From NCBI RefSeq assembly GCF_003173595.1, contig NZ_QGNZ01000001.1, positions 496,001-560,000 on the forward strand: a stretch of 64,000 nt of DNA, given 5' to 3'. Shown here one piece after another: positions 1 to 64,000 of this stretch. The notes below the pieces were generated by a model. The model was not told the DNA's origin and ran no database searches. It worked only from the letters and a program-made list of their open reading frames with translations. The translations under genes and the position numbers were made by a program. This stretch comes from Pedobacter yonginensis (GTDB lineage Bacteria > Bacteroidota > Bacteroidia > Sphingobacteriales > Sphingobacteriaceae). Each line of letters starts with the position of its first letter. Positions within the stretch are counted from its first letter, which is position 1.

Positions 1-249
1 ACCTCATTCAAGATCTATCCCAACCCAACCAATGGAGAGTTCAAGGCAACCATCAAGCTTTCGCAGAAATCGGATATCAGGCTATCTATGTATGGCTTTG
101 GGGGCAATCTGGTCGTAGCGCCACAAACCTATGCCAACGATGACAGTTTTGAAATCAACTTTAACGAAAGGGGCATACCGCCGGGAATTTATGTGCTAAC
201 GCTCGAAGCCGGAAACCAAGTCAAAACATTGAAGATTATTAAAATTTAA
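1..249 (+). CDS. C-terminal end of a T9SS-exported protein (partial)
   Basis: The reading frame is open from the first base and ends in TAA at 247-249, so only the last 82 residues are present. They begin TSFKIYPNPTNGEF, the hallmark of the type A C-terminal sorting domain of the Bacteroidota type IX secretion system, and finish with a beta-strand-rich tail ending in GIYVLTLEAGNQVKTLKIIK, also typical. The domain directs the protein through the outer membrane, where it is normally removed. The catalytic or binding part lies outside the window, so the protein's own function cannot be stated. A strong terminator follows immediately. Confidence 0.85.
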   Translation, partial: TSFKIYPNPTNGEFKATIKLSQKSDIRLSMYGFGGNLVVAPQTYANDDSFEINFNERGIPPGIYVLTLEAGNQVKTLKIIKI

Positions 250-259
250 GTTCAAATTC

Positions 260-298
260 AAAAGCCTTTTAGAATTACAACGCTAAAAGGCTTTTTTT
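260..298 (+). terminator. Rho-independent terminator after the T9SS-domain gene
   Basis: A 13 bp perfect stem (arms 260-272 and 282-294, loop of 9) is followed by a T run ending at 298. It starts 11 bases after the stop codon at 249. Confidence 0.85.
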
Positions 299-919
299 GA
301 ATGACCAAAAGATTGATAAAGACCATGATTTAATTTTTACATTTGGAAAGGAACGGTATAAATTCTTGGCGGACTGTAGTCCGTCTTTCCGCTAAATCCC
401 CGATTGAAAAAATCGGGGGATACCGCTTCAATACGGTTTAGGAACATCGGATTGTGCAAATAAAGCAATTTTGATCAAATTTTGCGCTTATCCATAGGCT
501 TCAAACCTGGGTAAAATAGCCCCAGTGGTATTGAAGCCATTTTTCATGGCGAAGTTAAAGCGAAACTACCGAAACCGACTGGCACTGCAACTGCGCTCCA
601 ATTTTTTTTGAATGACCAAAAGATTGATAAAGACCATTATTTAATTTTAACATTTGGAAAGGAACGGACGGAATTCTTGGCGGACTGTAGTCCGTCTTTC
701 CGCTAAATCCCCGATTGAAAAAATCGGGGGATACCGCTTCAATACGGTTTAGGAACCGGGGTTTGTGCAATTACGGCAATTATTCAAGTTTTGTGTTTAC
801 CCATATGCTTCAAACCTGAGTAAAATAGCCCCGATTGTATTGAAGCCATTTTTCATGGCGAAAGTAAAGCGGGACTACCGAAACCGACTGGCACTGCAAT
901 TGCGCTCCAAATTTTTTTA
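299..919. repeat. Tandem duplication of a ~311 bp noncoding unit
   Basis: Unit 1 begins at 299 and unit 2 at 610 (both start GAATGACCAAAAGATTG); the second ends about 919. The copies are mostly identical with scattered substitutions. Each contains three nested inverted repeats: CGGACTGTAGTCCG, CCCCGATT...AATCGGGG (both in the 380-425 and 690-735 zones), and ACCG...CGGT around a CTTCAATA core. Neither copy has a convincing open reading frame; predicted short ORFs here differ between the copies and are interrupted. It looks like a structured intergenic repeat that has duplicated in place. 920-1078 holds no gene. Confidence 0.8.
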
Positions 920-1078
920 TGACCTTAACCCATACGGTGAAACAACAAGGCGAATTACCATCCATTAAAATGCTGAAATGAATCAGCAAGGTGGACGGAC
1001 CAGGGAAGATCGTTTTAAGGTGTCGTCAGCCTGAATTTAGTTCAGGTTCTTAGCTGGTTTTTTAAGGCTATTTAAGCT

Positions 1079-2260
1079 CTAATGGTAAACAAAAGTTCCC
1101 TTTTCGCTTTCGATGGTAACCTGCTTTTGCTCAGCCCGCTCTACACGACCAATAATTCGTGCATCTATGTTGAAGCCATTAGAAATCTCGATAATTTCTT
1201 GAGCAATTTCTTCAGGAACGTATAATTCCATACGGTGACCCATGTTAAAAACTTTATACATTTCTTTCCAATCGGTGCCAGATTCTTCCTGTATCAGCTT
1301 AAACAATGGTGCAATTGGGAATAAATTATCTTTTATTACATGGATATCATCATTAATGAAATGCAGCACTTTCGTCTGCGCACCACCGCTACAGTGTACA
1401 ATTCCATTAATTTTGTTGCGATGTTTTTCTAGAATTTTTTTAATAACAGGGGCATAGGTACGCGTGGGAGATAAGACCAATTTTCCGGCGGTAATTTTGC
1501 CAAATCCCTCAATTTCAATTTCATCTGTTAGTTTCTTCTGGCCAGAAAACACCAAATCGAAAGGAACAGCGGGGTCAAAACTTTCTGGGTAGCTGTTTGC
1601 AACAGATTTGTCGAAAACATCATGACGTGCAGAAGTTAATCCATTTGATCCCATCCCGCCATTGTATTCGGTTTCGTAAGTGGCTTGACCAAAAGAGGCT
1701 AAAGCTACAATTACATCACCGGGTTTAATGTTGTCATTACTGATTACGTCTTTTCTTTCTAGGCGGCAGGTAACGGTAGAATCTACAATGATCGTTCTTA
1801 CCAAATCGCCCACATCGGCCGTTTCACCACCTGTAGAGTAAATAGAGATGCCTTGATCGCGTAAATCAGCCAAAATTTCTTCGGTTCCGTTAATCACTTC
1901 TGCAATTACTTCACCAGGTATCAGGTTTTTGTTGCGGCCAATCGTAGAAGATAATAAAATATGATCTGTTGCACCAACGCAAATCAAATCATCCAAATTC
2001 ATGATAATGGCATCCTGGGCAATTCCTTTCCAGACAGAAAGATCGCCAGTTTCTTTCCAATACACATAAGCTAAAGATGACTTCGTTCCGGCGCCATCAG
2101 CGTGCATAATATTGCAGTAGGCATCGTCTCCACCTAAAATATCGGGAATAATTTTGCAAAACGCCTTCGGGAAAATTCCTTTGTCAATATTTTTGATGGC
2201 ATTATGCACATCTTCTTTTGAGGCAGAAACGCCACGCTGATTGTACCTGTTATCACTCAT
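1079..2260 (-). CDS. purM: Phosphoribosylformylglycinamidine cyclo-ligase (AIR synthase)
   Basis: PurM makes 5-aminoimidazole ribonucleotide from FGAM using ATP, the fifth step of purine synthesis in the cytoplasm. The 393 aa protein has the AIRS architecture: an N-terminal ATP-binding half with HADGAGTK near residue 54 (the DGxGTK signature), the STGGETAD motif near 143, and a C-terminal half containing NMGHRMEL near 345. It is longer than the E. coli enzyme (~345 aa), as is common for Bacteroidota members. A -7 element TATCTTTG (2268-2275) sits only 7 bases upstream of the ATG, implying a very short leader. purL, the preceding pathway step, is transcribed from the same strand 3.7 kb away but not in the same operon. 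Confidence 0.9.
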   Translation of the reverse strand: MSDNRYNQRGVSASKEDVHNAIKNIDKGIFPKAFCKIIPDILGGDDAYCNIMHADGAGTKSSLAYVYWKETGDLSVWKGIAQDAIIMNLDDLICVGATDHILLSSTIGRNKNLIPGEVIAEVINGTEEILADLRDQGISIYSTGGETADVGDLVRTIIVDSTVTCRLERKDVISNDNIKPGDVIVALASFGQATYETEYNGGMGSNGLTSARHDVFDKSVANSYPESFDPAVPFDLVFSGQKKLTDEIEIEGFGKITAGKLVLSPTRTYAPVIKKILEKHRNKINGIVHCSGGAQTKVLHFINDDIHVIKDNLFPIAPLFKLIQEESGTDWKEMYKVFNMGHRMELYVPEEIAQEIIEISNGFNIDARIIGRVERAEQKQVTIESEKGTFVYH

Positions 2261-2432
2261 GTTGGCGCAAAGATAAGGATTAGCGCTAAAAGGTGGAAGG
2301 TAAAAGGTAAAAGGTTTTTGGTGTATAAGGGGGGGAGCTTCACATCGCTACAAAAGGAAGTGAAAAAACATAATTTGCTACAAAACAAAAAGCTAAATAA
2401 ACCATTCCATTTGCCGAAATTTACGGGGAGAG

Positions 2433-2471
2433 CAACAAAAAGGGCGTTAAGTTTACACCTAACGCCCTTTT
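2433..2471 (-). terminator. Terminator of the glutamine synthetase gene
   Basis: Arms 2438-2449 and 2460-2471 form a 12 bp perfect stem (AAAAGGGCGTTA and its complement). Read on the minus strand it is followed by a T-rich tract. It lies 27 bases beyond the stop codon at 2498. Confidence 0.8.
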
Positions 2472-2497
2472 GATTTTAATTATTCAAGATTAAAATC

Positions 2498-4672
2498 TTA
2501 TTTCATGAATAATAATTCTCTGAATTTTGGTAGAGGCCAAACGCTATCGTCAACAATTTGCTCTAATTTATCTGCATGGTAACGGATAATCTCGAAATAC
2601 GATTTAACTTTTTCATCGTAAGCAATTGCTTTCTCACGCGTATCTTCAATTTTGTTGGTTACTTTACGTTCTTCTAGCATGGCATCGATATTGCTTTTCA
2701 CAATTTCTAAGTGCTCATTTACTTTCTTAACGATATCAATAGAAACCTTACTATCTACACCAATTTCTTTTAATCCCTTTACGTTTGCGATTAAAGCATT
2801 TTGGTAAGCAATAGCAGCTGGAATAATTGCAGTATTTGCAACTTCACCCATTACACGTGCCTCAATTTGTAGTTTTTTATAGAAGTTTTCTAACATGATT
2901 TCATGACGGGCATGAATCTCACGTTTGCTGTAAATACCAGTCGATTCAAACAATTCTGCTGATTTCTCAGTCAAGTAAGCATCTAAAGCTTTAGGGGTAG
3001 TTTTGATGTTGGATAAACCACGAGCTAATGCTTCATCTTCCCATTCTTGGCTGTAACCATTACCTTCAAAACGAATTGATTTAGATTCTTTGATGTATTT
3101 TTTGATCACCGTTAATAAAGCAATGTCTTTTTTATCGCCTTTTTTGATCAATTTATCAACTTCAGCTTTAAATTTAACCAATTGCTCGGCCATAATTGCG
3201 TTCAAGATCGTCATTGGGGCAGATGAGTTCGCTGATGAACCAACTGCTCTTAATTCGAACTTGTTACCTGTAAATGCGAAAGGAGATGTACGGTTACGAT
3301 CGGTATTATCCAATAAAATTTGTGGAATTTTAGGAATACCCAACCACAATGCATTATCTTCTTTGATTTTTTTGCTGATGCGTGAGTGCTCAATTTCATC
3401 CAATACATCATTTAATTGAGAACCTAAGAAGATTGAAATGATTGCTGGTGGTGCTTCGTTGGCACCCAAACGGTGGTCGTTGCTTACCGAAGCAATACTT
3501 GCACGTAATAAATCTGCATGCTCGCTAACTGCTTTGATGGTGTTTACAAAGAAAGCCAAGAACATTAAGTTGTTTTTTGGCGTTTTGCCTGGTGCCAATA
3601 AGTTTTTGCCTGTATCGGTAATTAACGACCAGTTGTTGTGTTTACCAGATCCATTGATGCCTGCGTATGGTTTTTCGTGCAATAAAACACGGAAATGATG
3701 ACGACGAGCAACTTTTTCCATCAAATCCATCAACAATTGATTGTGATCGATAGCTAAGTTGATTTCTTCATAAATAGGTGCACATTCAAATTGAGATGGT
3801 GCAACCTCGTTGTGACGAGTTTTTAATGGAATACCTAATTTTAAAGCCTCGTTTTCGAAATCTACCATGTAGCTAAATACACGCTCAGGAATAGATCCAA
3901 AATAATGATCCTCTAATTGTTGGCCTTTAGCAGACATGTGTCCGAATAAAGTACGTCCGGTTAATAATAAATCAGGACGTGCGTTATACAAGGACTCATC
4001 AACCAAGAAATATTCTTGTTCAATACCTAATGATGCATTTACTTTAGTAATGCTTTTATCGAAATATTGGCAAACATCAACCGCTGCTTTATCAAGCGCT
4101 GCTAATGCTTTTAATAATGGTGCTTTATAATCTAGGGCTTCACCTGTATAAGATACAAAAACTGTAGGGATACAAAGTGTTTTACCGGCTTTACTTTCCA
4201 TGATGAAAGCTGGAGAAGATGGATCCCAAGCGGTATAACCACGAGCTTCGAAGGTATTTCTAATACCACCGTTAGGGAAACTAGATGCATCAGGCTCTTG
4301 TTGTACCAATGCACTACCCGCAAATTTTTCAATTGCCCCGTCACCGCTTGGCTCAAAGAATGAATCGTGTTTCTCTGCAGTTGTGCCAGTCAACGGCTGG
4401 AACCAATGCGTGTAATGTGTTGCGCCAGCACTCATTGCCCAAGCTTTCATAGCTGTTGCAATTTGGTTAGCGTCATCAGTGTTAATTAATTCACCTTGGT
4501 TGATAGATGATATTAATTTTTCATACACGTCTTTAGATAAGAAATCTCTCATTTTTCTCTTATCAAATACATTAGAGCCAAAAAAGTCAGAAATTTTTGC
4601 TGATGGTGATTTAACTTCTGGTGAAATTCTGTTTTGAGCCTCTTTTAATGCGATGGTTCTTAAGCTTTTCAT
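2498..4672 (-). CDS. glnN: Glutamine synthetase type III
   Basis: Condenses ammonia with glutamate using ATP; the main nitrogen-assimilation enzyme, a large soluble oligomer. The 724 aa length and sequence match the GSIII family rather than the ~450 aa GSI family. Visible signatures: GIEQEYFLVDE near residue 217 (metal-binding E-x-E), a HNEVAPSQFE segment near 280, NGSGKHNNWSL near 345 (the ATP/metal-binding NGSG-H motif) and KFELRAVGSSANS near 474. No adenylylation-type C-terminus is expected in this class. A -7-like element TATTTTTG at 4693-4700 precedes the ATG by 20 bases; no good -33 box was seen. It stands alone, divergent from the TonB-like gene, with its own terminator. Confidence 0.95.
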   Translation of the reverse strand: MKSLRTIALKEAQNRISPEVKSPSAKISDFFGSNVFDKRKMRDFLSKDVYEKLISSINQGELINTDDANQIATAMKAWAMSAGATHYTHWFQPLTGTTAEKHDSFFEPSGDGAIEKFAGSALVQQEPDASSFPNGGIRNTFEARGYTAWDPSSPAFIMESKAGKTLCIPTVFVSYTGEALDYKAPLLKALAALDKAAVDVCQYFDKSITKVNASLGIEQEYFLVDESLYNARPDLLLTGRTLFGHMSAKGQQLEDHYFGSIPERVFSYMVDFENEALKLGIPLKTRHNEVAPSQFECAPIYEEINLAIDHNQLLMDLMEKVARRHHFRVLLHEKPYAGINGSGKHNNWSLITDTGKNLLAPGKTPKNNLMFLAFFVNTIKAVSEHADLLRASIASVSNDHRLGANEAPPAIISIFLGSQLNDVLDEIEHSRISKKIKEDNALWLGIPKIPQILLDNTDRNRTSPFAFTGNKFELRAVGSSANSSAPMTILNAIMAEQLVKFKAEVDKLIKKGDKKDIALLTVIKKYIKESKSIRFEGNGYSQEWEDEALARGLSNIKTTPKALDAYLTEKSAELFESTGIYSKREIHARHEIMLENFYKKLQIEARVMGEVANTAIIPAAIAYQNALIANVKGLKEIGVDSKVSIDIVKKVNEHLEIVKSNIDAMLEERKVTNKIEDTREKAIAYDEKVKSYFEIIRYHADKLEQIVDDSVWPLPKFRELLFMK

Positions 4673-4874
4673 TAATTTGTTATGTTTTTTGTCAAAAATA
4701 GGATATTTTATTAATTTTTATAAAACAATCGCATTAAATATGTGAAATTTATTGAAAATGAAATAAAAAAATGTTTTTGAGATGGAAAATTTCATTTTTC
4801 GCAAATAATATAGATTTTTTAAAGTTTTATGGAATTGAAGATTTCTGAACATCATGCTTTAAAAAACAAAAGCT

Positions 4875-5717
4875 ATGTTCAATTCTTCAATCAACGTGTA
4901 CAAAACCGAGTGGCTCGATCTTGTATTTGCAGACCGCAACAAAAATTATGGCGCTTACGAACTTAGGTCTAAGTCGTCAACAATTATGACCAGAGCACTT
5001 TTCGTATCTGGAAGTCTTTTTCTCTTATTGTGTTTTTCTCCAATTATTTATGCAAAGGTTTTCCCTAAAGAACCGCTTGCAGATAACACTTCGAAAGTTA
5101 TCGAAGTCTCCACACCTGATGTCATTCACGAAATGAAAAAGCCGGAGCCGGAAAAGAAACTGGAGCCAGCAAAAGCAGAACCTGTAAAAGTTAAAACGGT
5201 AAAAATGGTATCGAATATTGTTGTTGTAGATCGCAAAGACATCGAAGAACCACCTACAATAAAAGAGATTGAAAGTGCTGTGGTGAGCAACAAAACACAA
5301 GACGGGGAGATTAAACCAAATTTGGTTATCCCAACAAAGTCCGAGACCGGAAATGGCACCGGCGCTGGTACTCAGGAAGGAACTGGGGCTGATGCAGGCG
5401 TTACAGATGTATTTCTGGTTGACGAATACCCAGAGTTTATGGGAGGAATGAAAGCCTTTACAAAATATATGGAACGCAATTTACATTATCCTTCTCAGGC
5501 GATGGAGGAAGGGGTTAAAGGCAAAGTGTTTGTAAGTTTTGTAGTAGAACGTGATGGATCAATAACCGATGTGAAAGTGATTAAAGGAATTGGCTATGGT
5601 TGCGATGAAGAAGCTATGAAAGTAATCAAAAAATCTCCCTTGTGGAAACCTGGTAAAAACAGAGGTGTGCCGGTTCGGGTAAGATATAATATGCCAATTA
5701 ATTTTAATTTGATGTAA
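4875..5717 (+). CDS. Energy transducer TonB-like protein
   Basis: Predicted inner-membrane protein of 280 aa that passes proton-motive energy to outer-membrane receptors. A cytoplasmic N-terminus (residues 1-40, with the DLVFADRNKNYGAYELR motif common to Bacteroidota TonB paralogues) precedes one membrane segment at about 41-61. A Pro/Glu/Lys-rich periplasmic linker follows, then a TonB C-terminal domain from about 185 to 280 (FMGGMKAFTKYMERNL ... YPSQAMEEGVKGKVFVSF). There are no exbB/exbD genes beside it, so it probably works with a complex encoded elsewhere. The TonB-dependent receptor at 45474 is a possible but unproven partner. Confidence 0.85.
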   Translation: MFNSSINVYKTEWLDLVFADRNKNYGAYELRSKSSTIMTRALFVSGSLFLLLCFSPIIYAKVFPKEPLADNTSKVIEVSTPDVIHEMKKPEPEKKLEPAKAEPVKVKTVKMVSNIVVVDRKDIEEPPTIKEIESAVVSNKTQDGEIKPNLVIPTKSETGNGTGAGTQEGTGADAGVTDVFLVDEYPEFMGGMKAFTKYMERNLHYPSQAMEEGVKGKVFVSFVVERDGSITDVKVIKGIGYGCDEEAMKVIKKSPLWKPGKNRGVPVRVRYNMPINFNLM

Positions 5718-5871
5718 AGAGGGGGAGTGATTTTTGAATGTCGGCTGGAATATCGAACAATTCGCCCCGCAGATCAAAGGGTTTTACACCTATTAATAAT
5801 TTATTCACAAATCAATAAAAACCGTATTTGATAACGCTCCGTAATCAAAAGAGGAAAAGTGAGGTTGAATA

Positions 5872-5899
5872 AAAGGCTTGAGTTTTTGCTCAAGCCTTT
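5872..5899 (-). terminator. Terminator between purL and the TonB-like gene
   Basis: An 11 bp perfect stem (5872-5882 with 5889-5899, arm AAAGGCTTGAG) with a 6-base loop lies 40 bases beyond the purL stop. T-rich sequence follows on the minus strand, and a weaker T tract follows on the plus strand, so it may serve both convergent genes. Confidence 0.75.
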
Positions 5900-5938
5900 G
5901 TTATTTTATGGATTTAAATTTATTTATATCAAGCCGTC

Positions 5939-8900
5939 TTACACTTGTTCTTCAACCCATTTGCGGGCGTTTACAAATGCTTCCATCCAAGGGGAAACCT
6001 CGTCATTTCTACCTTTTAGATAATTTGCCCAGTGCCATTGAAACAATGAACGCTCAATGTGTGGCATCATAACCAGGTGTCTGCCAGATTCGTCACACAT
6101 CATTGCGGTGTTGTAGTCAGAACCATTTGGACTTGCAGGGTAGGTATCGTATGCATATTTAGCAACAATTTTATATTGCTCTTCGGCATAAGGTAATGAG
6201 AATTTTCCTTCACCATGTGATACCCATACGCCCAAAGTGCTACCTGCCAATGTAGAGAGCATTATAGAATCGTTTTCTGCCACCGTTAACGACGTAAAAA
6301 TACTCTCATGCTTTCCACTTTCGTTATGCAGCATTTTTGGTTTCTCCTCGTGATCTTTATTGATCAGCCCCAGCTCTACAAACAATTGGCAGCCATTACA
6401 AATACCAACAGAAAGCGTATCAGGGCGATTGAAGAATTTTTCTAAAGCGATTTTAGCCTTTTCATTATACATAAAAGCACCAGCCCAGCCCTTTGCAGAA
6501 CCCAAAACATCTGAATTGGAGAACCCACCTACAGCACCAATAAATTTGATGTCTTCTAAGGTTTCGCGTCCACTTATTAAGTCCGTCATGTGTACATCCT
6601 TCACATCAAAGCCCGCAAGGTACATGGCATTCGCCAATTCACGCTCAGAGTTGCTGCCTTTTTCGCGGATAATTGCCGCTTTCGGGCGGGGTTTGTTGGA
6701 GTCAATCACAGGTTTTTTCCCATCAAATTGATTTGGGAAACTGTATTTTAAGACATGATTTTTGTAGTTTTCAAAGCGCTCTTTTGCCTTCACTGCCCCG
6801 CTTTGTTTTGCATCCAACAGATAAGAGGTTTTAAACCAAACATCACGGAGGTGATCAATATCAAAACTAAACTGTGCAGATTGATTTTTAACTTCTAACC
6901 TAGCAGATGCATTCACTTCTCCAATTTTATGGAAATTTACGCCCGCCTTGCTCAAAATTTCTTCTACCGAAGCATCTCCTTGAAAAACCAAAGCAATATT
7001 TTCTGCAAAAAGCAATTTTACACTGTCTTGTTCTCCCAGAGGTGATAAATCAATGCTTGCTCCTAAATCGCGATCGGCGAAACACATTTCTAACAACGTA
7101 GTAATTAAACCACCGCTGCCGATGTCATGTCCTGCTTGTATTTTGTTTTTCTTAATTAATTGCTGGATGGTGTTGAATGCTGTTTTTAGTTTTCCTGCAT
7201 CCAAAATATCAGGTGTTTCAGTGCCAATTTTATTTAAAATTTGGGCGAAAGATGATCCACCCAGTTTATGGCTGTCGCTAGATAAATTGATGTAGTAAAT
7301 TGCCCCTCCATCTTTCTGAAGCACAGGTTCTACCACCTGCGTAATGTCATCGCAATTTGCGCCAGCAGAAATAATTACCGTACCAGGCGCAATTACATCA
7401 CCATCTTGATATTTTTGTTTCATCGATAAAGAATCTTTTCCCGTTGGGATGTTAATTCCTAGGTCGATGGCAAAATCTGAACAGGCCTTAACTGCTGCAT
7501 ACAATCTGGCATCTTCACCTTCGTTTTTGCAGGCCCACATCCAATTGGCAGAAAGGGAAACGCTTTTTAAACCATCTTTTAAGGGTGCCCAAACGATATT
7601 TGAAAGCGCCTCTGCAATGGCATTTCTACTGCCTGCAGCCGGATCAATCAAGGCTGAAAGTGGTGCATGACCAACCGATGTAGCGATACCTTCCTTACCT
7701 TGAAAATCTAGCGCCATTACGCCACAATTGTTTAAAGGCAATTGAAGCGGACCAACACACTGCTGTTTAGCCACTCTGCCACCCACGCAACGATCTACCT
7801 TATTGGTTAACCAATCTTTAGAGGCTACGGCTTCTAATTGTAAAACCTGTTCTAAATAGGTGTTTAGCTTAGCTTCGTCATATGCAATTGGCTCATATTT
7901 ACGTTGGATGGTTTGGTCTTCCATCACAATTTTAGGTGAGCTTCCAAACATGTCATTCAAATCGAAATCCATTGGTTTAAGGCCGGAGGTTTCGGATTTA
8001 AAAGTAAAGCGATGATTGCCGGTAACCTTACCAACGGTGTACATTGGAGAACGCTCGCGATCGGCAATTTTTTGTAAAGTTTCGATGTGATCGTTACCGA
8101 TAACCAATCCCATTCGTTCTTGAGACTCATTTCCGATAATTTCTTTGGCAGATAGGGTAGGATCGCCTACAGGTAGTTTGTCTAAGTTGATTAATCCACC
8201 AGTTTCTTCCACCAATTCTGATAAGCAGTTTAAATGCCCGCCTGCACCATGATCGTGGATGGAAACGATAAAGTTTTCTTCACTTTCTACCATCCCTCGA
8301 ACGGCATTGGCCGCTCTTTTCTGCATTTCTGGATTGGACCTCTGGATGGCATTTAATTCGATACCAGAACCATGTTGCCCGGTATCAGCAGAAGAAACCG
8401 CTGCACCGCCCATGCCAATTCTATAATTTTCACCACCAAGAATTACGATATTATCGCCCTCTTGTGGTTTTTGTTTTTGTGCCTGACTTGCCTTTCCGTA
8501 CCCAACACCACCAGCAAGCATAATTACTTTATCGTAACCCAATTTACGAGCATCTTCTTCGTGCTCGAAAGTTAAAACTGAGCCTGTAATTAAAGGCTGA
8601 CCAAATTTATTTCCAAAATCAGTAGCACCGTTTGATGCTTTGATCAAAATATCCATTGGCGTTTGATACAGCCACTTTCTTTCCGCTACGCCAGATTCCC
8701 AAGGTCTGTTTTCCTCTAAACGAGAAAGGGCAGTCATGTAAACTGCTGTACCAGCCAAAGGCAAAGAGCCTTGTCCGCCAGCCAAACGATCTCTAATTTC
8801 GCCACCAGAACCCGTAGCCGCACCGTTAAAAGGCTCTACCGTGGTTGGGAAATTGTGGGTTTCTGCTTTTAAAGAAATGACCGATTCGAAGTTGCTAACG

Positions 8901-9601
8901 GCGTAGTAATCTGGTACATCTGCTCTTTTAGGTGCAAATTGCTGTACAACAGGCCCCTTAATAAAAGCAACATTATCTTTGTAAGCCGATACAATATCGT
9001 TGGGGTTTTCTTCAGAAGTTTTACGAATTAACTTGAAAAGCGAGGTTGGTTGTTCAACACCATCAATTACAAACTTACCGTTAAAAATTTTGTGGCGACA
9101 ATGTTCAGAGTTAACTTGTGAAAAACCGAAAACTTCAGAGTCGGTTAAGGGTCTTTCTAATTTTGTTGCCAGAGCATTTAGATAATCAACCTCCTCATCG
9201 CTTAAAGATAAACCTTCCTGTTTATTATAAGCAGCAATATCGGTGATTTCAAGAATTGGTTCTGGCTTTATATTGATGGTGAAAACCTCTTGGTGAAGCT
9301 GATCGTACTTTTGCGAAAGCATTGGATCGTAGTCTGAAAAATCTTCCGCAACTTTTTTAAATTCTTCTATTCGGATGATTCCTTGCAAATCCATATTTTG
9401 GGTAATTTCCACCGCGTTGGTGCTCCAAGGCGTAATCATTGCCGCTCTAGGACCAACAAAAAAACCTTTTAGTGCTGTTTCTTGCGAGATTTTGGCATCG
9501 CCAAATAACCATTCAAGTTTAGTAATATCATTGGGACTAAGCGATTTATCTGTTTGAAGAACAAAAACCGCCTGTGATTGACTTAAGAAGAAATGAATCA
9601 T
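5939..9601 (-). CDS. purL: Phosphoribosylformylglycinamidine synthase, large fused form
   Basis: Converts FGAR to FGAM with glutamine and ATP, the fourth purine step. At 1220 aa it is the single-chain form that fuses the PurS-like N-terminus, two AIRS-type ATP-binding halves and a C-terminal glutaminase. Seen: the SEHCRHKIF motif near 165, AETHNFPT near 245, GSGGLITTLLEM near 845, and a class I glutaminase from about 970 with the nucleophile in GICNGCQ near 1067 and PHIERS near 1190. The frame also allows a TTG start at 9622, but that TTG lies inside a perfect -7 element (TATTTTTG, 9620-9627), and family members begin MIHFF or similar, so the ATG at 9601 is preferred. Confidence 0.95.
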   Translation of the reverse strand: MIHFFLSQSQAVFVLQTDKSLSPNDITKLEWLFGDAKISQETALKGFFVGPRAAMITPWSTNAVEITQNMDLQGIIRIEEFKKVAEDFSDYDPMLSQKYDQLHQEVFTINIKPEPILEITDIAAYNKQEGLSLSDEEVDYLNALATKLERPLTDSEVFGFSQVNSEHCRHKIFNGKFVIDGVEQPTSLFKLIRKTSEENPNDIVSAYKDNVAFIKGPVVQQFAPKRADVPDYYAVSNFESVISLKAETHNFPTTVEPFNGAATGSGGEIRDRLAGGQGSLPLAGTAVYMTALSRLEENRPWESGVAERKWLYQTPMDILIKASNGATDFGNKFGQPLITGSVLTFEHEEDARKLGYDKVIMLAGGVGYGKASQAQKQKPQEGDNIVILGGENYRIGMGGAAVSSADTGQHGSGIELNAIQRSNPEMQKRAANAVRGMVESEENFIVSIHDHGAGGHLNCLSELVEETGGLINLDKLPVGDPTLSAKEIIGNESQERMGLVIGNDHIETLQKIADRERSPMYTVGKVTGNHRFTFKSETSGLKPMDFDLNDMFGSSPKIVMEDQTIQRKYEPIAYDEAKLNTYLEQVLQLEAVASKDWLTNKVDRCVGGRVAKQQCVGPLQLPLNNCGVMALDFQGKEGIATSVGHAPLSALIDPAAGSRNAIAEALSNIVWAPLKDGLKSVSLSANWMWACKNEGEDARLYAAVKACSDFAIDLGINIPTGKDSLSMKQKYQDGDVIAPGTVIISAGANCDDITQVVEPVLQKDGGAIYYINLSSDSHKLGGSSFAQILNKIGTETPDILDAGKLKTAFNTIQQLIKKNKIQAGHDIGSGGLITTLLEMCFADRDLGASIDLSPLGEQDSVKLLFAENIALVFQGDASVEEILSKAGVNFHKIGEVNASARLEVKNQSAQFSFDIDHLRDVWFKTSYLLDAKQSGAVKAKERFENYKNHVLKYSFPNQFDGKKPVIDSNKPRPKAAIIREKGSNSERELANAMYLAGFDVKDVHMTDLISGRETLEDIKFIGAVGGFSNSDVLGSAKGWAGAFMYNEKAKIALEKFFNRPDTLSVGICNGCQLFVELGLINKDHEEKPKMLHNESGKHESIFTSLTVAENDSIMLSTLAGSTLGVWVSHGEGKFSLPYAEEQYKIVAKYAYDTYPASPNGSDYNTAMMCDESGRHLVMMPHIERSLFQWHWANYLKGRNDEVSPWMEAFVNARKWVEEQV

Positions 9602-9619
9602 GCTTTTTTTTTGAAGATG

Positions 9620-9627
9620 CAAAAATA
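9620..9627 (-). promoter_or_regulatory. -7 element of the purL promoter
   Basis: TATTTTTG on the minus strand matches the Bacteroidota TAnnTTTG consensus and ends 18 bases before the chosen ATG. No clear -33 TTTG was seen at the usual spacing. It overlaps, and so argues against, the upstream TTG start. Confidence 0.5.
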
Positions 9628-9816
9628 GCTTTTTTAATTTTAAAGCGTGAAGGAAAGGATACTCGAAATAGACAATGTGGAAATAATGATATGATTGTGG
9701 AAATTGATTTGAACCCCAGCCTTGTTGAAGCTTGAAATTTTAATGAATTTGCTAAAATTTTGATGGAAAGTAAAGTGTTAAGCTAAAAAACTACGCCTTT
9801 TTGCGCAACTTTGCCA

Positions 9817-9940
9817 CATTCACTCATTCATTCATTCGGCACTCAATCATTCACTCATCCAATAATTCGGCATTCACTCACTCATTCATTCATTCATTCA
9901 ATAATTTGGCATTCATTCAATAATTCGGCACTCATTCAAT
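9817..9940. repeat. CATTCA / AATAATTCGGCA low-complexity repeat
   Basis: About 120 bp made of CATTCA/CTCATTCA tetranucleotide-like units interspersed with four or five copies of a longer phrase, (A)ATAATTCGGCA or its variants. It ends 12 bases before the ATG of the VOC gene at 9953. The rest of the 9602-9952 gap shows no gene. Such tracts are prone to slippage, so copy number may vary between strains. Confidence 0.8.
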
Positions 9941-9952
9941 AAAACTCCTCCC

Positions 9953-10339
9953 ATGTTCAATCGTATTCATCATATTGCAATTATTTGTTCGGATTATGAA
10001 AAGTCGAAAGATTTTTATGTGAACAAACTCGGATTTACCATAATGGCAGAGGTTTACCGGGCGGAGCGAAAATCTTACAAACTTGATCTGGCTGTAAATG
10101 GCTTGTATCAGATTGAGCTTTTCTCCTTTGAGAATCCACCCGCCCGACCTTCGCGACCAGAAGCACAAGGCTTGCGTCATTTAGCTTTTGAGGTAGATGA
10201 TATTGAACAAGAAATTGAAAGATTAGCAGGACATGGCATTGTTAGTGAGGCGATAAGAATTGATGAATTTACCGAAAAGCGATTTACGTTTTTTACAGAT
10301 CCAGATGGATTGCCGTTAGAGCTTTATGAAAAATCGTAA
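9953..10339 (+). CDS. VOC family (glyoxalase-like) protein, YaeR type
   Basis: A 128 aa single-domain vicinal oxygen chelate protein made of two beta-alpha-beta-beta-beta modules. Likely metal ligands are the His pair at residues 6-7 (IHHIAI), Glu in the LRHLAFEVDD strand, and the final Glu of DPDGLPLELYE. The sequence is closest in character to the YaeR/GloA2 branch, whose substrate is not firmly established, so no reaction is assigned. The protein lacks a signal peptide. It sits 50 bases upstream of trmN6 on the same strand and could be co-transcribed. A tandem low-complexity repeat lies directly in front of its start. Confidence 0.8.
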   Translation: MFNRIHHIAIICSDYEKSKDFYVNKLGFTIMAEVYRAERKSYKLDLAVNGLYQIELFSFENPPARPSRPEAQGLRHLAFEVDDIEQEIERLAGHGIVSEAIRIDEFTEKRFTFFTDPDGLPLELYEKS

Positions 10340-10389
10340 TAAGTGTTGCTTGCAAGTTCAAATGGCTAAAATTTAGAAAGATAGTTTTA

Positions 10390-11091
10390 ATGAGCATTTT
10401 CAAATTCAAACAATTTGAGGTCGATCAATCGGGTTGTGCCATGAAAATTAATACCGATGGGGTGTTATTGGCAGCTTCTGCTCATCAGCATGAACCTAAA
10501 CGGATATTAGATATAGGAACAGGAACGGGTGTAATTGCCTTAATGTTGGCTCAGCGTTTTCCTAGAGCAATTGTTCATGCAGTAGAAATTGATAAAGAAG
10601 CATCTGAAACGGCGAAGAAAAACTTCAGCAACTCTAACTTTTCAAACCGATTATCGGTTACTTGCACTGCTTTTGAGGAATATGATTCAGTTGAAAGGTT
10701 TGATTTAATTGTTTCCAATCCACCATTCTTTGTGAACGATTTAAAGAATGCAGAAGTTAAAAAAGGAGTTGCCAGGCACACAACTGATGCTTTTTTCGAA
10801 ATGTTGATTGACAAATCAGCTTCAATGCTGAGCGAACAGGGTACAATATGGTTAATTCTGCCCCTTAAGCAGGTAGATTATGTTATTAAAATATCTTCAA
10901 CCTATGGCCTTTTTCTCCAAGAAATCATTCATATCCACTCCGATAACAGCAAGCCAACCTTTAGGCAAATGATTTGTTTGAGCAAAACAGCTGGCTCTAG
11001 CTTGGAAAGGGATTTTTACATTTACGAATCCTTGCAACAGCATACATCAGCATATAAGGACTTATTAAAAGATTTCTTCTTAGCTTTTTAA
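10390..11091 (+). CDS. trmN6: tRNA1(Val) (adenine37-N6)-methyltransferase
   Basis: SAM-dependent methyltransferase predicted to make m6A at position 37 of tRNA-Val. The 233 aa protein has motif I DIGTGTGVIALMLAQ at residues 41-55 and the NPPFF catalytic motif at 110-114, characteristic of N6-adenine methyltransferases, together with the opening FKFKQFEVDQSGCAMKINTDGVLL that is typical of the YfiC/TrmN6 family. Length agrees with the E. coli enzyme (~245 aa). It begins 50 bases after the VOC gene. Assignment to the tRNA target rests on family resemblance, not on the sequence alone. Confidence 0.88.
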   Translation: MSIFKFKQFEVDQSGCAMKINTDGVLLAASAHQHEPKRILDIGTGTGVIALMLAQRFPRAIVHAVEIDKEASETAKKNFSNSNFSNRLSVTCTAFEEYDSVERFDLIVSNPPFFVNDLKNAEVKKGVARHTTDAFFEMLIDKSASMLSEQGTIWLILPLKQVDYVIKISSTYGLFLQEIIHIHSDNSKPTFRQMICLSKTAGSSLERDFYIYESLQQHTSAYKDLLKDFFLAF

Positions 11092-11194
11092 TTGCCACTC
11101 GACAAATTGAAAGGCTATAATGCAGCTTTTGCTAAACTCCGTATCAGTATATTTGTTAAAATATCTTAAAATCTTTTAAAAATACTTCACTTCA

Positions 11195-11686
11195 ATGAAA
11201 AAAATTGGTTTAATTTCTGATACCCACGGTTTTTTGGATGATGCGGTATTTAAGCATTTTGAAAGCTGCAATGAAATTTGGCACGCCGGAGATTTCGGCC
11301 CGAATGTAGCCAAGCCACTGGCCGATTTTAAACCATTACGTGGGGTGTTTGGGAATATTGATGACGGGGAGATCAGATCGGAGTTTCCGGAGCAAAATCG
11401 ATTTAGCTGCGAAGAAATAAACGTCTTTATGACGCATATAGGTGGTTATCCGGGTAAATATGTCAAATCGGTAAAAGAAGAATTGTACACTAACCCGCCT
11501 AAATTATTCATCACAGGTCATTCACATATTTTGAAGGTTATGTTTGATGAAAAGATAAAATGTTTGCATATAAACCCCGGTGCAGCAGGAAAACATGGCT
11601 GGCATAAAGTTAGAACTTTGGTTCGGTTTTGCATTTCTGAAGAAAATATTCATACCTTAGAGGTTATAGAGTTATCAGGTAGATAA
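11195..11686 (+). CDS. YfcE-type metallophosphoesterase
   Basis: Small (163 aa) calcineurin-like phosphoesterase of the YfcE/MJ0936 group, a two-metal enzyme that cleaves phosphodiesters in vitro; the natural substrate is unknown. All metal-binding blocks are visible: SDTHG at 8-12, HAGDFG at 32-37, GNIDD near 52, THIGG near 79, and ITGHSH near 107. A -7 element TATATTTG (11148-11155) lies 39 bases upstream of the ATG, with a weaker -33 TTTTG at 11127-11131. fbp starts only 19 bases after its stop, so the two genes are probably one transcript. Confidence 0.85.
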
Positions 11687-11705
11687 TGTAAAAAATACAC
11701 TAAGT

Positions 11706-12785
11706 ATGGTTTGTGGCGTTAAAACACTAGGACAATTTATCATCGAAAAACAGGCAGATTTTCCCTACGCAAAAGGCGAACTTTCTAGGTTGCTCAGAGA
11801 TATGGGGATAGCCGCTAAAATTGTAAATCGAGAGGTTAACAAGGCAGGTTTAGTTGATATATTGGGCGATATGGGCACCACAAACATTCAGGGTGAGGAG
11901 CAAAAGAAGTTAGATGTTTATGCTAATGAACAATTTATTGCTGCCTTAACTAGTGGGGGCGAGTGTTGTATCGTAGCTACGGAAGAAGAAGATGAGATCA
12001 TTCACATCGAATCGCCAGTCTCTCAAAATGCCAAATACATCGTCTGCATCGATCCCTTAGACGGCTCATCCAATACGGATGTGAATGTTGCTGTAGGTAC
12101 CATTTTTTCAATTTATCGACGCAAATCGGTTGATGGTAGAGCCACGCTTGAAGACGTTTTACAAAAGGGTACCCAACAAGTTGCCGCCGGATACATCATC
12201 TACGGATCTTCAACCATGTTGGTTTACACAACTGGCGTGGGTGTAAATGGCTTTACGCTAGATCCATCCATCGGCGAATTTTGTTTGTCACATCCGCAAA
12301 TGCGCATTCCTGAAACTGGATATATCTATTCGGTAAATGAAGGAAACTATGTGCATTTTCCTGATGGTGTGAAAAAATACATCAAATATTGCCAGGTAGA
12401 AGATGCTGCTACAAAAAGGCCCTACACATCCAGATACATCGGTTCGATGGTTGGAGATATTCACCGCAATTTAATTAAGGGTGGAATTTACATTTATCCG
12501 ACCACCTCTCGTTCTCCTAACGGAAAATTGAGGCTACTTTACGAGTGCAATCCAATGGCATTTATCATTGAGCAAGCAGGAGGAAAGGCAAGTACAGGTT
12601 TCGATCGTGTATTGGATATTGTACCTACAGAATTGCACCAAAGAGTACCTGTTTTTATCGGATCAAAATTAATGGTAGAAAAAGCAGAAGAAATGATGCG
12701 CCTTTACACCCCAAAATTAAACGCGCTGAGCGATAAGGCGGAAGCTACTCTGGAAGATTTAGGCATCATTGGCGGGATTGATTAA
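11706..12785 (+). CDS. fbp: Fructose-1,6-bisphosphatase class 1
   Basis: Hydrolyses fructose-1,6-bisphosphate to fructose-6-phosphate, the committed gluconeogenic step, in the cytoplasm. The 359 aa protein carries the metal-site acidic run EEEDE near residue 97, the family signature [12 protein letters not shown] near 118 and the C-terminal [19 protein letters not shown] block near 280. Length is close to that of class I enzymes (~335 aa). It follows the metallophosphoesterase by 19 bases and is likely co-transcribed with it. rnhA is convergent downstream. Confidence 0.95.
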
Positions 12786-12839
12786 AGTATTCCGCCTCAA
12801 TAAACGAATTTTCGTCCATTGAATTTGAAGTAAAGGAAG

Positions 12840-13313
12840 TTACAACAGCGTGGCTTTGTTTCTTTCCACTTCGAAAAACGTATCGATAGCCAATTCGGCT
12901 TTATTTTGTGATGCCGCAACGGCAAGGCGGTCGCAACGTTCGTTTTCGGGGTGATCGTTGTGACCCTTAATCCAGACGAATTTCACTTTGTGCAATTTGT
13001 ACAATTCAAGAAAGCGCAGCCACAAATCTTTATTCTTTTTATCTTTGAAATTTTTGCTTACCCAGCCAAACACCCACTTTTTTTCGACTGCATCTACCAC
13101 ATATTTAGAATCTGAATAAACGGTAACTTGCTGATTTAAGCTTTTCAGTGCCTCTAAGCCTTTTATAACGGCAAGTAATTCCATACGGTTATTGGTGGTC
13201 ATTCTAAAGCCACCACTCAACTCTTTGTAGTGTTGGCCTGCTCTCAAAATGGTTCCATAACCACCTGGACCTGGGTTGCCGCTAGCTGCTCCGTCTGTAT
13301 AAATCTCAATCAT
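12840..13313 (-). CDS. rnhA: Ribonuclease HI
   Basis: Degrades the RNA strand of RNA-DNA hybrids. The 157 aa protein has the complete D-E-D-D active site: D7 in [13 protein letters not shown]45 in [11 protein letters not shown]68 in VYSDSKYV and D128 in ENERCDRLA, plus the flexible-loop histidine H118 in IKGHND. This is the typical bacterial length, with no hybrid-binding N-terminal domain. A -7 element TAGATTTG at 13322-13329 is 8 bases from the ATG, implying an almost leaderless transcript. Confidence 0.95.
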
Positions 13314-13441
13314 AAACGTAGCAAATCTAAGTTTTTAGCTCCAAAACTAGGTATTTTATGTTTTTTTAATGTTCTGGATTAAATTCAAATAATTGAATAA
13401 TAGAGTTTTAATGGTTTTTTTTATTTAGGAGTACAAAAATA

Positions 13442-13472
13442 TTTGTAAGAATTATTAAAAGTTGTACTTTTG
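13442..13472 (+). promoter_or_regulatory. tRNA-His promoter
   Basis: A perfect Bacteroidota-type promoter: TTTG at 13442-13445, exactly 19 bases, then TACTTTTG (TAnnTTTG) at 13465-13472. The mature tRNA begins 16 bases further on. Confidence 0.85.
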
Positions 13473-13488
13473 CGATACCAAAAAACAC

Positions 13489-13563
13489 GGTGGTTGTAGC
13501 TCAGTTGGTTAGAGTATTGGTTTGTGGTGCCGAGGGTCGTGGGTTCGAGCCCCATCAGCCACC
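13489..13563 (+). tRNA. tRNA-His (GTG anticodon)
   Basis: Folds as a full cloverleaf with the anticodon loop TTTGTGGT (anticodon GTG), a T-loop GGGTTCGAGCCCC and the extra 5' G at position -1 that marks tRNA-His, pairing with C73 at 13563. The acceptor stem has one G-U pair. The CCA end is not fully encoded (CCG follows C73). The 3' end forms the start of a 44 bp direct repeat, so this gene is the probable integration site of the island downstream. Confidence 0.93.
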
Positions 13564-13602
13564 CCGAAGTTTTAAAGCAGTTCTGAAAAGAGCTGCTTTT
13601 TT
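13559..13602. repeat. Left attachment-site repeat (tRNA-His 3' end plus terminator)
   Basis: 44 bp, identical to 21483-21526. It contains the last five bases of the tRNA (CCACC) and a 10 bp hairpin with a GAAA loop (AAGCAGTTCT...AGAGCTGCTT) followed by a T run, which serves as the tRNA's terminator. Duplication of a tRNA 3' end at both sides of a gene block is the classic mark of site-specific integration (attL/attR). Confidence 0.85.
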
Positions 13603-13678
13603 CGTTTTAAATGGTTTTTATTTACATTAACCTATTTAGCAATCAATATGCTAAGCCTGCCATTTGTAAATTCTTAAT

Positions 13679-13981
13679 TTGGATTTCTGTAACAAAGGTA
13701 ATGTCTTGAACATTTTGTGGTATAGAAGTTATTGGTCAATTTTACAAACGCGCACACGACACGCGTGCGCCAGCGAGGATTTGGACGGCTTCGAGGTAAA
13801 GCAATTGGACGATGCGGAGGAAACCAATCTGAACCATTTCCAGCGTTGCGAGTTGAAAATTACTGATGATAACGGTAATACGTTCAGCACTAAAAACCCT
13901 TTTATCATTAACGAGGTGGCAATGAGTATCAAGGCACTTTGTGGGGTAAACTGTCAGAGGTGGAAGCGCAAATTTCATTGA
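13679..13981 (+). pseudogene. Chimeric, frameshifted mobile-element gene fragment
   Basis: The ORF reads 100 aa, but its first ~25 residues come from AT-rich intergenic-like DNA. Coding character begins abruptly near 13750 together with a jump in GC content. Near the 3' end a different frame gives a better-looking continuation, EYQGTLWGKLSEVEAQIS, ending at a stop near 13989, so a frameshift around 13915-13935 is likely. No family was recognised. A terminator follows at 13998. It is probably a remnant of a conserved gene of a Bacteroidota plasmid or conjugative element, truncated at its 5' end by the integration or a deletion. Confidence 0.4.
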
Positions 13982-13997
13982 ACCTTTAAATTTTTAT

Positions 13998-14020
13998 GCC
14001 TCCCGAGGATTTCGGGAGGC
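13998..14020 (+). terminator. Terminator after the gene fragment
   Basis: A 9 bp perfect stem GCCTCCCGA (13998-14006) with TCGGGAGGC (14012-14020), loop of 5, followed by a short T/A-rich tail. Confidence 0.6.
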
Positions 14021-14045
14021 TATTTATTCACTAAAGTTTAAAGTA

Positions 14046-14276
14046 ATGGAAAGCGCATTTATAGATTTTTTAGACCAGCTGTACCAACGAGGATATGCGG
14101 AAGATTTCAAGGAAAACAACCCCGATGCCTATTATAGCCAATTAGCAGAATTTGAAAACCAGTATAGCGATAAACACAATGACACATCATATGTATCTAA
14201 CGGTTCGCGTAGAAGCCAAGACCGACCTGCCGCTAATCGAAGCCGTCAGGGAATTAGAAGACCAAACGCAAATTAG
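14046..14276 (+). CDS. Small mobile-element protein of unknown function
   Basis: A 76 aa protein starting at ATG 14046, with an acidic, helical N-terminal half (MESAFIDFLDQLYQRGYAEDF ... NPDAYYSQLAEFENQY). The last third is Arg/Asn/Ser-rich and overlaps the next gene in another frame, so the natural protein may originally have ended near residue 45 and been extended by a frameshift; this is inference. No domain recognised. Its position just ahead of the DUF932 gene suggests the two belong to the same mobile-element gene cluster. Confidence 0.5.
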   Translation: MESAFIDFLDQLYQRGYAEDFKENNPDAYYSQLAEFENQYSDKHNDTSYVSNGSRRSQDRPAANRSRQGIRRPNAN

Positions 14277-14373
14277 CGTCAGCAGTAGGCCAACTGTGGA
14301 AGTCCTGGAAACAGAGTTATTAAAATCCGAATTACCAACTTTAAAAACTAAAGACAATGGCACGCAATCTTAA
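14179..14373 (+). CDS. Small mobile-element protein of unknown function
   Basis: The preferred start is ATG 14179 (MTHHMYLTVRVEAKTDLPL), giving 64 aa; an upstream ATG at 14152 in the same frame is possible but less likely. A beta-strand then an amphipathic helix (LIEAVRELEDQTQISVSS) are visible. The gene overlaps the previous one by 98 bases and the DUF932 gene by 17 bases, an arrangement that suggests translational coupling. Family not recognised. Confidence 0.5.
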   Translation: MTHHMYLTVRVEAKTDLPLIEAVRELEDQTQISVSSRPTVEVLETELLKSELPTLKTKDNGTQS

Positions 14374-15387
14374 TTATAACGAGCAGACAGGCAAACACAG
14401 TTTTATGTCGGTCAAACACAAAGCGTGGCACGGCTTGGGTCAGATCATCACCGATTATCCGACCAGTAGCGAAGCCATCCAATATGCAGGACTAGATTTT
14501 GAAGTTGCCAAACGCTCGAACGTACACCAACTGTCCAGCGGTGTAAACATGATTTCAGAAAACAGCCTTTTTACCTTTCGCACCGACACCGAGCAGGTTT
14601 TGGGCGATAAGGTGGGGATTGATTACCAGGTGGTACAGAATACCGAGGTTTTCGGCTTTTTGACGACATTTTAGGAAATGCCACAGATATAAAGTATGAA
14701 ACAGCTGGCTGTTTGTATGATGGTCAAATCGTGTTTGTAACCGCCAAACTGCCCGAATATATCCGTGTGAGGCGTGATGATCTGATTGAACAGTATTTAA
14801 TGCTGACTTCTTCGCATGATGGTACGGGCAGCATTACCATTGCTTTTACGCCTGTGCGTGTGGTGTGCTGCAACACGCTAAATGCCGCTTTGAAAAATAA
14901 TACGAACTGTATTAAAATACGCCACACCGCCAGCGCATCAGACAAATTGAAACAGGCACACCAAATGCTGGGCATTTCCAGTCGTTTAGCCGAAGAAATG
15001 GAAATGATTTATAACCGCTGGTCTAGGGTGCGGATTTCCGACCCCGAACTAAAAAGACTGGTACAGATGGCAATGGTGCCAAACCGTGATGTACTGGAAA
15101 AATTACGCATGGGGCAGGATGAAAATTTATCCAGTCATTTCAGCAACATAATTGAAAACGTATTGGAATATGCGCATACCAGCCCAACGCAACAGGAAGC
15201 CACGACGAAGGGAACGGTTTTCGGTGCTTACAATGCTATTACTGGTTATTTTCAGAACGTGCGCAGTTACAGGGACGAGGAAAGCAAGTTCAAATCCATT
15301 TTGTCGGGTACAGGATTGGCAAGGACACAGACCGCATTCAATCTCTGTACGAATTTTGTGAAACTGGGCACAAGCGCTTTAAACTAA
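14357..15387 (+). pseudogene. DUF932 (phage/plasmid-like) gene, frameshifted
   Basis: Two consecutive ORFs, 14357-14674 and the frame ending at 15387, together make a ~340 aa DUF932 protein. The first part contains the typical opening (KHKAWHGLGQIITDYPTSSEA) and the second the conserved TPVRVVCCNTLNAAL segment. The frames meet at 14655-14665, where the T5 run in GGCTTTTTGAC would need one extra T to restore the expected FGFFDDILGN. DUF932 genes are found in phages, plasmids and conjugative elements of Bacteroidota; their function is unknown. The break may be real decay, a sequencing slip in the homopolymer, or less likely a programmed shift. Confidence 0.75.
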
Positions 15388-15545
15388 GCTTTCGGCAATT
15401 TTTTTACTCTGTGAGTGGTCACCGAAATCTCGGGCGGCCCCTTGCGGGGCACAAGTGTTTGTAAAGTGTCTGATTAGGTATTGGAATCACATTTTATTTT
15501 TAGTGGTTAACTTTTCATAACTTGCCTTATTGAATTATAAATTAA
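15388..15545. other. Intergenic region with a GC-rich hairpin
   Basis: Contains GGCCCCTTGCGGGGC near 15433, a short strong hairpin without a T run, at the boundary where the GC-richer mobile-element remnant gives way to the AT-rich cargo genes. No gene or clear promoter seen. Confidence 0.5.
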
Positions 15546-16265
15546 ATGATTAAGGCATCTTTTCTACAATACGCTTCTGATATTTTGGCTTCAACCAACT
15601 CCACGTTATCTTGGGGCAAATTAGTCAAATATTTTAATGCAAAAAGTGTTGACTATAATGTCGACATTCCTCATACAAGCTTGACTTTCCCTTCTACAGG
15701 CTTAGCAAACAAAAGAACTGGTTTTTATGAGAACTTGGTTCATTTTACTCCTGAACAGCAATTTGAAATATTGGAAGAGCTTTGTGATATTTATAATGAA
15801 GTTGCCGAGGTTACAGAGTTAAAAGGCAAGCTATATGCAATGTATGGGGGGGTTAAACAAAATACTGCAATAGCTGCTAGCGCCGAACTTGTAGCAGAAA
15901 CCCAAAGTTTATTGAAAGATTTCCCTGATGCTGATAAACAATATAATTCGGGACTGGATAAAATAACAAAGGGCATTTATGAGCGAAATGCATTGGATGA
16001 TCTCCGATTGAGCCTTGAATTGCTGTTAAAAGGTGTCTTGAACAATAGCAAATCGCTAGAAAATCAGAGAGCTTCAATTGGCGAATTTTTTAAGGTTAAA
16101 AATATCTCACCTCAAATTGCGAATATGCTTTGGACGTTGATTGACCAGTATTCTAAATATCAAAACGAGCATGTCAAACATAATGATAAAATTAATCCCA
16201 AAGAGATAAATGTTATTTTGGATCTCACTACGACATTCATGAAGCACCTTTTACAACATGTTTAG
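15546..16265 (+). CDS. Island protein of unknown function, possible abortive-infection type
   Basis: A soluble, mostly helical 239 aa protein with no signal peptide or membrane segment. The N-terminal ~75 residues look like a small folded domain (FLQYASDILASTNSTLSWGK). The C-terminal ~90 residues (RNALDDLRLSLELLLKGVL ... YQNEHVKHNDKINPKEINVILDLT) resemble the helical tail seen in abortive-infection and HEPN-like families, but the canonical R-x4-6-H motif is not present, so this is only a suggestion. It is convergent with the ABC-3C-like operon, 34 bases from the ATPase stop codon, and belongs to the island cargo. It could be an independent defence gene or a passenger. Confidence 0.6.
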   Translation: MIKASFLQYASDILASTNSTLSWGKLVKYFNAKSVDYNVDIPHTSLTFPSTGLANKRTGFYENLVHFTPEQQFEILEELCDIYNEVAEVTELKGKLYAMYGGVKQNTAIAASAELVAETQSLLKDFPDADKQYNSGLDKITKGIYERNALDDLRLSLELLLKGVLNNSKSLENQRASIGEFFKVKNISPQIANMLWTLIDQYSKYQNEHVKHNDKINPKEINVILDLTTTFMKHLLQHV

Positions 16266-16299
16266 TATAACCAAAATGGTGCTTACTGCCCGGTTGGAT

Positions 16300-18438
16300 T
16301 TAAGATAGTCTCACAATACTTTTACCATTATCTGGTAACCGAAATATATGATAATCTTCATTCACTTTTAATTTCGATAATAAAGCATCTAGGTCAAGTT
16401 TGTCTACAGGTTTGTCATTCTCAGTAATCAGTACTTTTTGCACAGATGTTAAAATGATAACCTGCCGATCCTTAATCGCCGCAGCTTTTTCAAATAAAGT
16501 CTGCAAATTTTGACTCCGTATCGAATGTTGTCCAGGTTCATCTAGCAACAATAAACCGGGATGGTTTTTGCCAGCTACAAGTAGGGTCAGCGAATACGCC
16601 CACATCGTCCGAACAAAATCAGAAGCTGAAGAATTTGTTTTTATCGATTGTGGTAAGTCACTTTCTGAATTAAATTTGAAAACTGGAAAGTACTTAAAAG
16701 GCTCATTCAGCTGAATGAAGATGTTGTAGGCTTGGTTGCTGTCATAACCCATGGGAAAAAGGTACTGGGTTTTAAAAATGCTTTCGAAATTAATTAGGAT
16801 TTTTCGATCTTCAGCTACGCTGTTTTCCAATTTACCTTTCTTGATCAGTAAAAGTTGATATTCAGCTGCTACCTCACCTAAATTTAATAAATAACGATTG
16901 AAACGCATCTCCGCATATCGCAAATCATTAACTTCCTTCTCTAGGCGGACACGGTTTAAGCTATCTAAATCTGAGTAATCTCGATCATCTTCAATAAGTT
17001 CACGCAAGATTACTTTTATTTCTTCTTCTAATTTGCGCTGTTTATTTAGATAGTATTTACGCATGAGCTCCTTTTCTTCGATAATGGTTCGTAAACTGCT
17101 TATTGAACTTTTCATCATCCCTTGCTGTCCGCTGAGGTAGGAAATGTTTTGATCCAAAGTATATTTTTCAATAGTTACGCCTTCTGCTTTCATCAGGTCG
17201 TCTGAAACGGTTTGATGGCACGTGGGGCATTGATCAAACACATCGGTTATTAACCTCGATTCTTCAATCACATTTTTAATGCCCTTTTGAGCAATCAGTT
17301 CTTTACTGACATTGCCTAGATGCTTAGATATATTCTCATACTGTGATTTCTGGAGGTTGAGATTCGTGTCAAATTCTTCATAATTCTTCATGAATTCGAT
17401 TTGCTGTCCGTATAACACTTCTAATCTTTCTCGGATGTGTTCCTTGTTTTCACCAACCTTCTTTACCGGTAATTGCATCAGTGCGTCCAACTTATTTTGT
17501 TGCTTTTCGCTGAGGGATTTGAGAGTTTTTTCCTGTTGATCTTCCTCATCTCTCACCATCAAGGCAACGATTTTCAGACTATCTTGATCAGGGGTTATGC
17601 TTTCCGGAAGTTCACGAATGTGTCCGTTCCACTCAGCTGCTAGGCCATCAAGATGTGTAACAGTGTGGTCCCACTTTTTTATCAATCGTGTTTCTTCCCG
17701 TTCAATGTCGTCTCTTTCGGTCGAGATGGCCAGTTCTTTTAGATTTAATAAAAACTCTACTACTTTTTCCTTTGCACGATTGATTCCGTAAAAAGGCATC
17801 GTAGCAAAAAATTCTGACCAACCTTTGGTTTGCTCGATAAATAATGCTGAAAATATAGATTGCAGGTAAAGAGGACTCCGCCCTTTACTGTTGATTACCT
17901 CTGGAAGATCGAGTCCGATGAATTCGGCCAACCAATGGTAAAAACCATATTCATCTGTATTATTATTATGGTTTCGGATAAAAAGCACCCGGACATTTGT
18001 TTCATTTGAAAGGTCTGCAATAGATGATTTGAAGACACTAGCTTTTTTGGTCCTTAAGTCTCCATGTTTATCAAACTCCCCTGAATTGATCATTCGAGCG
18101 ATTGTTGTTATCTCACCGCGATCGTTTTCGATTTCCAATAATATACGCGACCTCGATACTCGATGTGTAATAATATCACCCGTTTTGGGATCACTTGTCT
18201 CAAATTCTGTTTTCAGTGCCTTACCAAGTGCTTTTTCGTTCATAGCACCAAGTTCCAACAACTCTTCCATGCCCAGGGCGTAGTAAATGCTTGAGCCTAT
18301 AGTGGATTTTCCTCTTGAGTTTTGTCCGGCAATTATATTCAATCCTGAGTAAAAGGGTATGTCAAATCCGTACTTTTCCGTATTATCGGTTGAGCCTCCA
18401 GGCAGTATAACCAGTCGTAATCTTCTTAATTTGATCAT
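16300..18438 (-). CDS. SMC/Rad50-like ATPase, ABC component of an ABC-3C-like system
   Basis: A 712 aa protein with a split ABC ATPase head. Walker A is at 38-46 (GQNSRGKST); a coiled-coil insert of ~400 residues carries a zinc-hook-like CPTCHQTV near residue 405; Walker B LLLLDEP lies near 629. The signature motif is degenerate (SSASDF near 600) and the usual switch histidine is not evident (ILTSVQ). The C-terminal residues return to the head fold. In ABC-3C loci such an ATPase is thought to sense a nucleic-acid or invader cue and license the effector. It is the last gene of the operon, one base after the middle component. Confidence 0.8.
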   Translation of the reverse strand: MIKLRRLRLVILPGGSTDNTEKYGFDIPFYSGLNIIAGQNSRGKSTIGSSIYYALGMEELLELGAMNEKALGKALKTEFETSDPKTGDIITHRVSRSRILLEIENDRGEITTIARMINSGEFDKHGDLRTKKASVFKSSIADLSNETNVRVLFIRNHNNNTDEYGFYHWLAEFIGLDLPEVINSKGRSPLYLQSIFSALFIEQTKGWSEFFATMPFYGINRAKEKVVEFLLNLKELAISTERDDIEREETRLIKKWDHTVTHLDGLAAEWNGHIRELPESITPDQDSLKIVALMVRDEEDQQEKTLKSLSEKQQNKLDALMQLPVKKVGENKEHIRERLEVLYGQQIEFMKNYEEFDTNLNLQKSQYENISKHLGNVSKELIAQKGIKNVIEESRLITDVFDQCPTCHQTVSDDLMKAEGVTIEKYTLDQNISYLSGQQGMMKSSISSLRTIIEEKELMRKYYLNKQRKLEEEIKVILRELIEDDRDYSDLDSLNRVRLEKEVNDLRYAEMRFNRYLLNLGEVAAEYQLLLIKKGKLENSVAEDRKILINFESIFKTQYLFPMGYDSNQAYNIFIQLNEPFKYFPVFKFNSESDLPQSIKTNSSASDFVRTMWAYSLTLLVAGKNHPGLLLLDEPGQHSIRSQNLQTLFEKAAAIKDRQVIILTSVQKVLITENDKPVDKLDLDALLSKLKVNEDYHIFRLPDNGKSIVRLS

Positions 18439-18439
18439 C

Positions 18440-18898
18440 TCAATATAACTCCCATTTTTTATTTACCGCTGCTATCACGTTTTGCGGTACAATTCCGATT
18501 TCTTTAACCCTGCTAATATCATCGGCAAAGAGCCCTAATGCTTCGAGTTTAGTCAAAAAATCTTGCCCCTTTTCTTTTATTTCAATTTGTAGATCGGCGC
18601 CCCGAACTGTACGGCTACAAAAACCATTGATCACAGACAATGTGATTACTTGGTCTAAAGCAGGCTCAAATACCCAGGGCACAATAGAATGGCGCGTTTT
18701 GTTTTTGATATCAGTAAGAATTTTCTGATTCTCAATCGATCGTAATGCCCACATAAATAAGTGGAGCTTTAAGAAAGTAGCTGCGTAAGGCTTGGAACAT
18801 CCGAAACGCAACACGGCCAACAGCATTACGATCTTATAGATCGGCTGGTACCTGAGTGGAACAGGTATAGCTTTAATATCCAATTTAACGTCGATCAT
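18440..18898 (-). CDS. Small middle component (ABC-3C MC-like)
   Basis: A 152 aa soluble, predominantly helical protein with no signal peptide. It opens LDIKAIPVPLRYQPIYKIVMLLAVLRFGCSKPYAATFLKLHLFMWAL, resembling the helical core of the middle components of ABC-three-component systems, and closes with a wHTH-like stretch (LQIEIKEKGQDFLTKLEALG). It separates the protease from the ATPase with single-base spacers on each side, exactly the slot the MC occupies in known ABC-3C operons. The assignment rests on position, size and general character; a profile search is needed to place it in a specific MC family. Confidence 0.65.
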   Translation of the reverse strand: MIDVKLDIKAIPVPLRYQPIYKIVMLLAVLRFGCSKPYAATFLKLHLFMWALRSIENQKILTDIKNKTRHSIVPWVFEPALDQVITLSVINGFCSRTVRGADLQIEIKEKGQDFLTKLEALGLFADDISRVKEIGIVPQNVIAAVNKKWELY

Positions 18899-18899
18899 G

Positions 18900-20042
18900 T
18901 CATTCTGTAAAGTTAAATGAACAATTCATTAACCACCAAGTAACCTTATGACGCGCAAGTTCCAGCGTGATTTTGTTGCTTTTGTCGCCCACTAAATCCT
19001 TGATATGTGTTGCAAAGTCAGCCTCTAATTTGAGTAAAAGATCTTTTGCTGCACCAGAGTCGGCAACAGTTCTAGTATAAGCTTCTTTAACTGATTCTTC
19101 GAAAGTTTCTGCGGTCGCTTCGTAGTCTGTTATTAATGTGCTTCGGTCACTAATTTGTGTGTTTTTATAATCTTGATTTAGAAAATTTATAATCCGATTG
19201 TGTGCATTTGAGTCTGCTTTAGCTTCGTTCGAAGACAGTATTCTACTTTTTCTTATAAGATTGTTGAAGTGTTCATCGTGCTGGCTGATCCAAATTTGAA
19301 CATCTTCGTCTGTAATTTTTTTCTCGGATGCTTTTTCCCATAATGAGATTTGGCTTATATCACTTAAATCGACCAATTCTTTGGCTAAACAGGATTGGAG
19401 GTTTTTGAGCTTACAGCATTTAATATCATCATTAAGTGCAATTTCACCTATAACCTGCTTCAGATGGCCAAGTAGATAGACCTTGTCGGCACGGATAATA
19501 TAAACGCCGCTGCCCGATAAGCCTTTCGCCTTCTTTGCTCCAGCTTCGCCAAATTGCTCAAAACTTTTGCCTTTCAGCGAAATCTTAAACTCGTTGGGCG
19601 AAATATCAATGACCGTTGCTTCCCATGTACGTGGCTCATTACTGTTGACCCCTTGATAACCCCTGAAATGAACTGGTTCGTGTGATAAGAAGTCATCTCC
19701 GCAAAATATCGTCATATAATCGCAGTCGATATTGGGCTTTTCGATCTCTAGCAATGCCCAGTCACCACATTTATCATATTGAACTTTACTTAGTATTTTA
19801 ATGGGTAAAAATTCCGAAGTATAGTCATGTTGATATTCGGCGATGATTTGCTCACAGTCCAGGTCGGAATATTCGCCATTTTCTCCGTTGATACAATGCT
19901 CGGCAGTCAATAGAAAGTGTTTACCTTCGTGACAAACAATCACACCACTGCCCTGGTTTACCAGCTCACCGTCAAACAGGATTTTAGTCCTAACGCAGGA
20001 TTTATGTAGTAAATTGTGAGGCATCTTTAGGGTACTAAACAA
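18900..20042 (-). CDS. Trypsin-like serine protease with C-terminal effector tail (ABC-3C effector)
   Basis: A 380 aa protein without signal peptide, so cytoplasmic. The N-terminal ~210 residues form a chymotrypsin-fold protease with a full triad: H49 in LLTAEHC, D94 in KCGDWALLE and S176 in GLSGSG. A linker helix region (210-300) is followed by a C-terminal domain ending LELARHKVTWWLMNCSFNF, like the tails that couple ABC-3C effectors to their ATPase module. Inference: on activation it cleaves host or phage proteins. Its ATG at 20042 lies inside the MBL gene (16-base overlap), and the middle component starts one base after its stop. Presence of the intact triad argues that it is active. Confidence 0.8.
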   Translation of the reverse strand: MFSTLKMPHNLLHKSCVRTKILFDGELVNQGSGVIVCHEGKHFLLTAEHCINGENGEYSDLDCEQIIAEYQHDYTSEFLPIKILSKVQYDKCGDWALLEIEKPNIDCDYMTIFCGDDFLSHEPVHFRGYQGVNSNEPRTWEATVIDISPNEFKISLKGKSFEQFGEAGAKKAKGLSGSGVYIIRADKVYLLGHLKQVIGEIALNDDIKCCKLKNLQSCLAKELVDLSDISQISLWEKASEKKITDEDVQIWISQHDEHFNNLIRKSRILSSNEAKADSNAHNRIINFLNQDYKNTQISDRSTLITDYEATAETFEESVKEAYTRTVADSGAAKDLLLKLEADFATHIKDLVGDKSNKITLELARHKVTWWLMNCSFNFTE

Positions 20043-21091
20043 ATATCATCAAAATATTCGGCATTCGCCATTTTCAGTTCTTCGGCGGTAAATAATAAAC
20101 CGCTCGTCGCTGTGATTTCTGACAAAGGATAATTAAAATATAATTTAATTCGCTTGTTTAGGTCTCGCTTGGGATGATATAGTAATCGGGCAATAGTTTC
20201 CCTGTCTGGATGTTTTGATCGGCCACTGCCACCATTGGTTGAAAAAATAAAATTATAAGACTCTACCATATCTAATACTTCGATTGAAGTATTATTCTTG
20301 CTGCCATGATGTGATACCTTTACATAGTCAACTTTCAGGCGATTGTGGGTTTCATTATAGCCGAGTGCAACAAGGCTTTCTTTGATAACTTCTGGGCGAG
20401 AATCTGCGAGTAGTAATATGCTGAGATCAGGAGTACGGAGCACGAATGCGATAGACATTGCATTGAAAAGGTCGCTAGAAACTGAACTTGACGCTCGGAA
20501 CGCTATTTTCGCAAGGTCCGTCATCGTGCCTTTCTTTATTTGCGATGGAGCATCATTTGTAATGGGTAAAGCCGCCATTTTATCTTTGTATTCTTGAGAA
20601 AGCTCTGGCCAATTCTCCGTTACTGCATTTAAAATCGCAGGTGTTGGTGAAAGTATTTCAAAGCAAATGCCATTACTACATTCATTCCTCATATTTGTAG
20701 TCACCCGTTCACTAAATATATGCTTAGGTACATTACGATCAATCAGCCATTTTTCTAATACTACTCCTTGCCCATAGGTGATTAGTTCTCCATTAGGGCC
20801 TATGGGTACAAGATTGGCACAATTAACCCATATCTTTTTGATGTCCATCTCAGCGAAGCGGGAGTTTTCAGCAAAGCTAATTAACCCTCCAATATGATCA
20901 GAATCGATGTGCGTTAGTATCATTAGGTCGATTACACAATCATCTTTGAGTGCATTTCGAAGCGCAAAATTAAAGGTAGTACTAGGCCCACCATCAATGA
21001 GTATGGTAAAGGGCTGTTCGTCGAGGTTAAAAGTTCTGATTAAGAGACAATCGCCATGATAAGCCTTTAAGATGTGTAATTTGGTTTGCAA
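20027..21091 (-). CDS. ComEC-like MBL-fold metallo-hydrolase, first gene of the ABC-3C-like operon
   Basis: A 354 aa metallo-beta-lactamase-fold enzyme. Metal ligands are in THIDSDHIGG (H61, D63, D65, H66), LLLADS (D230) and VSHHGSKNN (H261/H262), with a further SKHPD at 292-296 typical of the ComEC/Rec2 soluble domain. No membrane segments. Such domains are nucleases or phosphodiesterases in characterised relatives; activity here is inferred. The only start in frame before the first motif is TTG at 21091, with an in-frame TAG 30 bases upstream, so a non-ATG start is likely. It overlaps the protease gene by 16 bases and is the operon's promoter-proximal gene. Confidence 0.8.
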   Translation of the reverse strand: MQTKLHILKAYHGDCLLIRTFNLDEQPFTILIDGGPSTTFNFALRNALKDDCVIDLMILTHIDSDHIGGLISFAENSRFAEMDIKKIWVNCANLVPIGPNGELITYGQGVVLEKWLIDRNVPKHIFSERVTTNMRNECSNGICFEILSPTPAILNAVTENWPELSQEYKDKMAALPITNDAPSQIKKGTMTDLAKIAFRASSSVSSDLFNAMSIAFVLRTPDLSILLLADSRPEVIKESLVALGYNETHNRLKVDYVKVSHHGSKNNTSIEVLDMVESYNFIFSTNGGSGRSKHPDRETIARLLYHPKRDLNKRIKLYFNYPLSEITATSGLLFTAEELKMANAEYFDDICLVP

Positions 21092-21290
21092 ATTTGAAAT
21101 AATATTAATAGTGTTCGACTAATCTATGAAAATATTGTTCGAATTAATAATATTTGAAATGCTTTGATAATATTTATAGAATAAATATTATTCACAATAA
21201 TTGATTAAGCACTTCAAAGTTTTATTGTTTTACCAAATATTGTTACGTGACACAATGCAATTGACTAGTAGAGTAAAATTTAATTAAAAG
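21092..21290. other. AT-rich upstream region of the island operon
   Basis: Very AT-rich with repeated TAATATT and TGTTCGA phrases (GTGTTCGACTAAT, TTGTTCGAATTAAT). It holds no open reading frame of note. It should contain the promoter of the four-gene operon, but no TAnnTTTG with a proper -33 box was seen on the minus strand. Confidence 0.45.
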
Positions 21291-21330
21291 ATACCTAGTA
21301 GAGAACTTTCAAAACTTCTCTACTAGGTAT
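21265..21330. promoter_or_regulatory. Perfect 15 bp palindrome plus an extra half-site
   Basis: ATACCTAGTAGAGAA (21291-21305) and its exact complement (21316-21330) are separated by 10 bases. The core CTAGTAGAG occurs a third time as a direct copy at 21265-21273. The site is about 200 bases upstream of the island operon. No T run follows on either side, so an operator is at least as likely as a terminator. Confidence 0.55.
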
Positions 21331-21368
21331 AAAATTGATTGGAAATATGCGCATGCGACTAAAATACG

Positions 21369-21482
21369 CTAACCGACTAATTTTTCATTGGTAAGTTGCG
21401 GATCGATCTCCATCATTTTCCCCTTTAGGTTTGCTAGACGAGCTAAATCGTACATAAAATCCGTCGACAGAAGCAAGGAGCT
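21369..21482 (-). pseudogene. Possible 3' gene fragment cut by the right repeat
   Basis: On the minus strand the segment encodes STDFMYDLARLANLKGK and onward to a TAG at 21369-21371. It is protein-like in composition, but its upstream end runs straight into the 44 bp repeat (21483) with no start codon inside the island. It may be the C-terminal scrap of a gene removed during integration or deletion. No family recognised. Confidence 0.25.
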
Positions 21483-21526
21483 CCACCCCGAAGTTTTAAA
21501 GCAGTTCTGAAAAGAGCTGCTTTTTT
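21483..21526. repeat. Right attachment-site repeat of the island
   Basis: Exact 44 bp copy of 13559-13602, including the CCACC of the tRNA 3' end and the terminator hairpin with its T run. Marks the right boundary of the island and the left boundary of the small second module. Confidence 0.85.
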
Positions 21527-21890
21527 TGTTGTTAACCAAACACGGATACAATTTTCATTTCATTGACCACCCTTACCTGTCTATCGGAATTTTTATAAGA
21601 ATTCTTTTTTGTTTTTTATTTTGTTGCTGACAGGCATTGCTATAGGTTTAACTATTTGATTGATTTATAAATATAAAGAACTCTAAGAAGGATTAGCAGA
21701 TGATAAAAAATGATTAGAATATTTTTGTTATGCCAGATAAGAGAAATAGTGGTAAATTAGTTACTAAAATCTAATGTCAATTTTTGGGAAGGGTATCCTA
21801 ATATCACCTTTAAATTTGTTGATGATGCCAGGATGGTACATAATAGGACCTAACTTGTAAGTGCTTATCATGCGAAAAAATTGGAAAGGT
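21527..21890. other. Intergenic region of the second module
   Basis: About 360 bases of AT-rich sequence between the right repeat and the promoter of the two-gene cassette. No open reading frame, repeat or RNA gene recognised. Confidence 0.4.
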
Positions 21891-21923
21891 TTTTGTGATG
21901 ATCGATAAATACATTTATATTTG
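21891..21923 (+). promoter_or_regulatory. Promoter of the two-gene cassette
   Basis: TTTTG at 21891-21895, a 20-base spacer, and a perfect TATATTTG at 21916-21923. The ATG at 21939 is 15 bases downstream, so the leader is very short. The upstream TTG at 21921 overlaps the -7 box and is unlikely to be a start. Confidence 0.7.
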
Positions 21924-21938
21924 TATGTTAACATTAAA

Positions 21939-22145
21939 ATGGCAGTAAATCACAAACAGACCCCAAAGGGTGTAAGGCTAAAATGGGCTCCGCTTAAAGA
22001 AGCGAGAAGTGTTAGCTTTTCTCGCGATTCTGTACAAGGAACTTGGGTCTTGAAGTTATCTGAGGGCAACTGTCCAGTAAAACCTTCCAGTGGTGTTAAA
22101 TATTCAGGAAAAGGTCAATCAGACAAAAAATACCTGATTCCTTGA
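21939..22145 (+). CDS. Small basic protein of unknown function (cassette gene 1)
   Basis: A 68 aa, Lys/Arg-rich protein (MAVNHKQTPKGVRLKWAPLKE ...) with no signal peptide, membrane segment or recognised domain. ATG 21939 is chosen over the TTG at 21921, which lies in the promoter's -7 box. Its TGA stop shares three bases with the TTG start of the next gene (TTGA), so the two are almost certainly co-translated. A short basic protein followed by a larger overlapping partner resembles the layout of toxin-antitoxin or regulator-effector pairs, but nothing in the sequence proves that. Confidence 0.6.
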   Translation: MAVNHKQTPKGVRLKWAPLKEARSVSFSRDSVQGTWVLKLSEGNCPVKPSSGVKYSGKGQSDKKYLIP

Positions 22146-22693
22146 GGTTCAATGTACCTGGGTATCCATTAAAATTCATTCAAAAAGAACCCAGTAGAGA
22201 TGCCTCGGCACATCAATTTACATATATCTATAAATTCTATTCACCATTAACCGGTTATAATTATATTCTTCGTGCAGATTATCATCAAGAAGATGTGTTT
22301 GCAATTAAATTCTATGCACAACCACATAAACACAGTGATCTAAAGTATTCTAACATTACTAATAGAGGTGATGTGCCGAATATCCTGGTTAGCTGTTTAA
22401 GTGTGGTCCCAATTCTATTGGCCAATCATCCCCAGGCATCTTTTGGATTTATTGGTTCCAGAACTGTGGACAAGGCTTCACAACGTGTCGAAGGTCATCA
22501 GAACACACAGCGTTATAGAATTTATAAAGAATTGGTCAAAGAGAAAATTGGCTCATTAACTTTTGAGCACGTAGACTATCAATCGCTTAGCGGTTATCTT
22601 CTCCTCAATAGAGCTGCAGTAAATCTAAAGGCTAAAGAAGCAGCGATCTTAACTATGTTTGCCGAAACCTACAATAACCTATTAGACGTTTGA
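22142..22693 (+). CDS. Protein of unknown function (cassette gene 2)
   Basis: A 183 aa protein starting at TTG 22142, which overlaps the previous stop codon; there is no usable ATG in the first 160 residues, so the non-ATG start is well supported. The sequence is mixed alpha/beta with many aromatic residues early (FTYIYKFYSPLTGYNYILRADYH) and a helical end. A middle segment (FGFIGSRTVDKASQRVEGHQNTQRYRIYKELV) is charged and could bind nucleic acid or nucleotide; this is speculation. No family recognised. Together with gene 1 it is the only cargo between the second and third copies of the attachment repeat. Confidence 0.6.
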   Translation: MRFNVPGYPLKFIQKEPSRDASAHQFTYIYKFYSPLTGYNYILRADYHQEDVFAIKFYAQPHKHSDLKYSNITNRGDVPNILVSCLSVVPILLANHPQASFGFIGSRTVDKASQRVEGHQNTQRYRIYKELVKEKIGSLTFEHVDYQSLSGYLLLNRAAVNLKAKEAAILTMFAETYNNLLDV

Positions 22694-23067
22694 TGAGAAA
22701 TGCCATTAATTCATGAGTAGCTTTTTATGATTTGGGGGGTGGAATAACAATGTGCATACGATGAGCGGTTGTTGTTATTCTAAAATTTTCGAAAAACCAT
22801 CTATTCCAATTCGTTCGCAAAATAATTCTAATTACGCATTAACACCGATCCCAAGTTTTGAAAGCAGTTCTGAAAAGAGCTGATTTTTTTGTTTTCTGTG
22901 CATTCAATATCTCCATCTCTGCGTTGAGAACTCCAATTTCATTTTGGTAATTCGCGATTTAAAATCAGAATCAATCCTAAAAAGATGAAAAAATCTATTT
23001 CGGCATGCAGCCATTTTTTTCCTGATTGCGTCTTTACTTAAAATTAAATTCATCAAACCTATTTACC
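22694..23067. other. Intergenic region at the end of the second module
   Basis: No gene. It contains the third, imperfect attachment repeat (22850-22893) and then AT-rich sequence up to the DUF4932 gene. An ATG at 22741-22760 starts nothing long. Confidence 0.5.
22850..22893. repeat. Third, degenerate copy of the attachment repeat
   Basis: Matches the 44 bp repeat over about 40 bases with three differences: one base missing before AAGTTTT, one inserted G after it, and C to A near the T run. It lacks the CCACC of the tRNA end. The stem of the hairpin is still partly formed and the T run is kept, so it may also act as a terminator for the cassette. Confidence 0.65.
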
Positions 23068-24279
23068 ATGAACAAAGTTTATTTTCTATTCATCATTTTT
23101 ATTTATAGTTTTTCAGCGAATGCACAGTATAAAGTGCAGCTAACCAATAAAGCAACGATAGGCGTGAGTACCAATATCGAAACCTATTTTTTTGCCGAGA
23201 AATTAGCAGTAGAAACCATTGACAACTATGTATTTGATATCAAAGGGGTAGATTATACACATCAACCCATTGTGCATTTCGCTTTCGAACATTTCAAGCC
23301 TTTCAAAAATGATCCAATCATCATAAGGATAGCCGAAATTTTAAAACAGGTGAGAGATACGCTTGGTGATAATGGACCAATCTTAGACTACTTGCTCAAT
23401 CAAAAAGATTTCCCAGATAAAGGATTTCGCTTCACAAACAGTAGCAGGTCTGGAAGAAAACAACCAGCAGGCAAGTTAGGAACTCTGTTGCCAGAGCTTA
23501 CAGACAGTTTAAGAAGATTTTACGTTAAGGCCGCTGTTTCGAAATTTATCGCCGATAACCGTAGCTTTTATGAGGGTGCGCTAAAAGAAATTTCAAAAGA
23601 CATCAGCAACACAACCTATCCCGCAATTGAGAAATGGTATGGAAAGCGCTTTCCAGCCTATGAATTATACATATCATCGGCAATGCCCATAACGCCAGGA
23701 GAAGACAGCTATAGAGGCTATGGACCAGCAATATGGTCGCCAAAAGGGCAGATTCCTGCTATGATTGTAAGTACGAGCAAAATGTTGAAGCCCCAAAAAA
23801 GCTTAAAAGGCTATAAAGAATATGGTTTTGATAATCAATCGGTTACCCAGTTTTTAACAGTACACGAAATTTCCCATTCATTTGTAAATCCACCGCTGGA
23901 GACTTACGCTAAAAAACTTAAGGCCGATTCAGCATTATTTACGCCAACACTTCGAGATACCTTGGCTTCACGAGGCATCCGAGATTGGAACACCTGTGTA
24001 ACCGAACACTTGGTTAGGGTAGGAGAAATTCGTATTGCCGTTTCAATGGGGAATGCTAAAGAAGCCAATCGATTAAGGGCGCTTCACATTGGAGATTATA
24101 AGTGCGTACTGATTCCGATGTTGGAAGAAAAAGTTAATGAATACGAGCAAAATAGAAAGAAATACCCCAATTTTGAGGTCTATCTACCTAAGCTTATTGA
24201 TTTTTTGCATCAGCTAACGCCACAAAAGATAGATGAACAATTTCGCAGATATAATCACTACAAACCCAATTCCAAATAA
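23068..24279 (+). CDS. Secreted DUF4932 protein with HExxH motif
   Basis: 403 aa with a signal peptide (MNKVYFLFIIFIYSFSANA, cleavage after ~19). A zinc-peptidase-like HEISH motif lies near residue 279 in TVHEISHSFVNP, and a downstream TEHLVRVGEIR near 330 could supply the third ligand. The family (DUF4932) is widespread in Bacteroidota and is predicted, but not shown, to be a metallopeptidase. The ATG at 23068 is preferred to one at 23026 because it directly begins the signal peptide. Periplasmic or lipoprotein-free secreted location is inferred. Confidence 0.7.
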   Translation: MNKVYFLFIIFIYSFSANAQYKVQLTNKATIGVSTNIETYFFAEKLAVETIDNYVFDIKGVDYTHQPIVHFAFEHFKPFKNDPIIIRIAEILKQVRDTLGDNGPILDYLLNQKDFPDKGFRFTNSSRSGRKQPAGKLGTLLPELTDSLRRFYVKAAVSKFIADNRSFYEGALKEISKDISNTTYPAIEKWYGKRFPAYELYISSAMPITPGEDSYRGYGPAIWSPKGQIPAMIVSTSKMLKPQKSLKGYKEYGFDNQSVTQFLTVHEISHSFVNPPLETYAKKLKADSALFTPTLRDTLASRGIRDWNTCVTEHLVRVGEIRIAVSMGNAKEANRLRALHIGDYKCVLIPMLEEKVNEYEQNRKKYPNFEVYLPKLIDFLHQLTPQKIDEQFRRYNHYKPNSK

Positions 24280-24309
24280 GCCAAGTTATTTGAAGGAAAT
24301 AGCCAAAAT

Positions 24310-24894
24310 TTAATCCTTCCTAAACAGCAAGTTTTTTCTGATTCTACTTAATGTTTCTGGTGCAATGCCGAGATAGGATGCGATTAAATGCTGCGGAATT
24401 CGCTTGTTTATTTCGGGACTCGACTCTAATAGTTGGAGATATTTTTCCTCAGCCGTATGTGTGATCGAACTCATAAGTCTGCGTTCTTTCGTAACCAAAC
24501 TGTTTTGATAGAGGATTCGAAAATAGCGATCCATTATAGGAACAGTTAAAGTAAGTTTTTCGTAATTGTGTTTGGAGAGGAGCATCAGCTCCGAATCCTC
24601 AATAGCATCAATATTGAAAAAAGCAGGTGAACCGGAAAGAAAACTGCTGAAGTCTGAAAGCCACCAACCCTCAAAGCCAAACAAACTCATGTGTTCATCG
24701 CCTTTTTCGTCGATATTGTAGGTGCGGAGCAATCCGCTTGCAACAAAAGCCAAGTGATTGCAAACCTCACCCGCTCTTAATAAATATTGCCTTTTTGTTA
24801 ATCTCTGCTCAGTAAAAAAACCTTGCACCAAATCCTTATCCTGTTCGGTTAGGGAAACTTTTTGCGCTATGTGGCTAAATAGTACATCGATCAT
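24310..24894 (-). CDS. Crp/Fnr family transcriptional regulator
   Basis: 194 aa: an N-terminal cyclic-nucleotide-binding-like beta-roll (residues 10-120), the dimer helix, and a C-terminal helix-turn-helix (QHLIASYLGIAPETLSRIRK). No cysteines in an FNR-like cluster and no clear cAMP phosphate-binding cassette, so the signal is unknown. The recognition helix has E-x-x-S-R (ETLSR), the pattern that reads TTGAT half-sites in FNR. A perfect TTGAT-N4-ATCAA site lies 91 bases upstream, between this gene and the divergent reductase gene. Start ATG 24894 chosen over 24951 because the domain begins there. Confidence 0.85.
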   Translation of the reverse strand: MIDVLFSHIAQKVSLTEQDKDLVQGFFTEQRLTKRQYLLRAGEVCNHLAFVASGLLRTYNIDEKGDEHMSLFGFEGWWLSDFSSFLSGSPAFFNIDAIEDSELMLLSKHNYEKLTLTVPIMDRYFRILYQNSLVTKERRLMSSITHTAEEKYLQLLESSPEINKRIPQHLIASYLGIAPETLSRIRKNLLFRKD

Positions 24895-24984
24895 GATGGA
24901 ATGCTTTGGCTTCAAATATAAGGTTTTAAAGGAGGATAGCACGAGTGGCAAGTTGAAGTATAATCACACTAAAAAATACATTCC

Positions 24985-24998
24985 TTGATCCAAATCAA
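24985..24998. promoter_or_regulatory. FNR-type operator between divergent genes
   Basis: TTGATCCAAATCAA is a perfect TTGAT-N4-ATCAA palindrome, 91 bases from the regulator's ATG and 69 from the reductase's ATG. The neighbouring regulator has the matching E-x-x-S-R recognition residues. Confidence 0.65.
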
Positions 24999-25066
24999 GT
25001 TTTTGGTGCAGCCCAAAGGCTAAATTTGCCCAGGCCGAATTGAACGGCAAATAAGTTAAAGATCCT

Positions 25067-26134
25067 ATGAAAAATATAGCATTGGTAATTGGCGCAAGTG
25101 GCATCGCAGGTAGCAATCTTGCCGAAACACTCATCAAAAAAGGGTGGGAAACGTATGGACTTTCGCGCAATCCGACCGATAATTTAGCTGGCTTGAAGCC
25201 TTTGGCAGCCGATTTACTGGATATAGAGACATTACATGCCGCCCTCACCAACCTAAAGCCCACCCATGTTTTCATCACCACATGGATGCGGAACGATACC
25301 GAGGCAGAAAATATTAGGGTTAACGGATTAATGGTTCGCAACATCTTACAAGCCCTTTCGCCGAAACAATCAGTACAGCATGTTGCTCTGGTAACAGGAT
25401 TAAAACATTATTTGGGTCCCTTTGAAGCCTATGCCAAAGAAGGGTTTCTGCCAGAAACACCTTTGAGAGAAGAGCACCCAAGACTTGATCTAGAGAATTT
25501 TTACTATGCTCAGGAAGATGAAGTTTATGCAGCTGCAGCACGCGATGGCTTTACCTGGAGCATACACAGGCCGCATACAGTTATTGGTAAGGCTGTTGGC
25601 AATGCCATGAATATGGGTACAACGTTAGCGGTATATGCATCCATATGCAAAGAAACGAATAGGCCATTCATCTGGCCAGGGTCGTCTGCTCAATGGAACG
25701 GTTTATCTGATGTTACGGACTCGAAAGTGCTGGCAGAACATTTAATCTGGGCATCTACTACGGATTTGGCACGCAATCAAGCCTATAACGTTGTAAATGG
25801 AGATGTTTTCAGATGGAGCCGGCTTTGGTATCGCATTGCTGATTATTTCGGCGTACAGGCAATTGGTTTTGATTCCAAAATCCAACCACTTGAGCTAGAA
25901 ATGCAAAATGATGCCAGCGTTTGGGAAGAAATTGCCCAAAAATACAATTTGCAGGAAAAAGCCCTTAGCAGACTGAGCACGCCCTGGCATACCGACCTGG
26001 ATTTAGGAAGACCAATTGAAGTGATGACAAGCATGAACAAAAGTAGAAAAATGGGATTCAACCTATTTCAAGATACTGAGGACACTTTCTATGCTCTTTT
26101 TGATCAGCTCCGTGAAGCCAAGCTAATCCCCTAA
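25067..26134 (+). CDS. PRISE-type (progesterone 5-beta-reductase-like) SDR
   Basis: 355 aa extended short-chain dehydrogenase. N-terminal Rossmann motif GASGIAG at residues 8-14 with SRNP near 35 (NADPH preference); TTWMRND near 72, LVTGLKHYLGPFE near 110 and NFYYAQEDEV near 145 are signatures of the PRISE/iridoid-synthase-like family, in which the catalytic Tyr and Lys lie in unusual motifs. Family members reduce enone C=C bonds; the substrate here is unknown. It is divergent from a Crp/Fnr regulator with a shared palindromic operator, a common regulator-target layout. Confidence 0.85.
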   Translation: MKNIALVIGASGIAGSNLAETLIKKGWETYGLSRNPTDNLAGLKPLAADLLDIETLHAALTNLKPTHVFITTWMRNDTEAENIRVNGLMVRNILQALSPKQSVQHVALVTGLKHYLGPFEAYAKEGFLPETPLREEHPRLDLENFYYAQEDEVYAAAARDGFTWSIHRPHTVIGKAVGNAMNMGTTLAVYASICKETNRPFIWPGSSAQWNGLSDVTDSKVLAEHLIWASTTDLARNQAYNVVNGDVFRWSRLWYRIADYFGVQAIGFDSKIQPLELEMQNDASVWEEIAQKYNLQEKALSRLSTPWHTDLDLGRPIEVMTSMNKSRKMGFNLFQDTEDTFYALFDQLREAKLIP

Positions 26135-26388
26135 TCATTGCGGTTTTGATGTAAAAAAAAGTATGCACTATAATTCATTTTGCATCCGAACTTGCTCAAT
26201 ATTTTTTCGCAAGAATATAATTGTGGTGAGTTCGGGATAGCATATTTTTCATTAATGAAATAAGGTCTTTTCTTACAGATTATTGCTAATCCGCAGGTGA
26301 CAACGATGATAGTTGAAACTCCATGCTGATTATTTCCCATCTAAAACAACGATGTTAAAATAAACTTTAAAAAAATAGCGCATTGTAT

Positions 26389-26400
26389 TAAAACGTTTTA
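26389..26400. promoter_or_regulatory. LacI-like 12 bp palindrome
   Basis: TAAAACGTTTTA is a perfect palindrome with the central CG typical of LacI/GalR operators, 27 bases upstream of a sugar-degrading enzyme gene. No such regulator is encoded nearby. The rest of 26135-26427 shows no gene. Confidence 0.4.
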
Positions 26401-26427
26401 GTTAAATTAGCACATTAGATAATAATT

Positions 26428-27480
26428 ATGAGATACCTATTTATTTTGTTTACGTGCTTCAGCATAAGCACTTCCTATGCGCAAAGCAGATGGACAACCG
26501 ATCAGGCGAATGCTTGGTACAAAAAGCAACCCTGGATGACAGGCTGTAATTATCAACCCGCAACAGCCATCAATCAGTTGGAAATGTTTCAAGCTGCAAC
26601 ATTTGATCCTTCACAAATTGATAAAGAACTCGGCTGGGCGCAGGAACTTGGTTTTAATACCATGCGAGTGTTTCTTCATCATGTGGCCTGGACATCAGAT
26701 AAAGATGGATTCAAAAAAAGATTAAATAATTATCTTGATATTTCTGCTAAACACAATGTAAAAACCATCTTCGTTTTTTTTGACGATTGCTGGAACGACA
26801 AATATGCCGCAGGTAAACAACCACAACCTAAAACTGGAACCCATAACAGCGGCTGGGTTCGCGATCCGGGTACAGATATCCGAAACAATCCAGACAGTTT
26901 GAAAATGCTGGAAAGTTATGTAAAGGACATTATGACCGCACATAAAGATGATAAAAGAATCGTAATGTGGGATTTGTACAACGAGCCAGGCAATAGCGGT
27001 TATGTAGATAAGAGCTTAAATCTTTTAAAACAGGTTTTTGCTTGGGCTAAAGAAGTAAATCCGAGTCAACCCTTAACATCAGGAGTGTGGAATTATGGAA
27101 ATAACTTCGATAACCTAAACAAATTTCAACTGGAAAATTCAGACATTATCACTTATCACCATTATGGATACGTAGATCGCCATGAAGCAAAAATTGCGGA
27201 GCTGAAAGCATACAAAAGACCCCTTGTTTGTACGGAATACATGGCGAGGAGAAATGGGAGCCTATTTCAAACCGTTTTACCGATGTTAAAAGCAGAACAA
27301 GTTGGCGCCATTAATTGGGGTTTTGTTTCGGGTAAAACCAATACCATTTACGCTTGGGATACCCCAATGGCAGGAGGGGAAGAACCAGAATTGTGGTTCC
27401 ATGATATTTACAGGCAAGATAAAACGCCTTTTAGCCAAAATGAGGTGAATACCATCAAAGCACTAAACGGAAAGAAATAG
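26428..27480 (+). CDS. Secreted glycoside hydrolase, TIM-barrel (GH5-like)
   Basis: 350 aa with a signal peptide (cleavage after ~SYAQ, residue 19). The (beta/alpha)8 retaining-hydrolase pattern is clear: acid/base E186 in DLYNEPGNS and nucleophile E270 in VCTEYMARR, plus ELGFNTMRVFLHH near 75. These are clan GH-A features; the exact family (GH5 or a relative) and the sugar are not certain. A LacI-like palindrome sits just upstream and a terminator follows. The next gene encodes a sugar-isomerase-like protein, so both may belong to one carbohydrate-use function. Confidence 0.8.
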   Translation: MRYLFILFTCFSISTSYAQSRWTTDQANAWYKKQPWMTGCNYQPATAINQLEMFQAATFDPSQIDKELGWAQELGFNTMRVFLHHVAWTSDKDGFKKRLNNYLDISAKHNVKTIFVFFDDCWNDKYAAGKQPQPKTGTHNSGWVRDPGTDIRNNPDSLKMLESYVKDIMTAHKDDKRIVMWDLYNEPGNSGYVDKSLNLLKQVFAWAKEVNPSQPLTSGVWNYGNNFDNLNKFQLENSDIITYHHYGYVDRHEAKIAELKAYKRPLVCTEYMARRNGSLFQTVLPMLKAEQVGAINWGFVSGKTNTIYAWDTPMAGGEEPELWFHDIYRQDKTPFSQNEVNTIKALNGKK

Positions 27481-27506
27481 TTTTTCGTTTTCACGCCATC
27501 ATACCT

Positions 27507-27541
27507 TTAGAGGAAGTGAAATAATGCTTCCTCTAATTTTT
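27507..27541 (+). terminator. Terminator after the glycoside hydrolase
   Basis: A 10 bp perfect stem (27507-27516 with 27527-27536) and a 10-base loop, followed by a T run. Confidence 0.75.
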
Positions 27542-27582
27542 ATGGTAAATGGCAGTCAATTTTCGGATTTTAAGGATTTTAT

Positions 27583-28455
27583 ATGAAAAGCAGATGTATA
27601 GCCTTCGTGTTTTCCCTGTTGGCTTATTCTTTATGGAGTTTGGCTGTAAATGGTCAATCCGCTATAAAAATGGGCATTGCAGCAAGTTTGGATCAAGATA
27701 GTTTAGCCTATGTCTCGGGTTTTGAAATGATAACCGAGTCGGCACAAAAAATGCTTTCTCCATCCCTTACTGATCAAGAATTTCAGCGCAATTTAAAAAA
27801 GATTCAATCTGCACGATGTAAGGTCATCACCTGCAACCTCTTTTTCCCCAGTAGCCTTAAAATTGCCGGACCCGATGTAGATGAGGAAAAAGTTTTAAAA
27901 TATACTGATATCATACTTTCAAGAGCAAGGAAGGCAGGAGTAAAGTTTATGGTTTTAGGAAGTTCTGGCTCGCGTAGAATTCCAGATCATTACGATGTGC
28001 AGCAGGCCAAGCTTAACTTTGTAAAATTAGGCGCCAAGCTGGGCGACTTAGCAAAAAAGCATCAGGTTACCATCGTGCTCGAAAATTTAGAAACTACAGA
28101 AACCAATTTCATCACATCATTAAAATCTGCCGCAGAAGTGGTTAGATTGGTTAACCATCCAAATTTCAAACTCAATGTAGATATATTCCACATGCTAAGA
28201 GAGCAGGAATCGCCAGATGAAATTAGGACTGTTGGAGATATTATTGCATTTTGCGAAGTGGCCGAGAAAGAAAAACGAACTTTCCCAGGCGTTATGGGTG
28301 ACGATTTGAAACCTTACTTGCAAGCCCTTAAAGATATACATTATACAGGGTTTATTTTTATTGAAGGCAGCACAACCAACGCTGCGGTAGAAATGCCATT
28401 GTCTTTCAAATATCTCACGCAACAAATTGCTGAGGTGTACGGAATGAAAAAATAA
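27583..28455 (+). CDS. Secreted sugar phosphate isomerase/epimerase-like TIM barrel
   Basis: 290 aa, an AP-endonuclease-2-type barrel with an N-terminal signal segment (SLLAYSLWSLAVNGQS). Metal-binding acidic residues are visible in VLENLE (near 168), LNVDIFHML (near 202) and FIFIEGS (near 263). Family members isomerise or epimerise sugars and related compounds. The signal segment puts it in the periplasm, as for many Bacteroidota paralogues with unknown substrates. It follows the glycoside hydrolase by 102 bases, but a terminator lies between them. Confidence 0.75.
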   Translation: MKSRCIAFVFSLLAYSLWSLAVNGQSAIKMGIAASLDQDSLAYVSGFEMITESAQKMLSPSLTDQEFQRNLKKIQSARCKVITCNLFFPSSLKIAGPDVDEEKVLKYTDIILSRARKAGVKFMVLGSSGSRRIPDHYDVQQAKLNFVKLGAKLGDLAKKHQVTIVLENLETTETNFITSLKSAAEVVRLVNHPNFKLNVDIFHMLREQESPDEIRTVGDIIAFCEVAEKEKRTFPGVMGDDLKPYLQALKDIHYTGFIFIEGSTTNAAVEMPLSFKYLTQQIAEVYGMKK

Positions 28456-28552
28456 TTGGCAGTTAGATACCTCTCAAATGGTTTTTCTTTGCTAATATAT
28501 TTTTCTCTAAACATTTTCTTTTTGGGCGTGTTGTTTTAAAAAGCACAACGAA

Positions 28553-28732
28553 ATGGAATTCCAAAACGATAAGAACAATAATAATTTTGAAACAAGTTCT
28601 AACGCTCAAAGTGTAAACATCAACTTTAGCCAGTTAGAACATGGAATAAATGAAATTAGCTCCTCATTTTGGGATGAAATCAATCAAGAAATGCAATCGA
28701 ATGATTTGCCTTTGTGGAGAATGTGGCGATAA
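28553..28732 (+). CDS. Small hypothetical protein (59 aa)
   Basis: ATG 28553 to TAA 28732. The product is polar and Asn-rich at first (MEFQNDKNNNNFETSSNAQ) and then forms a likely amphipathic helix ending NDLPLWRMWR. No domain recognised. It occupies part of an otherwise empty ~510 base gap ahead of the DUF2383-type gene. Codon use is plausible and the ATG follows an A-rich segment, but with so short an ORF the call is tentative. Confidence 0.4.
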   Translation: MEFQNDKNNNNFETSSNAQSVNINFSQLEHGINEISSSFWDEINQEMQSNDLPLWRMWR

Positions 28733-28965
28733 AAAAAATAATTAAAATTTTTAAAACAATTGGATTGCAGATCCGTTTAAGATATAGTTTGTTTGGTTTA
28801 GTTTTATCGGTGGATACTTATAAAACATTCAATATAGCCTCATAGTAATATGGGGCTTTCTCATTTTAAACCCTTTTTAAACTCCATATAAAAAAATCCA
28901 ATACTTTAAAATTTTCTAAACTTTTATTGTACATCGTTGTTCATAATCTAAACATCAATAACATT

Positions 28966-29427
28966 ATGGAAAATACAGAGAAAACAGTAGAAGTTTTAAA
29001 TGATCTAATTGAGATCAATAATGACAGAGCAGATGGATTTGACAAAGCTGCTAAAGATATCAAAGAAGAAAACATTGATCTTAAAGCAATTTTCGAAAAA
29101 CTATCATCTGATAGCAGAACCAATGTAACCGAACTTGCTGGTTTAGTGGGCAGAAATGGCGAAAACCCAGATACTGGTAACACCATTTTAGGTAGTTTAC
29201 ACAGAGCATGGATCGATATTAAAGCTAGCTTCGGTGGTGATGATCGCCATAGCATTTTAGCAGAATGTGAGCGTGGAGAAGATGCAATTAAAAAAGCATA
29301 CAGAGAAGCTCTTCAAGAGAACGAATTGGGTGAAAACATCAGACAAGTTCTATTGGAGCAACAAAAAGGAATAAATGCAAGTCACGATGCGATAAAAGCA
29401 TTAAGAGATGCGCATGCAGCAATCTAG
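28966..29427 (+). CDS. PA2169-type four-helix-bundle (DUF2383) protein
   Basis: 153 aa soluble protein of repeated amphipathic helices (VEVLNDLIEINNDRADGFDKAAKDI ... RADGFDKA, HSILAECERGEDAIKKAYREAL), matching the ferritin-like DUF2383/PA2169 family of small stress-associated four-helix proteins. Metal-binding residues are not obvious and the function is unknown. ATG 28966 is preferred over 28927 because the conserved domain begins there. The gene is monocistronic with a clear terminator. Confidence 0.8.
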   Translation: MENTEKTVEVLNDLIEINNDRADGFDKAAKDIKEENIDLKAIFEKLSSDSRTNVTELAGLVGRNGENPDTGNTILGSLHRAWIDIKASFGGDDRHSILAECERGEDAIKKAYREALQENELGENIRQVLLEQQKGINASHDAIKALRDAHAAI

Positions 29428-29447
29428 GCATTGCAATAACCATTTAG

Positions 29448-29478
29448 CCGCTTATGTTCAATCATAAGCGGTTTTTTT
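29448..29478 (+). terminator. Terminator after the DUF2383 gene
   Basis: A 9 bp perfect stem CCGCTTATG (29448-29456) with CATAAGCGG (29463-29471), followed by seven T. Confidence 0.85.
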
Positions 29479-29580
29479 ATTGCCCTCTATTTTTGAGGTC
29501 AGGATTTTGACTTTCCAATTATTTGCAAAGCTTGCCAATAACACAATAGGAATGTACCTTTATTAATCAATTAAACACAT

Positions 29581-30072
29581 ATGAATACTGAAAAAGCCAT
29601 ATTAGCAGGAGGTTGCTTTTGGGGGGTCGAAGAACTCTTTCGTCACTATCCCGGAGTTACTTCAACCGTAGTGGGATATACTGGAGGCGATGTTCCTAAC
29701 GCAACGTATCGCAACCATGGTACCCATGCAGAAGGGATAGAAATCACATTCGATCCTTCCGTGCTGTCTTACCGTAAATTATTAGAATATTTTTTTCAAA
29801 TCCACGATCCGACAACAAGAAACAGACAAGGTAATGATGTTGGTACATCATATCGATCGGCAATTTTTTATCTTGATGAAACTCAGCAAGAAACGGCTAA
29901 GCAACTGATTGAAGAAATGGATGCATCGGGTATTTGGCCAGGTAAAATTGTAACTGAGGTCGTTCCAGCTACTGATTTTTGGAATGCCGAAGAAGATCAT
30001 CAAGATTACTTGCAGAAAAATCCTTACGGATATACCTGCCACTTCGAAAGACCAGAGTGGAAAATGAGTTAA
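29581..30072 (+). CDS. msrA: Peptide-methionine (S)-S-oxide reductase
   Basis: Repairs oxidised methionine in proteins. The 163 aa protein has the catalytic motif GGCFWG with C12, the conserved [22 protein letters not shown] block (35-56) and [19 protein letters not shown] near 75. The length fits the MsrA family core. No fused MsrB domain is present and no signal peptide, so it is the cytoplasmic form. A weak TTG-N20-TACCTTTA promoter lies upstream and a terminator follows 23 bases after the stop. Confidence 0.95.
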
Positions 30073-30095
30073 TTTTTCAACTTCAAATAATAACT

Positions 30096-30125
30096 AAGGC
30101 CTCATATTGAGGCCTTTATTTTTTT
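30096..30125 (+). terminator. Terminator after msrA
   Basis: A 9 bp stem AAGGCCTCA (30096-30104) with TGAGGCCTT (30108-30116), loop of 3, then a T-rich tail. It may also serve the convergent small gene at 30136. Confidence 0.75.
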
Positions 30126-30135
30126 GAACCATTTA

Positions 30136-30366
30136 TTAAAACGGTTCAACATAAAAAGTCTCGAGGTTCGTGCACACATAGCCAACTTCATTAAAGATTG
30201 AAATGATCTCCTCATTTTTGTTCGTGGCAGAATCAATTCTTAAAATCCTATCCGTGTCTAATAAGTCGATATTCCAAATCACTTCAGAGATACGGGCATC
30301 TAAATAAGTAGCAATTTTTTGCAACTCATTTTCAGATTGGATGTTGGTTTTAAAAATAGAAATCAT
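30136..30366 (-). CDS. Small ferredoxin-fold (HMA-like) protein without CxxC
   Basis: A 76 aa cytoplasmic protein with a beta-alpha-beta-beta-alpha-beta pattern (MISIFKTNIQSENELQKIATYLD ... RILRIDS ... IISIFNEVGY) like heavy-metal-associated domains, but the metal-binding CxxC is absent. Such proteins are frequent in Bacteroidota and have no assigned function. It is convergent with msrA, with a shared terminator between them. Confidence 0.6.
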   Translation of the reverse strand: MISIFKTNIQSENELQKIATYLDARISEVIWNIDLLDTDRILRIDSATNKNEEIISIFNEVGYVCTNLETFYVEPF

Positions 30367-30499
30367 TTTTTGTCTGGTTTAGGAATGGGGGATCATTGTT
30401 AAAACTTGCTTTTTAGTTAAAGACGTTTGAAACTTCAAATTACTTTAAAAAAAGTAAAAAATTTTTTTAAAATTAATCCTCCCTTCTCGATTGTGCCGC

Positions 30500-30640
30500 C
30501 GCTTTTGTAACCGTCATCTCGACTGGAGCGCAGCGGAACGGAGAGATCCTTGAAGCCAATAACAAGATCTTGTTAAAAGATTTCTCCACTACGGTCGAAA
30601 GGACGATCCTTTAATACAGTCGAAAGGATGATTGTTGAGT
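30500..30640. repeat. Interspersed palindromic element
   Basis: CGTCATCTCGACTGGAGCGC ... GGAGAGATC (30502-30547) is followed by a partly complementary arm around GATTTCTCCACTACGGTCGAAAGGACGAT (30580-30607), with a further half copy at 30602-30636 (CAGTCGAAAGGATGATTG). This GTCATCTCGA...GGAGAGATC sequence is a common dispersed intergenic repeat in Bacteroidota. No ORF. The rest of the 30367-30797 gap holds no gene. Confidence 0.65.
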
Positions 30641-30821
30641 TAGTCACCTCTTACCTGAAGCGTAGCTTTTTTGATCCCCCATTCCAACCAGAGCGTAAAT
30701 TCAATTGTTAATCAGACGCAATTTTCCTTCCTATTTCCACCTGACCGCAATTGATTTAAAAAACAAAAGCTAACTTTAAAAGCTTTCTTTTCAAAAGATG
30801 TTGCGCAACAAAACAAATTTT

Positions 30822-31634
30822 ATGGAGGATCAATTCTATAATTATCTTTTTAACAAGCCTAATGGGAAAATTAGCATCCCCTCAAATGAAATCATATCAG
30901 AATGGGCTAAAAAGGTAGTACACTTTCTCTTTCCAGAAAGTTCTGGTAAACTCTTTTCGAGTCAGTTTGAGTTAAAGGAGTATGCCTCTAAACTGGAGCA
31001 AGAATTATATGAAATTATCTCGAAGAGTTGCCCTTTACAACATACCGATTGCAAAGAAACCTCTAGGCGTTTCTTTAGCCAATTGCCAGAACTCTACCAA
31101 ATCTTAAACACAGATATCACCGCTATATTTGAAGGAGACCCCGCTGCGGTAAGCAAATTTGAAGTAGTACGCTCTTATCCAGGTTTCTATGCAATTTGTT
31201 TCTACAGAATTGCTCACGTACTTTACAGCTTAGGTGTGCCAATCATCCCACGCATATTAACCGAACATGCCCATTCAAGAACAGGTGTAGATATTCATCC
31301 AGCGGCAACAATAGGAGCCTATTTTTACATCGATCATGGAACAGGAATTGTAATCGGCGAAACTGCGATTATTGGTGAGTATGTTAAATTGTATCAAGGC
31401 GTAACACTTGGTGCGCTCAGCGTACGCAAGGTTTTGGCCGGAATTAAAAGACACCCAACTGTTGAAGATAGGGTGGTAATTTATTCTGGAGCAACCATCT
31501 TGGGCGGAGAAACGGTAATTGGACACGACAGCATTATTGGCGGAAATGTTTGGCTCACCGAAAGTATCGAACCCTATTCCACCGCGTACCATTCGCCTAT
31601 CATTAATATTCGTAACACAAAACAAACCAGCTAA
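30822..31634 (+). CDS. cysE: Serine O-acetyltransferase
   Basis: Makes O-acetylserine from serine and acetyl-CoA, the first step of cysteine synthesis. The protein is 270 aa (278 if the upstream ATG at 30798 is used): an N-terminal helical domain, then a left-handed beta-helix of hexapeptide repeats from about 150 (GVDIHPAATIGAYFYIDHGTGIVIGETAIIGEYV) with the catalytic His in DHGTG. The C-terminal loop (LGALSVRK) is typical of the EpsC branch. cysM follows after 10 bases, so both enzymes of the two-step pathway are co-transcribed and may interact as a cysteine synthase complex. Confidence 0.92.
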   Translation: MEDQFYNYLFNKPNGKISIPSNEIISEWAKKVVHFLFPESSGKLFSSQFELKEYASKLEQELYEIISKSCPLQHTDCKETSRRFFSQLPELYQILNTDITAIFEGDPAAVSKFEVVRSYPGFYAICFYRIAHVLYSLGVPIIPRILTEHAHSRTGVDIHPAATIGAYFYIDHGTGIVIGETAIIGEYVKLYQGVTLGALSVRKVLAGIKRHPTVEDRVVIYSGATILGGETVIGHDSIIGGNVWLTESIEPYSTAYHSPIINIRNTKQTS

Positions 31635-31644
31635 ATACCCTGCA

Positions 31645-32517
31645 ATGGCAAGAATTATAGATTTAATTGGGAACACACCCATGGCCGAATTAACCAAGCT
31701 CAATCCAAACCCGAAAGTTAAAATTTTCGCTAAGTTGGAGGGTAATAACCCTGGGGGCAGTGTTAAAGATCGAGCCTCTCTAAATATGATTAGAAGTGCG
31801 CTTGAACGTGGTGAAATACAAGCAGGAACAAAATTGGTAGAGGCCACAAGTGGAAATACAGGCATCGCCCTAGCCATGATTGCCAGTTTGTTTGGATTGG
31901 AAATTGAGCTGGTTATGCCTGCAAATTCGACAAGAGAACGAAAAGTTACCATGGAAGCCTTTGGTGCAAAAGTAACCTTACTAGATAGCATCGAAATTTG
32001 TAGGGATTATGCCGAAGAAAAAGGAAATAAAAGTGGCTATTTCTTGCTCAATCAATTTTCCAACCCCGATAATTACTTAGCCCATTACAAAACCACAGGT
32101 CCAGAAATTTGGAGAGATACGGAGCATCAACTTACGCATTTTGTAAGTTCTATGGGCACAACTGGCACCATTATGGGTTGTTCCCGTTTTTTAAAAGAAC
32201 AGAATAAAGAAATTCAAATTGTTGGTTGCCAGCCCACTGAAGGTTCATCCATCCCCGGAATTAGGCGTTGGCCAAAAGAATATTTACCCAAGATATTTGA
32301 ACCGGAAAGAGTAGATCGGGTGATGGATGTAACCGAACCCGAAGCGGTTGAAATGGCTCGGAAACTTGCAAAATCAGAAGGGATATTTGGAGGCATGAGC
32401 ACGGGAGGCGCCTGTACTGCCGCGATTAAATTAGCACAAGAACTAGAAGAAGGTACAATCGTTTTCATCGCTTGCGATAGGGGAGATCGTTACCTCAGTA
32501 GCGACCTTTTCGGATAG
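31645..32517 (+). CDS. cysM: Cysteine synthase, CysM/CysK type
   Basis: PLP enzyme that turns O-acetylserine and sulfide into cysteine. The start at 31645 (MARIIDLIGNTPM) gives 290 aa; an ATG at 31519 lies inside cysE and is not used. PLP lysine K41 is in NPGGSVKDR, the substrate loop ATSGNTGIA is near 70 and the phosphate-binding GTTGT near 170. Overall length and the SMGTTGTIMG segment place it nearer CysM, but CysK-like activity cannot be ruled out. It is 10 bases downstream of cysE. Confidence 0.9.
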   Translation: MARIIDLIGNTPMAELTKLNPNPKVKIFAKLEGNNPGGSVKDRASLNMIRSALERGEIQAGTKLVEATSGNTGIALAMIASLFGLEIELVMPANSTRERKVTMEAFGAKVTLLDSIEICRDYAEEKGNKSGYFLLNQFSNPDNYLAHYKTTGPEIWRDTEHQLTHFVSSMGTTGTIMGCSRFLKEQNKEIQIVGCQPTEGSSIPGIRRWPKEYLPKIFEPERVDRVMDVTEPEAVEMARKLAKSEGIFGGMSTGGACTAAIKLAQELEEGTIVFIACDRGDRYLSSDLFG

Positions 32518-32540
32518 GTTATTTCTACTCAAAAAAAATG

Positions 32541-32582
32541 ATGTCTTTTTAGGGCTAAAAAACCTTAAAAGACACCATTTTG
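32541..32582. terminator. Terminator between cysM and the permease gene
   Basis: TGTCTTTTTAGG and CCTTAAAAGACA form a stem with one mismatch, loop of ~10, between convergent genes; T-rich on both sides so probably bidirectional. Confidence 0.6.
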
Positions 32583-32613
32583 AATTCCGATAAATTTAAA
32601 CAGGAGCTATAAT

Positions 32614-33717
32614 CTAGGTATCTGTTATTGGCTTCGGTGTTCTTCGTCTGAATCGCTTTAACTGGCCCATATGCTCCGTTGGAATGTTATCGCCTAAAAG
32701 TTTACCCCAAGGTTTTAAACCATCAATTCGATCGAAAATTATTTTCAGTACCGCAATAAATGGAATGGACAAGAACATACCGGGTACACCCCAAAGTGCA
32801 GCACCTAATAAAACAATCACAATAGATATGAGTGCGTTAATCTGCACTTTAGACGATACAATTCTAGGTACCAAAATATTGTTATCTACAAACTGAATCA
32901 ATGCGTAAGCACCTATAATTAGCAATTGAGTAGTGAAACCATCTTCAGTAAGAGTAGCCATTAAGACCGGCAACGCAATGGCGATAATTCCACCGATGTA
33001 GGGTAAAAGATTCAGAATGGCGCCAATTACACCAATCAATATGGCGTTTTGAACTCCGAGAATCAACAGAGCAGCAGAGTTAAGTACAGCAACAATGGAT
33101 GTTTCTATAAGCAAACCAACAATATAACTCTGTATTGCGGCCTTCGTTTCTGAAAGGATTTCTCCAACTTTTTTCTGATTTTCTTCTGAGAAAACCTCGT
33201 ATAAGAAATTTAAAATCAGCGTTTTATACAACATAATCAAGAAGGTATAAACTGGAATTAGAAATATCACGCTCAAAATTCCAAGAACACCATTAAGCGT
33301 TTGTCCAATCATCGCCTTACTTCCATTCGCGGCATCATTTAACATTTGCACCTGCTTTTTCGAACTAATACCAAAAGTTTTTTCAAGCCATTGTTGAATG
33401 ATCTGTAACAGCTCTGAGAACTTTTGTTTCATCGCTTCAACATTATCAAAAAAGTGGGCAATTTGTGATGAGAGAAAATACATCAAGCCCATTACCACCA
33501 AAATAGCAATGAGCATACTTAATATAATACTCACAATTTTTGGGAGCTTTCTCTCCAATCGGTTAGACAGTGGGTTAAGCAAAATGGCAATCAATGCAGC
33601 AAACGCCAAAGGCACTAAGATGTCTCTAAGTACGCTCAGCATAAAAACTGAAATCACAAGTCCCAATAAGATTACAGGAGCTTTAATGTAGAAAGGATAT
33701 TTTTTGATCATGCTCAA
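32614..33717 (-). CDS. AI-2E family (PerM/YdiK-type) transporter
   Basis: 367 aa integral membrane protein with about eight transmembrane segments, in the pattern of the AI-2 exporter family: two N-terminal helices (IKAPVILLGLVISVFMLSVL), a coiled soluble stretch (NVEAMKQKFSELLQIIQQW) and a six-helix C-terminal part with the PYIGGIIAIALPVLMA and ALWGVPGMFLSIPFIAVLK signatures. Members export varied small molecules or act as Na+/H+ antiporters; the cargo here is not known. It is a single gene convergent with cysM. Confidence 0.85.
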   Translation of the reverse strand: MSMIKKYPFYIKAPVILLGLVISVFMLSVLRDILVPLAFAALIAILLNPLSNRLERKLPKIVSIILSMLIAILVVMGLMYFLSSQIAHFFDNVEAMKQKFSELLQIIQQWLEKTFGISSKKQVQMLNDAANGSKAMIGQTLNGVLGILSVIFLIPVYTFLIMLYKTLILNFLYEVFSEENQKKVGEILSETKAAIQSYIVGLLIETSIVAVLNSAALLILGVQNAILIGVIGAILNLLPYIGGIIAIALPVLMATLTEDGFTTQLLIIGAYALIQFVDNNILVPRIVSSKVQINALISIVIVLLGAALWGVPGMFLSIPFIAVLKIIFDRIDGLKPWGKLLGDNIPTEHMGQLKRFRRRTPKPITDT

Positions 33718-33856
33718 AGTATTTCAGAAGCTAACAAAAATAAACTTACAATGTTCTGTACATTGAAAAATATATTACCGCCATCATTGCATTTGCAAGA
33801 CCTAATCGAAAGTTCAATTAACCTTCGCCGAATTGGAATCTATGAATACCTTAAAT

Positions 33857-34288
33857 TTATTTTTGATTTAGGTCAACAATTCTTATCGTCTGTTGATCTT
33901 TTTCCCCATCGAAATATTTTGCCAATACCTGATTGAAAACCTTCTCATCGTGTGCAACGAGCGCAAATAAAGTCATCGATGATTTTAACTTTTGGTCATC
34001 TGGGCTACCAAAGATTTGATTGGCGCTCTTGCCCTCCAGCTTTAAGAGTTCTCGACTGATTTCAATTAATCTACTGCCTAAAACGGCGTGTTCTAAAAAG
34101 GCTTTAGCCTCCGCTAAATTATTTATTTCAAAAAACCTAGCGGTTTCACTCTTGCCCAAACCACTAATTTGCGGAAAAATGTACCACATCCAATGACTTT
34201 GTTTTCTGCCTTTTTCAATCTCAGAAAATGCCCTTTCGTAGTCTAATTTTTGTGCGTCGAGAAACCTTTTCAAGGCATTGCTTTCCAT
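33857..34288 (-). CDS. DUF1810 protein
   Basis: 143 aa from ATG 34288. It contains the defining opening LKRFLDAQKLDYERAFSEIEKGRKQSHWMWYIFPQ and the FGSPDDQKLKSSMTLFA motif of DUF1810. Function is unknown; relatives have been linked to ADP-ribose-type substrates only by distant comparison. Upstream codons of the same frame (to 34351, TTG start) precede the domain and are not likely to be translated. No operon partner. Confidence 0.8.
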   Translation of the reverse strand: MESNALKRFLDAQKLDYERAFSEIEKGRKQSHWMWYIFPQISGLGKSETARFFEINNLAEAKAFLEHAVLGSRLIEISRELLKLEGKSANQIFGSPDDQKLKSSMTLFALVAHDEKVFNQVLAKYFDGEKDQQTIRIVDLNQK

Positions 34289-34411
34289 CATAACCATATG
34301 CAAATCTAAATCGATAACAGCGTGCGGACCAAAGTGTTTTCTAAATTTCAATTGCCTTGATATGAATTAGTTGAATAATTCGGATAGCAATCAATGAAAA
34401 ATTCACATTAA

Positions 34412-34419
34412 TAAATTTG
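34412..34419 (+). promoter_or_regulatory. -7 element before the DUF4142 gene
   Basis: TAAATTTG, a perfect TAnnTTTG, 53 bases upstream of the ATG at 34473. No clear -33 partner. Confidence 0.4.
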
Positions 34420-34472
34420 TTTAAACATTTTAAATGATGGGCTGTTATTTAGGAAACATCAAAACCAATAAT

Positions 34473-35060
34473 ATGAAAAAATTAATTTACGCAATTGCAC
34501 TCACAGGAGCAGCATTTGCATTCCAAGCATGTAACAGCGGAAACAAAGATGCTAAGGAAACTGCTGATAGTATGAACAAGGCGAAAGACACCACCAGCAA
34601 CATGGCTGCAACCGGAGGGATAGCAGTTGATCAAAAAGACGCCAAATTTGCAACTACGGCGGCAGGCGGTGGAATGGCTGAGGTAGCTTTAGGTAAACTT
34701 GCATTAGAAAAAAGTACCAATGCACAGGTTAAAGAATTCGCAACCATGATGGTTAACGACCATGGTAAGGCAAATACTGAATTGATTGGAATTGCACAAG
34801 CCAAAAATATTACCCTACCAGATATGGTAGATGAAGAACATCAGAAAAAACTAGCCGATTTAGAGAAAAAAACAGGTAAAGATTTCGATAAGGCTTACGT
34901 AGATGCAATGGTTGACGGTCATAAATCGACATTGAAATTGATGCAAGATGAAGCTAAAGATGGAGTGGATGCAGAATTGAAAGCTTTTGCTTCGAAAACA
35001 GCGCCAGTCGTTCAGGCACATTTAGATATGATCAACAAAATACATGATTCAATGAAATAA
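34473..35060 (+). CDS. DUF4142 lipoprotein
   Basis: 195 aa with a lipoprotein signal (AIALTGAAFAFQAC, lipidated Cys about residue 21). The mature part is the DUF4142 helical domain, ferritin-like in outline (AEVALGKLALEKSTNAQVKEFATMMVNDHGKAN). Members are induced under stress in several Bacteroidota and Proteobacteria; function unknown. Start ATG 34473 begins the signal peptide directly; the upstream ATG at 34434 would put extra polar residues before it. Confidence 0.8.
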   Translation: MKKLIYAIALTGAAFAFQACNSGNKDAKETADSMNKAKDTTSNMAATGGIAVDQKDAKFATTAAGGGMAEVALGKLALEKSTNAQVKEFATMMVNDHGKANTELIGIAQAKNITLPDMVDEEHQKKLADLEKKTGKDFDKAYVDAMVDGHKSTLKLMQDEAKDGVDAELKAFASKTAPVVQAHLDMINKIHDSMK

Positions 35061-35084
35061 TACGCATTAAGTGAATGCATTTTA

Positions 35085-35118
35085 AAAATCCTGACTTTTA
35101 AAGTCGGGATTTTTTTTT
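35085..35118 (+). terminator. Terminator after the DUF4142 gene
   Basis: A stem of about 13 bp (AAAATCCTGACTT with AAGTCGGGATTTT, one G-U pair, loop of 3) followed by a long T run. Confidence 0.8.
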
Positions 35119-35253
35119 GATCAAGTGCATTAGCGGCCAATTGCATAAATTTTAAGATGCAAACCTCAAAAAATAGATTGTGGGCAATCGCTTCTTTTTT
35201 GGAAATAAAACATTGAAGCAATAAAAGATGTTATAAGGAAAACCGGATAAAAT

Positions 35254-35502
35254 ATGGAGCACCTTGCACAAGCGATAGAACAGGAAACAAGAAAGAGACT
35301 TTACGAAAGAAATGAAGCATTAATGTTTTCGCTTAGAAATTACATCAGCTTTGCCAAATCCGATTTGGAGGCCAAAGTAGAGTTTGACTGTGAGAGAGCT
35401 ATTGAAACATTTCAACAGAAGGTAGAAGAGTTTAAGCAATTGCTTCAGAATACACATAGTGAAGTAAAAGCGGAAATGCTAAGCAGAAAATCTTCCATTT
35501 AG
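35254..35502 (+). CDS. Small helical hypothetical protein
   Basis: 82 aa, probably all alpha-helical (AQAIEQETRKRLYERNEALMFSLR ... ERAIETFQQKVEEFKQLLQ) with heptad-like spacing suggesting a coiled coil. No domain recognised and no signal peptide. It lies 110 bases upstream of a CoiA-like gene that appears to have its own promoter. Confidence 0.5.
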   Translation: MEHLAQAIEQETRKRLYERNEALMFSLRNYISFAKSDLEAKVEFDCERAIETFQQKVEEFKQLLQNTHSEVKAEMLSRKSSI

Positions 35503-35561
35503 TAAACCATATTGAACAGATCGAAAAATCAAATTCATTTCTATTATTTAGCAGTTTGAAC

Positions 35562-35592
35562 TTGTTTTGCTAAAATTTTTGGTATAAATTTG
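35562..35592 (+). promoter_or_regulatory. Promoter of the CoiA-like gene
   Basis: TTG at 35562-35564, 20 bases, then a perfect TAAATTTG at 35585-35592, 20 bases before the ATG at 35612. Confidence 0.55.
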
Positions 35593-35611
35593 CTTCCAAA
35601 TCGTCTTAAAA

Positions 35612-36331
35612 ATGGAACTTGAATTTCAGCATACCCATCACATTGCAAATGAAACTGATGCGTGTAAGGATGATCTGCAAGTTCCAGTAACCTCAATCCT
35701 TCAAAAAATACCCAGAACTTTTCCAGGAGAAACCCCATGGCATAAAAACTGGAAAAAAGCCTTTCCTAAAAACTATCGTGAAGTGTGTTTTTACGATGAA
35801 TCTTGTGGGGAAATGCATCGTGCCGACGTACATACGCCCTGCGGCACAACATTAGAATTTCAAAATTCACCAATATCCTTAGCAGAATTAGAAAGCAGAG
35901 AGTCTTTTTATCCTAATTTAATTTGGATTTTGAATGGAAAGAAATTTAAGGGCTTTAGAGTACTTAAAAATTTGCCTGATGTCCATCATCCGCGATTGGC
36001 AAATTATGAGTTTTGCATTTCAGATCATTTATCCATGGTCAGAAAATCAGAAGTTTCGGCGGGCGTAGCCAAACCCAAAATCTTAAATTTTTATCATCCC
36101 GAAATCAAGGGGATTCCCCTAACTTCTCATTATTATTCGTTTTGTTGGAAACAACCCCACAGCGTTTGGTTTTCTGCAAAATGTCCAATCTTGGTTGATC
36201 TAGGTGGCCATTTTCTCTATCAGCTCAAAAAACGAGAACAATTATCAGCCGATTATACCTATCTACAAATGCTAACCCGAAAATCTTTTATCGATCAATT
36301 TGTATCCTTTGATCTCACATCAGGCTCATAA
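35612..36331 (+). CDS. CoiA-like nuclease-domain protein
   Basis: 239 aa cytoplasmic protein. The middle contains the CoiA-type nuclease pattern: WHKNWKKAF near 44, a catalytic-looking HRADVHTPCGTTLEFQNSPIS (69-90) and RESFYPNLIWILNGKKF, the E...D-E-K arrangement of a restriction-endonuclease-like fold. In Gram-positives CoiA is a competence factor that processes DNA; in Bacteroidota such genes are stand-alone and their role is unknown. The N-terminal 40 residues and the C-terminal third match nothing recognised. Confidence 0.65.
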   Translation: MELEFQHTHHIANETDACKDDLQVPVTSILQKIPRTFPGETPWHKNWKKAFPKNYREVCFYDESCGEMHRADVHTPCGTTLEFQNSPISLAELESRESFYPNLIWILNGKKFKGFRVLKNLPDVHHPRLANYEFCISDHLSMVRKSEVSAGVAKPKILNFYHPEIKGIPLTSHYYSFCWKQPHSVWFSAKCPILVDLGGHFLYQLKKREQLSADYTYLQMLTRKSFIDQFVSFDLTSGS

Positions 36332-36403
36332 ATAAAACAAGCGCCTCTTTTTAACGGGCGCCTGCTTAATAACGATTTAAGATATTCAACCTAGATGGGT
36401 AGT

Positions 36404-36652
36404 TTATTCTTCGTGGTCAAGTTTGTCTTGACTTTCGTCCTCATCTTCCAAAGGATTATCGGTCAATTCATCATCTTCCTCTAATTCATCAACTTTTTCA
36501 TCTAATTGTGTGCCTTCTCCATCTGCAAATTGTACTTCTTCTTCGGTGTATTCATTTTCTTCAGCTTCGCTTGTATCGTCATCTGAATGTTCTGAGCGGG
36601 AGATTTGAAACTGCTCGATATTTTTGATCTCTTCTTCTTCGTGATTTTCCAT
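36404..36652 (-). CDS. Very acidic small protein
   Basis: 82 aa with roughly half of residues Asp or Glu, no Cys, and no predicted secondary-structure core (EEEEIKNIEQFQISRSEHSDD ...). Such acidic, disordered proteins occur in Bacteroidota with unknown roles. The ATG follows a poorly defined upstream region. An overlapping 60 aa frame on the same strand is an unlikely alternative. Confidence 0.45.
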   Translation of the reverse strand: MENHEEEEIKNIEQFQISRSEHSDDDTSEAEENEYTEEEVQFADGEGTQLDEKVDELEEDDELTDNPLEDEDESQDKLDHEE

Positions 36653-36892
36653 GATTGTAGATTTTTGTTTGGTAATACAACCATCAGAAACGCAGATAAG
36701 TTTCTACAGGTTAATTAAATTTTACAACTTCTAGTTGAATTAAATTCATCCCAGAACACGAACCTACTATTTGTTTAGGTATATCTACCAATTTAATGCA
36801 TTCATCGATTTTAGTAAATAAAAGGCCTTTTAAAGGAAACATTTCCCAATTTTTGATGTTCCAAATGAAAAACATACCTATTGAAAATTGTA

Positions 36893-37063
36893 ATGGAACA
36901 GGGTAGATCTAAAGCTCAAATCGACTCCAATAATAAAATAATGGCAACTTTCCTGATTGCATTATGCGCATTTGTTTTTTTTGCATTTGTGATCAGCTTC
37001 GTCAAAACAAAGAATCCATATCTCTTAGAAATTCAGAGCAAAATAGCGATGTTTAAGCAATAA
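36893..37063 (+). CDS. Small single-pass membrane protein
   Basis: 56 aa from ATG 36893: a charged N-terminus (MEQGRSKAQIDSNNK), one transmembrane helix (IMATFLIALCAFVFFAFVISFV) and a short tail. No recognised family. It is convergent with the TMEM220-type gene, with only one base between the stop codons. Confidence 0.45.
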   Translation: MEQGRSKAQIDSNNKIMATFLIALCAFVFFAFVISFVKTKNPYLLEIQSKIAMFKQ

Positions 37064-37064
37064 G

Positions 37065-37451
37065 CTAGCTAAAGGGAATTTTTAATACTTTTCTGGCATA
37101 AATATAATCAGCCAATAAAACAATAATAAGAATCACAAGTCCGCCGAATTCTCTGGTTTCCTCTATCCAAGGTTTTGTAGCCTTCATGCTTTGTACAATA
37201 TTCTCAGCATGGTGATTTTCATACCAATTTAAAACGCCGGTTTTATCAAATAATAAATAAATAGCATACAGCGCATAAACGGCTATACCAATTAAGTACG
37301 CTTTTGGATAGAATTTATGTTGTGCCGCCTTGAAGCAAAGCCAAGCACCATATAGGTAAATTGGCACCCAAATATATGGGTCAGGGTCATTATATTGGAG
37401 GGCAGCACTGACTACAAATAGAATACAGAAGATGATATTGAATATTTTCAT
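37065..37451 (-). CDS. Transmembrane 220 family protein
   Basis: 128 aa with four predicted membrane helices. The signature LQYNDPDPYIWVPIYLYGA near residue 22 is characteristic of the TMEM220 family, found in bacteria and animals; function unknown. ATG 37451 (MKIFNIIFC) is chosen over 37469, since the first helix starts there. Confidence 0.75.
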   Translation of the reverse strand: MKIFNIIFCILFVVSAALQYNDPDPYIWVPIYLYGAWLCFKAAQHKFYPKAYLIGIAVYALYAIYLLFDKTGVLNWYENHHAENIVQSMKATKPWIEETREFGGLVILIIVLLADYIYARKVLKIPFS

Positions 37452-37771
37452 GGATGTATTAAAAAGCATAAAGGAAATAATTTTTTATGTGATACTGAAA
37501 TGTATTTTGATAATCTGCAAGGGCGCTTATCCAATGCGAAAATGGCTGCCCAATCCCTCCATCAATAAATGAATACCCGCATCTCATTTTCAGCTTCTAC
37601 ATTTGGAATTTTTAGTTGGGGCGGCATTTATGTTGTTTAACTACTGTTGAATACGTCTTTTTTTGGGATGTTCCTATTCTTAATTTGAACTTGTTTATGC
37701 CCAATAGTTGTAAGTTTTAAAACTTAAAGGCACTAAGTTTGTTACGCTATAGTCTTTAAATAAATAAGATT
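37452..37771. other. Intergenic region
   Basis: About 320 bases, AT-rich, with no ORF, repeat or RNA gene recognised. It should contain divergent promoters for the TMEM220-type and OmpA-type genes. Confidence 0.4.
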
Positions 37772-38635
37772 ATGAAAATGTACAAATTGATCCCATTAGT
37801 ATTCTTTTCTATCATTTTGATAGCGGGGTGTGTAAGCAACAAAAAGTATGCTGAATTACAAACCACATACGCCCAGCTTCGAGAGCGAAACCAAGAGTTA
37901 AGCAATAAATACCAAGATAGCCAACGCGAATTAACTGGTGCAAACAGCAGGGTAAAAAGTTTGGAAGAACAAATTACTTCAGAACGGGCGAATGTAACTG
38001 CCCTTCAAGATGCTTTGAACAAATGCTTAAGCTCTAGCAACCAAGGTAATGTAAACATTTCTAAACTGGTTGATGAAATCAATTCTTCAAACAAATACAT
38101 TAAACAGTTGGTAAATGCAAAAAACAAAAGTGATTCGCTTAACATGGTGTTAACCAATAACCTAACGCGCTCTTTAAGCCGAGAAGAATTAGGTGATGTT
38201 GACGTTCAAGTGCTTAAAGGCGTGGTGTACATCTCCTTGTCTGATAACATGCTATACAAATCAGGTAGCTACGAAATTTCAGATAAATCGGGAGAAACGT
38301 TAAGTAAAATCGCTAAAATCATTAAAGATTACGAAAATTATGATGTACTGATTGAGGGTAATACCGATAACATTCCAATTGCGCAAACCAACATCCGAAA
38401 CAACTGGGATTTAAGTGCTTTGAGGGCCTCATCAGTAGTTCAAACACTTCAAAATAAATATGCAGTTGATCCTAAAAGATTAACGGCAGGCGGTAGAGGT
38501 GAGTTTAACCCAATTGCCGATAACAGTACGCCAGCGGGCAAAGCAAAAAACAGACGTACACAAATTATCATCACACCTAAATTAGATCAATTTATGGAAT
38601 TGATTGGTAAAGCGCCAGAACAAGCTCCAAAATAA
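37772..38635 (+). CDS. OmpA-family lipoprotein
   Basis: 287 aa. A lipobox LIAGC (Cys about residue 20) is followed by a long coiled coil (YAELQTTYAQLRERNQELSNKYQDSQREL ...) and a C-terminal OmpA-like peptidoglycan-binding domain (KSGSYEISDKSGETLSKIA, VLIEGNTDNIPI, NNWDLSALRASSVVQTLQ, RRTQIIITP). The peptidoglycan-contact Asp is in NTDN and the Arg in NRRTQ. It probably tethers the outer membrane to the cell wall. A terminator follows directly. Confidence 0.9.
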   Translation: MKMYKLIPLVFFSIILIAGCVSNKKYAELQTTYAQLRERNQELSNKYQDSQRELTGANSRVKSLEEQITSERANVTALQDALNKCLSSSNQGNVNISKLVDEINSSNKYIKQLVNAKNKSDSLNMVLTNNLTRSLSREELGDVDVQVLKGVVYISLSDNMLYKSGSYEISDKSGETLSKIAKIIKDYENYDVLIEGNTDNIPIAQTNIRNNWDLSALRASSVVQTLQNKYAVDPKRLTAGGRGEFNPIADNSTPAGKAKNRRTQIIITPKLDQFMELIGKAPEQAPK

Positions 38636-38654
38636 ATTACAGATTAAAATGTAT

Positions 38655-38689
38655 AAAAAGGCAAAATCCAAGCGGTTTTGCCTTTTTCA
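38655..38689 (+). terminator. Terminator after the OmpA-family gene
   Basis: A 12 bp perfect stem (38655-38666 with 38676-38687) containing a T5 in its 3' arm, loop of 9. Confidence 0.8.
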
Positions 38690-38826
38690 CTTTTATTAGA
38701 TTTTTATTTTAATATATTTAATAAATAATTATTGATTTTAATATTTTGTAACCATTTTAATTATAAATCATCTAACTTGTAACAAATTTGCTATTTTCAA
38801 AGGGTAATGTGTAAAAAAAATTAAAT

Positions 38827-39615
38827 ATGATACAGCTTGAGAATATGAGTGGGCTGTATAAAAGGGAGAGGGGCGTTGAGGCCTACTATCCAATGCGGGT
38901 CCTAATCGTTAAAGAAGCTTCAGGCTTTTTGTGTATGAATTCTGGCGACTACGAGTTAAGGCCGGGAAGGGTTTTCTTTATTCCAGAAGAAGGCATCATC
39001 AGATTAGAAGCCAATATACAATCTGCCTACTGGCTAAGTTTTACAAGCTATCTTTTCCTTGAATTTTTGCAGCAACATCCAGATCCTCAGGCGAAAAATC
39101 TTTTCTTAACATTATCCTATAAAGATTTAGATCAAAACAAACTGGCCAGAACCATTAGTGTGGTTGAACAACTCAATAAAGATTTGAAGTTGAAAAAGGA
39201 TATGAACTTCCTTGCACAATACATTTATCTCTTTCTGGGCTATGCTTCGGGCTTGGATGTTATGATGAAAGTGCTTACACCCGATGAAATGCAGCAACTG
39301 CTTCGTTTTAGGGCAATTTTAGAACAATATTTCCGGACCGAAAGAACTACAGGCTTTTACGCAGAGGGAATGGGCATGTCTGCAAAAAGGTTAAACACCT
39401 TTCTCGAAAATATTCTTGGTAAAAATTTACTCACCATTATTAGAGAAAGACTGGTTAGGGAAGCAGAAGAATTGCTCATCAATAGCGAATATTCAATAGC
39501 TGAAATATCAGAAAATTTGGGATACGGTAGAGTTGCAGCCTTTAACGCAACATATAAAAAGTATAAAGGAATATCGGTGGCCGAATTTATGCAGGGAGCG
39601 AAAATAGAAAATTGA
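38827..39615 (+). CDS. AraC-family transcriptional regulator
   Basis: 262 aa: an N-terminal cupin-like sensory part (residues 20-120, GDYELRPGRVFFIPEEG) and a C-terminal double helix-turn-helix (MGMSAKRLNTFLENILGK and YSIAEISENLGYGRVAAFNATYKKYKG). It has no membrane segment. Target and inducer unknown: the next genes encode a secreted VOC protein and a serine hydrolase, but two terminators lie between, so they need not be its regulon. Confidence 0.85.
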   Translation: MIQLENMSGLYKRERGVEAYYPMRVLIVKEASGFLCMNSGDYELRPGRVFFIPEEGIIRLEANIQSAYWLSFTSYLFLEFLQQHPDPQAKNLFLTLSYKDLDQNKLARTISVVEQLNKDLKLKKDMNFLAQYIYLFLGYASGLDVMMKVLTPDEMQQLLRFRAILEQYFRTERTTGFYAEGMGMSAKRLNTFLENILGKNLLTIIRERLVREAEELLINSEYSIAEISENLGYGRVAAFNATYKKYKGISVAEFMQGAKIEN

Positions 39616-39942
39616 TGCGACTACAAAAAAAATGTTGTATCCTTTCGATAAATCACTTCTTTATTAGCAGGTATTCCAGGCCCAACGCAATTGTTGCTTT
39701 TGCTTCAATCACATGAGGATTCGCTTACTGTCTCTCTTAATCAGTCGCATCAATTTTACAAGGCTAAATTAATAAAACCCAACCAAAACTGAAAATACCT
39801 ATTCTTCGATGTTGTAAACATTTTCAGTTTTTCATTCAAATATGGCTTGCTAGCCCATATTTTGGGCTTTTTTATGTGGAAAAGTATTCTTTTTTATCTA
39901 AATATGTTAAATTGCTAATAAAATCATCTTAATCTTCTAATT
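39616..39942. other. Intergenic region with two terminators
   Basis: No gene recognised. A 12 bp inverted repeat (39785-39796 with 39820-39831, T-rich end) and a 6 bp strong hairpin AGCCCA/TGGGCT (39852-39868) with a T run follow the AraC gene. Confidence 0.5.
39852..39873 (+). terminator. Terminator downstream of the AraC gene
   Basis: AGCCCA (39852-39857) pairs with TGGGCT (39863-39868), loop of 5, then TTTTTT. A second stem at 39785-39831 lies upstream. Confidence 0.6.
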
Positions 39943-40401
39943 ATGAAATACCTTTCAGTTATACTATTAACATTTTTCTTTCCATTAACCAAAATTGCAG
40001 CCCAAGAAAAGATGAGCAAACCAAAATCTGTCCTTAACCACATTGCCCTTTATGTTACCGATTTAAATACAGCAACTTCTTTTTACGAAAAAGTTTTTGA
40101 GCTGGAAAAGATTCCCGAACCCTTCCATGATGGAAAGCACACTTGGTTTAGCTTAGGTGCTGCTGGCCAATTGCATATTATACAAGGAGCGGTAGCGAGT
40201 AGGCGTTTTGATAAGAACGAACACTTATGCTTTAGTGTCCCATCTGTGGATGCATTTGTTAAAAAATTGAAATCTGAAAACATAAAATTTGAAAATTGGG
40301 CGGGCGATGCTGGAGGAATTACCCTTCGGGTTGATGGTGTCAAACAAGTTTATTTTACCGACCCCGATGGACATTGGCTAGAAGTAAACGATGCAAAATA
40401 A
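39943..40401 (+). CDS. Secreted VOC (glyoxalase-like) protein
   Basis: 152 aa with a signal peptide (MKYLSVILLTFFFPLTKIAA). The mature part is one VOC domain: LNHIALYVTDL with the His ligand, FDKNEHLCFSV, and FTDPDGHWLEV with the Glu ligand. Export is unusual for this superfamily and suggests a periplasmic role; substrate unknown. It may be co-transcribed with the serine hydrolase 73 bases downstream. Confidence 0.75.
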   Translation: MKYLSVILLTFFFPLTKIAAQEKMSKPKSVLNHIALYVTDLNTATSFYEKVFELEKIPEPFHDGKHTWFSLGAAGQLHIIQGAVASRRFDKNEHLCFSVPSVDAFVKKLKSENIKFENWAGDAGGITLRVDGVKQVYFTDPDGHWLEVNDAK

Positions 40402-40474
40402 ATATTGTAACAACGTTAAAGCTAAATGCTGCAAGTTGTTCTCAATCCATATATTTAGCCAATATCCCTAATTT

Positions 40475-41623
40475 ATGAATCGAATTACCTTTCCTAGATA
40501 TTTACTGTGTGCCTTTCTTCTTGTTGCTCAATCATTTTATGGCTTTGCCCAAAATGCAGAAGTAGAAAATGAAATACAGGATATTATGAAGAAATACAGC
40601 GCTATAGGAGTCTCCGTGGCGGTTGTTAAACAAAACAAAATCATCTACACACATTCATTCGGATTGAAAAATGTGGAAAATAACATCCCCTTAACCGATC
40701 AGGATATATTCAGGATTGCTTCCATTTCAAAATCATTTTCTGCCACATCCATCATGCAATTGGTAGAGGCTGGTAAACTATCGCTTGATACTGATTTCAG
40801 CGATTTGGTGGGCTTTAAAGTTAGAAACCCAAAATTTCCGGAAACCGTTATTACCTTGAAAATGATGCTTTCGCATCGTTCAAGCCTCAACGACAGTCAA
40901 GGGTATTTGAAACTAGACGTTATTAACCCGGATAAAAATCCCGAGTGGGCAAAATGTTACAACAACTACGAGCCCGGAAAGGGCTATGAATATTGCAATC
41001 TAAATTTTAATTTGATTGGTACGGTGATTGAAAAAATTTCAGGCGAACGTTTTGATAATTATGTGAAGAATCATTTATTAAAACCAATGGGTTTGTACGC
41101 AGGCTATTGTGTGGATTCGCTGGATGCTAACAGGTTTGTAACCTTATACGAATACCACAATGACACTAAAACCTTCACAGCCGCACCAACTGCTTATGCA
41201 CCGAGAAGGGAGGAAATTAAAAACTACGTAATGGGCTATTCAACTCCCATCTTTTCGCCTACGGGGGGTATGAAAATTTCGGCAACTGATTTGGCCAAGT
41301 ACATGACGATGCATATGAACTACGGAAACTACAATGGCATTAAAATCATGTCGAAAAAGCATGCAAAACTCATGCAAACCAAAATATCTGAAGAGGAAGA
41401 TTACGCAATGGCGATGAGAAGTGTAGAAGATTTAATCCCGGGCCTAACGCTTAAAGGCCATACCGGCTCGGCATATGGGTTATACAGTGCCATGTTTTTT
41501 AATCCCAAAGAGAAGTACGGCATTGTTGTCATTACAAATGGCTGCAATCCAATTTACACAAATGGATATTGCGATCTCATCCAAGCATCTGTAAACAGTT
41601 TGTACAATAACCTCATAAAGTAG
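40475..41623 (+). CDS. Class C beta-lactamase-related serine hydrolase
   Basis: 382 aa with a signal peptide (cleavage near FAQ, residue 26). Active-site serine S83 and lysine K86 lie in SISKSF, the tyrosine in YEYCNLNFN near 173 (Y-x-N type), and the third box is HTGSAYG near 330, where H replaces the usual K. The family includes peptidases, esterases and few true beta-lactamases, so resistance should not be assumed. Periplasmic. Confidence 0.85.
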   Translation: MNRITFPRYLLCAFLLVAQSFYGFAQNAEVENEIQDIMKKYSAIGVSVAVVKQNKIIYTHSFGLKNVENNIPLTDQDIFRIASISKSFSATSIMQLVEAGKLSLDTDFSDLVGFKVRNPKFPETVITLKMMLSHRSSLNDSQGYLKLDVINPDKNPEWAKCYNNYEPGKGYEYCNLNFNLIGTVIEKISGERFDNYVKNHLLKPMGLYAGYCVDSLDANRFVTLYEYHNDTKTFTAAPTAYAPRREEIKNYVMGYSTPIFSPTGGMKISATDLAKYMTMHMNYGNYNGIKIMSKKHAKLMQTKISEEEDYAMAMRSVEDLIPGLTLKGHTGSAYGLYSAMFFNPKEKYGIVVITNGCNPIYTNGYCDLIQASVNSLYNNLIK

Positions 41624-41627
41624 TCAT

Positions 41628-41828
41628 TTATAACAGCTTAGATAGCCCATTCTTCGGACGAAAAGCAGTTAAAATTCTGATTTCCGTTTTTATCGAACAA
41701 TTATTCTGACTTTTATTTAGGAAGAATTGGTGATTGCTCGCGGGCAAATCTATTAAAAGACATCGATCAGAAATAGACTTTGCGTATGCTGTGATGTAAG
41801 GGATATGGTCTTCGATTTTGTTATTCAT
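41628..41828 (-). CDS. Doubtful small ORF
   Basis: 66 aa from ATG 41828 (MNNKIEDHIPYITAYAKSI). It has no domain and moderate codon character; it may be spurious. It would be convergent with the serine hydrolase gene and downstream of the DUF3606 gene. Confidence 0.2.
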   Translation of the reverse strand: MNNKIEDHIPYITAYAKSISDRCLLIDLPASNHQFFLNKSQNNCSIKTEIRILTAFRPKNGLSKLL

Positions 41829-41841
41829 GTTAAAATTGGGC

Positions 41842-42039
41842 TTAGGAAATTGAACTTGCATTAAGAGTGTTTAGGTATTCCTTAATTTTCGTGAGCTCTA
41901 AATTCCTTATCGCTCTAACCGCAGATTTTAATCTTTCGCTGCTTACGCCAAGTCTGGCCGCCCAGTAATTGCGGTCTTTCTCATCTGCAATATCAATCAG
42001 CTCCGTATTAGAGCGAATCCAAGTTTCTTGATGTATCAT
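41842..42039 (-). CDS. DUF3606 protein
   Basis: 65 aa. The core DRNYWAARLGVSSERLKSAVRAI matches DUF3606, a short helix-rich domain (WA..LGVS...L..AV pattern) of unknown function common in Bacteroidota. It is divergent from a second DUF3606 gene at 42249; the two proteins are related but not identical. Function unknown, with a possible role in DNA maintenance inferred only from the ligD neighbour. Confidence 0.75.
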   Translation of the reverse strand: MIHQETWIRSNTELIDIADEKDRNYWAARLGVSSERLKSAVRAIRNLELTKIKEYLNTLNASSIS

Positions 42040-42248
42040 AGGTTTATATATTGGTTAGAGAGATAACAATATATTTCTACACTTGGTTTTTAAATAAAAC
42101 CTAATATTCTAAACTTTTACAGGCCTTTTGCGCTTATATATCGAAAGTTAAGTGTGTTTAGCGGAAGCTTCTAAAAAAGAGGATTGCAATTGAGAATTAA
42201 AACCTTTTTTGAATTCGTACTGTTCTATTGCCATCTAATCAATGTGTT

Positions 42249-42422
42249 ATGGACAACAAATCAAAAAAAGGTGTTGAAGACCGTGAAAACATCAACATCA
42301 ATGAGAGTTATGAAGTAGATTATTGGTCGAATAAGTTTGGTGTAAGCAAAGATAAGCTTAAAGCCACTGTTCAAATTGTAGGAACCTCATCAAAGGAGGT
42401 AGAAAAATACCTCACGAAATAA
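42249..42422 (+). CDS. DUF3606 protein upstream of ligD
   Basis: 57 aa from ATG 42249 (MDNKSKKGVEDRENININ). It contains YEVDYWSNKFGVSKDKLKATVQIVG, the DUF3606 pattern. It ends 12 bases before ligD on the same strand, so the two are almost surely one transcript, which suggests a role in or near the end-joining system; this is inference from position alone. An ATG at 42228 in frame is less likely. Confidence 0.75.
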   Translation: MDNKSKKGVEDRENININESYEVDYWSNKFGVSKDKLKATVQIVGTSSKEVEKYLTK

Positions 42423-42434
42423 AATCTTTAAATT

Positions 42435-45122
42435 ATGAGTCTAGAAAAATATGTATCCAAGAGAGATTTCTCCAAAACAGCAGAACCCAAATCGGGTAAA
42501 AGCAAAGACAGCGAAAAATTGATGTTTGTGATTCAAAAACATGATGCCTCTCGTTTACATTATGATTTTAGACTCGAAATGCGTGGTGTTTTAAAAAGTT
42601 GGGCGGTTCCGAAAGGACCATCCTTAAATCCTAAGAACAAACGTTTGGCGATGATGGTAGAAGATCATCCATTTGATTACCGAAATTTTGAAGGCATAAT
42701 TCCAAAGGGTGAATACGGTGGTGGAACTGTAATTGTTTGGGATGAAGGAACTTATGAGCCTATTGAAGAAATTAAGGGAAAAAAGGCTCAAGAGAAGCAT
42801 CTTATCAACCAGCTCAAAGAAGGCTCTTTAAAAATAAAATTGAAGGGTAAAAAACTTAAGGGCGAATTTGCTCTAGTGAAAACCCATGGAATGGGCGAAA
42901 ATGGATGGTTGCTGATTAAACATAAGGACGACTTCGCTTCAACCAAAGACATTACAAAAGAGGATAAATCTGTGCTTTCCGGGAAAACAATCGAAAAGAT
43001 GGAAACCACATCGGAGAAAGTTTGGAAAGAGGGGCATGAGGAAAAGCTTAAGCCAGAAAAAAAAAAGCCAGCTAAAAAGGCAAAAGTAGCGGAAGTACAA
43101 AACCAAGCTGAGCCGAAAGTGCTGTTAAAAAATGCACCTAAATCTGCTATGCCACAAGCCATCAAGCCGATGTTGGCCACCTTGGTTGATGAACCTTTTG
43201 ATGATGCAGATTGGCAATATGAAGTGAAATGGGATGGTTATAGAGCTTTGGCTTTCATCAATAAAAACACAGTTGATCTGTTTTCTAGAAACAATAAATC
43301 ATTCAACGAAAAATTTTATCCTATTCATGATATTCTCAAAAAATCGAAATTAAACGCGGTTTTAGATGGAGAGATATTGGTGTTGAATAAGAAGGGCGTT
43401 TCAAACTTCGGCGCTCTTCAAAATTGGAGGAGTGAGGCCGATGGCGAATTGATTTTTTATGTTTTCGACTTGCTTTGGTACGAAGGTAAAAACTTGATGG
43501 AATTGCCTTTAGAAGATCGACAAGCAATTTTAAATGATGTTTTGCCTACTGATGATGATCGCATAAGGTTGGGCAAGGTTTTCAAAGCGAGTGGAATTGA
43601 CTTTTTTGCTGCCGCAGAGAAAATGGGCTTGGAAGGGATCATTGCCAAGAAATCAAGCAGTACTTATGCCCCAGATCGAAGATCGAAAGATTGGCTTAAA
43701 ATAAAAGTGCATAAACGCCAAGAAGTTGTGATTGCAGGTTTCACCAAAAATGAAGATACCTCGAAATCATTCAGTTCGTTGTTGCTTGGCGTTTATGAAA
43801 AGGGTAAGTTAAGTTATGTTGGCAAAGTTGGCACAGGCTTTTCAGATCAGCTTCAAAAAGACATGATGAAACAATTTGCGCCGCTCATCGTGAAGGAAAG
43901 TCCGTTTGATGAAATGCCAGATGTAAATAAGCCTTCCCGGTTTCGCCCTAATCCGCCAAAAGCGAAAGCCACTTGGCTTAAACCAGAATTGGTGTGTGAA
44001 GTGGCTTTTACAGAAGTTACTGATGATGGTGTATTTAGGCACCCATCTTTCAAAGGTATGCGGGAAGATAAAAAGGCCAAAGATGTGGTTCGCGAAGAGG
44101 AGAAACCCATTGATGAAATTGTTTCGGCAACGGATCAAAAGGAGGATAGCCATAAGGAAGCAATCAAAGCGCCCAAAGGAGGCACAGTAAAAACGCTGCT
44201 CAATCCGAAAGATGAAACGCAGGTTAGGAAAATAAAAGGCCACGATTTAAAGTTTACGCATCTGAGTAAAATATATTGGCCTGAAGATCAGGTGTCTAAA
44301 CGTGATATGTTTAATTATTACTATCAAGTTGCTGAATATATTTTACCTTATTTAAAAGATCGACCGCAATCCTTAAACCGTTTCCCAAATGGGATACATG
44401 GACCAAGTTTCTATCAGAAAGATGTAAAAGGTAAAGCGCCAGATTGGGTAAAAACTTTTCCGTATGAAACCAGCGATGGTGAGAAAAAAGAGTATTTGGT
44501 AGGCACGGATGAGGCCACTTTAATGTGGATGGCGAGTTTGGGGTGCATTGAAATCAACCCGTGGTTCAGTCGCATTCAAAACCCCGATAACCCAGATTAT
44601 TGCGTAATCGATTTAGATCCTGATAAAAATACTTTTGATCAAGTGGTTGAAGCTGCTCTTGAAGTCAAAAAGATTTTGGATGCCATCGATGTACCGTGCT
44701 TCTGTAAAACATCCGGATCAACCGGAATGCACATCTATATCCCATTGAACGCAAAATACACTTACGATCAAAGCCAAATGTTTGCGAAGATTATTGTGAG
44801 TTTAGTGCATGACCAAATCCCAGATTACACCTCATTAGAAAGAATGATTTCTGCAAGGAAAGGAAAAATGTATCTCGATTTTTTGCAAAATAGGCCGGGG
44901 GCAACCATCGCCGGCCCATATTCTTTGAGACCCAAAGTTGGCGCTACTGTTTCGATGCCATTGCACTGGGATGAAGTAAAAGCAGGTTTGAAAATGAAAG
45001 ATTATAACATCTTTAATGCGATAGAACGTTTGAAAGTAGAAGGGGATTTGTTTAAAGGGGTTTTAGGCAAAGGCATCGATTTAAAAAAGGCAATTAGTAA
45101 GGCGAAAACCATTTTTGGTTAA
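42435..45122 (+). CDS. ligD: Multifunctional DNA ligase D
   Basis: 895 aa end-joining enzyme with the domain order phosphoesterase-ligase-polymerase/primase, as in Gram-negative LigD. PE domain at ~30-160 (QKHDASRLHYDFRLEM, KGEYGGGTVIVWDEG). ATP-dependent ligase at ~240-540 with nucleophile K265 in KWDGYR and EGIIAKK near 400. Primase-polymerase at ~610-890 with the catalytic DLDPD near 725. An Ala/Lys/Glu-rich linker (210-240) joins the first two. Ku, its partner in repair, is not in the window. A DUF3606 gene precedes it by 12 bases and a Dabb gene follows at 48. Confidence 0.93.
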   Translation: MSLEKYVSKRDFSKTAEPKSGKSKDSEKLMFVIQKHDASRLHYDFRLEMRGVLKSWAVPKGPSLNPKNKRLAMMVEDHPFDYRNFEGIIPKGEYGGGTVIVWDEGTYEPIEEIKGKKAQEKHLINQLKEGSLKIKLKGKKLKGEFALVKTHGMGENGWLLIKHKDDFASTKDITKEDKSVLSGKTIEKMETTSEKVWKEGHEEKLKPEKKKPAKKAKVAEVQNQAEPKVLLKNAPKSAMPQAIKPMLATLVDEPFDDADWQYEVKWDGYRALAFINKNTVDLFSRNNKSFNEKFYPIHDILKKSKLNAVLDGEILVLNKKGVSNFGALQNWRSEADGELIFYVFDLLWYEGKNLMELPLEDRQAILNDVLPTDDDRIRLGKVFKASGIDFFAAAEKMGLEGIIAKKSSSTYAPDRRSKDWLKIKVHKRQEVVIAGFTKNEDTSKSFSSLLLGVYEKGKLSYVGKVGTGFSDQLQKDMMKQFAPLIVKESPFDEMPDVNKPSRFRPNPPKAKATWLKPELVCEVAFTEVTDDGVFRHPSFKGMREDKKAKDVVREEEKPIDEIVSATDQKEDSHKEAIKAPKGGTVKTLLNPKDETQVRKIKGHDLKFTHLSKIYWPEDQVSKRDMFNYYYQVAEYILPYLKDRPQSLNRFPNGIHGPSFYQKDVKGKAPDWVKTFPYETSDGEKKEYLVGTDEATLMWMASLGCIEINPWFSRIQNPDNPDYCVIDLDPDKNTFDQVVEAALEVKKILDAIDVPCFCKTSGSTGMHIYIPLNAKYTYDQSQMFAKIIVSLVHDQIPDYTSLERMISARKGKMYLDFLQNRPGATIAGPYSLRPKVGATVSMPLHWDEVKAGLKMKDYNIFNAIERLKVEGDLFKGVLGKGIDLKKAISKAKTIFG

Positions 45123-45149
45123 TAAACTTCGCCTTTTAGGATCAATTAT

Positions 45150-45157
45150 TATATTTG
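45150..45157 (+). promoter_or_regulatory. -7 element before the Dabb gene
   Basis: TATATTTG, 13 bases upstream of the ATG at 45171; no clear -33. Confidence 0.4.
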
Positions 45158-45170
45158 AAAAAAATTAAAA

Positions 45171-45467
45171 ATGATAGCCCACCACGTTTTATTTTGGCTT
45201 AAAGCCGATACAACTGAAGATCAAAAAGTTGCATTTCGTAAAAGTTTAGAAACCCTCCAAAATATAGAAGTGGTTAAAACCTTCCACGTTGGCACACCAG
45301 CCGCAATTGAACGAGCAGTTGTGGATACCACTTATACTTTCAGCCTAATTTTGTTTTTTGAAGATATGGCTGCACACGATGTTTATCAAGTTCACCCTTT
45401 GCATAAAGCTTTTTTAGATGAATTTAAAGTGTATTTTGAAAAAGTGATTATTTACGATGCCAATTAA
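45171..45467 (+). CDS. Dabb (stress-responsive A/B barrel) protein
   Basis: 98 aa, one dimeric alpha-beta barrel domain (HHVLFWLKADTTEDQKVAFRKSLETLQNI ... HDVYQVHPLHKAFLDEF). Members act in stress responses or as small-molecule enzymes; function here unknown. Its own -7 element overlaps the ligD end, so it may be independently transcribed. Confidence 0.8.
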   Translation: MIAHHVLFWLKADTTEDQKVAFRKSLETLQNIEVVKTFHVGTPAAIERAVVDTTYTFSLILFFEDMAAHDVYQVHPLHKAFLDEFKVYFEKVIIYDAN

Positions 45468-45473
45468 AAGTCT

Positions 45474-47972
45474 TTAAAATTTATAGGATAGGGTAGTCAT
45501 AAACTGGCGTGGCGGAATTGGGTTAACACTGTAATTTTCGTGTACAAAATAGTTTAGTTCATTGGTGAGGTTAGCTACTTTGGCCAATAACGATATTTTT
45601 TTCCAATTGTAACCCGCCGAGAAATCGAAAGTTGTAAAGCCAGATAGTGGAATTAATCGGCTGTAAGCCTGTGTTTTACTGTCATTATAGCCGCCATTTC
45701 GGTCGCCTGTGTAATAGGCTGATGCGCCAAGTTTCAGGCCTTTAAATTTTCCTTCTTGTAAAGTATAAAATAAAGTGGCGTTAGCTGTATTTTTAGTAGA
45801 ACCAACCAAACGCTGTCCTTCAATTATCCCGCCCAGAGTCACTGTTCTTGTAGCATTCGGATTGGCGTTAGTTGGTGATGGAACCGTGTAAACAGTTTTA
45901 TCACGAGTTTCGGTATAGCGAATAAAATTATAACTGTAGCCTGCAATAAAGTTTAGGCCCTTAACAATAGTGCCCGTAATATCAAGTTCCAGTCCATCGC
46001 TCAATGTTTTTCCATTAAGCTCTTTAATGTTTGCATCTCCGTTTGGTGCACCTTGAGCATTCAGCAAAGCTTGTTGCGCAAACTTATCATTTGAAATTCT
46101 GTAGGCGGTTAAGTTTACAGAAAGCCTCCCATTAAATAAATCGTTTTTAATACCGGCTTCATACTGATCAACTGTGGATGGATCAAGAGGAGCCAGGTTT
46201 ACATCAGTACCCGTATTTTGAATAAAGTTACTCGCATAACTCACATAGATAGAGGTTGTTTTAATGGGCTGATAAATCAGACCAAACTTTGGGGTAAAAG
46301 CACTTTCTACTTTCGATTTATCCAAGCTATTAACACTTAGCGTTTGGACCCCCGTTGCCAAGTTGGTGTTAACTGTTCTAGGTGTTTTTTGGAAAGTGTA
46401 ACGAATGCCTGCAAGCACCTTGAATTGTTCTGTGATGGATACCAAATCTTGTACAAAAGCACCCATGCGATATAATGGAGCAAATGTTTCTGATATTACA
46501 TTCACGTTTGGCTCTATCCCCGATCCGTAATAGGTACTGGGATCAAGTAAATTAAAGTTTCCGTAATTAAATGTAGTTAGGTTATTGTTATACGTAAAAC
46601 CACCACTGGTTGTTCTTGACTGGTCGGCATCTGCACCTACTAATAGGCTATGTGCTACACTACCGGTTTTGAAGTTACCATTTAAGTTAATTTGCTGATT
46701 ATAAGTAAATTCTTTGGTTTTCGATCGCGTTACATTACGTGCAGAGATGCCATAAGGAAGTGGATTGGCCGCCTGTGTATCTGCAAAGGGGCGTTCTGCA
46801 CTGAAATAGTTGCGGTTATACGATTGTAGGTTTCCTAATATGTTCAGTTTCCATTGCTCGTTAAACTTGTGATTAATATTTAATTGAGCAGTAACGGTAT
46901 TGGTTTTGTTGTAAGCCCATGGCGCATTTACAAAAGCCCCGCGACCAATATCAACAATTGTATTGTTTACAGTACCAATCCCAAAATCTGGAGTCATGTT
47001 ACTCTTCAAATAATCACCTTGAAGCAATATGTCGGTTTTGTCGCTAATTTTATAGAGTAAAGAGGGGTTAACATACACGCGGTCGGAGTTTACATTATTT
47101 CTAAAACTAGCGGCATCTTCAAAAGTACCTATCAATCTAAATGCTAAATTTTTAGTTATCGGACCATATATATCCCCAGTAGGTTTATACATATCATAGC
47201 TTCCTCCACGCATAGAAACTTCACCACCGTATTCGAATTTAGGTTTTTTGGTTACCAAGTTTACCACAGCTCCACCGGTAACTCCACCGTAAAGTAAGGC
47301 TGCGCTTCCTTTTAAAACTTCTACCGATTCTAAGGTGCTGGTTTCTGGCATGCCGCCACTTGTTGCACGGGCACCATTTTTAAAAACGTTATTGGCACCT
47401 AAACTATAGCCACGTGCAAAAAAAGTTTCACCAGACACCGAACCACGATTTTCTCCAAAGGCCACGCCGTTTATATTTTTCAATACGTCACTCAGCCTGT
47501 TGGCTTGTTGGTCTGTGATGACTTGATTACCAATAATTTGTACCGACTGCGGCAAATCCATTGGGGCAATGGCAATCTTGCTTAAATTGATCGGTTTCTT
47601 ATTTGGTGTTTTGTAGCCATTAACGGCAACCTCATCCAATTGAGATGAAGACTCTACAATAGAAAACTTTACCGCCACATTTTGATCGGATAATACGGTA
47701 ACCGATTTTTCTTGTGAAGAAACTCCGATGGCAGAAATTTTAATTGTATAGGTGGCTGGAAGAATGTTTTTAATGGTGAAATTTCCATTTTCATCCGTTA
47801 AAGTTGTTTTGTTTGTGTTTTTTAATCCAACACTAACATAAGCGGCGGGATTGCCATCACTGGTTTTTACCAAGCCCGAAATTGAGCCATGTTTGGTTTG
47901 CCCTTGAACATTTACAAACAAGAATACCAACAACGCCAATGCCGTCAAAAATTGAGTAAATCTTATATTCAT
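45474..47972 (-). CDS. TonB-dependent siderophore-type receptor
   Basis: 832 aa outer-membrane receptor. A signal peptide (about 1-24) is followed by a carboxypeptidase-like regulatory domain (GSISGLVKTSDGNPAAYVSVGLK, residues 28-110), a plug (SLGANNVFKNGARA... LESVEVLKGSAALLYGG) and a 22-strand beta-barrel ending in a C-terminal Phe (MTTLSYKF). Sequence character fits the siderophore (FecA/FhuA-like) branch, so iron uptake is likely. The promoter region 47973-48101 contains AT-rich imperfect dyads such as ATTATT CTA AATAAT that could bind Fur, but no consensus was verified. Confidence 0.88.
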   Translation of the reverse strand: MNIRFTQFLTALALLVFLFVNVQGQTKHGSISGLVKTSDGNPAAYVSVGLKNTNKTTLTDENGNFTIKNILPATYTIKISAIGVSSQEKSVTVLSDQNVAVKFSIVESSSQLDEVAVNGYKTPNKKPINLSKIAIAPMDLPQSVQIIGNQVITDQQANRLSDVLKNINGVAFGENRGSVSGETFFARGYSLGANNVFKNGARATSGGMPETSTLESVEVLKGSAALLYGGVTGGAVVNLVTKKPKFEYGGEVSMRGGSYDMYKPTGDIYGPITKNLAFRLIGTFEDAASFRNNVNSDRVYVNPSLLYKISDKTDILLQGDYLKSNMTPDFGIGTVNNTIVDIGRGAFVNAPWAYNKTNTVTAQLNINHKFNEQWKLNILGNLQSYNRNYFSAERPFADTQAANPLPYGISARNVTRSKTKEFTYNQQINLNGNFKTGSVAHSLLVGADADQSRTTSGGFTYNNNLTTFNYGNFNLLDPSTYYGSGIEPNVNVISETFAPLYRMGAFVQDLVSITEQFKVLAGIRYTFQKTPRTVNTNLATGVQTLSVNSLDKSKVESAFTPKFGLIYQPIKTTSIYVSYASNFIQNTGTDVNLAPLDPSTVDQYEAGIKNDLFNGRLSVNLTAYRISNDKFAQQALLNAQGAPNGDANIKELNGKTLSDGLELDITGTIVKGLNFIAGYSYNFIRYTETRDKTVYTVPSPTNANPNATRTVTLGGIIEGQRLVGSTKNTANATLFYTLQEGKFKGLKLGASAYYTGDRNGGYNDSKTQAYSRLIPLSGFTTFDFSAGYNWKKISLLAKVANLTNELNYFVHENYSVNPIPPRQFMTTLSYKF

Positions 47973-48134
47973 ATTTATTTAGATTGATTCTTATTAGCGG
48001 CAAAGAAACAAATTATCATTTATACGTGCAAGTTATTTTTAATTATTCTAAATAATAATAGTTAAACCTTTTTTAAAATTGTAAAAACACTTTCTTACCA
48101 ATTGCGTATATTACTAGGAAATAGAGATCCAAAT

Positions 48135-49301
48135 ATGGCATTAAGCAAGGGCGCAAATTTTTATTCTAACCTGCCTGTTAATAAGATTTCGCTAAGCGAG
48201 CTTTTGTTGAAGAATAAACAGTTTAAAAATGTTCCTGCTGACTGGTTTGTAATCATTACGGATATCAAGAACTCTACTGATGCTGTTCTTTCTGGACTGC
48301 ACGAAAATGTAAATTTGATTGCTACGGGGAGCATCGTTACGGTTTTAAACATTGCTTTTAAGGCGGGAATTTCAATTCCATTTTTTTTCGGCGGTGATGG
48401 CGCTACATTCCTGATTCCACCCTCCATAGTCGATGCTTCCATGAAGGCACTCTCGCTTTACAGAACAAATACTTTAACCAATTTCAATCTCGAATTGCGT
48501 ACAGGGATTCTGTCGGTTGTGGAAATTTACGAGCATAAGCACGAATTAAAAATCTGCAAATTTAACAGCACTGGTAATTTTTCCATCCCGATTGTGCTGG
48601 GTAACGGTTTAAATTACGCAGAAAAGGTGATTAAAGGTGACGATTATTTGGCCACGGTGCACAATGATACCGATGAAGAACTTGATTTAAGTGGAATGCA
48701 ATGTAGGTGGGACAAGATTGAGCCTCCTGAGCATAGTGAAGAAGTGGTAACCTTAATTGTCATTGCACAAGATTGCGACCAGCAGGCAAAGGTTTATAGT
48801 AAAGTGATTAAAGAGATTGACAGAATTTATGGACTCCCCGAAAAAAGACAGCCAATTTCTATCCCTAAGCTTATTTTTAGAACAAGCTTTAACAACTTGG
48901 GTAAAGAAATGAGAAGCCGGATTGGGAAGATTAATGTTTTTGAGCTTGTAAAAACTTGGTTTATAAATCTATATGGTTATATCTACTTCCGTACGGACAG
49001 TGGAAAAAATTACCTCCAAAAGCTGGTCGAAATGTCTGATACACTGGTTATTGATGGACGGATAAATACGGTTATTACGGGTACCGAAAAACAGCGGTTG
49101 ATTTTACAGCATGTTTTAAACGATTTGGAAAACGAACATAAACTTCATTATGGCTTGTTTGTAAGTGGGCAATCGGTAATGTCTTGTTATGTTCGCGATT
49201 TGGTAGATGATCATATCCATTTTGTTGATGGATCGGAGGGGGGCTACACGAAAGCTGCTGCCGTTTTAAAGCAAAAACTCAAGAATAAATTGTCTGGTTA
49301 A
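48135..49301 (+). CDS. DUF3095 (nucleotide-cyclase-like) protein
   Basis: 388 aa soluble protein. The N-terminal half contains VIITDIKNSTDAV and FFFGGDGATFL, resembling the two metal-binding blocks of class III nucleotide cyclases, on which DUF3095 is distantly modelled; true cyclase activity is not established. The remainder is unassigned. ATG 48135 is preferred over 48102. It lies 89 bases upstream of a PAS histidine kinase gene on the same strand, which may form a signalling pair. Confidence 0.75.
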   Translation: MALSKGANFYSNLPVNKISLSELLLKNKQFKNVPADWFVIITDIKNSTDAVLSGLHENVNLIATGSIVTVLNIAFKAGISIPFFFGGDGATFLIPPSIVDASMKALSLYRTNTLTNFNLELRTGILSVVEIYEHKHELKICKFNSTGNFSIPIVLGNGLNYAEKVIKGDDYLATVHNDTDEELDLSGMQCRWDKIEPPEHSEEVVTLIVIAQDCDQQAKVYSKVIKEIDRIYGLPEKRQPISIPKLIFRTSFNNLGKEMRSRIGKINVFELVKTWFINLYGYIYFRTDSGKNYLQKLVEMSDTLVIDGRINTVITGTEKQRLILQHVLNDLENEHKLHYGLFVSGQSVMSCYVRDLVDDHIHFVDGSEGGYTKAAAVLKQKLKNKLSG

Positions 49302-49390
49302 TTCATTTTAACTATTCAAAACATTTTATTGGTTTGTATGTAGTTTACAGTAGCGTAATAATACGCATTTAGTGTTAACCTATACTTCAC

Positions 49391-51418
49391 ATGAATAACG
49401 AGGTGCGTAAGCTTAGTAACGATCAACTTCTGGAGGTTCTTGCCCTTTCAAGAGATGCGACTGCGATTTATTCTTCGGATAATATTGTAATCGAAATGGC
49501 TAACGACGCGATGATTGATTTTTGGGGTAAAGACCGAAGTATAATTGGCAAGCCATTGGAAGAGGCTGTTCCCGAGCTTAAAGGGCAACCTTTTATCAAC
49601 ATGCTTAGGAACGTAATCACGACTGGGGTAACAGATTCAGGTGATGCTCTACCCGCAGAAACATTAATTAACGGTAAGCTACAAGTTTGTTATTATAGTT
49701 ATGAGTATCGGGCGATTAAAGACGAACTGGGTAAACCCTATTGCATTTTACACACCGCTGCAGATGTTACAGAACGCGTTTTGGGGCAAAAAGCTTTAGA
49801 GGTTGCGTTGATTCAAAAAGAAGCGCTGGAAAGAGAGCAGGTTTTGAATGAAGAATTACAGGAGGCGAATTTTGAGCTCGAAAATCTTAATCAAGAGTTA
49901 AATTTATCACAAGAATCGCTCAGTCAACTAAATACCGAACTCGAATCTAGAGTTCAGAAAAGAACCCTTGAACTTGTAAATAGTGAAGCCAGAGTTAGGC
50001 ACATGCTTGCCGATGCTCCAGTTGCAATAGCTGTATTCTCTGGAAAAGATTTATTTATAGAATCTGCTAATAAGAAAATTTTAGAGGTATGGGGTAAAAC
50101 AGATGCTATTGTTGGAAAAAAACTGGTTGATGCAGTCCCAGAGTTTGCTGAACAAGATTTTGTAAGAATTTTGAATGAGGTTTATGCTTCGGGCAAATCC
50201 TATTATGGGAATGAAACGAAAGCACTTATCCAAAAAAATGGCAAGACAGAAGAAGTGTATTCAAATTTTATTTACCAACCTTTAAAAGATCAATTCGGTA
50301 GTATCACGAGCATCATGCTATCTGCCAATGTTGTAACCGAACAGGTAAATGCCCGAAAAAAGGTAGAACGTGCGGAAGAAATGCTTCAGCTGGCTTTAGA
50401 GGCAGGAAATATCGGCACTTGGAAAATTAATACCATTACAAATGAGGTGGTGCTTTCTCCTCTCCTAAAACAAATTTACGGTATCAACGTGGATGAAAAT
50501 CCTGATTATGAGGGTATCTGGAATTTGGTAACGGAAGACCAACGTGAAAAAGTATTTGATAAAATACAACATGCCATTAATAGTTTAGGACATTGTGATA
50601 TCTCGCATACTTTAAAGAGGGCAAACGATGGTCAAATCATTTGGATTAGATCTTTTGGTAAGATGATTAAGGACGAGAATGGTATTTTAAATACGCTTTC
50701 TGGGGTTGTTATTGATATTACCCAACAGAAAGAAGACGAGCAGCGTAAAAATGATTTTATCAGTATGGTAAGTCATGAGTTGAAAACACCAATTACCTCA
50801 ATGAGTGCCTATACACAACTTTTGCAGGCTAAAAGTAGAAATGAGTCGGATGCGTTTACAGCCACAACCTTGGATAAAATACAAAAGCAGATTCGTAAAA
50901 TGAGCACGATGATTAATAGCTTTTTAAATGTTTCGAGGCTAGAATCTGGGAAAATCCACTTGATTAAATCCGATTTTGATTTAGAGGAATTACTAAAAGA
51001 TGTTGTTGATGAAAGTAGGCTCACCGATTCTGTTTACAATATTAATTTTGATTGCTGTGAAGCCAAAATTATCCATGCTGATCGGGATAAAATTGGAGCA
51101 GTCATATCAAACCTAATGAGCAACGCCATAAAATACTCGGAAAAGGGTAAAATGATTAATGTAAAATCAGAAGTGGTGGGTAATTTAGCCCATGTGACTG
51201 TTGAAGATGAAGGCATTGGCATTGAAGAACAGCATCTTGATAAACTCTTTGATCGATATTATCGAATAAACAATAACCAAACCAAAACCATTTCTGGTTT
51301 TGGTATTGGATTGTACCTGAGTGCAGAAATTGTAAGAAGGCACCACGGCGAAATTTGGGCTGAAAGTAGCTATGGTGGCGGTTCAAAATTTCATTTTACA
51401 ATTCCCCTGGCTCAATAA
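49391..51418 (+). CDS. PAS-domain sensor histidine kinase
   Basis: 675 aa with no membrane segment, so cytoplasmic. Three PAS domains (about 10-135, 195-315 and 330-440) are separated by a coiled coil (ALEREQVLNEELQEANFELENLNQEL). HisKA has the phosphoacceptor H462 in SMVSHELKTP; the HATPase follows with NLMSNAIKYSE, DEGIGIEE and GFGIGLYLSAEIVRRHHG. It carries no receiver domain, and its response regulator is not adjacent. It sits behind the DUF3095 gene, possibly in an operon. Confidence 0.9.
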   Translation: MNNEVRKLSNDQLLEVLALSRDATAIYSSDNIVIEMANDAMIDFWGKDRSIIGKPLEEAVPELKGQPFINMLRNVITTGVTDSGDALPAETLINGKLQVCYYSYEYRAIKDELGKPYCILHTAADVTERVLGQKALEVALIQKEALEREQVLNEELQEANFELENLNQELNLSQESLSQLNTELESRVQKRTLELVNSEARVRHMLADAPVAIAVFSGKDLFIESANKKILEVWGKTDAIVGKKLVDAVPEFAEQDFVRILNEVYASGKSYYGNETKALIQKNGKTEEVYSNFIYQPLKDQFGSITSIMLSANVVTEQVNARKKVERAEEMLQLALEAGNIGTWKINTITNEVVLSPLLKQIYGINVDENPDYEGIWNLVTEDQREKVFDKIQHAINSLGHCDISHTLKRANDGQIIWIRSFGKMIKDENGILNTLSGVVIDITQQKEDEQRKNDFISMVSHELKTPITSMSAYTQLLQAKSRNESDAFTATTLDKIQKQIRKMSTMINSFLNVSRLESGKIHLIKSDFDLEELLKDVVDESRLTDSVYNINFDCCEAKIIHADRDKIGAVISNLMSNAIKYSEKGKMINVKSEVVGNLAHVTVEDEGIGIEEQHLDKLFDRYYRINNNQTKTISGFGIGLYLSAEIVRRHHGEIWAESSYGGGSKFHFTIPLAQ

Positions 51419-51512
51419 AAAAAAGCATTAATTCTTGCAAAAGCTTCAGTTCTTTGATAGAACTATTTTTGATTCATGAGGCAGCCTGAAAAAATCTTCG
51501 TAATCTTAAAAT

Positions 51513-52508
51513 CTATTCAGATTTCAATATCTCATCTATCAATTTAATTTCACGCTCGCTGAATTCAATTTGATTTAAAGCCTTGATGGAATCCGTTATT
51601 TGCTCTGGTTTACTCGCCCCAATCAGCACAGAGGTAACTCTATCATCTTTCAAAATCCAAGACAAGGCCATGTGTGCCAATTTTTGTCCGCGTTCTTTTG
51701 CAATGTCGTTAAGCTTAGCGATTGTTGCAATTTTATCGGGTGTAATTTGGCGTTCATTTAAAAATACACCACTTGTGGCAACTCTAGAATCGGCTGGAAT
51801 TCCATGCAAATACTTGTCTGTTAGTAATCCTTGGGCTAATGGGGAGTATGGAATACAGCCAACTCCGTTTTCGTCTAAAACGTCCATCAAGCCATTTTCT
51901 ACCCATCTTTCGAACATGGAATATTTAGGCTGATGAATAAGGCATGGCGTTCCGTTATCTTTTAAAATTTGGATTGCTTTTTCTGCTTCTGGTGCCTGAT
52001 AATTAGAAATGCCAACGTACAGTGCTTTGCCCTGCTGTACAATTAAGCTCAATGCATTCATGGTTTCTTCCAAAGGTGTTTCGGGATCTGGGCGATGGTG
52101 ATAAAAAATGTCCACATAATCGAGCTCCATTCTCTTTAAGCTTTGATCCAAGCTCGAAACCAGGTATTTTTTTGAGCCCCAATCTCCATAAGGGCCGTCC
52201 CACATGGTATAACCAGCTTTGGTAGAGATGATCATTTCATCACGATAGTTTCTAAAATCTTCTTTCAGTATTTTACCGAAAACTTCTTCTGCCGAACCTG
52301 GGGGCGGGCCATAGTTGTTGGCCAAATCAAAATGGGTAATTCCATTATTAAAGGCGGTGTAGATTAAATTCTTACTGTTGTCAAAAATGTTGACATGCCC
52401 AAAATTATGCCACAAGCCTAAGGAAATGGCCGGAAGTTTTAATCCGCTTTTTCCGCAACGGCGATAAGACATGCTATCGTATCGGTTTTCTGAGATTTGT
52501 TTATTCAT
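51513..52508 (-). CDS. L-glyceraldehyde 3-phosphate reductase-like aldo/keto reductase
   Basis: 331 aa (beta/alpha)8 NADPH enzyme of the YghZ/Gpr subgroup. The catalytic tetrad is visible as D61, Y66 (HFDLANNYGP), K97 (STKAGYTM) and H in FYHHRPD near 140. The GSAEEVFGKIL and MWDGPYGDWGSKKYL segments are typical of this subgroup. Members detoxify methylglyoxal and reduce L-glyceraldehyde 3-phosphate in E. coli. No operon partner. Confidence 0.88.
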   Translation of the reverse strand: MNKQISENRYDSMSYRRCGKSGLKLPAISLGLWHNFGHVNIFDNSKNLIYTAFNNGITHFDLANNYGPPPGSAEEVFGKILKEDFRNYRDEMIISTKAGYTMWDGPYGDWGSKKYLVSSLDQSLKRMELDYVDIFYHHRPDPETPLEETMNALSLIVQQGKALYVGISNYQAPEAEKAIQILKDNGTPCLIHQPKYSMFERWVENGLMDVLDENGVGCIPYSPLAQGLLTDKYLHGIPADSRVATSGVFLNERQITPDKIATIAKLNDIAKERGQKLAHMALSWILKDDRVTSVLIGASKPEQITDSIKALNQIEFSEREIKLIDEILKSE

Positions 52509-52821
52509 TGTATAGTTCTGATCGGTGACAATATTAGGAACATTTGATTGATTTTATAGTATTCATTGGAAATTTATACACAACAAAAAATGGAACAGCT
52601 GAGAACGATAATCTAGCAGATTTTGATTTGAAAGGTTATATCAGCATGTATGCCTTTTATTTCCGTTAATCATTTTGTTTTCGGAGGGGAAGTAAAATTT
52701 GTTTGCTTTTCATGCCAAACAAACAACCATTCTAATTCACTAAATCGATTTATTTGCTTTGTTAATCTTTATAATTATATTTAAAACGTAATTCGAAAAT
52801 CTAACCCAAATATCAATTTAT
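52509..52821. other. Intergenic region with a small inverted repeat
   Basis: No gene. TTTGTTTG (52698-52705) and CAAACAAA (52716-52723) form an 8 bp stem with a 10-base loop, a possible operator ahead of galM. Confidence 0.4.
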
Positions 52822-53994
52822 ATGAATTTAAAATCATTAACAAGTGTAGCAGCATTAGCTGTAATTGGTTTTGCATCTTGCCAGTCTGACACGAAACAGC
52901 CTTCATCAGGCGATAGCCTTAACAACGATTCTATAGCGGTAGTAAAATTAGTGGCAGATTCCTTCAAAACAAGTATCGACGGCAAGCAAACTGCGCTTTA
53001 TACACTAAAAAATAAAAACAATGCAGCCGCTATCTTCACCAATTATGGTGGTCGATTAGTTAGTTTGTTAATTCCAGATAAAGCAGGAAAATTGGTGGAT
53101 GTTGTGGTAGGTTTTAAAAGTGTAGGCGATTATGAAAAATCAACAGAACCTTATTTCGGTGCAACCATTGGAAGATATGGAAATCGAATTGCCAAAGGAA
53201 AATTTACCTTAGATGGCAAAACCTACACACTATTTAAAAACAATGGTCAAAATACCTTGCATGGAGGTAAAAAAGGCTACCAGTATGTGGTTTGGGATGC
53301 AAAACAGCTGAACGACAATACTTTAGAACTTCATTACCTGTCGAAAGATGGAGATGAGAATTTTCCTGGCAATTTGGATGTTAAGGTCACTTATACTTTA
53401 ACTGACGATAATGAATTGAAAATGGATTACCTGGCGACAACGGATAAAGCCACCCCAGTGAATTTAACCAATCATGCTTTTTTTAATTTAAATGGAGATG
53501 GGAGCGGTGAAATTTTAAAACATGAGGTGCAAATTTATGCCGATGAATACATCCCTGTTGATTCTACGCTTATTCCTTTAGGCAAAATTGACAAAGTTGC
53601 TGGAACTCCCTTTGATTTTACCAAGGCTACTACCATTGGGGCTCGTGTTAACGACAAAAATGAGCAACTAACCTTTGGGAAAGGCTATGACCATAATTAT
53701 GTTTTAAACAAAACAAAAGCGATGAATATGTATCACGCTGCAACGGTAAAAGGCGATCAATCGGGTATTGTAATGGATATTTATACCCAAGAACCTGGCT
53801 TGCAATTTTATAGTGGAAACTTTATGCAAAGCAAGAATACTTTTAAAACGGGTGCTAAAGATGATTTTAGAACAGCCTTTGCAATGGAAACGCAACATTT
53901 CCCAGATTCGCCTAACCAACCCAACTTTCCAAGTACCATTTTAAAGCCAGGACAGGTTTATAAAACCAGTTCCATTTACAAATTCAGTAAGTAA
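52822..53994 (+). CDS. galM: Aldose 1-epimerase (galactose mutarotase), lipoprotein form
   Basis: Interconverts alpha and beta anomers of hexoses. 390 aa with a lipoprotein signal (VAALAVIGFASC, Cys about residue 20), so it is membrane-anchored rather than cytoplasmic, as for many Bacteroidota GalM. Seen: NYGGRLVSLLIPDK, GRYGNRIAKGKF near 130, NHAFFNLNG near 225 (catalytic His region), GYDHNYVL near 295, and the EPGLQFYSGN catalytic Glu near 330. A HAD phosphatase similar to beta-phosphoglucomutase is convergent beside it. Confidence 0.88.
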   Translation: MNLKSLTSVAALAVIGFASCQSDTKQPSSGDSLNNDSIAVVKLVADSFKTSIDGKQTALYTLKNKNNAAAIFTNYGGRLVSLLIPDKAGKLVDVVVGFKSVGDYEKSTEPYFGATIGRYGNRIAKGKFTLDGKTYTLFKNNGQNTLHGGKKGYQYVVWDAKQLNDNTLELHYLSKDGDENFPGNLDVKVTYTLTDDNELKMDYLATTDKATPVNLTNHAFFNLNGDGSGEILKHEVQIYADEYIPVDSTLIPLGKIDKVAGTPFDFTKATTIGARVNDKNEQLTFGKGYDHNYVLNKTKAMNMYHAATVKGDQSGIVMDIYTQEPGLQFYSGNFMQSKNTFKTGAKDDFRTAFAMETQHFPDSPNQPNFPSTILKPGQVYKTSSIYKFSK

Positions 53995-54014
53995 ATGCGC
54001 TAGAATAGAAAGTG

Positions 54015-54044
54015 AAAACGGTTGTAAAATTACAGCCGTTTTTT
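54015..54044. terminator. Shared terminator of galM and the HAD gene
   Basis: A 12 bp stem (54015-54026 with 54031-54042, one G-U pair, loop of 4) followed by T on both strands, between convergent genes. Confidence 0.8.
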
Positions 54045-54711
54045 ATTTAAATAAATTTTGCAAAACTGGGTCGGTATAATCTTCTATAAAGGCGACAATG
54101 TTATTGTAGGCACTAAATTCTTCGGCAGTGTGCATGGTTGTAAGTACAACGCATTGCATACCGGCGTTTTCGGCAGCTTCTACACCTTTCGGAGCATCTT
54201 CAAAAACAATACATTGGTTATATGGTACGCCTAAAATATCGGCCCCCTTTGTAAAAGGTTCTGGATCTGGCTTGCTGTTTACAACATCCTCTGCGCTAAC
54301 TATTGCCTTAAAGTAACTTCTAAGCTTTAAATTATCCAAAACAAAATTAATGTTGAAAGGGATTGCTGCTGAGCCAATAGCTAAAGAAATTCCAGCATTT
54401 TTTGCCTGTTCAAGAAATTGATCCAAACCAGCTATAAGTTCCAAATGCTTTTTGTAGGCCGCTTGGTATCGATGTTCTTTTTCTATAGAAATTTGATCGA
54501 TTTGTTCTGGAGAGAAATGGCCAACACCAAAAACCCGTTCAAGCAAATCTTGGTTTTTCCCATACATTTGTTTCTTAACTTCCTCAAAACTAATATTTGC
54601 CCCTAAATCTTTTGTTAATATTGAATGCCAGGCATGGTTATGAAAAACCATATCATTCACCATAGTTCCGTTTAAATCAAAAAGAAATGCTTTGGGTTGT
54701 GCTTTTATCAT
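54043..54711 (-). CDS. HAD-superfamily hydrolase, beta-phosphoglucomutase-like, with D-x-N motif
   Basis: 222 aa with the HAD fold and a helical cap like that of beta-phosphoglucomutase. The motifs are DLNGT at 11-15, GSAAIPF near 113, KPDPEPF near 145 and FEDAPKGVEAA near 168. The canonical second aspartate of the first motif (DxD) is replaced by Asn (D11-x-N13); in beta-PGM this residue is the acid/base, so catalysis may differ or be weak. A -7 element TATTTTTG (54717-54724) is 5 bases from the ATG. Adjacent to galM, it may work in hexose-phosphate metabolism. Confidence 0.78.
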   Translation of the reverse strand: MIKAQPKAFLFDLNGTMVNDMVFHNHAWHSILTKDLGANISFEEVKKQMYGKNQDLLERVFGVGHFSPEQIDQISIEKEHRYQAAYKKHLELIAGLDQFLEQAKNAGISLAIGSAAIPFNINFVLDNLKLRSYFKAIVSAEDVVNSKPDPEPFTKGADILGVPYNQCIVFEDAPKGVEAAENAGMQCVVLTTMHTAEEFSAYNNIVAFIEDYTDPVLQNLFK

Positions 54712-54833
54712 AGGCGCAAAAATATCAGAAATAATTTATCTAAGTGTAATTTATGCTTATTTTAAAACCTGTTGATTTGCAAATGCAATAATCTAATAAT
54801 ACATTGCAGCTGTAGCAGATTATTTTTTAGGTT

Positions 54834-55436
54834 ATGAGTGAAATTAGAAGCGAGAGTGAGTTACTTTTTAGGTTCTTAAACGGATTGCAACCACTCAGCA
54901 AGGAAGTTGTAGATTATGCTATGGAACAAACTTTTAGCATAACGGTAAAGAAAAACGCTTTGATAGATTCTGTTCAGAAAAACTACAAGGAATGTGTTTT
55001 TTTTGTAATCAATGGTTTGGTAAGGGGCTTTATCATCGATGAGGGAAAGGATATTACCACCTGTTTGGCCCTTGAAAATACTTTAATTGGCTCTATCAGA
55101 GATCCTGGAAATATCAGCCCAACGTATTTCGAACACTTGCAGGCCATAGAAAACTCTACTTTGCTTGTGGTTCCTTATAATTTCATTGATAAGCTCTATG
55201 ATAAATTTCCGGAAACCAATATACTCGGAAGGAAACTATTAGCGATTCACTTCAATATGTCTCAAGAGCGATCAATCCTTTCTCGTATCCCTTCTGCTGA
55301 GGCCAGATATAAGCAGTTTAAAGACAATCATCCAAAAATAAAATTTAGAATACCGCTTAAATACCTGGCTACCTATTTAGGTATGCGGATTGAAACGTTG
55401 AGCAGGATCAGAAATAAGCCCAAATCAGCATCTTAA
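54834..55436 (+). CDS. Crp/Fnr family transcriptional regulator (second copy)
   Basis: 200 aa with a cyclic-nucleotide-binding-like N-terminal domain and a C-terminal HTH containing LKYLATYLGMRIETLSRIRNK; the recognition helix again shows E-x-x-S-R. It shares overall layout with the regulator at 24310 but is clearly divergent from it. No sensing cysteines. It overlaps the 3' end of the convergent PAP2 gene by four bases. Confidence 0.82.
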   Translation: MSEIRSESELLFRFLNGLQPLSKEVVDYAMEQTFSITVKKNALIDSVQKNYKECVFFVINGLVRGFIIDEGKDITTCLALENTLIGSIRDPGNISPTYFEHLQAIENSTLLVVPYNFIDKLYDKFPETNILGRKLLAIHFNMSQERSILSRIPSAEARYKQFKDNHPKIKFRIPLKYLATYLGMRIETLSRIRNKPKSAS

Positions 55437-56104
55437 TTTTTTTCTTCTGGCGTTCCTTTCTTAAACTTAAAATAATAGTAAGTTAATGGAAACAAGCATA
55501 TTAAGCCCAATAAACAGCCTCCAACGGTATCTGTAAACCAATGTGCACCAAGGTAAATTCTTGAAAAAGAAACCATTATCATCAAAAAGGCCGAAACATA
55601 CGTTACAACAATTCTGGTTGCCTTTGGTATGGTTTTCAGCGTATTCATTAAAATAATTAGAAAACCGAAAAATAATACGTAAGAAAGTACGTGTCCGCTG
55701 GGGTAACTTTGAAATCTGTTTACTTCCACCAATCTAACATAAAATGATGTTGGCCTTTGCCGATTGATGATGTTTTTGACCCCTAAAATGACTAATCCTG
55801 AAAGCAGCGTAGTCGAAATGAAATAAGCCTCTCTTTTATATTTCAGGTAATAAAATACCAAAGCAACCACCACAACCGATAATAATGAATAAGGTAGTTC
55901 GCCAAAGAAACTAATGGCAAGCATGCACTGATCCATAAAGTCAGAATGATATTGTTGTATAAAATTTGAGGTTTTGATATCAAAAGGTAACAGCGGATGG
56001 AAGCTAATAAATACGCTCAAGCCTATAAAGCATATAATCAAAAAGGTAAGCAGGAGAAGGAGCGTATTTCGTTTAAAAGGCATAATTGGTAAGGGGTAAT
56101 TCAT
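55433..56104 (-). CDS. PAP2-family membrane phosphatase
   Basis: 223 aa from ATG 56104 (a TTG 54 bases further upstream and an ATG at 56083 are alternatives). About five transmembrane helices. The acid-phosphatase motifs are complete: KNIINRQRP near 126 (KX6RP), PSGH near 155 and SRIYLGAHWFTD near 195 (SRX5HX3D). These enzymes remove phosphate from lipids or undecaprenyl pyrophosphate; the exact substrate is not indicated. Convergent with the Crp/Fnr gene. Confidence 0.85.
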   Translation of the reverse strand: MNYPLPIMPFKRNTLLLLLTFLIICFIGLSVFISFHPLLPFDIKTSNFIQQYHSDFMDQCMLAISFFGELPYSLLSVVVVALVFYYLKYKREAYFISTTLLSGLVILGVKNIINRQRPTSFYVRLVEVNRFQSYPSGHVLSYVLFFGFLIILMNTLKTIPKATRIVVTYVSAFLMIMVSFSRIYLGAHWFTDTVGGCLLGLICLFPLTYYYFKFKKGTPEEKN

Positions 56105-56319
56105 TAATCGAGTTTTCAAATCTATTGATTTTTTGCTTTTACACAATAACTGTATCAAAATTATCAGCAGTAGCTGCTTAATTTAAGCGCAAACTTTGAA
56201 AATTTAATCACGGTGTGAATGGATTTTATCAAGGTTTTCCCGTTGTATGTCCTAAACTTTTTTATCCTCGAAGTATTGGCTTAATTTGATGTATCAGATA
56301 AAAACTTAATGAAATAGGT

Positions 56320-56529
56320 ATGCCAAGAGGAACTGTTAAATGGTACAATCCAAGCCGAGGTTTTGGATTTATTTGTCCTGAAGATGGAACAGAGTTTGTT
56401 TTTGCGGATTGCGAAAAAGTGGTTGGCCATCAAAAGGAACTTAAAGAAGGGATTGAAGTAGATTATCAGGTCTTGAATCTTAAAAACGGCAAGCAAGCTG
56501 TGGAAATTAAAATGCTAAATAGGAATTAA
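56320..56529 (+). CDS. Cold-shock-domain protein, divergent
   Basis: 69 aa single-domain OB-fold nucleic-acid binder. RNP1 is intact (GTVKWYNPSRGFGFI) but RNP2, normally VFVH, reads EFVFADCE, so RNA contacts may be altered. It contains FVFADCEKVV and ends in VEIKMLNRN. It has no fused domain. Length agrees with the CspA family. Regulation is not evident. Confidence 0.8.
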   Translation: MPRGTVKWYNPSRGFGFICPEDGTEFVFADCEKVVGHQKELKEGIEVDYQVLNLKNGKQAVEIKMLNRN

Positions 56530-56882
56530 GGCAATGGTCTGTGAAAAGAAATTTCATCACGGTAAAATAGATTTCTGTAACGGATTTCGTCCCTTCTGTA
56601 TAACTTGCTATGAGATTTAAAATCCTTTTCCAATATTCGATGTAGATAATAAGGATATCTATGCTTAGTCGGTTGGTAGGCTTAAATGTTTACCAACCGA
56701 AAAGGCAAATTCTTCAAAAGATTGTTCTAGTATAAGACATTTAAGAAAACATACCCACAATGTTAACGCTCCAACCAAAACTGCCCTCTTTTGTATAGAA
56801 AGAGGTGCAGATAGGTTGATTGATGTCTTTTAGTCTCTTTTTTCTAACCAAAACAAATTCAAAATCTTGGAGTTTTATTGGT
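56530..56882. other. Intergenic region with an inverted repeat
   Basis: No gene. A 10 bp perfect inverted repeat TCGGTTGGTA (56669-56678) with TACCAACCGA (56691-56700) lies in the middle, without a T run. Confidence 0.5.
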
Positions 56883-57389
56883 ATGGGTTTGAAACCATAT
56901 ATAAAGGAAAAGGAAATTATTAAGGTTCCACGGTTTGAAGAAAGTGCTGGTTTTTACACTACAGAACAGCGGAGTAAGACCATGGCTAAAATCCGTGCAA
57001 AGAATAGCATACCCGAGTTAAAACTCCGCCGAGCTTTATGGGCGCGGCATATCCGATTCCGTTTACATCCCAAAAACTTTCCAGGGAAACCAGACCTCAT
57101 CATCAAAAAATACAAACTTGCTATTTTTGTTGATGGCGACTTTTGGCATGGCTACAATTGGGCAACGCGTAGGCAAGCTTTAAAAAAGAATACAGATTTT
57201 TGGATTCCCAAAATTGAAAGGAATATTCAGAGAGACCAATATGTAAATCAGTCGCTTTCTTTAATGGGCTATACTGTTATGCGCTTTTGGGAACACGAGA
57301 TTAAAGACAATTTATCCGCTTGCGTGAATCAGGTTTTACTTTATTTAGAAGCCGCGAAAATGGGTAAGGTTCCCATTTCTAGTTTGTAG
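56883..57389 (+). CDS. Vsr-like very-short-patch mismatch endonuclease, orphan
   Basis: 168 aa, from ATG 56883. Family features: EQRSKTMAKIRAKNSIPELKLRRALWARHIRFRLHP (RSR-MA-I-S-NT-PE-like opening), PDLIIKKYKLAIFVDGDFWHGYNW containing the D and H of the Vsr active site, and WEHEIK. In E. coli Vsr the second block is VDGCFWHGH; here the zinc-binding Cys is Asp and the second His is Tyr, so the zinc site may be missing. No cytosine methyltransferase lies nearby, so its usual role in T:G repair beside Dcm is uncertain. Confidence 0.8.
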   Translation: MGLKPYIKEKEIIKVPRFEESAGFYTTEQRSKTMAKIRAKNSIPELKLRRALWARHIRFRLHPKNFPGKPDLIIKKYKLAIFVDGDFWHGYNWATRRQALKKNTDFWIPKIERNIQRDQYVNQSLSLMGYTVMRFWEHEIKDNLSACVNQVLLYLEAAKMGKVPISSL

Positions 57390-57418
57390 TGCGAAGGTTT
57401 TGGTGATTCCGGTAATGC

Positions 57419-57769
57419 TTATTTCACCACAATTTGTTTCGGCTCCGTTACAACAATTTGTGTTTTTCCTTTAAACTCAGTAATTATACCTGTTACACAA
57501 ATTTTATTTCCTAAATACATGCTTGCAGGTTCTGAAGAAAATTTAGCGACGTCTTCTTTGTTTACAACCAAAGTTAGGAGTTCTTTAGGGTAAGCACCTC
57601 CAAGATTAATGAGCGTTATCTTATCGAGGGCTTTTGTGCTGTACACAGAATCGCAAATGGTTACCGTTTTACCAATGTAGTCTTTTGCATCCTTTGCAAG
57701 TATTAAGGTTTGCGCTTTAAGCAAATAACCTGCCGTAAGCAAAACAAATAGAAGGGTTAACTTTTTCAT
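57419..57769 (-). CDS. Exported OB-fold-like hypothetical protein
   Basis: 116 aa from ATG 57769: a signal peptide (MKKLTLLFVLLTAGYLLKAQ) then a small beta-rich domain (GKTVTICDSVYST ... ICVTGIITEFKGKTQIVVTEPKQIVV) similar to secreted OB-fold proteins with unknown ligands. An upstream frame to 57880 lacks a start that would keep the signal peptide at the N-terminus. Confidence 0.55.
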   Translation of the reverse strand: MKKLTLLFVLLTAGYLLKAQTLILAKDAKDYIGKTVTICDSVYSTKALDKITLINLGGAYPKELLTLVVNKEDVAKFSSEPASMYLGNKICVTGIITEFKGKTQIVVTEPKQIVVK

Positions 57770-58015
57770 AGAATTGGGATGATGGGTTTTAAATTCAATA
57801 AATGTAAAATCTAGTGAACTTATAGCACAAAAGTAAAAACCATTTGTTGTAAAACCAATTTTGAACTCAAATGAACACAAATATTACGGCGGGGATATTT
57901 TAGCTTAACATGAACCTTTATTTAAAAGTAGTACGCTGTGAAATTATTTTTTGCAGACATTCAGCTAATATCTGTAATTTGGTTCTTTAATCTTCAAAAA
58001 GCGAATCCAAAACCA

Positions 58016-58708
58016 ATGAAAACTAAAATATTTTCATTTATATTTTTTATCATTTTTTCCATTCAACTTTATGCAGAGTACGCCGATGTGCCGAGTTTAA
58101 GAATTTTTTCGAAACCGTTAATCCTGCTTACGCTTTTGGTTTGGCTTGTAGTGAGTACCAATTTGAAAGGAAGATTTCATAAACGAATTTTGATAGGCTT
58201 AATTTTCGGCTTGATTGGAGATGTGCTCTTACTTTTTCAATCTGGGCAGAATAGCTTTTTTATGTACGGCTTAATTTCTTTTTTGCTGTGCCACATTTTT
58301 TATATTCGAGCGTTCGTGTTGGATCACAAGTCTAATCCAAATCAAAAAAATCCATACTTTTTATGGTCTGTTGGCGCTTTAGGAATTTTCTGTGCTGGCT
58401 TGTTTTTCTACATGCAGCCAAAGCTTGGTGCATTGCAATTTCCTGTTTTAATGTATGCCATCATCATTAGCATTATGGCGATGATGGCGGTGAATCGTTA
58501 TGGAAAAGTGAATGTTTTTAGCTTTAAGGTGATTTTATATGGGGCATTATTTTTCTTGCTGTCGGATAGTGCTTTGGCGATAAATAAATTTTCTACCCCA
58601 ATACCGCAAAGTGGCGCCGTAATTATGGCAAGCTATATGATTGCTCAATACCTCATCGTTTATGGAACTATTGAAAGGAAGTTGGTGGTTACCAGAACGG
58701 AAGTATAG
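58016..58708 (+). CDS. Lysoplasmalogenase (YhhN family)
   Basis: 230 aa, about eight membrane segments. It contains SLRIFSKPLILLTLLVWLVV and GLIFGLIGDVLLLF, signatures of the YhhN/TMEM86 family, whose animal members cleave the vinyl-ether bond of lysoplasmalogens; bacterial homologues are much less studied. ATG 58016 begins the first helix; the ATG at 57938 would add 26 polar/hydrophobic residues of doubtful value. Confidence 0.82.
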   Translation: MKTKIFSFIFFIIFSIQLYAEYADVPSLRIFSKPLILLTLLVWLVVSTNLKGRFHKRILIGLIFGLIGDVLLLFQSGQNSFFMYGLISFLLCHIFYIRAFVLDHKSNPNQKNPYFLWSVGALGIFCAGLFFYMQPKLGALQFPVLMYAIIISIMAMMAVNRYGKVNVFSFKVILYGALFFLLSDSALAINKFSTPIPQSGAVIMASYMIAQYLIVYGTIERKLVVTRTEV

Positions 58709-58733
58709 CTATTTTGCCAAGTTGTTGATGGTA

Positions 58734-61112
58734 TTAATTTCTCTGTTTTTCTTTGTCCAAGACCGTAAAAACCTGTACTAAGCGTTCGCCGTTTTCATCC
58801 ACCAGCGTAAGTGTATGTTTACCTGGGGGAGGACTTACAGCCAATTGGTGGTAATTGCTTGTGGTGGTTACAAATTCATTATCGATATGCCAATAAATTT
58901 TTGACGATGCGTTTCGGTGTGCAACATTCAAAACAATTTTTCCTCTTGAGCCATCTAATTCAAGTGGAATATATACCGTTGCGCCATTCTTTGGATAGAT
59001 AAGTTCCATTACATTGTTTCCTCCAGATTGATTACAACCCGCCATAAACGGAGGTAGTGTTTTATAGTCGCTATTTTTAATTTTATAATAATATTCCATT
59101 GCGGGGGGTAGGATGAACCAACTTTGATGTTGCATATTGGTTACACTTTCGCATTGATCGGTTACGCGAAAACTTCCGCTTCGATCTAAATGAATCATTT
59201 TATGATAAGGGCACACGGCCGTTTTTTCGCCTGCAACAGGCACGAGTTCTTCTAGTACATCCGTACAGTTTTCTCCTGCTTTATAACCACTTTGCTTGCA
59301 TACTTTAATTTTTTTGAGTTTCGTAGTTGGTGTTTCAAACCATTTCCCGTTGGGCAATTGCCTGAATATATCAAAAAGCACTGGGGCGGCGGCTTCAATG
59401 CCGACTAAACCTGGTCTGCCTTCGCCATCGGCATTACCCACCCAAACACACACCACATAATTAGGGGTTAGCCCAACTGCCCATGCGTCTCGGAAACCGA
59501 AACTGGTGCCCGTTTTCCATGCAATCCGTTGGGAGGAGGAGAATTGTTCCCAAAGTCCTTCGTCACCAGGTCGCATCACTTCTTCCATGGCATTAAAAGT
59601 TGCCCAAATGGAGCCATGATCGAGATGGGAATTTCTTTGGTAATCTGAAGATTCTTTTATATCATCTTTGATATAACTTGCTGCATTATAGTCGTTAACA
59701 TTGTATAATCCTTTATAAGTATTAAAGTGATTTAGGGTTCTTACCATGCCGAGATAGGTGTTGGCTAAATCCCACATGGTTACTTCGCTGCCACCTAGTA
59801 TTAAAGATAAGCCATAATGATCTGCGGGTTGTGATAATGTGCTAATCCCAATTTTTTTAAGTTTATCGTAAAAGCGTTCATACTTATATTGCTGCAACAT
59901 TTTTACTGCTGGAATGTTTAGGGATCTGCTCAAAGCTTTATCAGCCGCGATGGCACCGTCATATCCAAGGTCGTAATTTTGGGGTGAGTACCCAGCAATT
60001 TGTGTTGGAATATCGGCTATCAAAGTATGTGGCAGTATGAAACCATCATTCAACATGCTGGAATAGAGCAACGGCTTCAATGTGCTACCTGGGCTCCTGG
60101 GTGCTCTGATCATATCCACATGACTTTCTAAAAACGCTTGATCGGGTTGATAGATGTTTCCAACATAACTTACAACAGTACCTGTTTTGGCATCTAAAAC
60201 TAATGCAGATATATTGTTGATGTCGTTGGCTCTATATCGGTTGTTGTATCGTTTTAGAATGACGTTGACCTTAATTTGGAGACTTTCGTTTAGTGTAGAT
60301 GTAATTTTGGTGGTTTCTATTTTTAAGGCAGATCGTTCTGCTTTAAACCGATTGAGCAAATGCGGTGCGTTTTGAGGTAGGGGCAAGGGTTTGCCGGGAA
60401 TGGGTTCGAGCTTAGCTAGGTTTGCTGTTGTTTGATCGATGTAGTTCAGTTTGACCAATTTATCAAGTAAATCGTTGCGTTTTCTAATTAAGCGATCGGC
60501 ATTTTTGCCTGGATGAATTAGGGAAGGACTGTTGGGCAATACCGCTAAAGTGGCCATTTCTCCCCATGAAAGTGTTTTGGCATCTCTACCATAATATCGC
60601 CAACTAGCTGCGTTTAAACCGACAACATTACTTCCGAAAGGTGCGTTTGAGGCATATAGATTAATGATTTCTGTTTTTGAATATCTTAACTCTAGTCGGA
60701 AAGCCAGTGCTATTTCCAGCAATTTTTGCCATACGGTTCTTTCTTTATTGCGAGATAAGCGAATCACTTGCATGCTGAGCGTACTGCCACCACTTACAAC
60801 ACCTTTTGCTTTGAAATTTTGTTTCATGGCACGGCTCAATGCCAAAAAATCTACTCCAATATGATTGTAAAATCGCTTATCCTCAAATGCGATAATACAA
60901 TCAATAAACTTAATGGGTACGCTGTCTGCAACGGGAAATCGCCATTGTCCATCGCTTGCGATAGCAGCGCTGAGTAAATTTCCGTTGCTGGCCTCAATCA
61001 CAAATGACGTTGGCGATTTGAAAAGTTTGGACGGTAATGCGAAAAAGAATGCCAAAAGCAATAGCATAAAAATCAAATCTGTAACGAGAAATAAGCTTAG
61101 CTTTTTTGACAT
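58734..61112 (-). CDS. pbpC: Penicillin-binding protein 1C
   Basis: 792 aa from ATG 61112 (upstream ATG at 61184 possible). It begins with an N-terminal membrane anchor, then a GT51 glycosyltransferase (EDKRFYNHIGVD near 90, GGSTLSMQVIRL). The transpeptidase carries SxxK in GSTLKPLLY near 350, SxN in SRSLN, and KTG in AWKTGTS. The C-terminal BiPBP_C domain (VMELIYPKNGATVYIP) is typical of PBP1C. It polymerises and crosslinks peptidoglycan. It lies 146 bases after the alpha-2-macroglobulin gene, the conserved A2M-pbpC layout also found in E. coli (yfhM-pbpC). Confidence 0.92.
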   Translation of the reverse strand: MSKKLSLFLVTDLIFMLLLLAFFFALPSKLFKSPTSFVIEASNGNLLSAAIASDGQWRFPVADSVPIKFIDCIIAFEDKRFYNHIGVDFLALSRAMKQNFKAKGVVSGGSTLSMQVIRLSRNKERTVWQKLLEIALAFRLELRYSKTEIINLYASNAPFGSNVVGLNAASWRYYGRDAKTLSWGEMATLAVLPNSPSLIHPGKNADRLIRKRNDLLDKLVKLNYIDQTTANLAKLEPIPGKPLPLPQNAPHLLNRFKAERSALKIETTKITSTLNESLQIKVNVILKRYNNRYRANDINNISALVLDAKTGTVVSYVGNIYQPDQAFLESHVDMIRAPRSPGSTLKPLLYSSMLNDGFILPHTLIADIPTQIAGYSPQNYDLGYDGAIAADKALSRSLNIPAVKMLQQYKYERFYDKLKKIGISTLSQPADHYGLSLILGGSEVTMWDLANTYLGMVRTLNHFNTYKGLYNVNDYNAASYIKDDIKESSDYQRNSHLDHGSIWATFNAMEEVMRPGDEGLWEQFSSSQRIAWKTGTSFGFRDAWAVGLTPNYVVCVWVGNADGEGRPGLVGIEAAAPVLFDIFRQLPNGKWFETPTTKLKKIKVCKQSGYKAGENCTDVLEELVPVAGEKTAVCPYHKMIHLDRSGSFRVTDQCESVTNMQHQSWFILPPAMEYYYKIKNSDYKTLPPFMAGCNQSGGNNVMELIYPKNGATVYIPLELDGSRGKIVLNVAHRNASSKIYWHIDNEFVTTTSNYHQLAVSPPPGKHTLTLVDENGERLVQVFTVLDKEKQRN

Positions 61113-61258
61113 TTTGTTTTTATGGTGTATTGAGTATTGTATATACTTTTCAGCTCGTTGAGGTATGAACCGAGGCGGTATCATTTTTTATAATTAGATT
61201 TTAATCCAATTGCCATGGTTCATAATTCTGCGAACCATGGCATCATCAAAATTGAAAT

Positions 61259-64000
61259 CTATTTTACAACCTGTACCCACATTCCTCCAGTAGTAGCTGA
61301 AATATTATTGTTGTACATCGCTTCGCATTGTACCGCCGATAGATAGTATCTACCTAAATATGAAGCATTTAGTAAAACCTTGTACACAACACTTTCATTT
61401 TCTTTGATGTTAAAATAAGTGAATACTCGATCATCCCTTATATCCTGATAAGTAAAAGGGGATGCGGCCAAGATGCTCTGGTTATCGTTCACACGGGTAT
61501 TGATGATTTCCCATCCTGAAGGGAAAATTTGTGTTAAAGCCATTTGTTCGTAATAGCCCATTTTTCCCGGATTTTTAATCGTTACTTCCGCATAAAAATC
61601 TGTTCCTTGCTTTAGTGTTGCTGGATTTAAAGGTGTTCCATTTAATCTTTTGTAAGCCACACTCATGCCCAGAACATCTGGTTTGTTCGGCAAGAAATTA
61701 TTCTGACCTGCAACCGGTTGGCCTTGCAATACCAAACGAACAAAAAGTACATTGTTGCCATTATTGGTTACCGCACTGGTATTGCCTTTAAAATTAATGG
61801 CTGTGCTATTGAAATATTGATTAGAACTAACTGTTGCCGATTTACCATCCAATACATACTGATACTGCAATTTATTTGAGGCTTGATTAGTACCGCAGAA
61901 CTTCGCAATTGCCAACAAGCTATAGGCCGTTGTTTGGGTGCTGTACCAAGTATTTTCTCCTAATTTTGATGCAAGAGGCTGCAATAATGATGCTGCTCTT
62001 GCTTTCTGCCCCAATAAAGTCAAGGTTTCTAAAATCATAGCCTGATCTCTCACATCCGAACCATAAGTGCCCCCAAGTTGATTGTATGGTTGAATATTAA
62101 TATCCAAACCCTTAACCATACTTTGGGCAAGATCATTCTGACCAGCAAGTTTATAAGCTGCTGCCAAACGCCATTTTGCAGAAACGGATAAGTATTGGAA
62201 TGCCCTTAATCTGTTCATTGCTGCCATTTCAGGTTTTTTAGCAAGGGCTAAAACATACAGGCGGTAGGCTTGAGATAAATCTCCTCCGTAAAAATTATTG
62301 CTATTTGGCGCCCAGTTTGTTGCCTTTGTTTTTTCAAAGCGTAATAATTCATCCATTAATCCCACGGGTAGGGTATAACCCGAATTTTGGGCCTCCACTA
62401 AAAAATGGCCCCCATAATTGCTTCCCCATTCATCCGAACTGCCTTCTCCCGGCCAATAAGATAAGCCCCCATCTGGCGCTTGGAATCCTTTTATTCGATT
62501 GATTCCTGCTTTGATGTTTCGCTCTGCGCTTGTCTTTTGCTGTTCAGTTAAGGCGCTTAATCTATCCAAATACAATTGAGGGAAAATTGCTGAGGTGGTT
62601 TGCTCAATACACCCATGCGGATATTGAATTAAATAACCTAATCTTTTACTTAGGTTTATTGCCGGAATTGAAGAGACTTCTAGCGTACCTGAATTGGTTC
62701 CTGCCATGCCTATTGGCGAATAATTAATGGCCCATTTTTGGTGTGGCTGTACGCTTGCTGAAACCACATTTGTAACGTATGGGTTTGGGTTTCTAATGTC
62801 CATTTCCACATCATATTCGGTTTTCTCTGAACCACTTTGTGCAATTACCTTCACTTTGGCTATGCCTACACTATTTGGGGCTTTTACTTCAAAGTAAGCC
62901 ATTTGCTCACCGGTTTGTTTGTAGTGAAGTTGTTGTTTATTGTTACCCTGAACAATTAAATTGCTTGCCTGTAACTGAACTGAAACATTTTTCAAATTAC
63001 TTTCTGTAGCAAAAACTGTGACAGGTAGGGTAAAGCTTTCGCCTGGTCCAATTACTCGGGGTAGGGTGGCCAACACCATTAAGGGTTTTTTCACTTGAAC
63101 GGATTTCTCAGCGAAACCATAGGCGGCATCTTGTCCGCCAATAACCATTGCCCGCACTGCGCCAATGTATTGTGGAAGTTTAAATTTGTGTGTTTTACTT
63201 TCTCCCTTGCCAATGGCGAATGGCCCCATAAATTTAACTACCGCTTTGAATCTGTTCGCTTTTGCTGGATTTAAATTTTTGTTAATGCTTCCATCGCCAC
63301 CAATGCTTAAAATACGTTCTAAATTTCCGCCCCAAGCTCCGATAACATAATCAAATAGATCCCAGGTTTTAACGCCTAAACCTTCTCTGGCATAAAAAGC
63401 ACCGTGTGGATCTGGCGTTTTAAATCTTGTTAAGTCCAGCAAACCTTCATCTACCAAAGCAATGGTGTAAGTCATGGCCTTGCCGTTTTGCTCTGAAACC
63501 GTTATGGTATTTTCCGTTTCTGGCTTAATTTTATCGGCCATTTTTATGCTTGGTTTCAAAATAGTTTGTGGATCCTCTACTGAAATTGGTATGGCTCCAT
63601 ACATCCTAATAGGCAAATCATTAAGGGTTTGTGCATGCGGTTGCAATAGGGTGATGTTTGCAAACACATTCGGTGCCATGTTCTTCTCTGCCTTGAATTT
63701 GTATCGCGTTTGTCCGGCTTTGGTATCAATCCAGAAGGTTTTTAACACACGGCTTCCGTTTTCAATAGATATTAAAGCTCGTCCATTTTTACCTGTAGGG
63801 ATGGTTAAAGTTATGTCTTCGCCAACGGTAAATTTCTCTTTGTTTGCTGTGAAGGATAGCATAGAAGCTTCAGTTGGGTTGTTGCTTTGTTCTCGTTGTG
63901 CCCATCCAGGCCAATCTACATAGACAGATTTTCCGGTTACGTGTCCGCCGTTCAAATCCCTTACCAAGATTAAATAACGCCCCCATTCTGGTTCGTCAAT
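61259..64000 (-). CDS. Bacterial alpha-2-macroglobulin (partial; start beyond the window)
   Basis: The frame is open to the right edge (EWGRYLILVRDLNGGHVTGK upstream of the first in-frame TTG), so the gene continues past base 64000. The visible part, about 913 aa, contains several macroglobulin domains (DLPIRMYGAIPISVE, MVLATLPRVIGPGESFTLPV). The thioester motif is C-I-E-Q in YPHGCIEQTTS, matching the CxEQ of bacterial A2Ms. The TED alpha-helical domain follows (GGLSYWPGEGSSDEWGSNYGG). Such proteins are periplasmic protease traps that work beside PBP1C to protect the wall. Downstream pbpC supports this. Confidence 0.9.
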   Translation of the reverse strand: MDEPEWGRYLILVRDLNGGHVTGKSVYVDWPGWAQREQSNNPTEASMLSFTANKEKFTVGEDITLTIPTGKNGRALISIENGSRVLKTFWIDTKAGQTRYKFKAEKNMAPNVFANITLLQPHAQTLNDLPIRMYGAIPISVEDPQTILKPSIKMADKIKPETENTITVSEQNGKAMTYTIALVDEGLLDLTRFKTPDPHGAFYAREGLGVKTWDLFDYVIGAWGGNLERILSIGGDGSINKNLNPAKANRFKAVVKFMGPFAIGKGESKTHKFKLPQYIGAVRAMVIGGQDAAYGFAEKSVQVKKPLMVLATLPRVIGPGESFTLPVTVFATESNLKNVSVQLQASNLIVQGNNKQQLHYKQTGEQMAYFEVKAPNSVGIAKVKVIAQSGSEKTEYDVEMDIRNPNPYVTNVVSASVQPHQKWAINYSPIGMAGTNSGTLEVSSIPAINLSKRLGYLIQYPHGCIEQTTSAIFPQLYLDRLSALTEQQKTSAERNIKAGINRIKGFQAPDGGLSYWPGEGSSDEWGSNYGGHFLVEAQNSGYTLPVGLMDELLRFEKTKATNWAPNSNNFYGGDLSQAYRLYVLALAKKPEMAAMNRLRAFQYLSVSAKWRLAAAYKLAGQNDLAQSMVKGLDINIQPYNQLGGTYGSDVRDQAMILETLTLLGQKARAASLLQPLASKLGENTWYSTQTTAYSLLAIAKFCGTNQASNKLQYQYVLDGKSATVSSNQYFNSTAINFKGNTSAVTNNGNNVLFVRLVLQGQPVAGQNNFLPNKPDVLGMSVAYKRLNGTPLNPATLKQGTDFYAEVTIKNPGKMGYYEQMALTQIFPSGWEIINTRVNDNQSILAASPFTYQDIRDDRVFTYFNIKENESVVYKVLLNASYLGRYYLSAVQCEAMYNNNISATTGGMWVQVVK

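What the first reader, a model, noticed from the sequence alone, without database searches (positions are those of the whole stretch)
21939..22693. Unknown overlapping gene pair with its own strong promoter
A 68 aa basic protein and a 183 aa protein share a TTGA stop-start overlap, directly downstream of a near-perfect promoter and inside a repeat-bounded module. Neither resembles a known family to me. The size pattern (small basic partner first) suits a toxin-antitoxin, anti-phage or regulatory pair; this is inference.
Basis: partly seen in the sequence, partly recalled or inferred. Interest (0 to 1): 0.6.

Follow-up and report, generated by a model that had tools for sequence, protein, structure and literature searches.

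The report
Conserved overlapping toxin-antitoxin-like gene pair
Two small overlapping genes in a Pedobacter-like bacterium turn out to be a conserved, patchily distributed two-gene unit found in several families of Bacteroidota and some of their phages, most likely an undescribed toxin-antitoxin pair whose effect has not yet been tested.

Summary
Gene 1 (21939-22145, 68 aa, net charge +9) and gene 2 (22142-22693, 183 aa, TTG start) share a TTGA overlap. All 50 intact close homologues of gene 2 that I examined have an adjacent upstream partner: 49 small (52-85 aa), one 218 aa. Of 354 other ORFs, 5 have such a neighbour. Both genes show purifying selection. Three distant relatives carry the small frame downstream instead.

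In four genomes gene 1 survives with gene 2 lost or truncated; no intact close homologue of gene 2 lacked gene 1. That fits antitoxin (gene 1) and toxin (gene 2). Gene 2 is a sub-threshold DUF6934 relative. Models of it and of a homologue resemble GNAT-like acetyltransferase folds, weakly (Z under 8), without sequence support. Gene 1 matches no family.

The pair lies alone between two copies of a tRNA-His 3'-end/terminator repeat, beyond a Lamassu island bounded by the same repeat.

Verdict: conserved TA-like module, new variant of a known kind. Toxicity, chemistry and any phage-defence role are untested.

The parts
21939..22145 (+). gene 1: 68-aa basic partner, proposed antitoxin; core KGVRLKW, C-terminal YLIP
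   Evidence: conserved partner; purifying selection; no family match
22142..22693 (+). gene 2: 183-aa protein with TTG start, proposed toxin; sub-threshold DUF6934 relative, GNAT-like fold predicted
   Evidence: homologue model
22142..22145 (+). TTGA stop-start overlap (gene 1 stop TGA, gene 2 start TTG)
   Evidence: stop-start overlap in homologues
21892..21923 (+). Bacteroidota-type promoter TTTG-N20-TATATTTG, ending 15 nt before gene 1
   Evidence: similar sequence upstream of gene 1 in L003 and in the orphan of G048
13490..13565 (+). tRNA-His gene, anchor of the island array
13559..13608 (+). repeat copy 1: last bases of tRNA-His plus terminator (attL-like)
21483..21532 (+). repeat copy 2 (48 of 50 identical to copy 1): far end of the Lamassu island, near end of the pair's segment
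22846..22895 (+). repeat copy 3 (42 of 50): far end of the pair's segment; terminator-like stem at 22865-22882
20027..21091 (-). context, not part of the pair: LmuA-like MBL-fold protein of a Lamassu system
18900..20042 (-). context: LmuA-like trypsin-like protein
18440..18898 (-). context: LmuC-like
16300..18438 (-). context: LmuB-like ATPase

Best explanation
The two genes form a translationally coupled toxin-antitoxin-type module. Gene 1 is the antitoxin: a short, basic, largely disordered protein with a conserved C-terminal tail (YLIP here) and, in this subfamily, a KGxRLxW core. Gene 2 is the toxin, a single-domain, probably GNAT-like protein. One promoter drives both. Ribosomes that finish gene 1 re-initiate on the weak TTG start of gene 2 inside the overlap, so toxin is made only in proportion to antitoxin. 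The tail of gene 1 probably binds and masks the conserved face of gene 2 (E117, R124, Y128, H143, S150, Y152). When gene 1 is lost or not renewed (element loss, translation shut-off, phage infection), free gene 2 would arrest the cell, possibly by modifying a translation component. The pair travels as small cargo, here in a tRNA-His repeat-bounded segment beside a Lamassu island, elsewhere at other chromosomal sites or in phage genomes. Shown here: both genes and the overlap, their conservation and selection, the asymmetry of loss, the repeat-bounded setting. Inferred: direction (which is the toxin), coupling, tail binding, GNAT-like chemistry, target, trigger, mobility.
For: Partner present in 39 of 39 unique intact loci, overlap 0-4 nt in 33 of 39, and in 11 of 11 further loci; control 5 of 354. 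Purifying selection on both genes. Asymmetry: in 399 family genomes, 18 have a subfamily-A gene 1. In 11 gene 2 is intact, in 4 gene 1 is intact but gene 2 is lost or cut short (G048, G611, G715, G797), and in 3 both are decayed. In 3 more loci gene 2 is broken with gene 1 intact: L007, L089 (possibly a sequencing error), L178. Intact close homologue of gene 2 without gene 1: 0 of 50. Orphan antitoxins are common among known TA systems (PMC7192599, passages). Patchy distribution: 12 of 148 relatives, own genome included, 41 of 399 family genomes, 10 of 395 genomes across the phylum, and phage contigs. Structure: in the homologue model 14 of the 18 ten-residue blocks of gene 2 have mean pLDDT of 88 or more; 39 of 50 and 43 of 50 top VIA rows are acetyltransferases by my reading of the titles.
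Against: No toxicity or neutralisation data. Gene 1 has no recognisable DNA-binding domain, unlike most type II antitoxins (recalled). The fold match is weak (Z under 8, within the tool's stated background); Foldseek on the second model put CK2 kinases first at probability below 0.1; profile comparison with 20 GNAT proteins of the same genome gave under 1% probability. No classical acetyl-CoA loop motif stands out in the alignment (by eye). The absence of gene 2 without gene 1 could reflect only the need for translational coupling. The gene-1-first order is not universal in the wider superfamily: 3 of 3 distant loci examined have no upstream partner and a small downstream frame instead; five more distant hits (G711, G796, G771, G763, G556) and several weak fragments were not examined.
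Confidence: 0.6

Rival explanations
1. Anti-phage or superinfection-exclusion pair: gene 2 is an effector and gene 1 its inhibitor or sensor, released by phage infection. This is a TA-like defence module rather than an addiction or stress module.
For: Sits in a tRNA-His array beside Lamassu, a PDC-S32 candidate and DUF932. Of 10 picked neighbours of homologues, 4 match PADLOC models at E 1e-5 or better: PD-Lambda-1 (L067), an HNH restriction-like protein (L053), a phospholipase-like 'Effector' (L083) and a BrxL/DolB/IetA-like protein (L073). In L085 the pair lies between a tail-spike-like and an endolysin gene.
Against: 6 of the same 10 neighbours had no PADLOC match. No enrichment statistic against a matched control was made; many homologues stand among ordinary genes; the PADLOC survey was cut at 25 of 108 families.
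Confidence: 0.2
2. Non-toxic enzyme plus small cofactor or regulator: gene 2 is a GNAT-like modifying enzyme and gene 1 a substrate adaptor or chaperone needed for its stability.
For: Strict co-occurrence, strong conservation of polar residues in gene 2, GNAT-like models. Dependence on gene 1 would equally explain why gene 2 was not found alone.
Against: Gene 1 retained intact without gene 2 in 4 genomes is less expected of an adaptor. Patchy distribution; no Pfam family is shared by more than 4 of 148 scanned neighbours.
Confidence: 0.15
3. Gene 1 acts mainly as a coupling leader: its translation, and slow termination at an Ile/Val/Leu-Pro-stop, sets the expression of gene 2.
For: 29 of 39 partners end in [LIV]-Pro. 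C-terminal proline can stall termination and induce SsrA tagging in E. coli (Hayes et al. 2002, seen only as cited in passages of PMC7246954).
Against: 10 of 39 partners lack the terminal Pro, several keeping a Y-x-Y-[LI]-type tail; gene 1 has invariant internal residues K, G, R, W, G and survives without gene 2. The same paper saw no significant expression change with C-terminal Pro in its Mycoplasma pneumoniae library.
Confidence: 0.04
4. Chance ORFs in an intergenic stretch.
For: None beyond small size.
Against: Conservation in several families of Bacteroidota, pN well below pS, conserved overlap.
Confidence: 0.01

Closest known systems
DUF6934 (Pfam PF22028)
   Same: Gene 2 matches 63 residues of the profile (E 0.023); profile-profile comparison with 8 DUF6934 members gives 75% probability; shared TN.G(D) and R..(I/L)Y-like signatures; DUF6934 genes also have a small neighbour.
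   Different: Below the curated cut-off (15.2 against 27 bits). Here the partner is upstream and overlapping, while in DUF6934 loci a 51-72 aa ORF lies downstream in 10 of 11 looked at (L016-L026).
GNAT type II TA systems (TacAT, AtaRT, KacAT)
   Same: Antitoxin-first two-gene arrangement with overlap (that of the known systems recalled); predicted GNAT-like fold; invariant Tyr128 on a helix where GNAT toxins carry their catalytic Tyr (position in those toxins recalled, no superposition made).
   Different: No GNAT Pfam or profile match, and gene 1 is not a DUF1778 ribbon-helix-helix or DUF4065 antitoxin (families as described in PMC9177977, passages).
Lamassu defence system
   Same: Neighbour in the same tRNA-His array.
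   Different: Opposite strand, separate repeat-bounded segment, no sequence relation.
Antizyme and isocitrate lyase 2 C-terminal domain (GNAT-like folds without acetyl transfer; property recalled)
   Same: Among the top fold matches.
   Different: Matches are weak; no sequence relation shown.

Membership tests
Type II toxin-antitoxin system (general) | Two adjacent co-directional genes conserved as a pair | tested here: met
   39 of 39 and 11 of 11 intact close homologues
Type II toxin-antitoxin system (general) | Toxin gene inhibits growth when expressed alone | not testable with these tools
   no experiment available
Type II toxin-antitoxin system (general) | Antitoxin is a protein that binds and neutralises the toxin | not testable with these tools
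   gene 1 is under protein-level selection; binding not shown; a read-through monomer model left gene 1 disordered
Type II toxin-antitoxin system (general) | Antitoxin can persist without toxin, toxin does not persist without antitoxin | tested here: met
   4 intact orphan gene 1; 0 of 50 orphan gene 2; small numbers, and coupling is an alternative cause
GNAT-DUF1778 TA family | Ribbon-helix-helix DUF1778 antitoxin | tested here: not met
   gene 1: no Pfam, NCBIfam, PADLOC or PHROG match
GNAT-DUF1778 TA family | Toxin recognisable as GNAT by sequence | tested here: not met
   no GNAT Pfam match; hhalign with two own-genome GNAT sets under 1%
GNAT fold | GNAT topology | tested here: inconclusive
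   39 of 50 and 43 of 50 top VIA rows are acetyltransferases but Z is at most 7.9 (rmsd 3.5, 111 aligned) and 7.4 (rmsd 3.5, 114 aligned for RimL); Foldseek E at best 0.025
DUF6934 (PF22028) | Score above the curated cut-off of 27 bits | tested here: not met
   15.2 bits; homologues L069 17.8, L071 17.3, and no DUF6934 match for L010, L011, L084, L087
Lamassu | LmuA/LmuB/LmuC homology | tested here: not met
   neither gene matches a PADLOC model

The most novel reading that the evidence does not exclude
A new, Bacteroidota-centred superfamily of toxin-antitoxin modules. A GNAT-like domain without the classical acetyl-CoA loop, related to DUF6934, has been rebuilt into a toxin with a new active site (conserved C85, E117, R124, Y128, H143, S150, Y152, N156). 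It is held by a tiny disordered antitoxin that has no DNA-binding domain and acts through a conserved C-terminal tail. The small partner sits upstream, overlapping the toxin start, in some branches and downstream in others.
Probability: 0.35. Interest if true: 0.65.

Novelty: new variant of a known kind. Interest (0 to 1): 0.5.

Why it matters
Toxin-antitoxin systems of the Bacteroidota are less explored than those of the Proteobacteria (general knowledge, not tested here). This would add an uncharacterised family present in about a tenth of the genomes of its bacterial family (41 of 399), a clue to the function of DUF6934 (no paper in the searched library mentions that name), and an example of a small TA-like cargo accreting beside a Lamassu island at a tRNA-His hotspot. 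The prediction is easy to test in laboratory strains.

Tried and rejected
PUR-alpha-like nucleic-acid-binding fold: suspected early from the weak hits L013, L036, L038-L041 and L043-L045. I recalled the name DUF3276 for them, but the two I scanned (L013, L045) are themselves only weak DUF6934 matches in Pfam. No PUR fold appears in the 50 rows shown by each PDB fold search, which does not exclude it. Dropped.

Programmed frameshift at the junction: the gene 2 frame is open only 15-63 nt upstream in six subfamily-A loci (L002-L007) and by eye I saw no shared slippery heptamer; re-initiation preferred.

Slow termination at Pro-stop as the main function: kept only as a low rival because 10 of 39 tails lack Pro.

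Plasmid carriage: no match in 72,556 plasmid records. PDB by sequence: nothing for gene 1; for gene 2 only matches at E 0.055 or worse. PHROGs: no match for either gene. Single-sequence viral scan: no hit; the alignment scan found 6 loci.

Read-through fold: gene 1 came out disordered; with a one-residue link and three paired rows this says little about binding. A first alignment that mixed in gene 1 rows misaligned them and was not used.

Defence-neighbour survey: 156 neighbour ORFs of 34 loci were listed and the first 150 printed. I aligned 148 of them, leaving out by hand an ORF containing gene 1 of L067 and one overlapping gene 2 of L072; L089 was not reached. They were scanned against PADLOC and Pfam. 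One of the 148 is the upstream partner of L072 itself. Only the top 25 families of each scan are shown and no control set was run, so no enrichment is claimed.

Rows dropped before the 39-locus count: broken or degenerate gene 2 (L007, L008, L089, L108, L109; L008 and L108 also lack a recognisable gene 1), L013 as a member of the other family, and duplicates of the same locus (including L086, same partner sequence as L078). In one search: duplicates L159, L165, L168; broken L178; ambiguous L179 (gene 2 frame of 138 aa, partner 12 nt away); distant L180-L182, reported apart. Kept there although imperfect: L172 (stop one codon before the end of the match) and L169 (start codon unclear). Not examined: G711, G796, G771, G763, G556, G636, G671, G618.

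The tRNA-His repeat as merely a common terminator: not fully excluded. One search also lists terminator-part matches far from tRNA-His in other genomes (for example G048 about 135 kb, G009 about 60 kb away), and only 7-8 bases of the tRNA itself are shared in the window.

Full report
WHAT IS THERE. Gene 1 (21939-22145, 68 aa; 13 K/R and 4 D/E) and gene 2 (22142-22693, 183 aa) are present as described, with a TTGA overlap in which the TGA stop of gene 1 and the TTG start of gene 2 share bases. A Bacteroidota-type promoter pattern (pattern recalled), TTTG-N20-TATATTTG, precedes gene 1. It occurs 5 times in the window against 4.5 expected, so it is weak on its own. But a TAnnTTTG box lies within 60 nt of gene 1 in 22 of 39 homologues against a mean of 2.1 in simple shuffles (maximum 7), and L003 and G048 show similar sequence at the same place.

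THE PAIR IS CONSERVED AS A PAIR. Gene 2 homologues were found in 12 of 148 related genomes, own genome included; in 24 loci of the named genome collection (Pedobacter, Mucilaginibacter, Chitinophaga, Arenibacter, Galbibacter, Sinomicrobium, Psychroserpens, a Saprospiraceae MAG and others); in 6 viral contigs; in 2 of 50,697 phage records, both from human faeces; in none of 72,556 plasmid records; in 10 of 395 genomes spread over the phylum, all of the same class as the window; and in 41 of 399 genomes of the family, some of them weak fragments. After removing duplicates and broken copies, 39 of 39 loci have an upstream partner. Of these, 38 are 52-85 aa and net basic; the 39th (L072) is a 218-aa protein with the same kind of tail. 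The overlap is 0-4 nt in 33 of 39 and between -3 and +23 nt in 38 of 39; L106 has an 18-nt gap. Eleven further intact loci all have a partner of 53-66 aa, 6 with a 0-4 nt overlap and 5 with a gap of 2-14 nt. Among other ORFs of at least 150 aa in the same DNA, 5 of 354 have such an upstream ORF at their first start codon (printed as 6 of 355, one being gene 2 of L059; an earlier version, included gene 2 copies: 66 of 451 at the first start, 69 at any of the first 30 codons). Both genes evolve under purifying selection; besides window-L003, four other locus pairs gave pN below pS for both genes.

ANATOMY OF GENE 1. Twenty subfamily-A partners share invariant K10, G11, R13, W16 and G34 (window numbering), and 19 of 20 end in Pro. 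Subfamily-B partners differ in their front part but mostly end in Y-[KR]-[YH]-L-[LIV]-(P) or close variants. 29 of 39 partners end in [LIV]P. The tail is therefore the most widely shared element of an otherwise variable, basic protein. No Pfam, NCBIfam, PADLOC, PHROG or PDB match was found. That such a tail binds gene 2, as antitoxin tails do in other systems, is inference.

ANATOMY OF GENE 2. It is a sub-threshold DUF6934 relative (profile comparison 75% probability). Across 33 homologues the invariant residues are M1, F32, C85, F101, G105, E117, R124, Y128, H143, S150 and Y152. Model 1 (window protein, 11 sequences) has mean pLDDT 81.8. Model 2 is the L068 homologue (51% identical) with its partner read through: 14 of the 18 ten-residue blocks of gene 2 average 88 or more (range 76-98, the last residue 38), while residues 11-50 of the gene 1 part are under 50. 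Topology: four strands, a helical stretch, a strand, a short hairpin, a helix, two strands and a final helix. VIA-align 2 lists mostly acetyltransferases among its top 50 for both models (39 and 43 of 50 by my reading of the titles, Elp3 not counted). Best Z is 7.9 for antizyme (rmsd 3.5 over 111 residues) and 7.4 for antizyme and RimL. RNase E takes 6 rows in the first list. All are below Z 8, inside the tool's stated background. Foldseek against PDB is weak (best E 0.025, isocitrate lyase 2) and for model 2 puts CK2 kinases first at probability below 0.1. Against viral models 12 matches have E of at most 0.001, mostly uncharacterised or unnamed proteins. Profile comparison with 20 GNAT proteins of the same genome, in two sets, found nothing. 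A GNAT-like fold is therefore probable but unproven, and acetyl transfer is a guess.

WHO IS TOXIN, WHO IS ANTITOXIN. In 399 family genomes a subfamily-A gene 1 was found in 18. Eleven have an intact gene 2 beside it. Four keep an intact gene 1 with gene 2 gone or cut short within about 20 codons of the junction: G048, G715, G797 and G611. Three are decayed in both (G583, G550, G600). In three more loci gene 2 is broken but gene 1 intact: L007, L089 and L178 (L089 is an unverified phage contig and may hold a sequencing error). No intact close homologue of gene 2 lacks its partner (0 of 50); where gene 1 is missing (L008, L108) gene 2 is broken too. The orphan of G048 shows pS 0.44 against pN 0.17 relative to the window. 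This is the pattern expected if gene 2 is harmful alone and gene 1 is harmless. The numbers are small. Orphan antitoxins are frequent in Klebsiella (PMC7192599, passages). The alternative is that gene 2 simply cannot be translated without gene 1.

SETTING. A tRNA-His gene at 13490-13565 is followed by its terminator. The block made of the last 7-8 bases of the tRNA and the terminator recurs at 21483-21532 (48 of 50 identical) and 22846-22895 (42 of 50). Between copies 1 and 2 lies a Lamassu system with PDC-S32 and DUF932 genes. Between copies 2 and 3 the only ORFs of note are the gene pair, in 1.36 kb. I fetched ten relatives picked. The same kind of terminator directly follows tRNA-His in six (L090-L094, L098). 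In three (L095, L096, L099) another sequence follows the tRNA; in L096 a terminator copy lies about 12.5 kb further on, and for the genomes of L095 and L099 one search lists copies about 27 and 34 kb away. In L097 the tRNA was not detected. This fits serial integration at tRNA-His, with the pair's segment as the older, outer insertion. Against it: terminator-part matches also occur far from tRNA-His in some genomes, and no integrase was recognised among the ORFs scanned here, so mobility is inference. In G048 the orphan gene 1 lies about 1 kb from a copy of the repeat, with a PIN-domain (VapC-like) protein and a 98-aa neighbour between them. Homologues also lie next to endolysin genes (L078, a MAG, and L085, a viral contig) and on a contig with a helicase/primase-like gene (L084).

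WIDER SUPERFAMILY. DUF6934 loci over the cut-off carry a small ORF (51-72 aa) downstream instead in 10 of the 11 loci L016-L026; the eleventh, L022, has a 124-aa frame there. Three of three distant gene 2 relatives examined (L180-L182) lack an upstream partner but have a short downstream open frame ending IPGYKxRG or similar. So 'toxin-like domain plus small neighbour' may be the common theme, with the order switching between branches.

JUDGEMENT. Best explanation: a translationally coupled TA-type module (0.6; a further 0.2 for a mainly anti-phage variant). It is not a member of the GNAT-DUF1778 family by tested features, and not a DUF6934 member by cut-off, though it may work like the former. 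No paper in the searched library mentions DUF6934. Searches on GNAT toxins, disordered antitoxins, coupling and orphan antitoxins were seen as listings, with passages read from PMC9177977, PMC5535158, PMC7246954 and PMC7192599; nothing I saw there described this pair. That is not proof of novelty.

Noticed in passing
window 13490-21532: tRNA-His-anchored island with a Lamassu system carrying two LmuA-like genes (an MBL-fold and a trypsin-like protein) plus LmuC and LmuB, a PDC-S32 candidate and DUF932; the far repeat is 48 of 50 identical to the tRNA 3' end/terminator block.
   Followed up: partly
L095, L096, L099 (G037, G030, G004): tRNA-His looks like a recurrent integration hotspot in this genus: in some relatives another sequence follows the tRNA and copies of the usual terminator are listed about 12-34 kb away.
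   Followed up: partly
L016-L026 (DUF6934 loci): DUF6934 genes over the Pfam cut-off are followed by a small ORF (51-72 aa in 10 of 11; LEKANEMLRTVGLP-like in several); possibly a second branch of the same TA-like theme.
   Followed up: partly
L180, L181, L182: Distant gene 2 relatives with no upstream partner but a short downstream open frame ending IPGYKxRG or similar, overlapping the gene end; its start codon is unclear.
   Followed up: partly
L137 (G048:C1), reverse strand; L153 (G550): A PIN-domain protein with a 98-aa neighbour next to an orphan gene 1 and a tRNA-His-like repeat; a similar-looking pair follows decayed remnants of the gene pair in G550.
   Followed up: partly
L072:4773-5426: A 218-aa protein takes the place of gene 1 and ends in the same AYSYLV-type tail, suggesting the tail can be attached to other proteins.
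   Followed up: no
rows 4, 9, 10: Agrobacterium phage Atu_ph07 has three proteins, one titled Zeta toxin domain-containing, with a part predicted to resemble gene 2 (Foldseek E 3e-5 to 3e-4).
   Followed up: no
window 374-443 and 685-754, - strand: Two Flavo-1 RNA matches about 310 bases apart with identical scores.
   Followed up: no
L013, L036, L038-L041, L043-L045; alignment A4: A further Bacteroidota family (EYEVRFGRKQDN...TNKGE) weakly matches DUF6934 and, in L013, gene 2; function unknown.
   Followed up: partly
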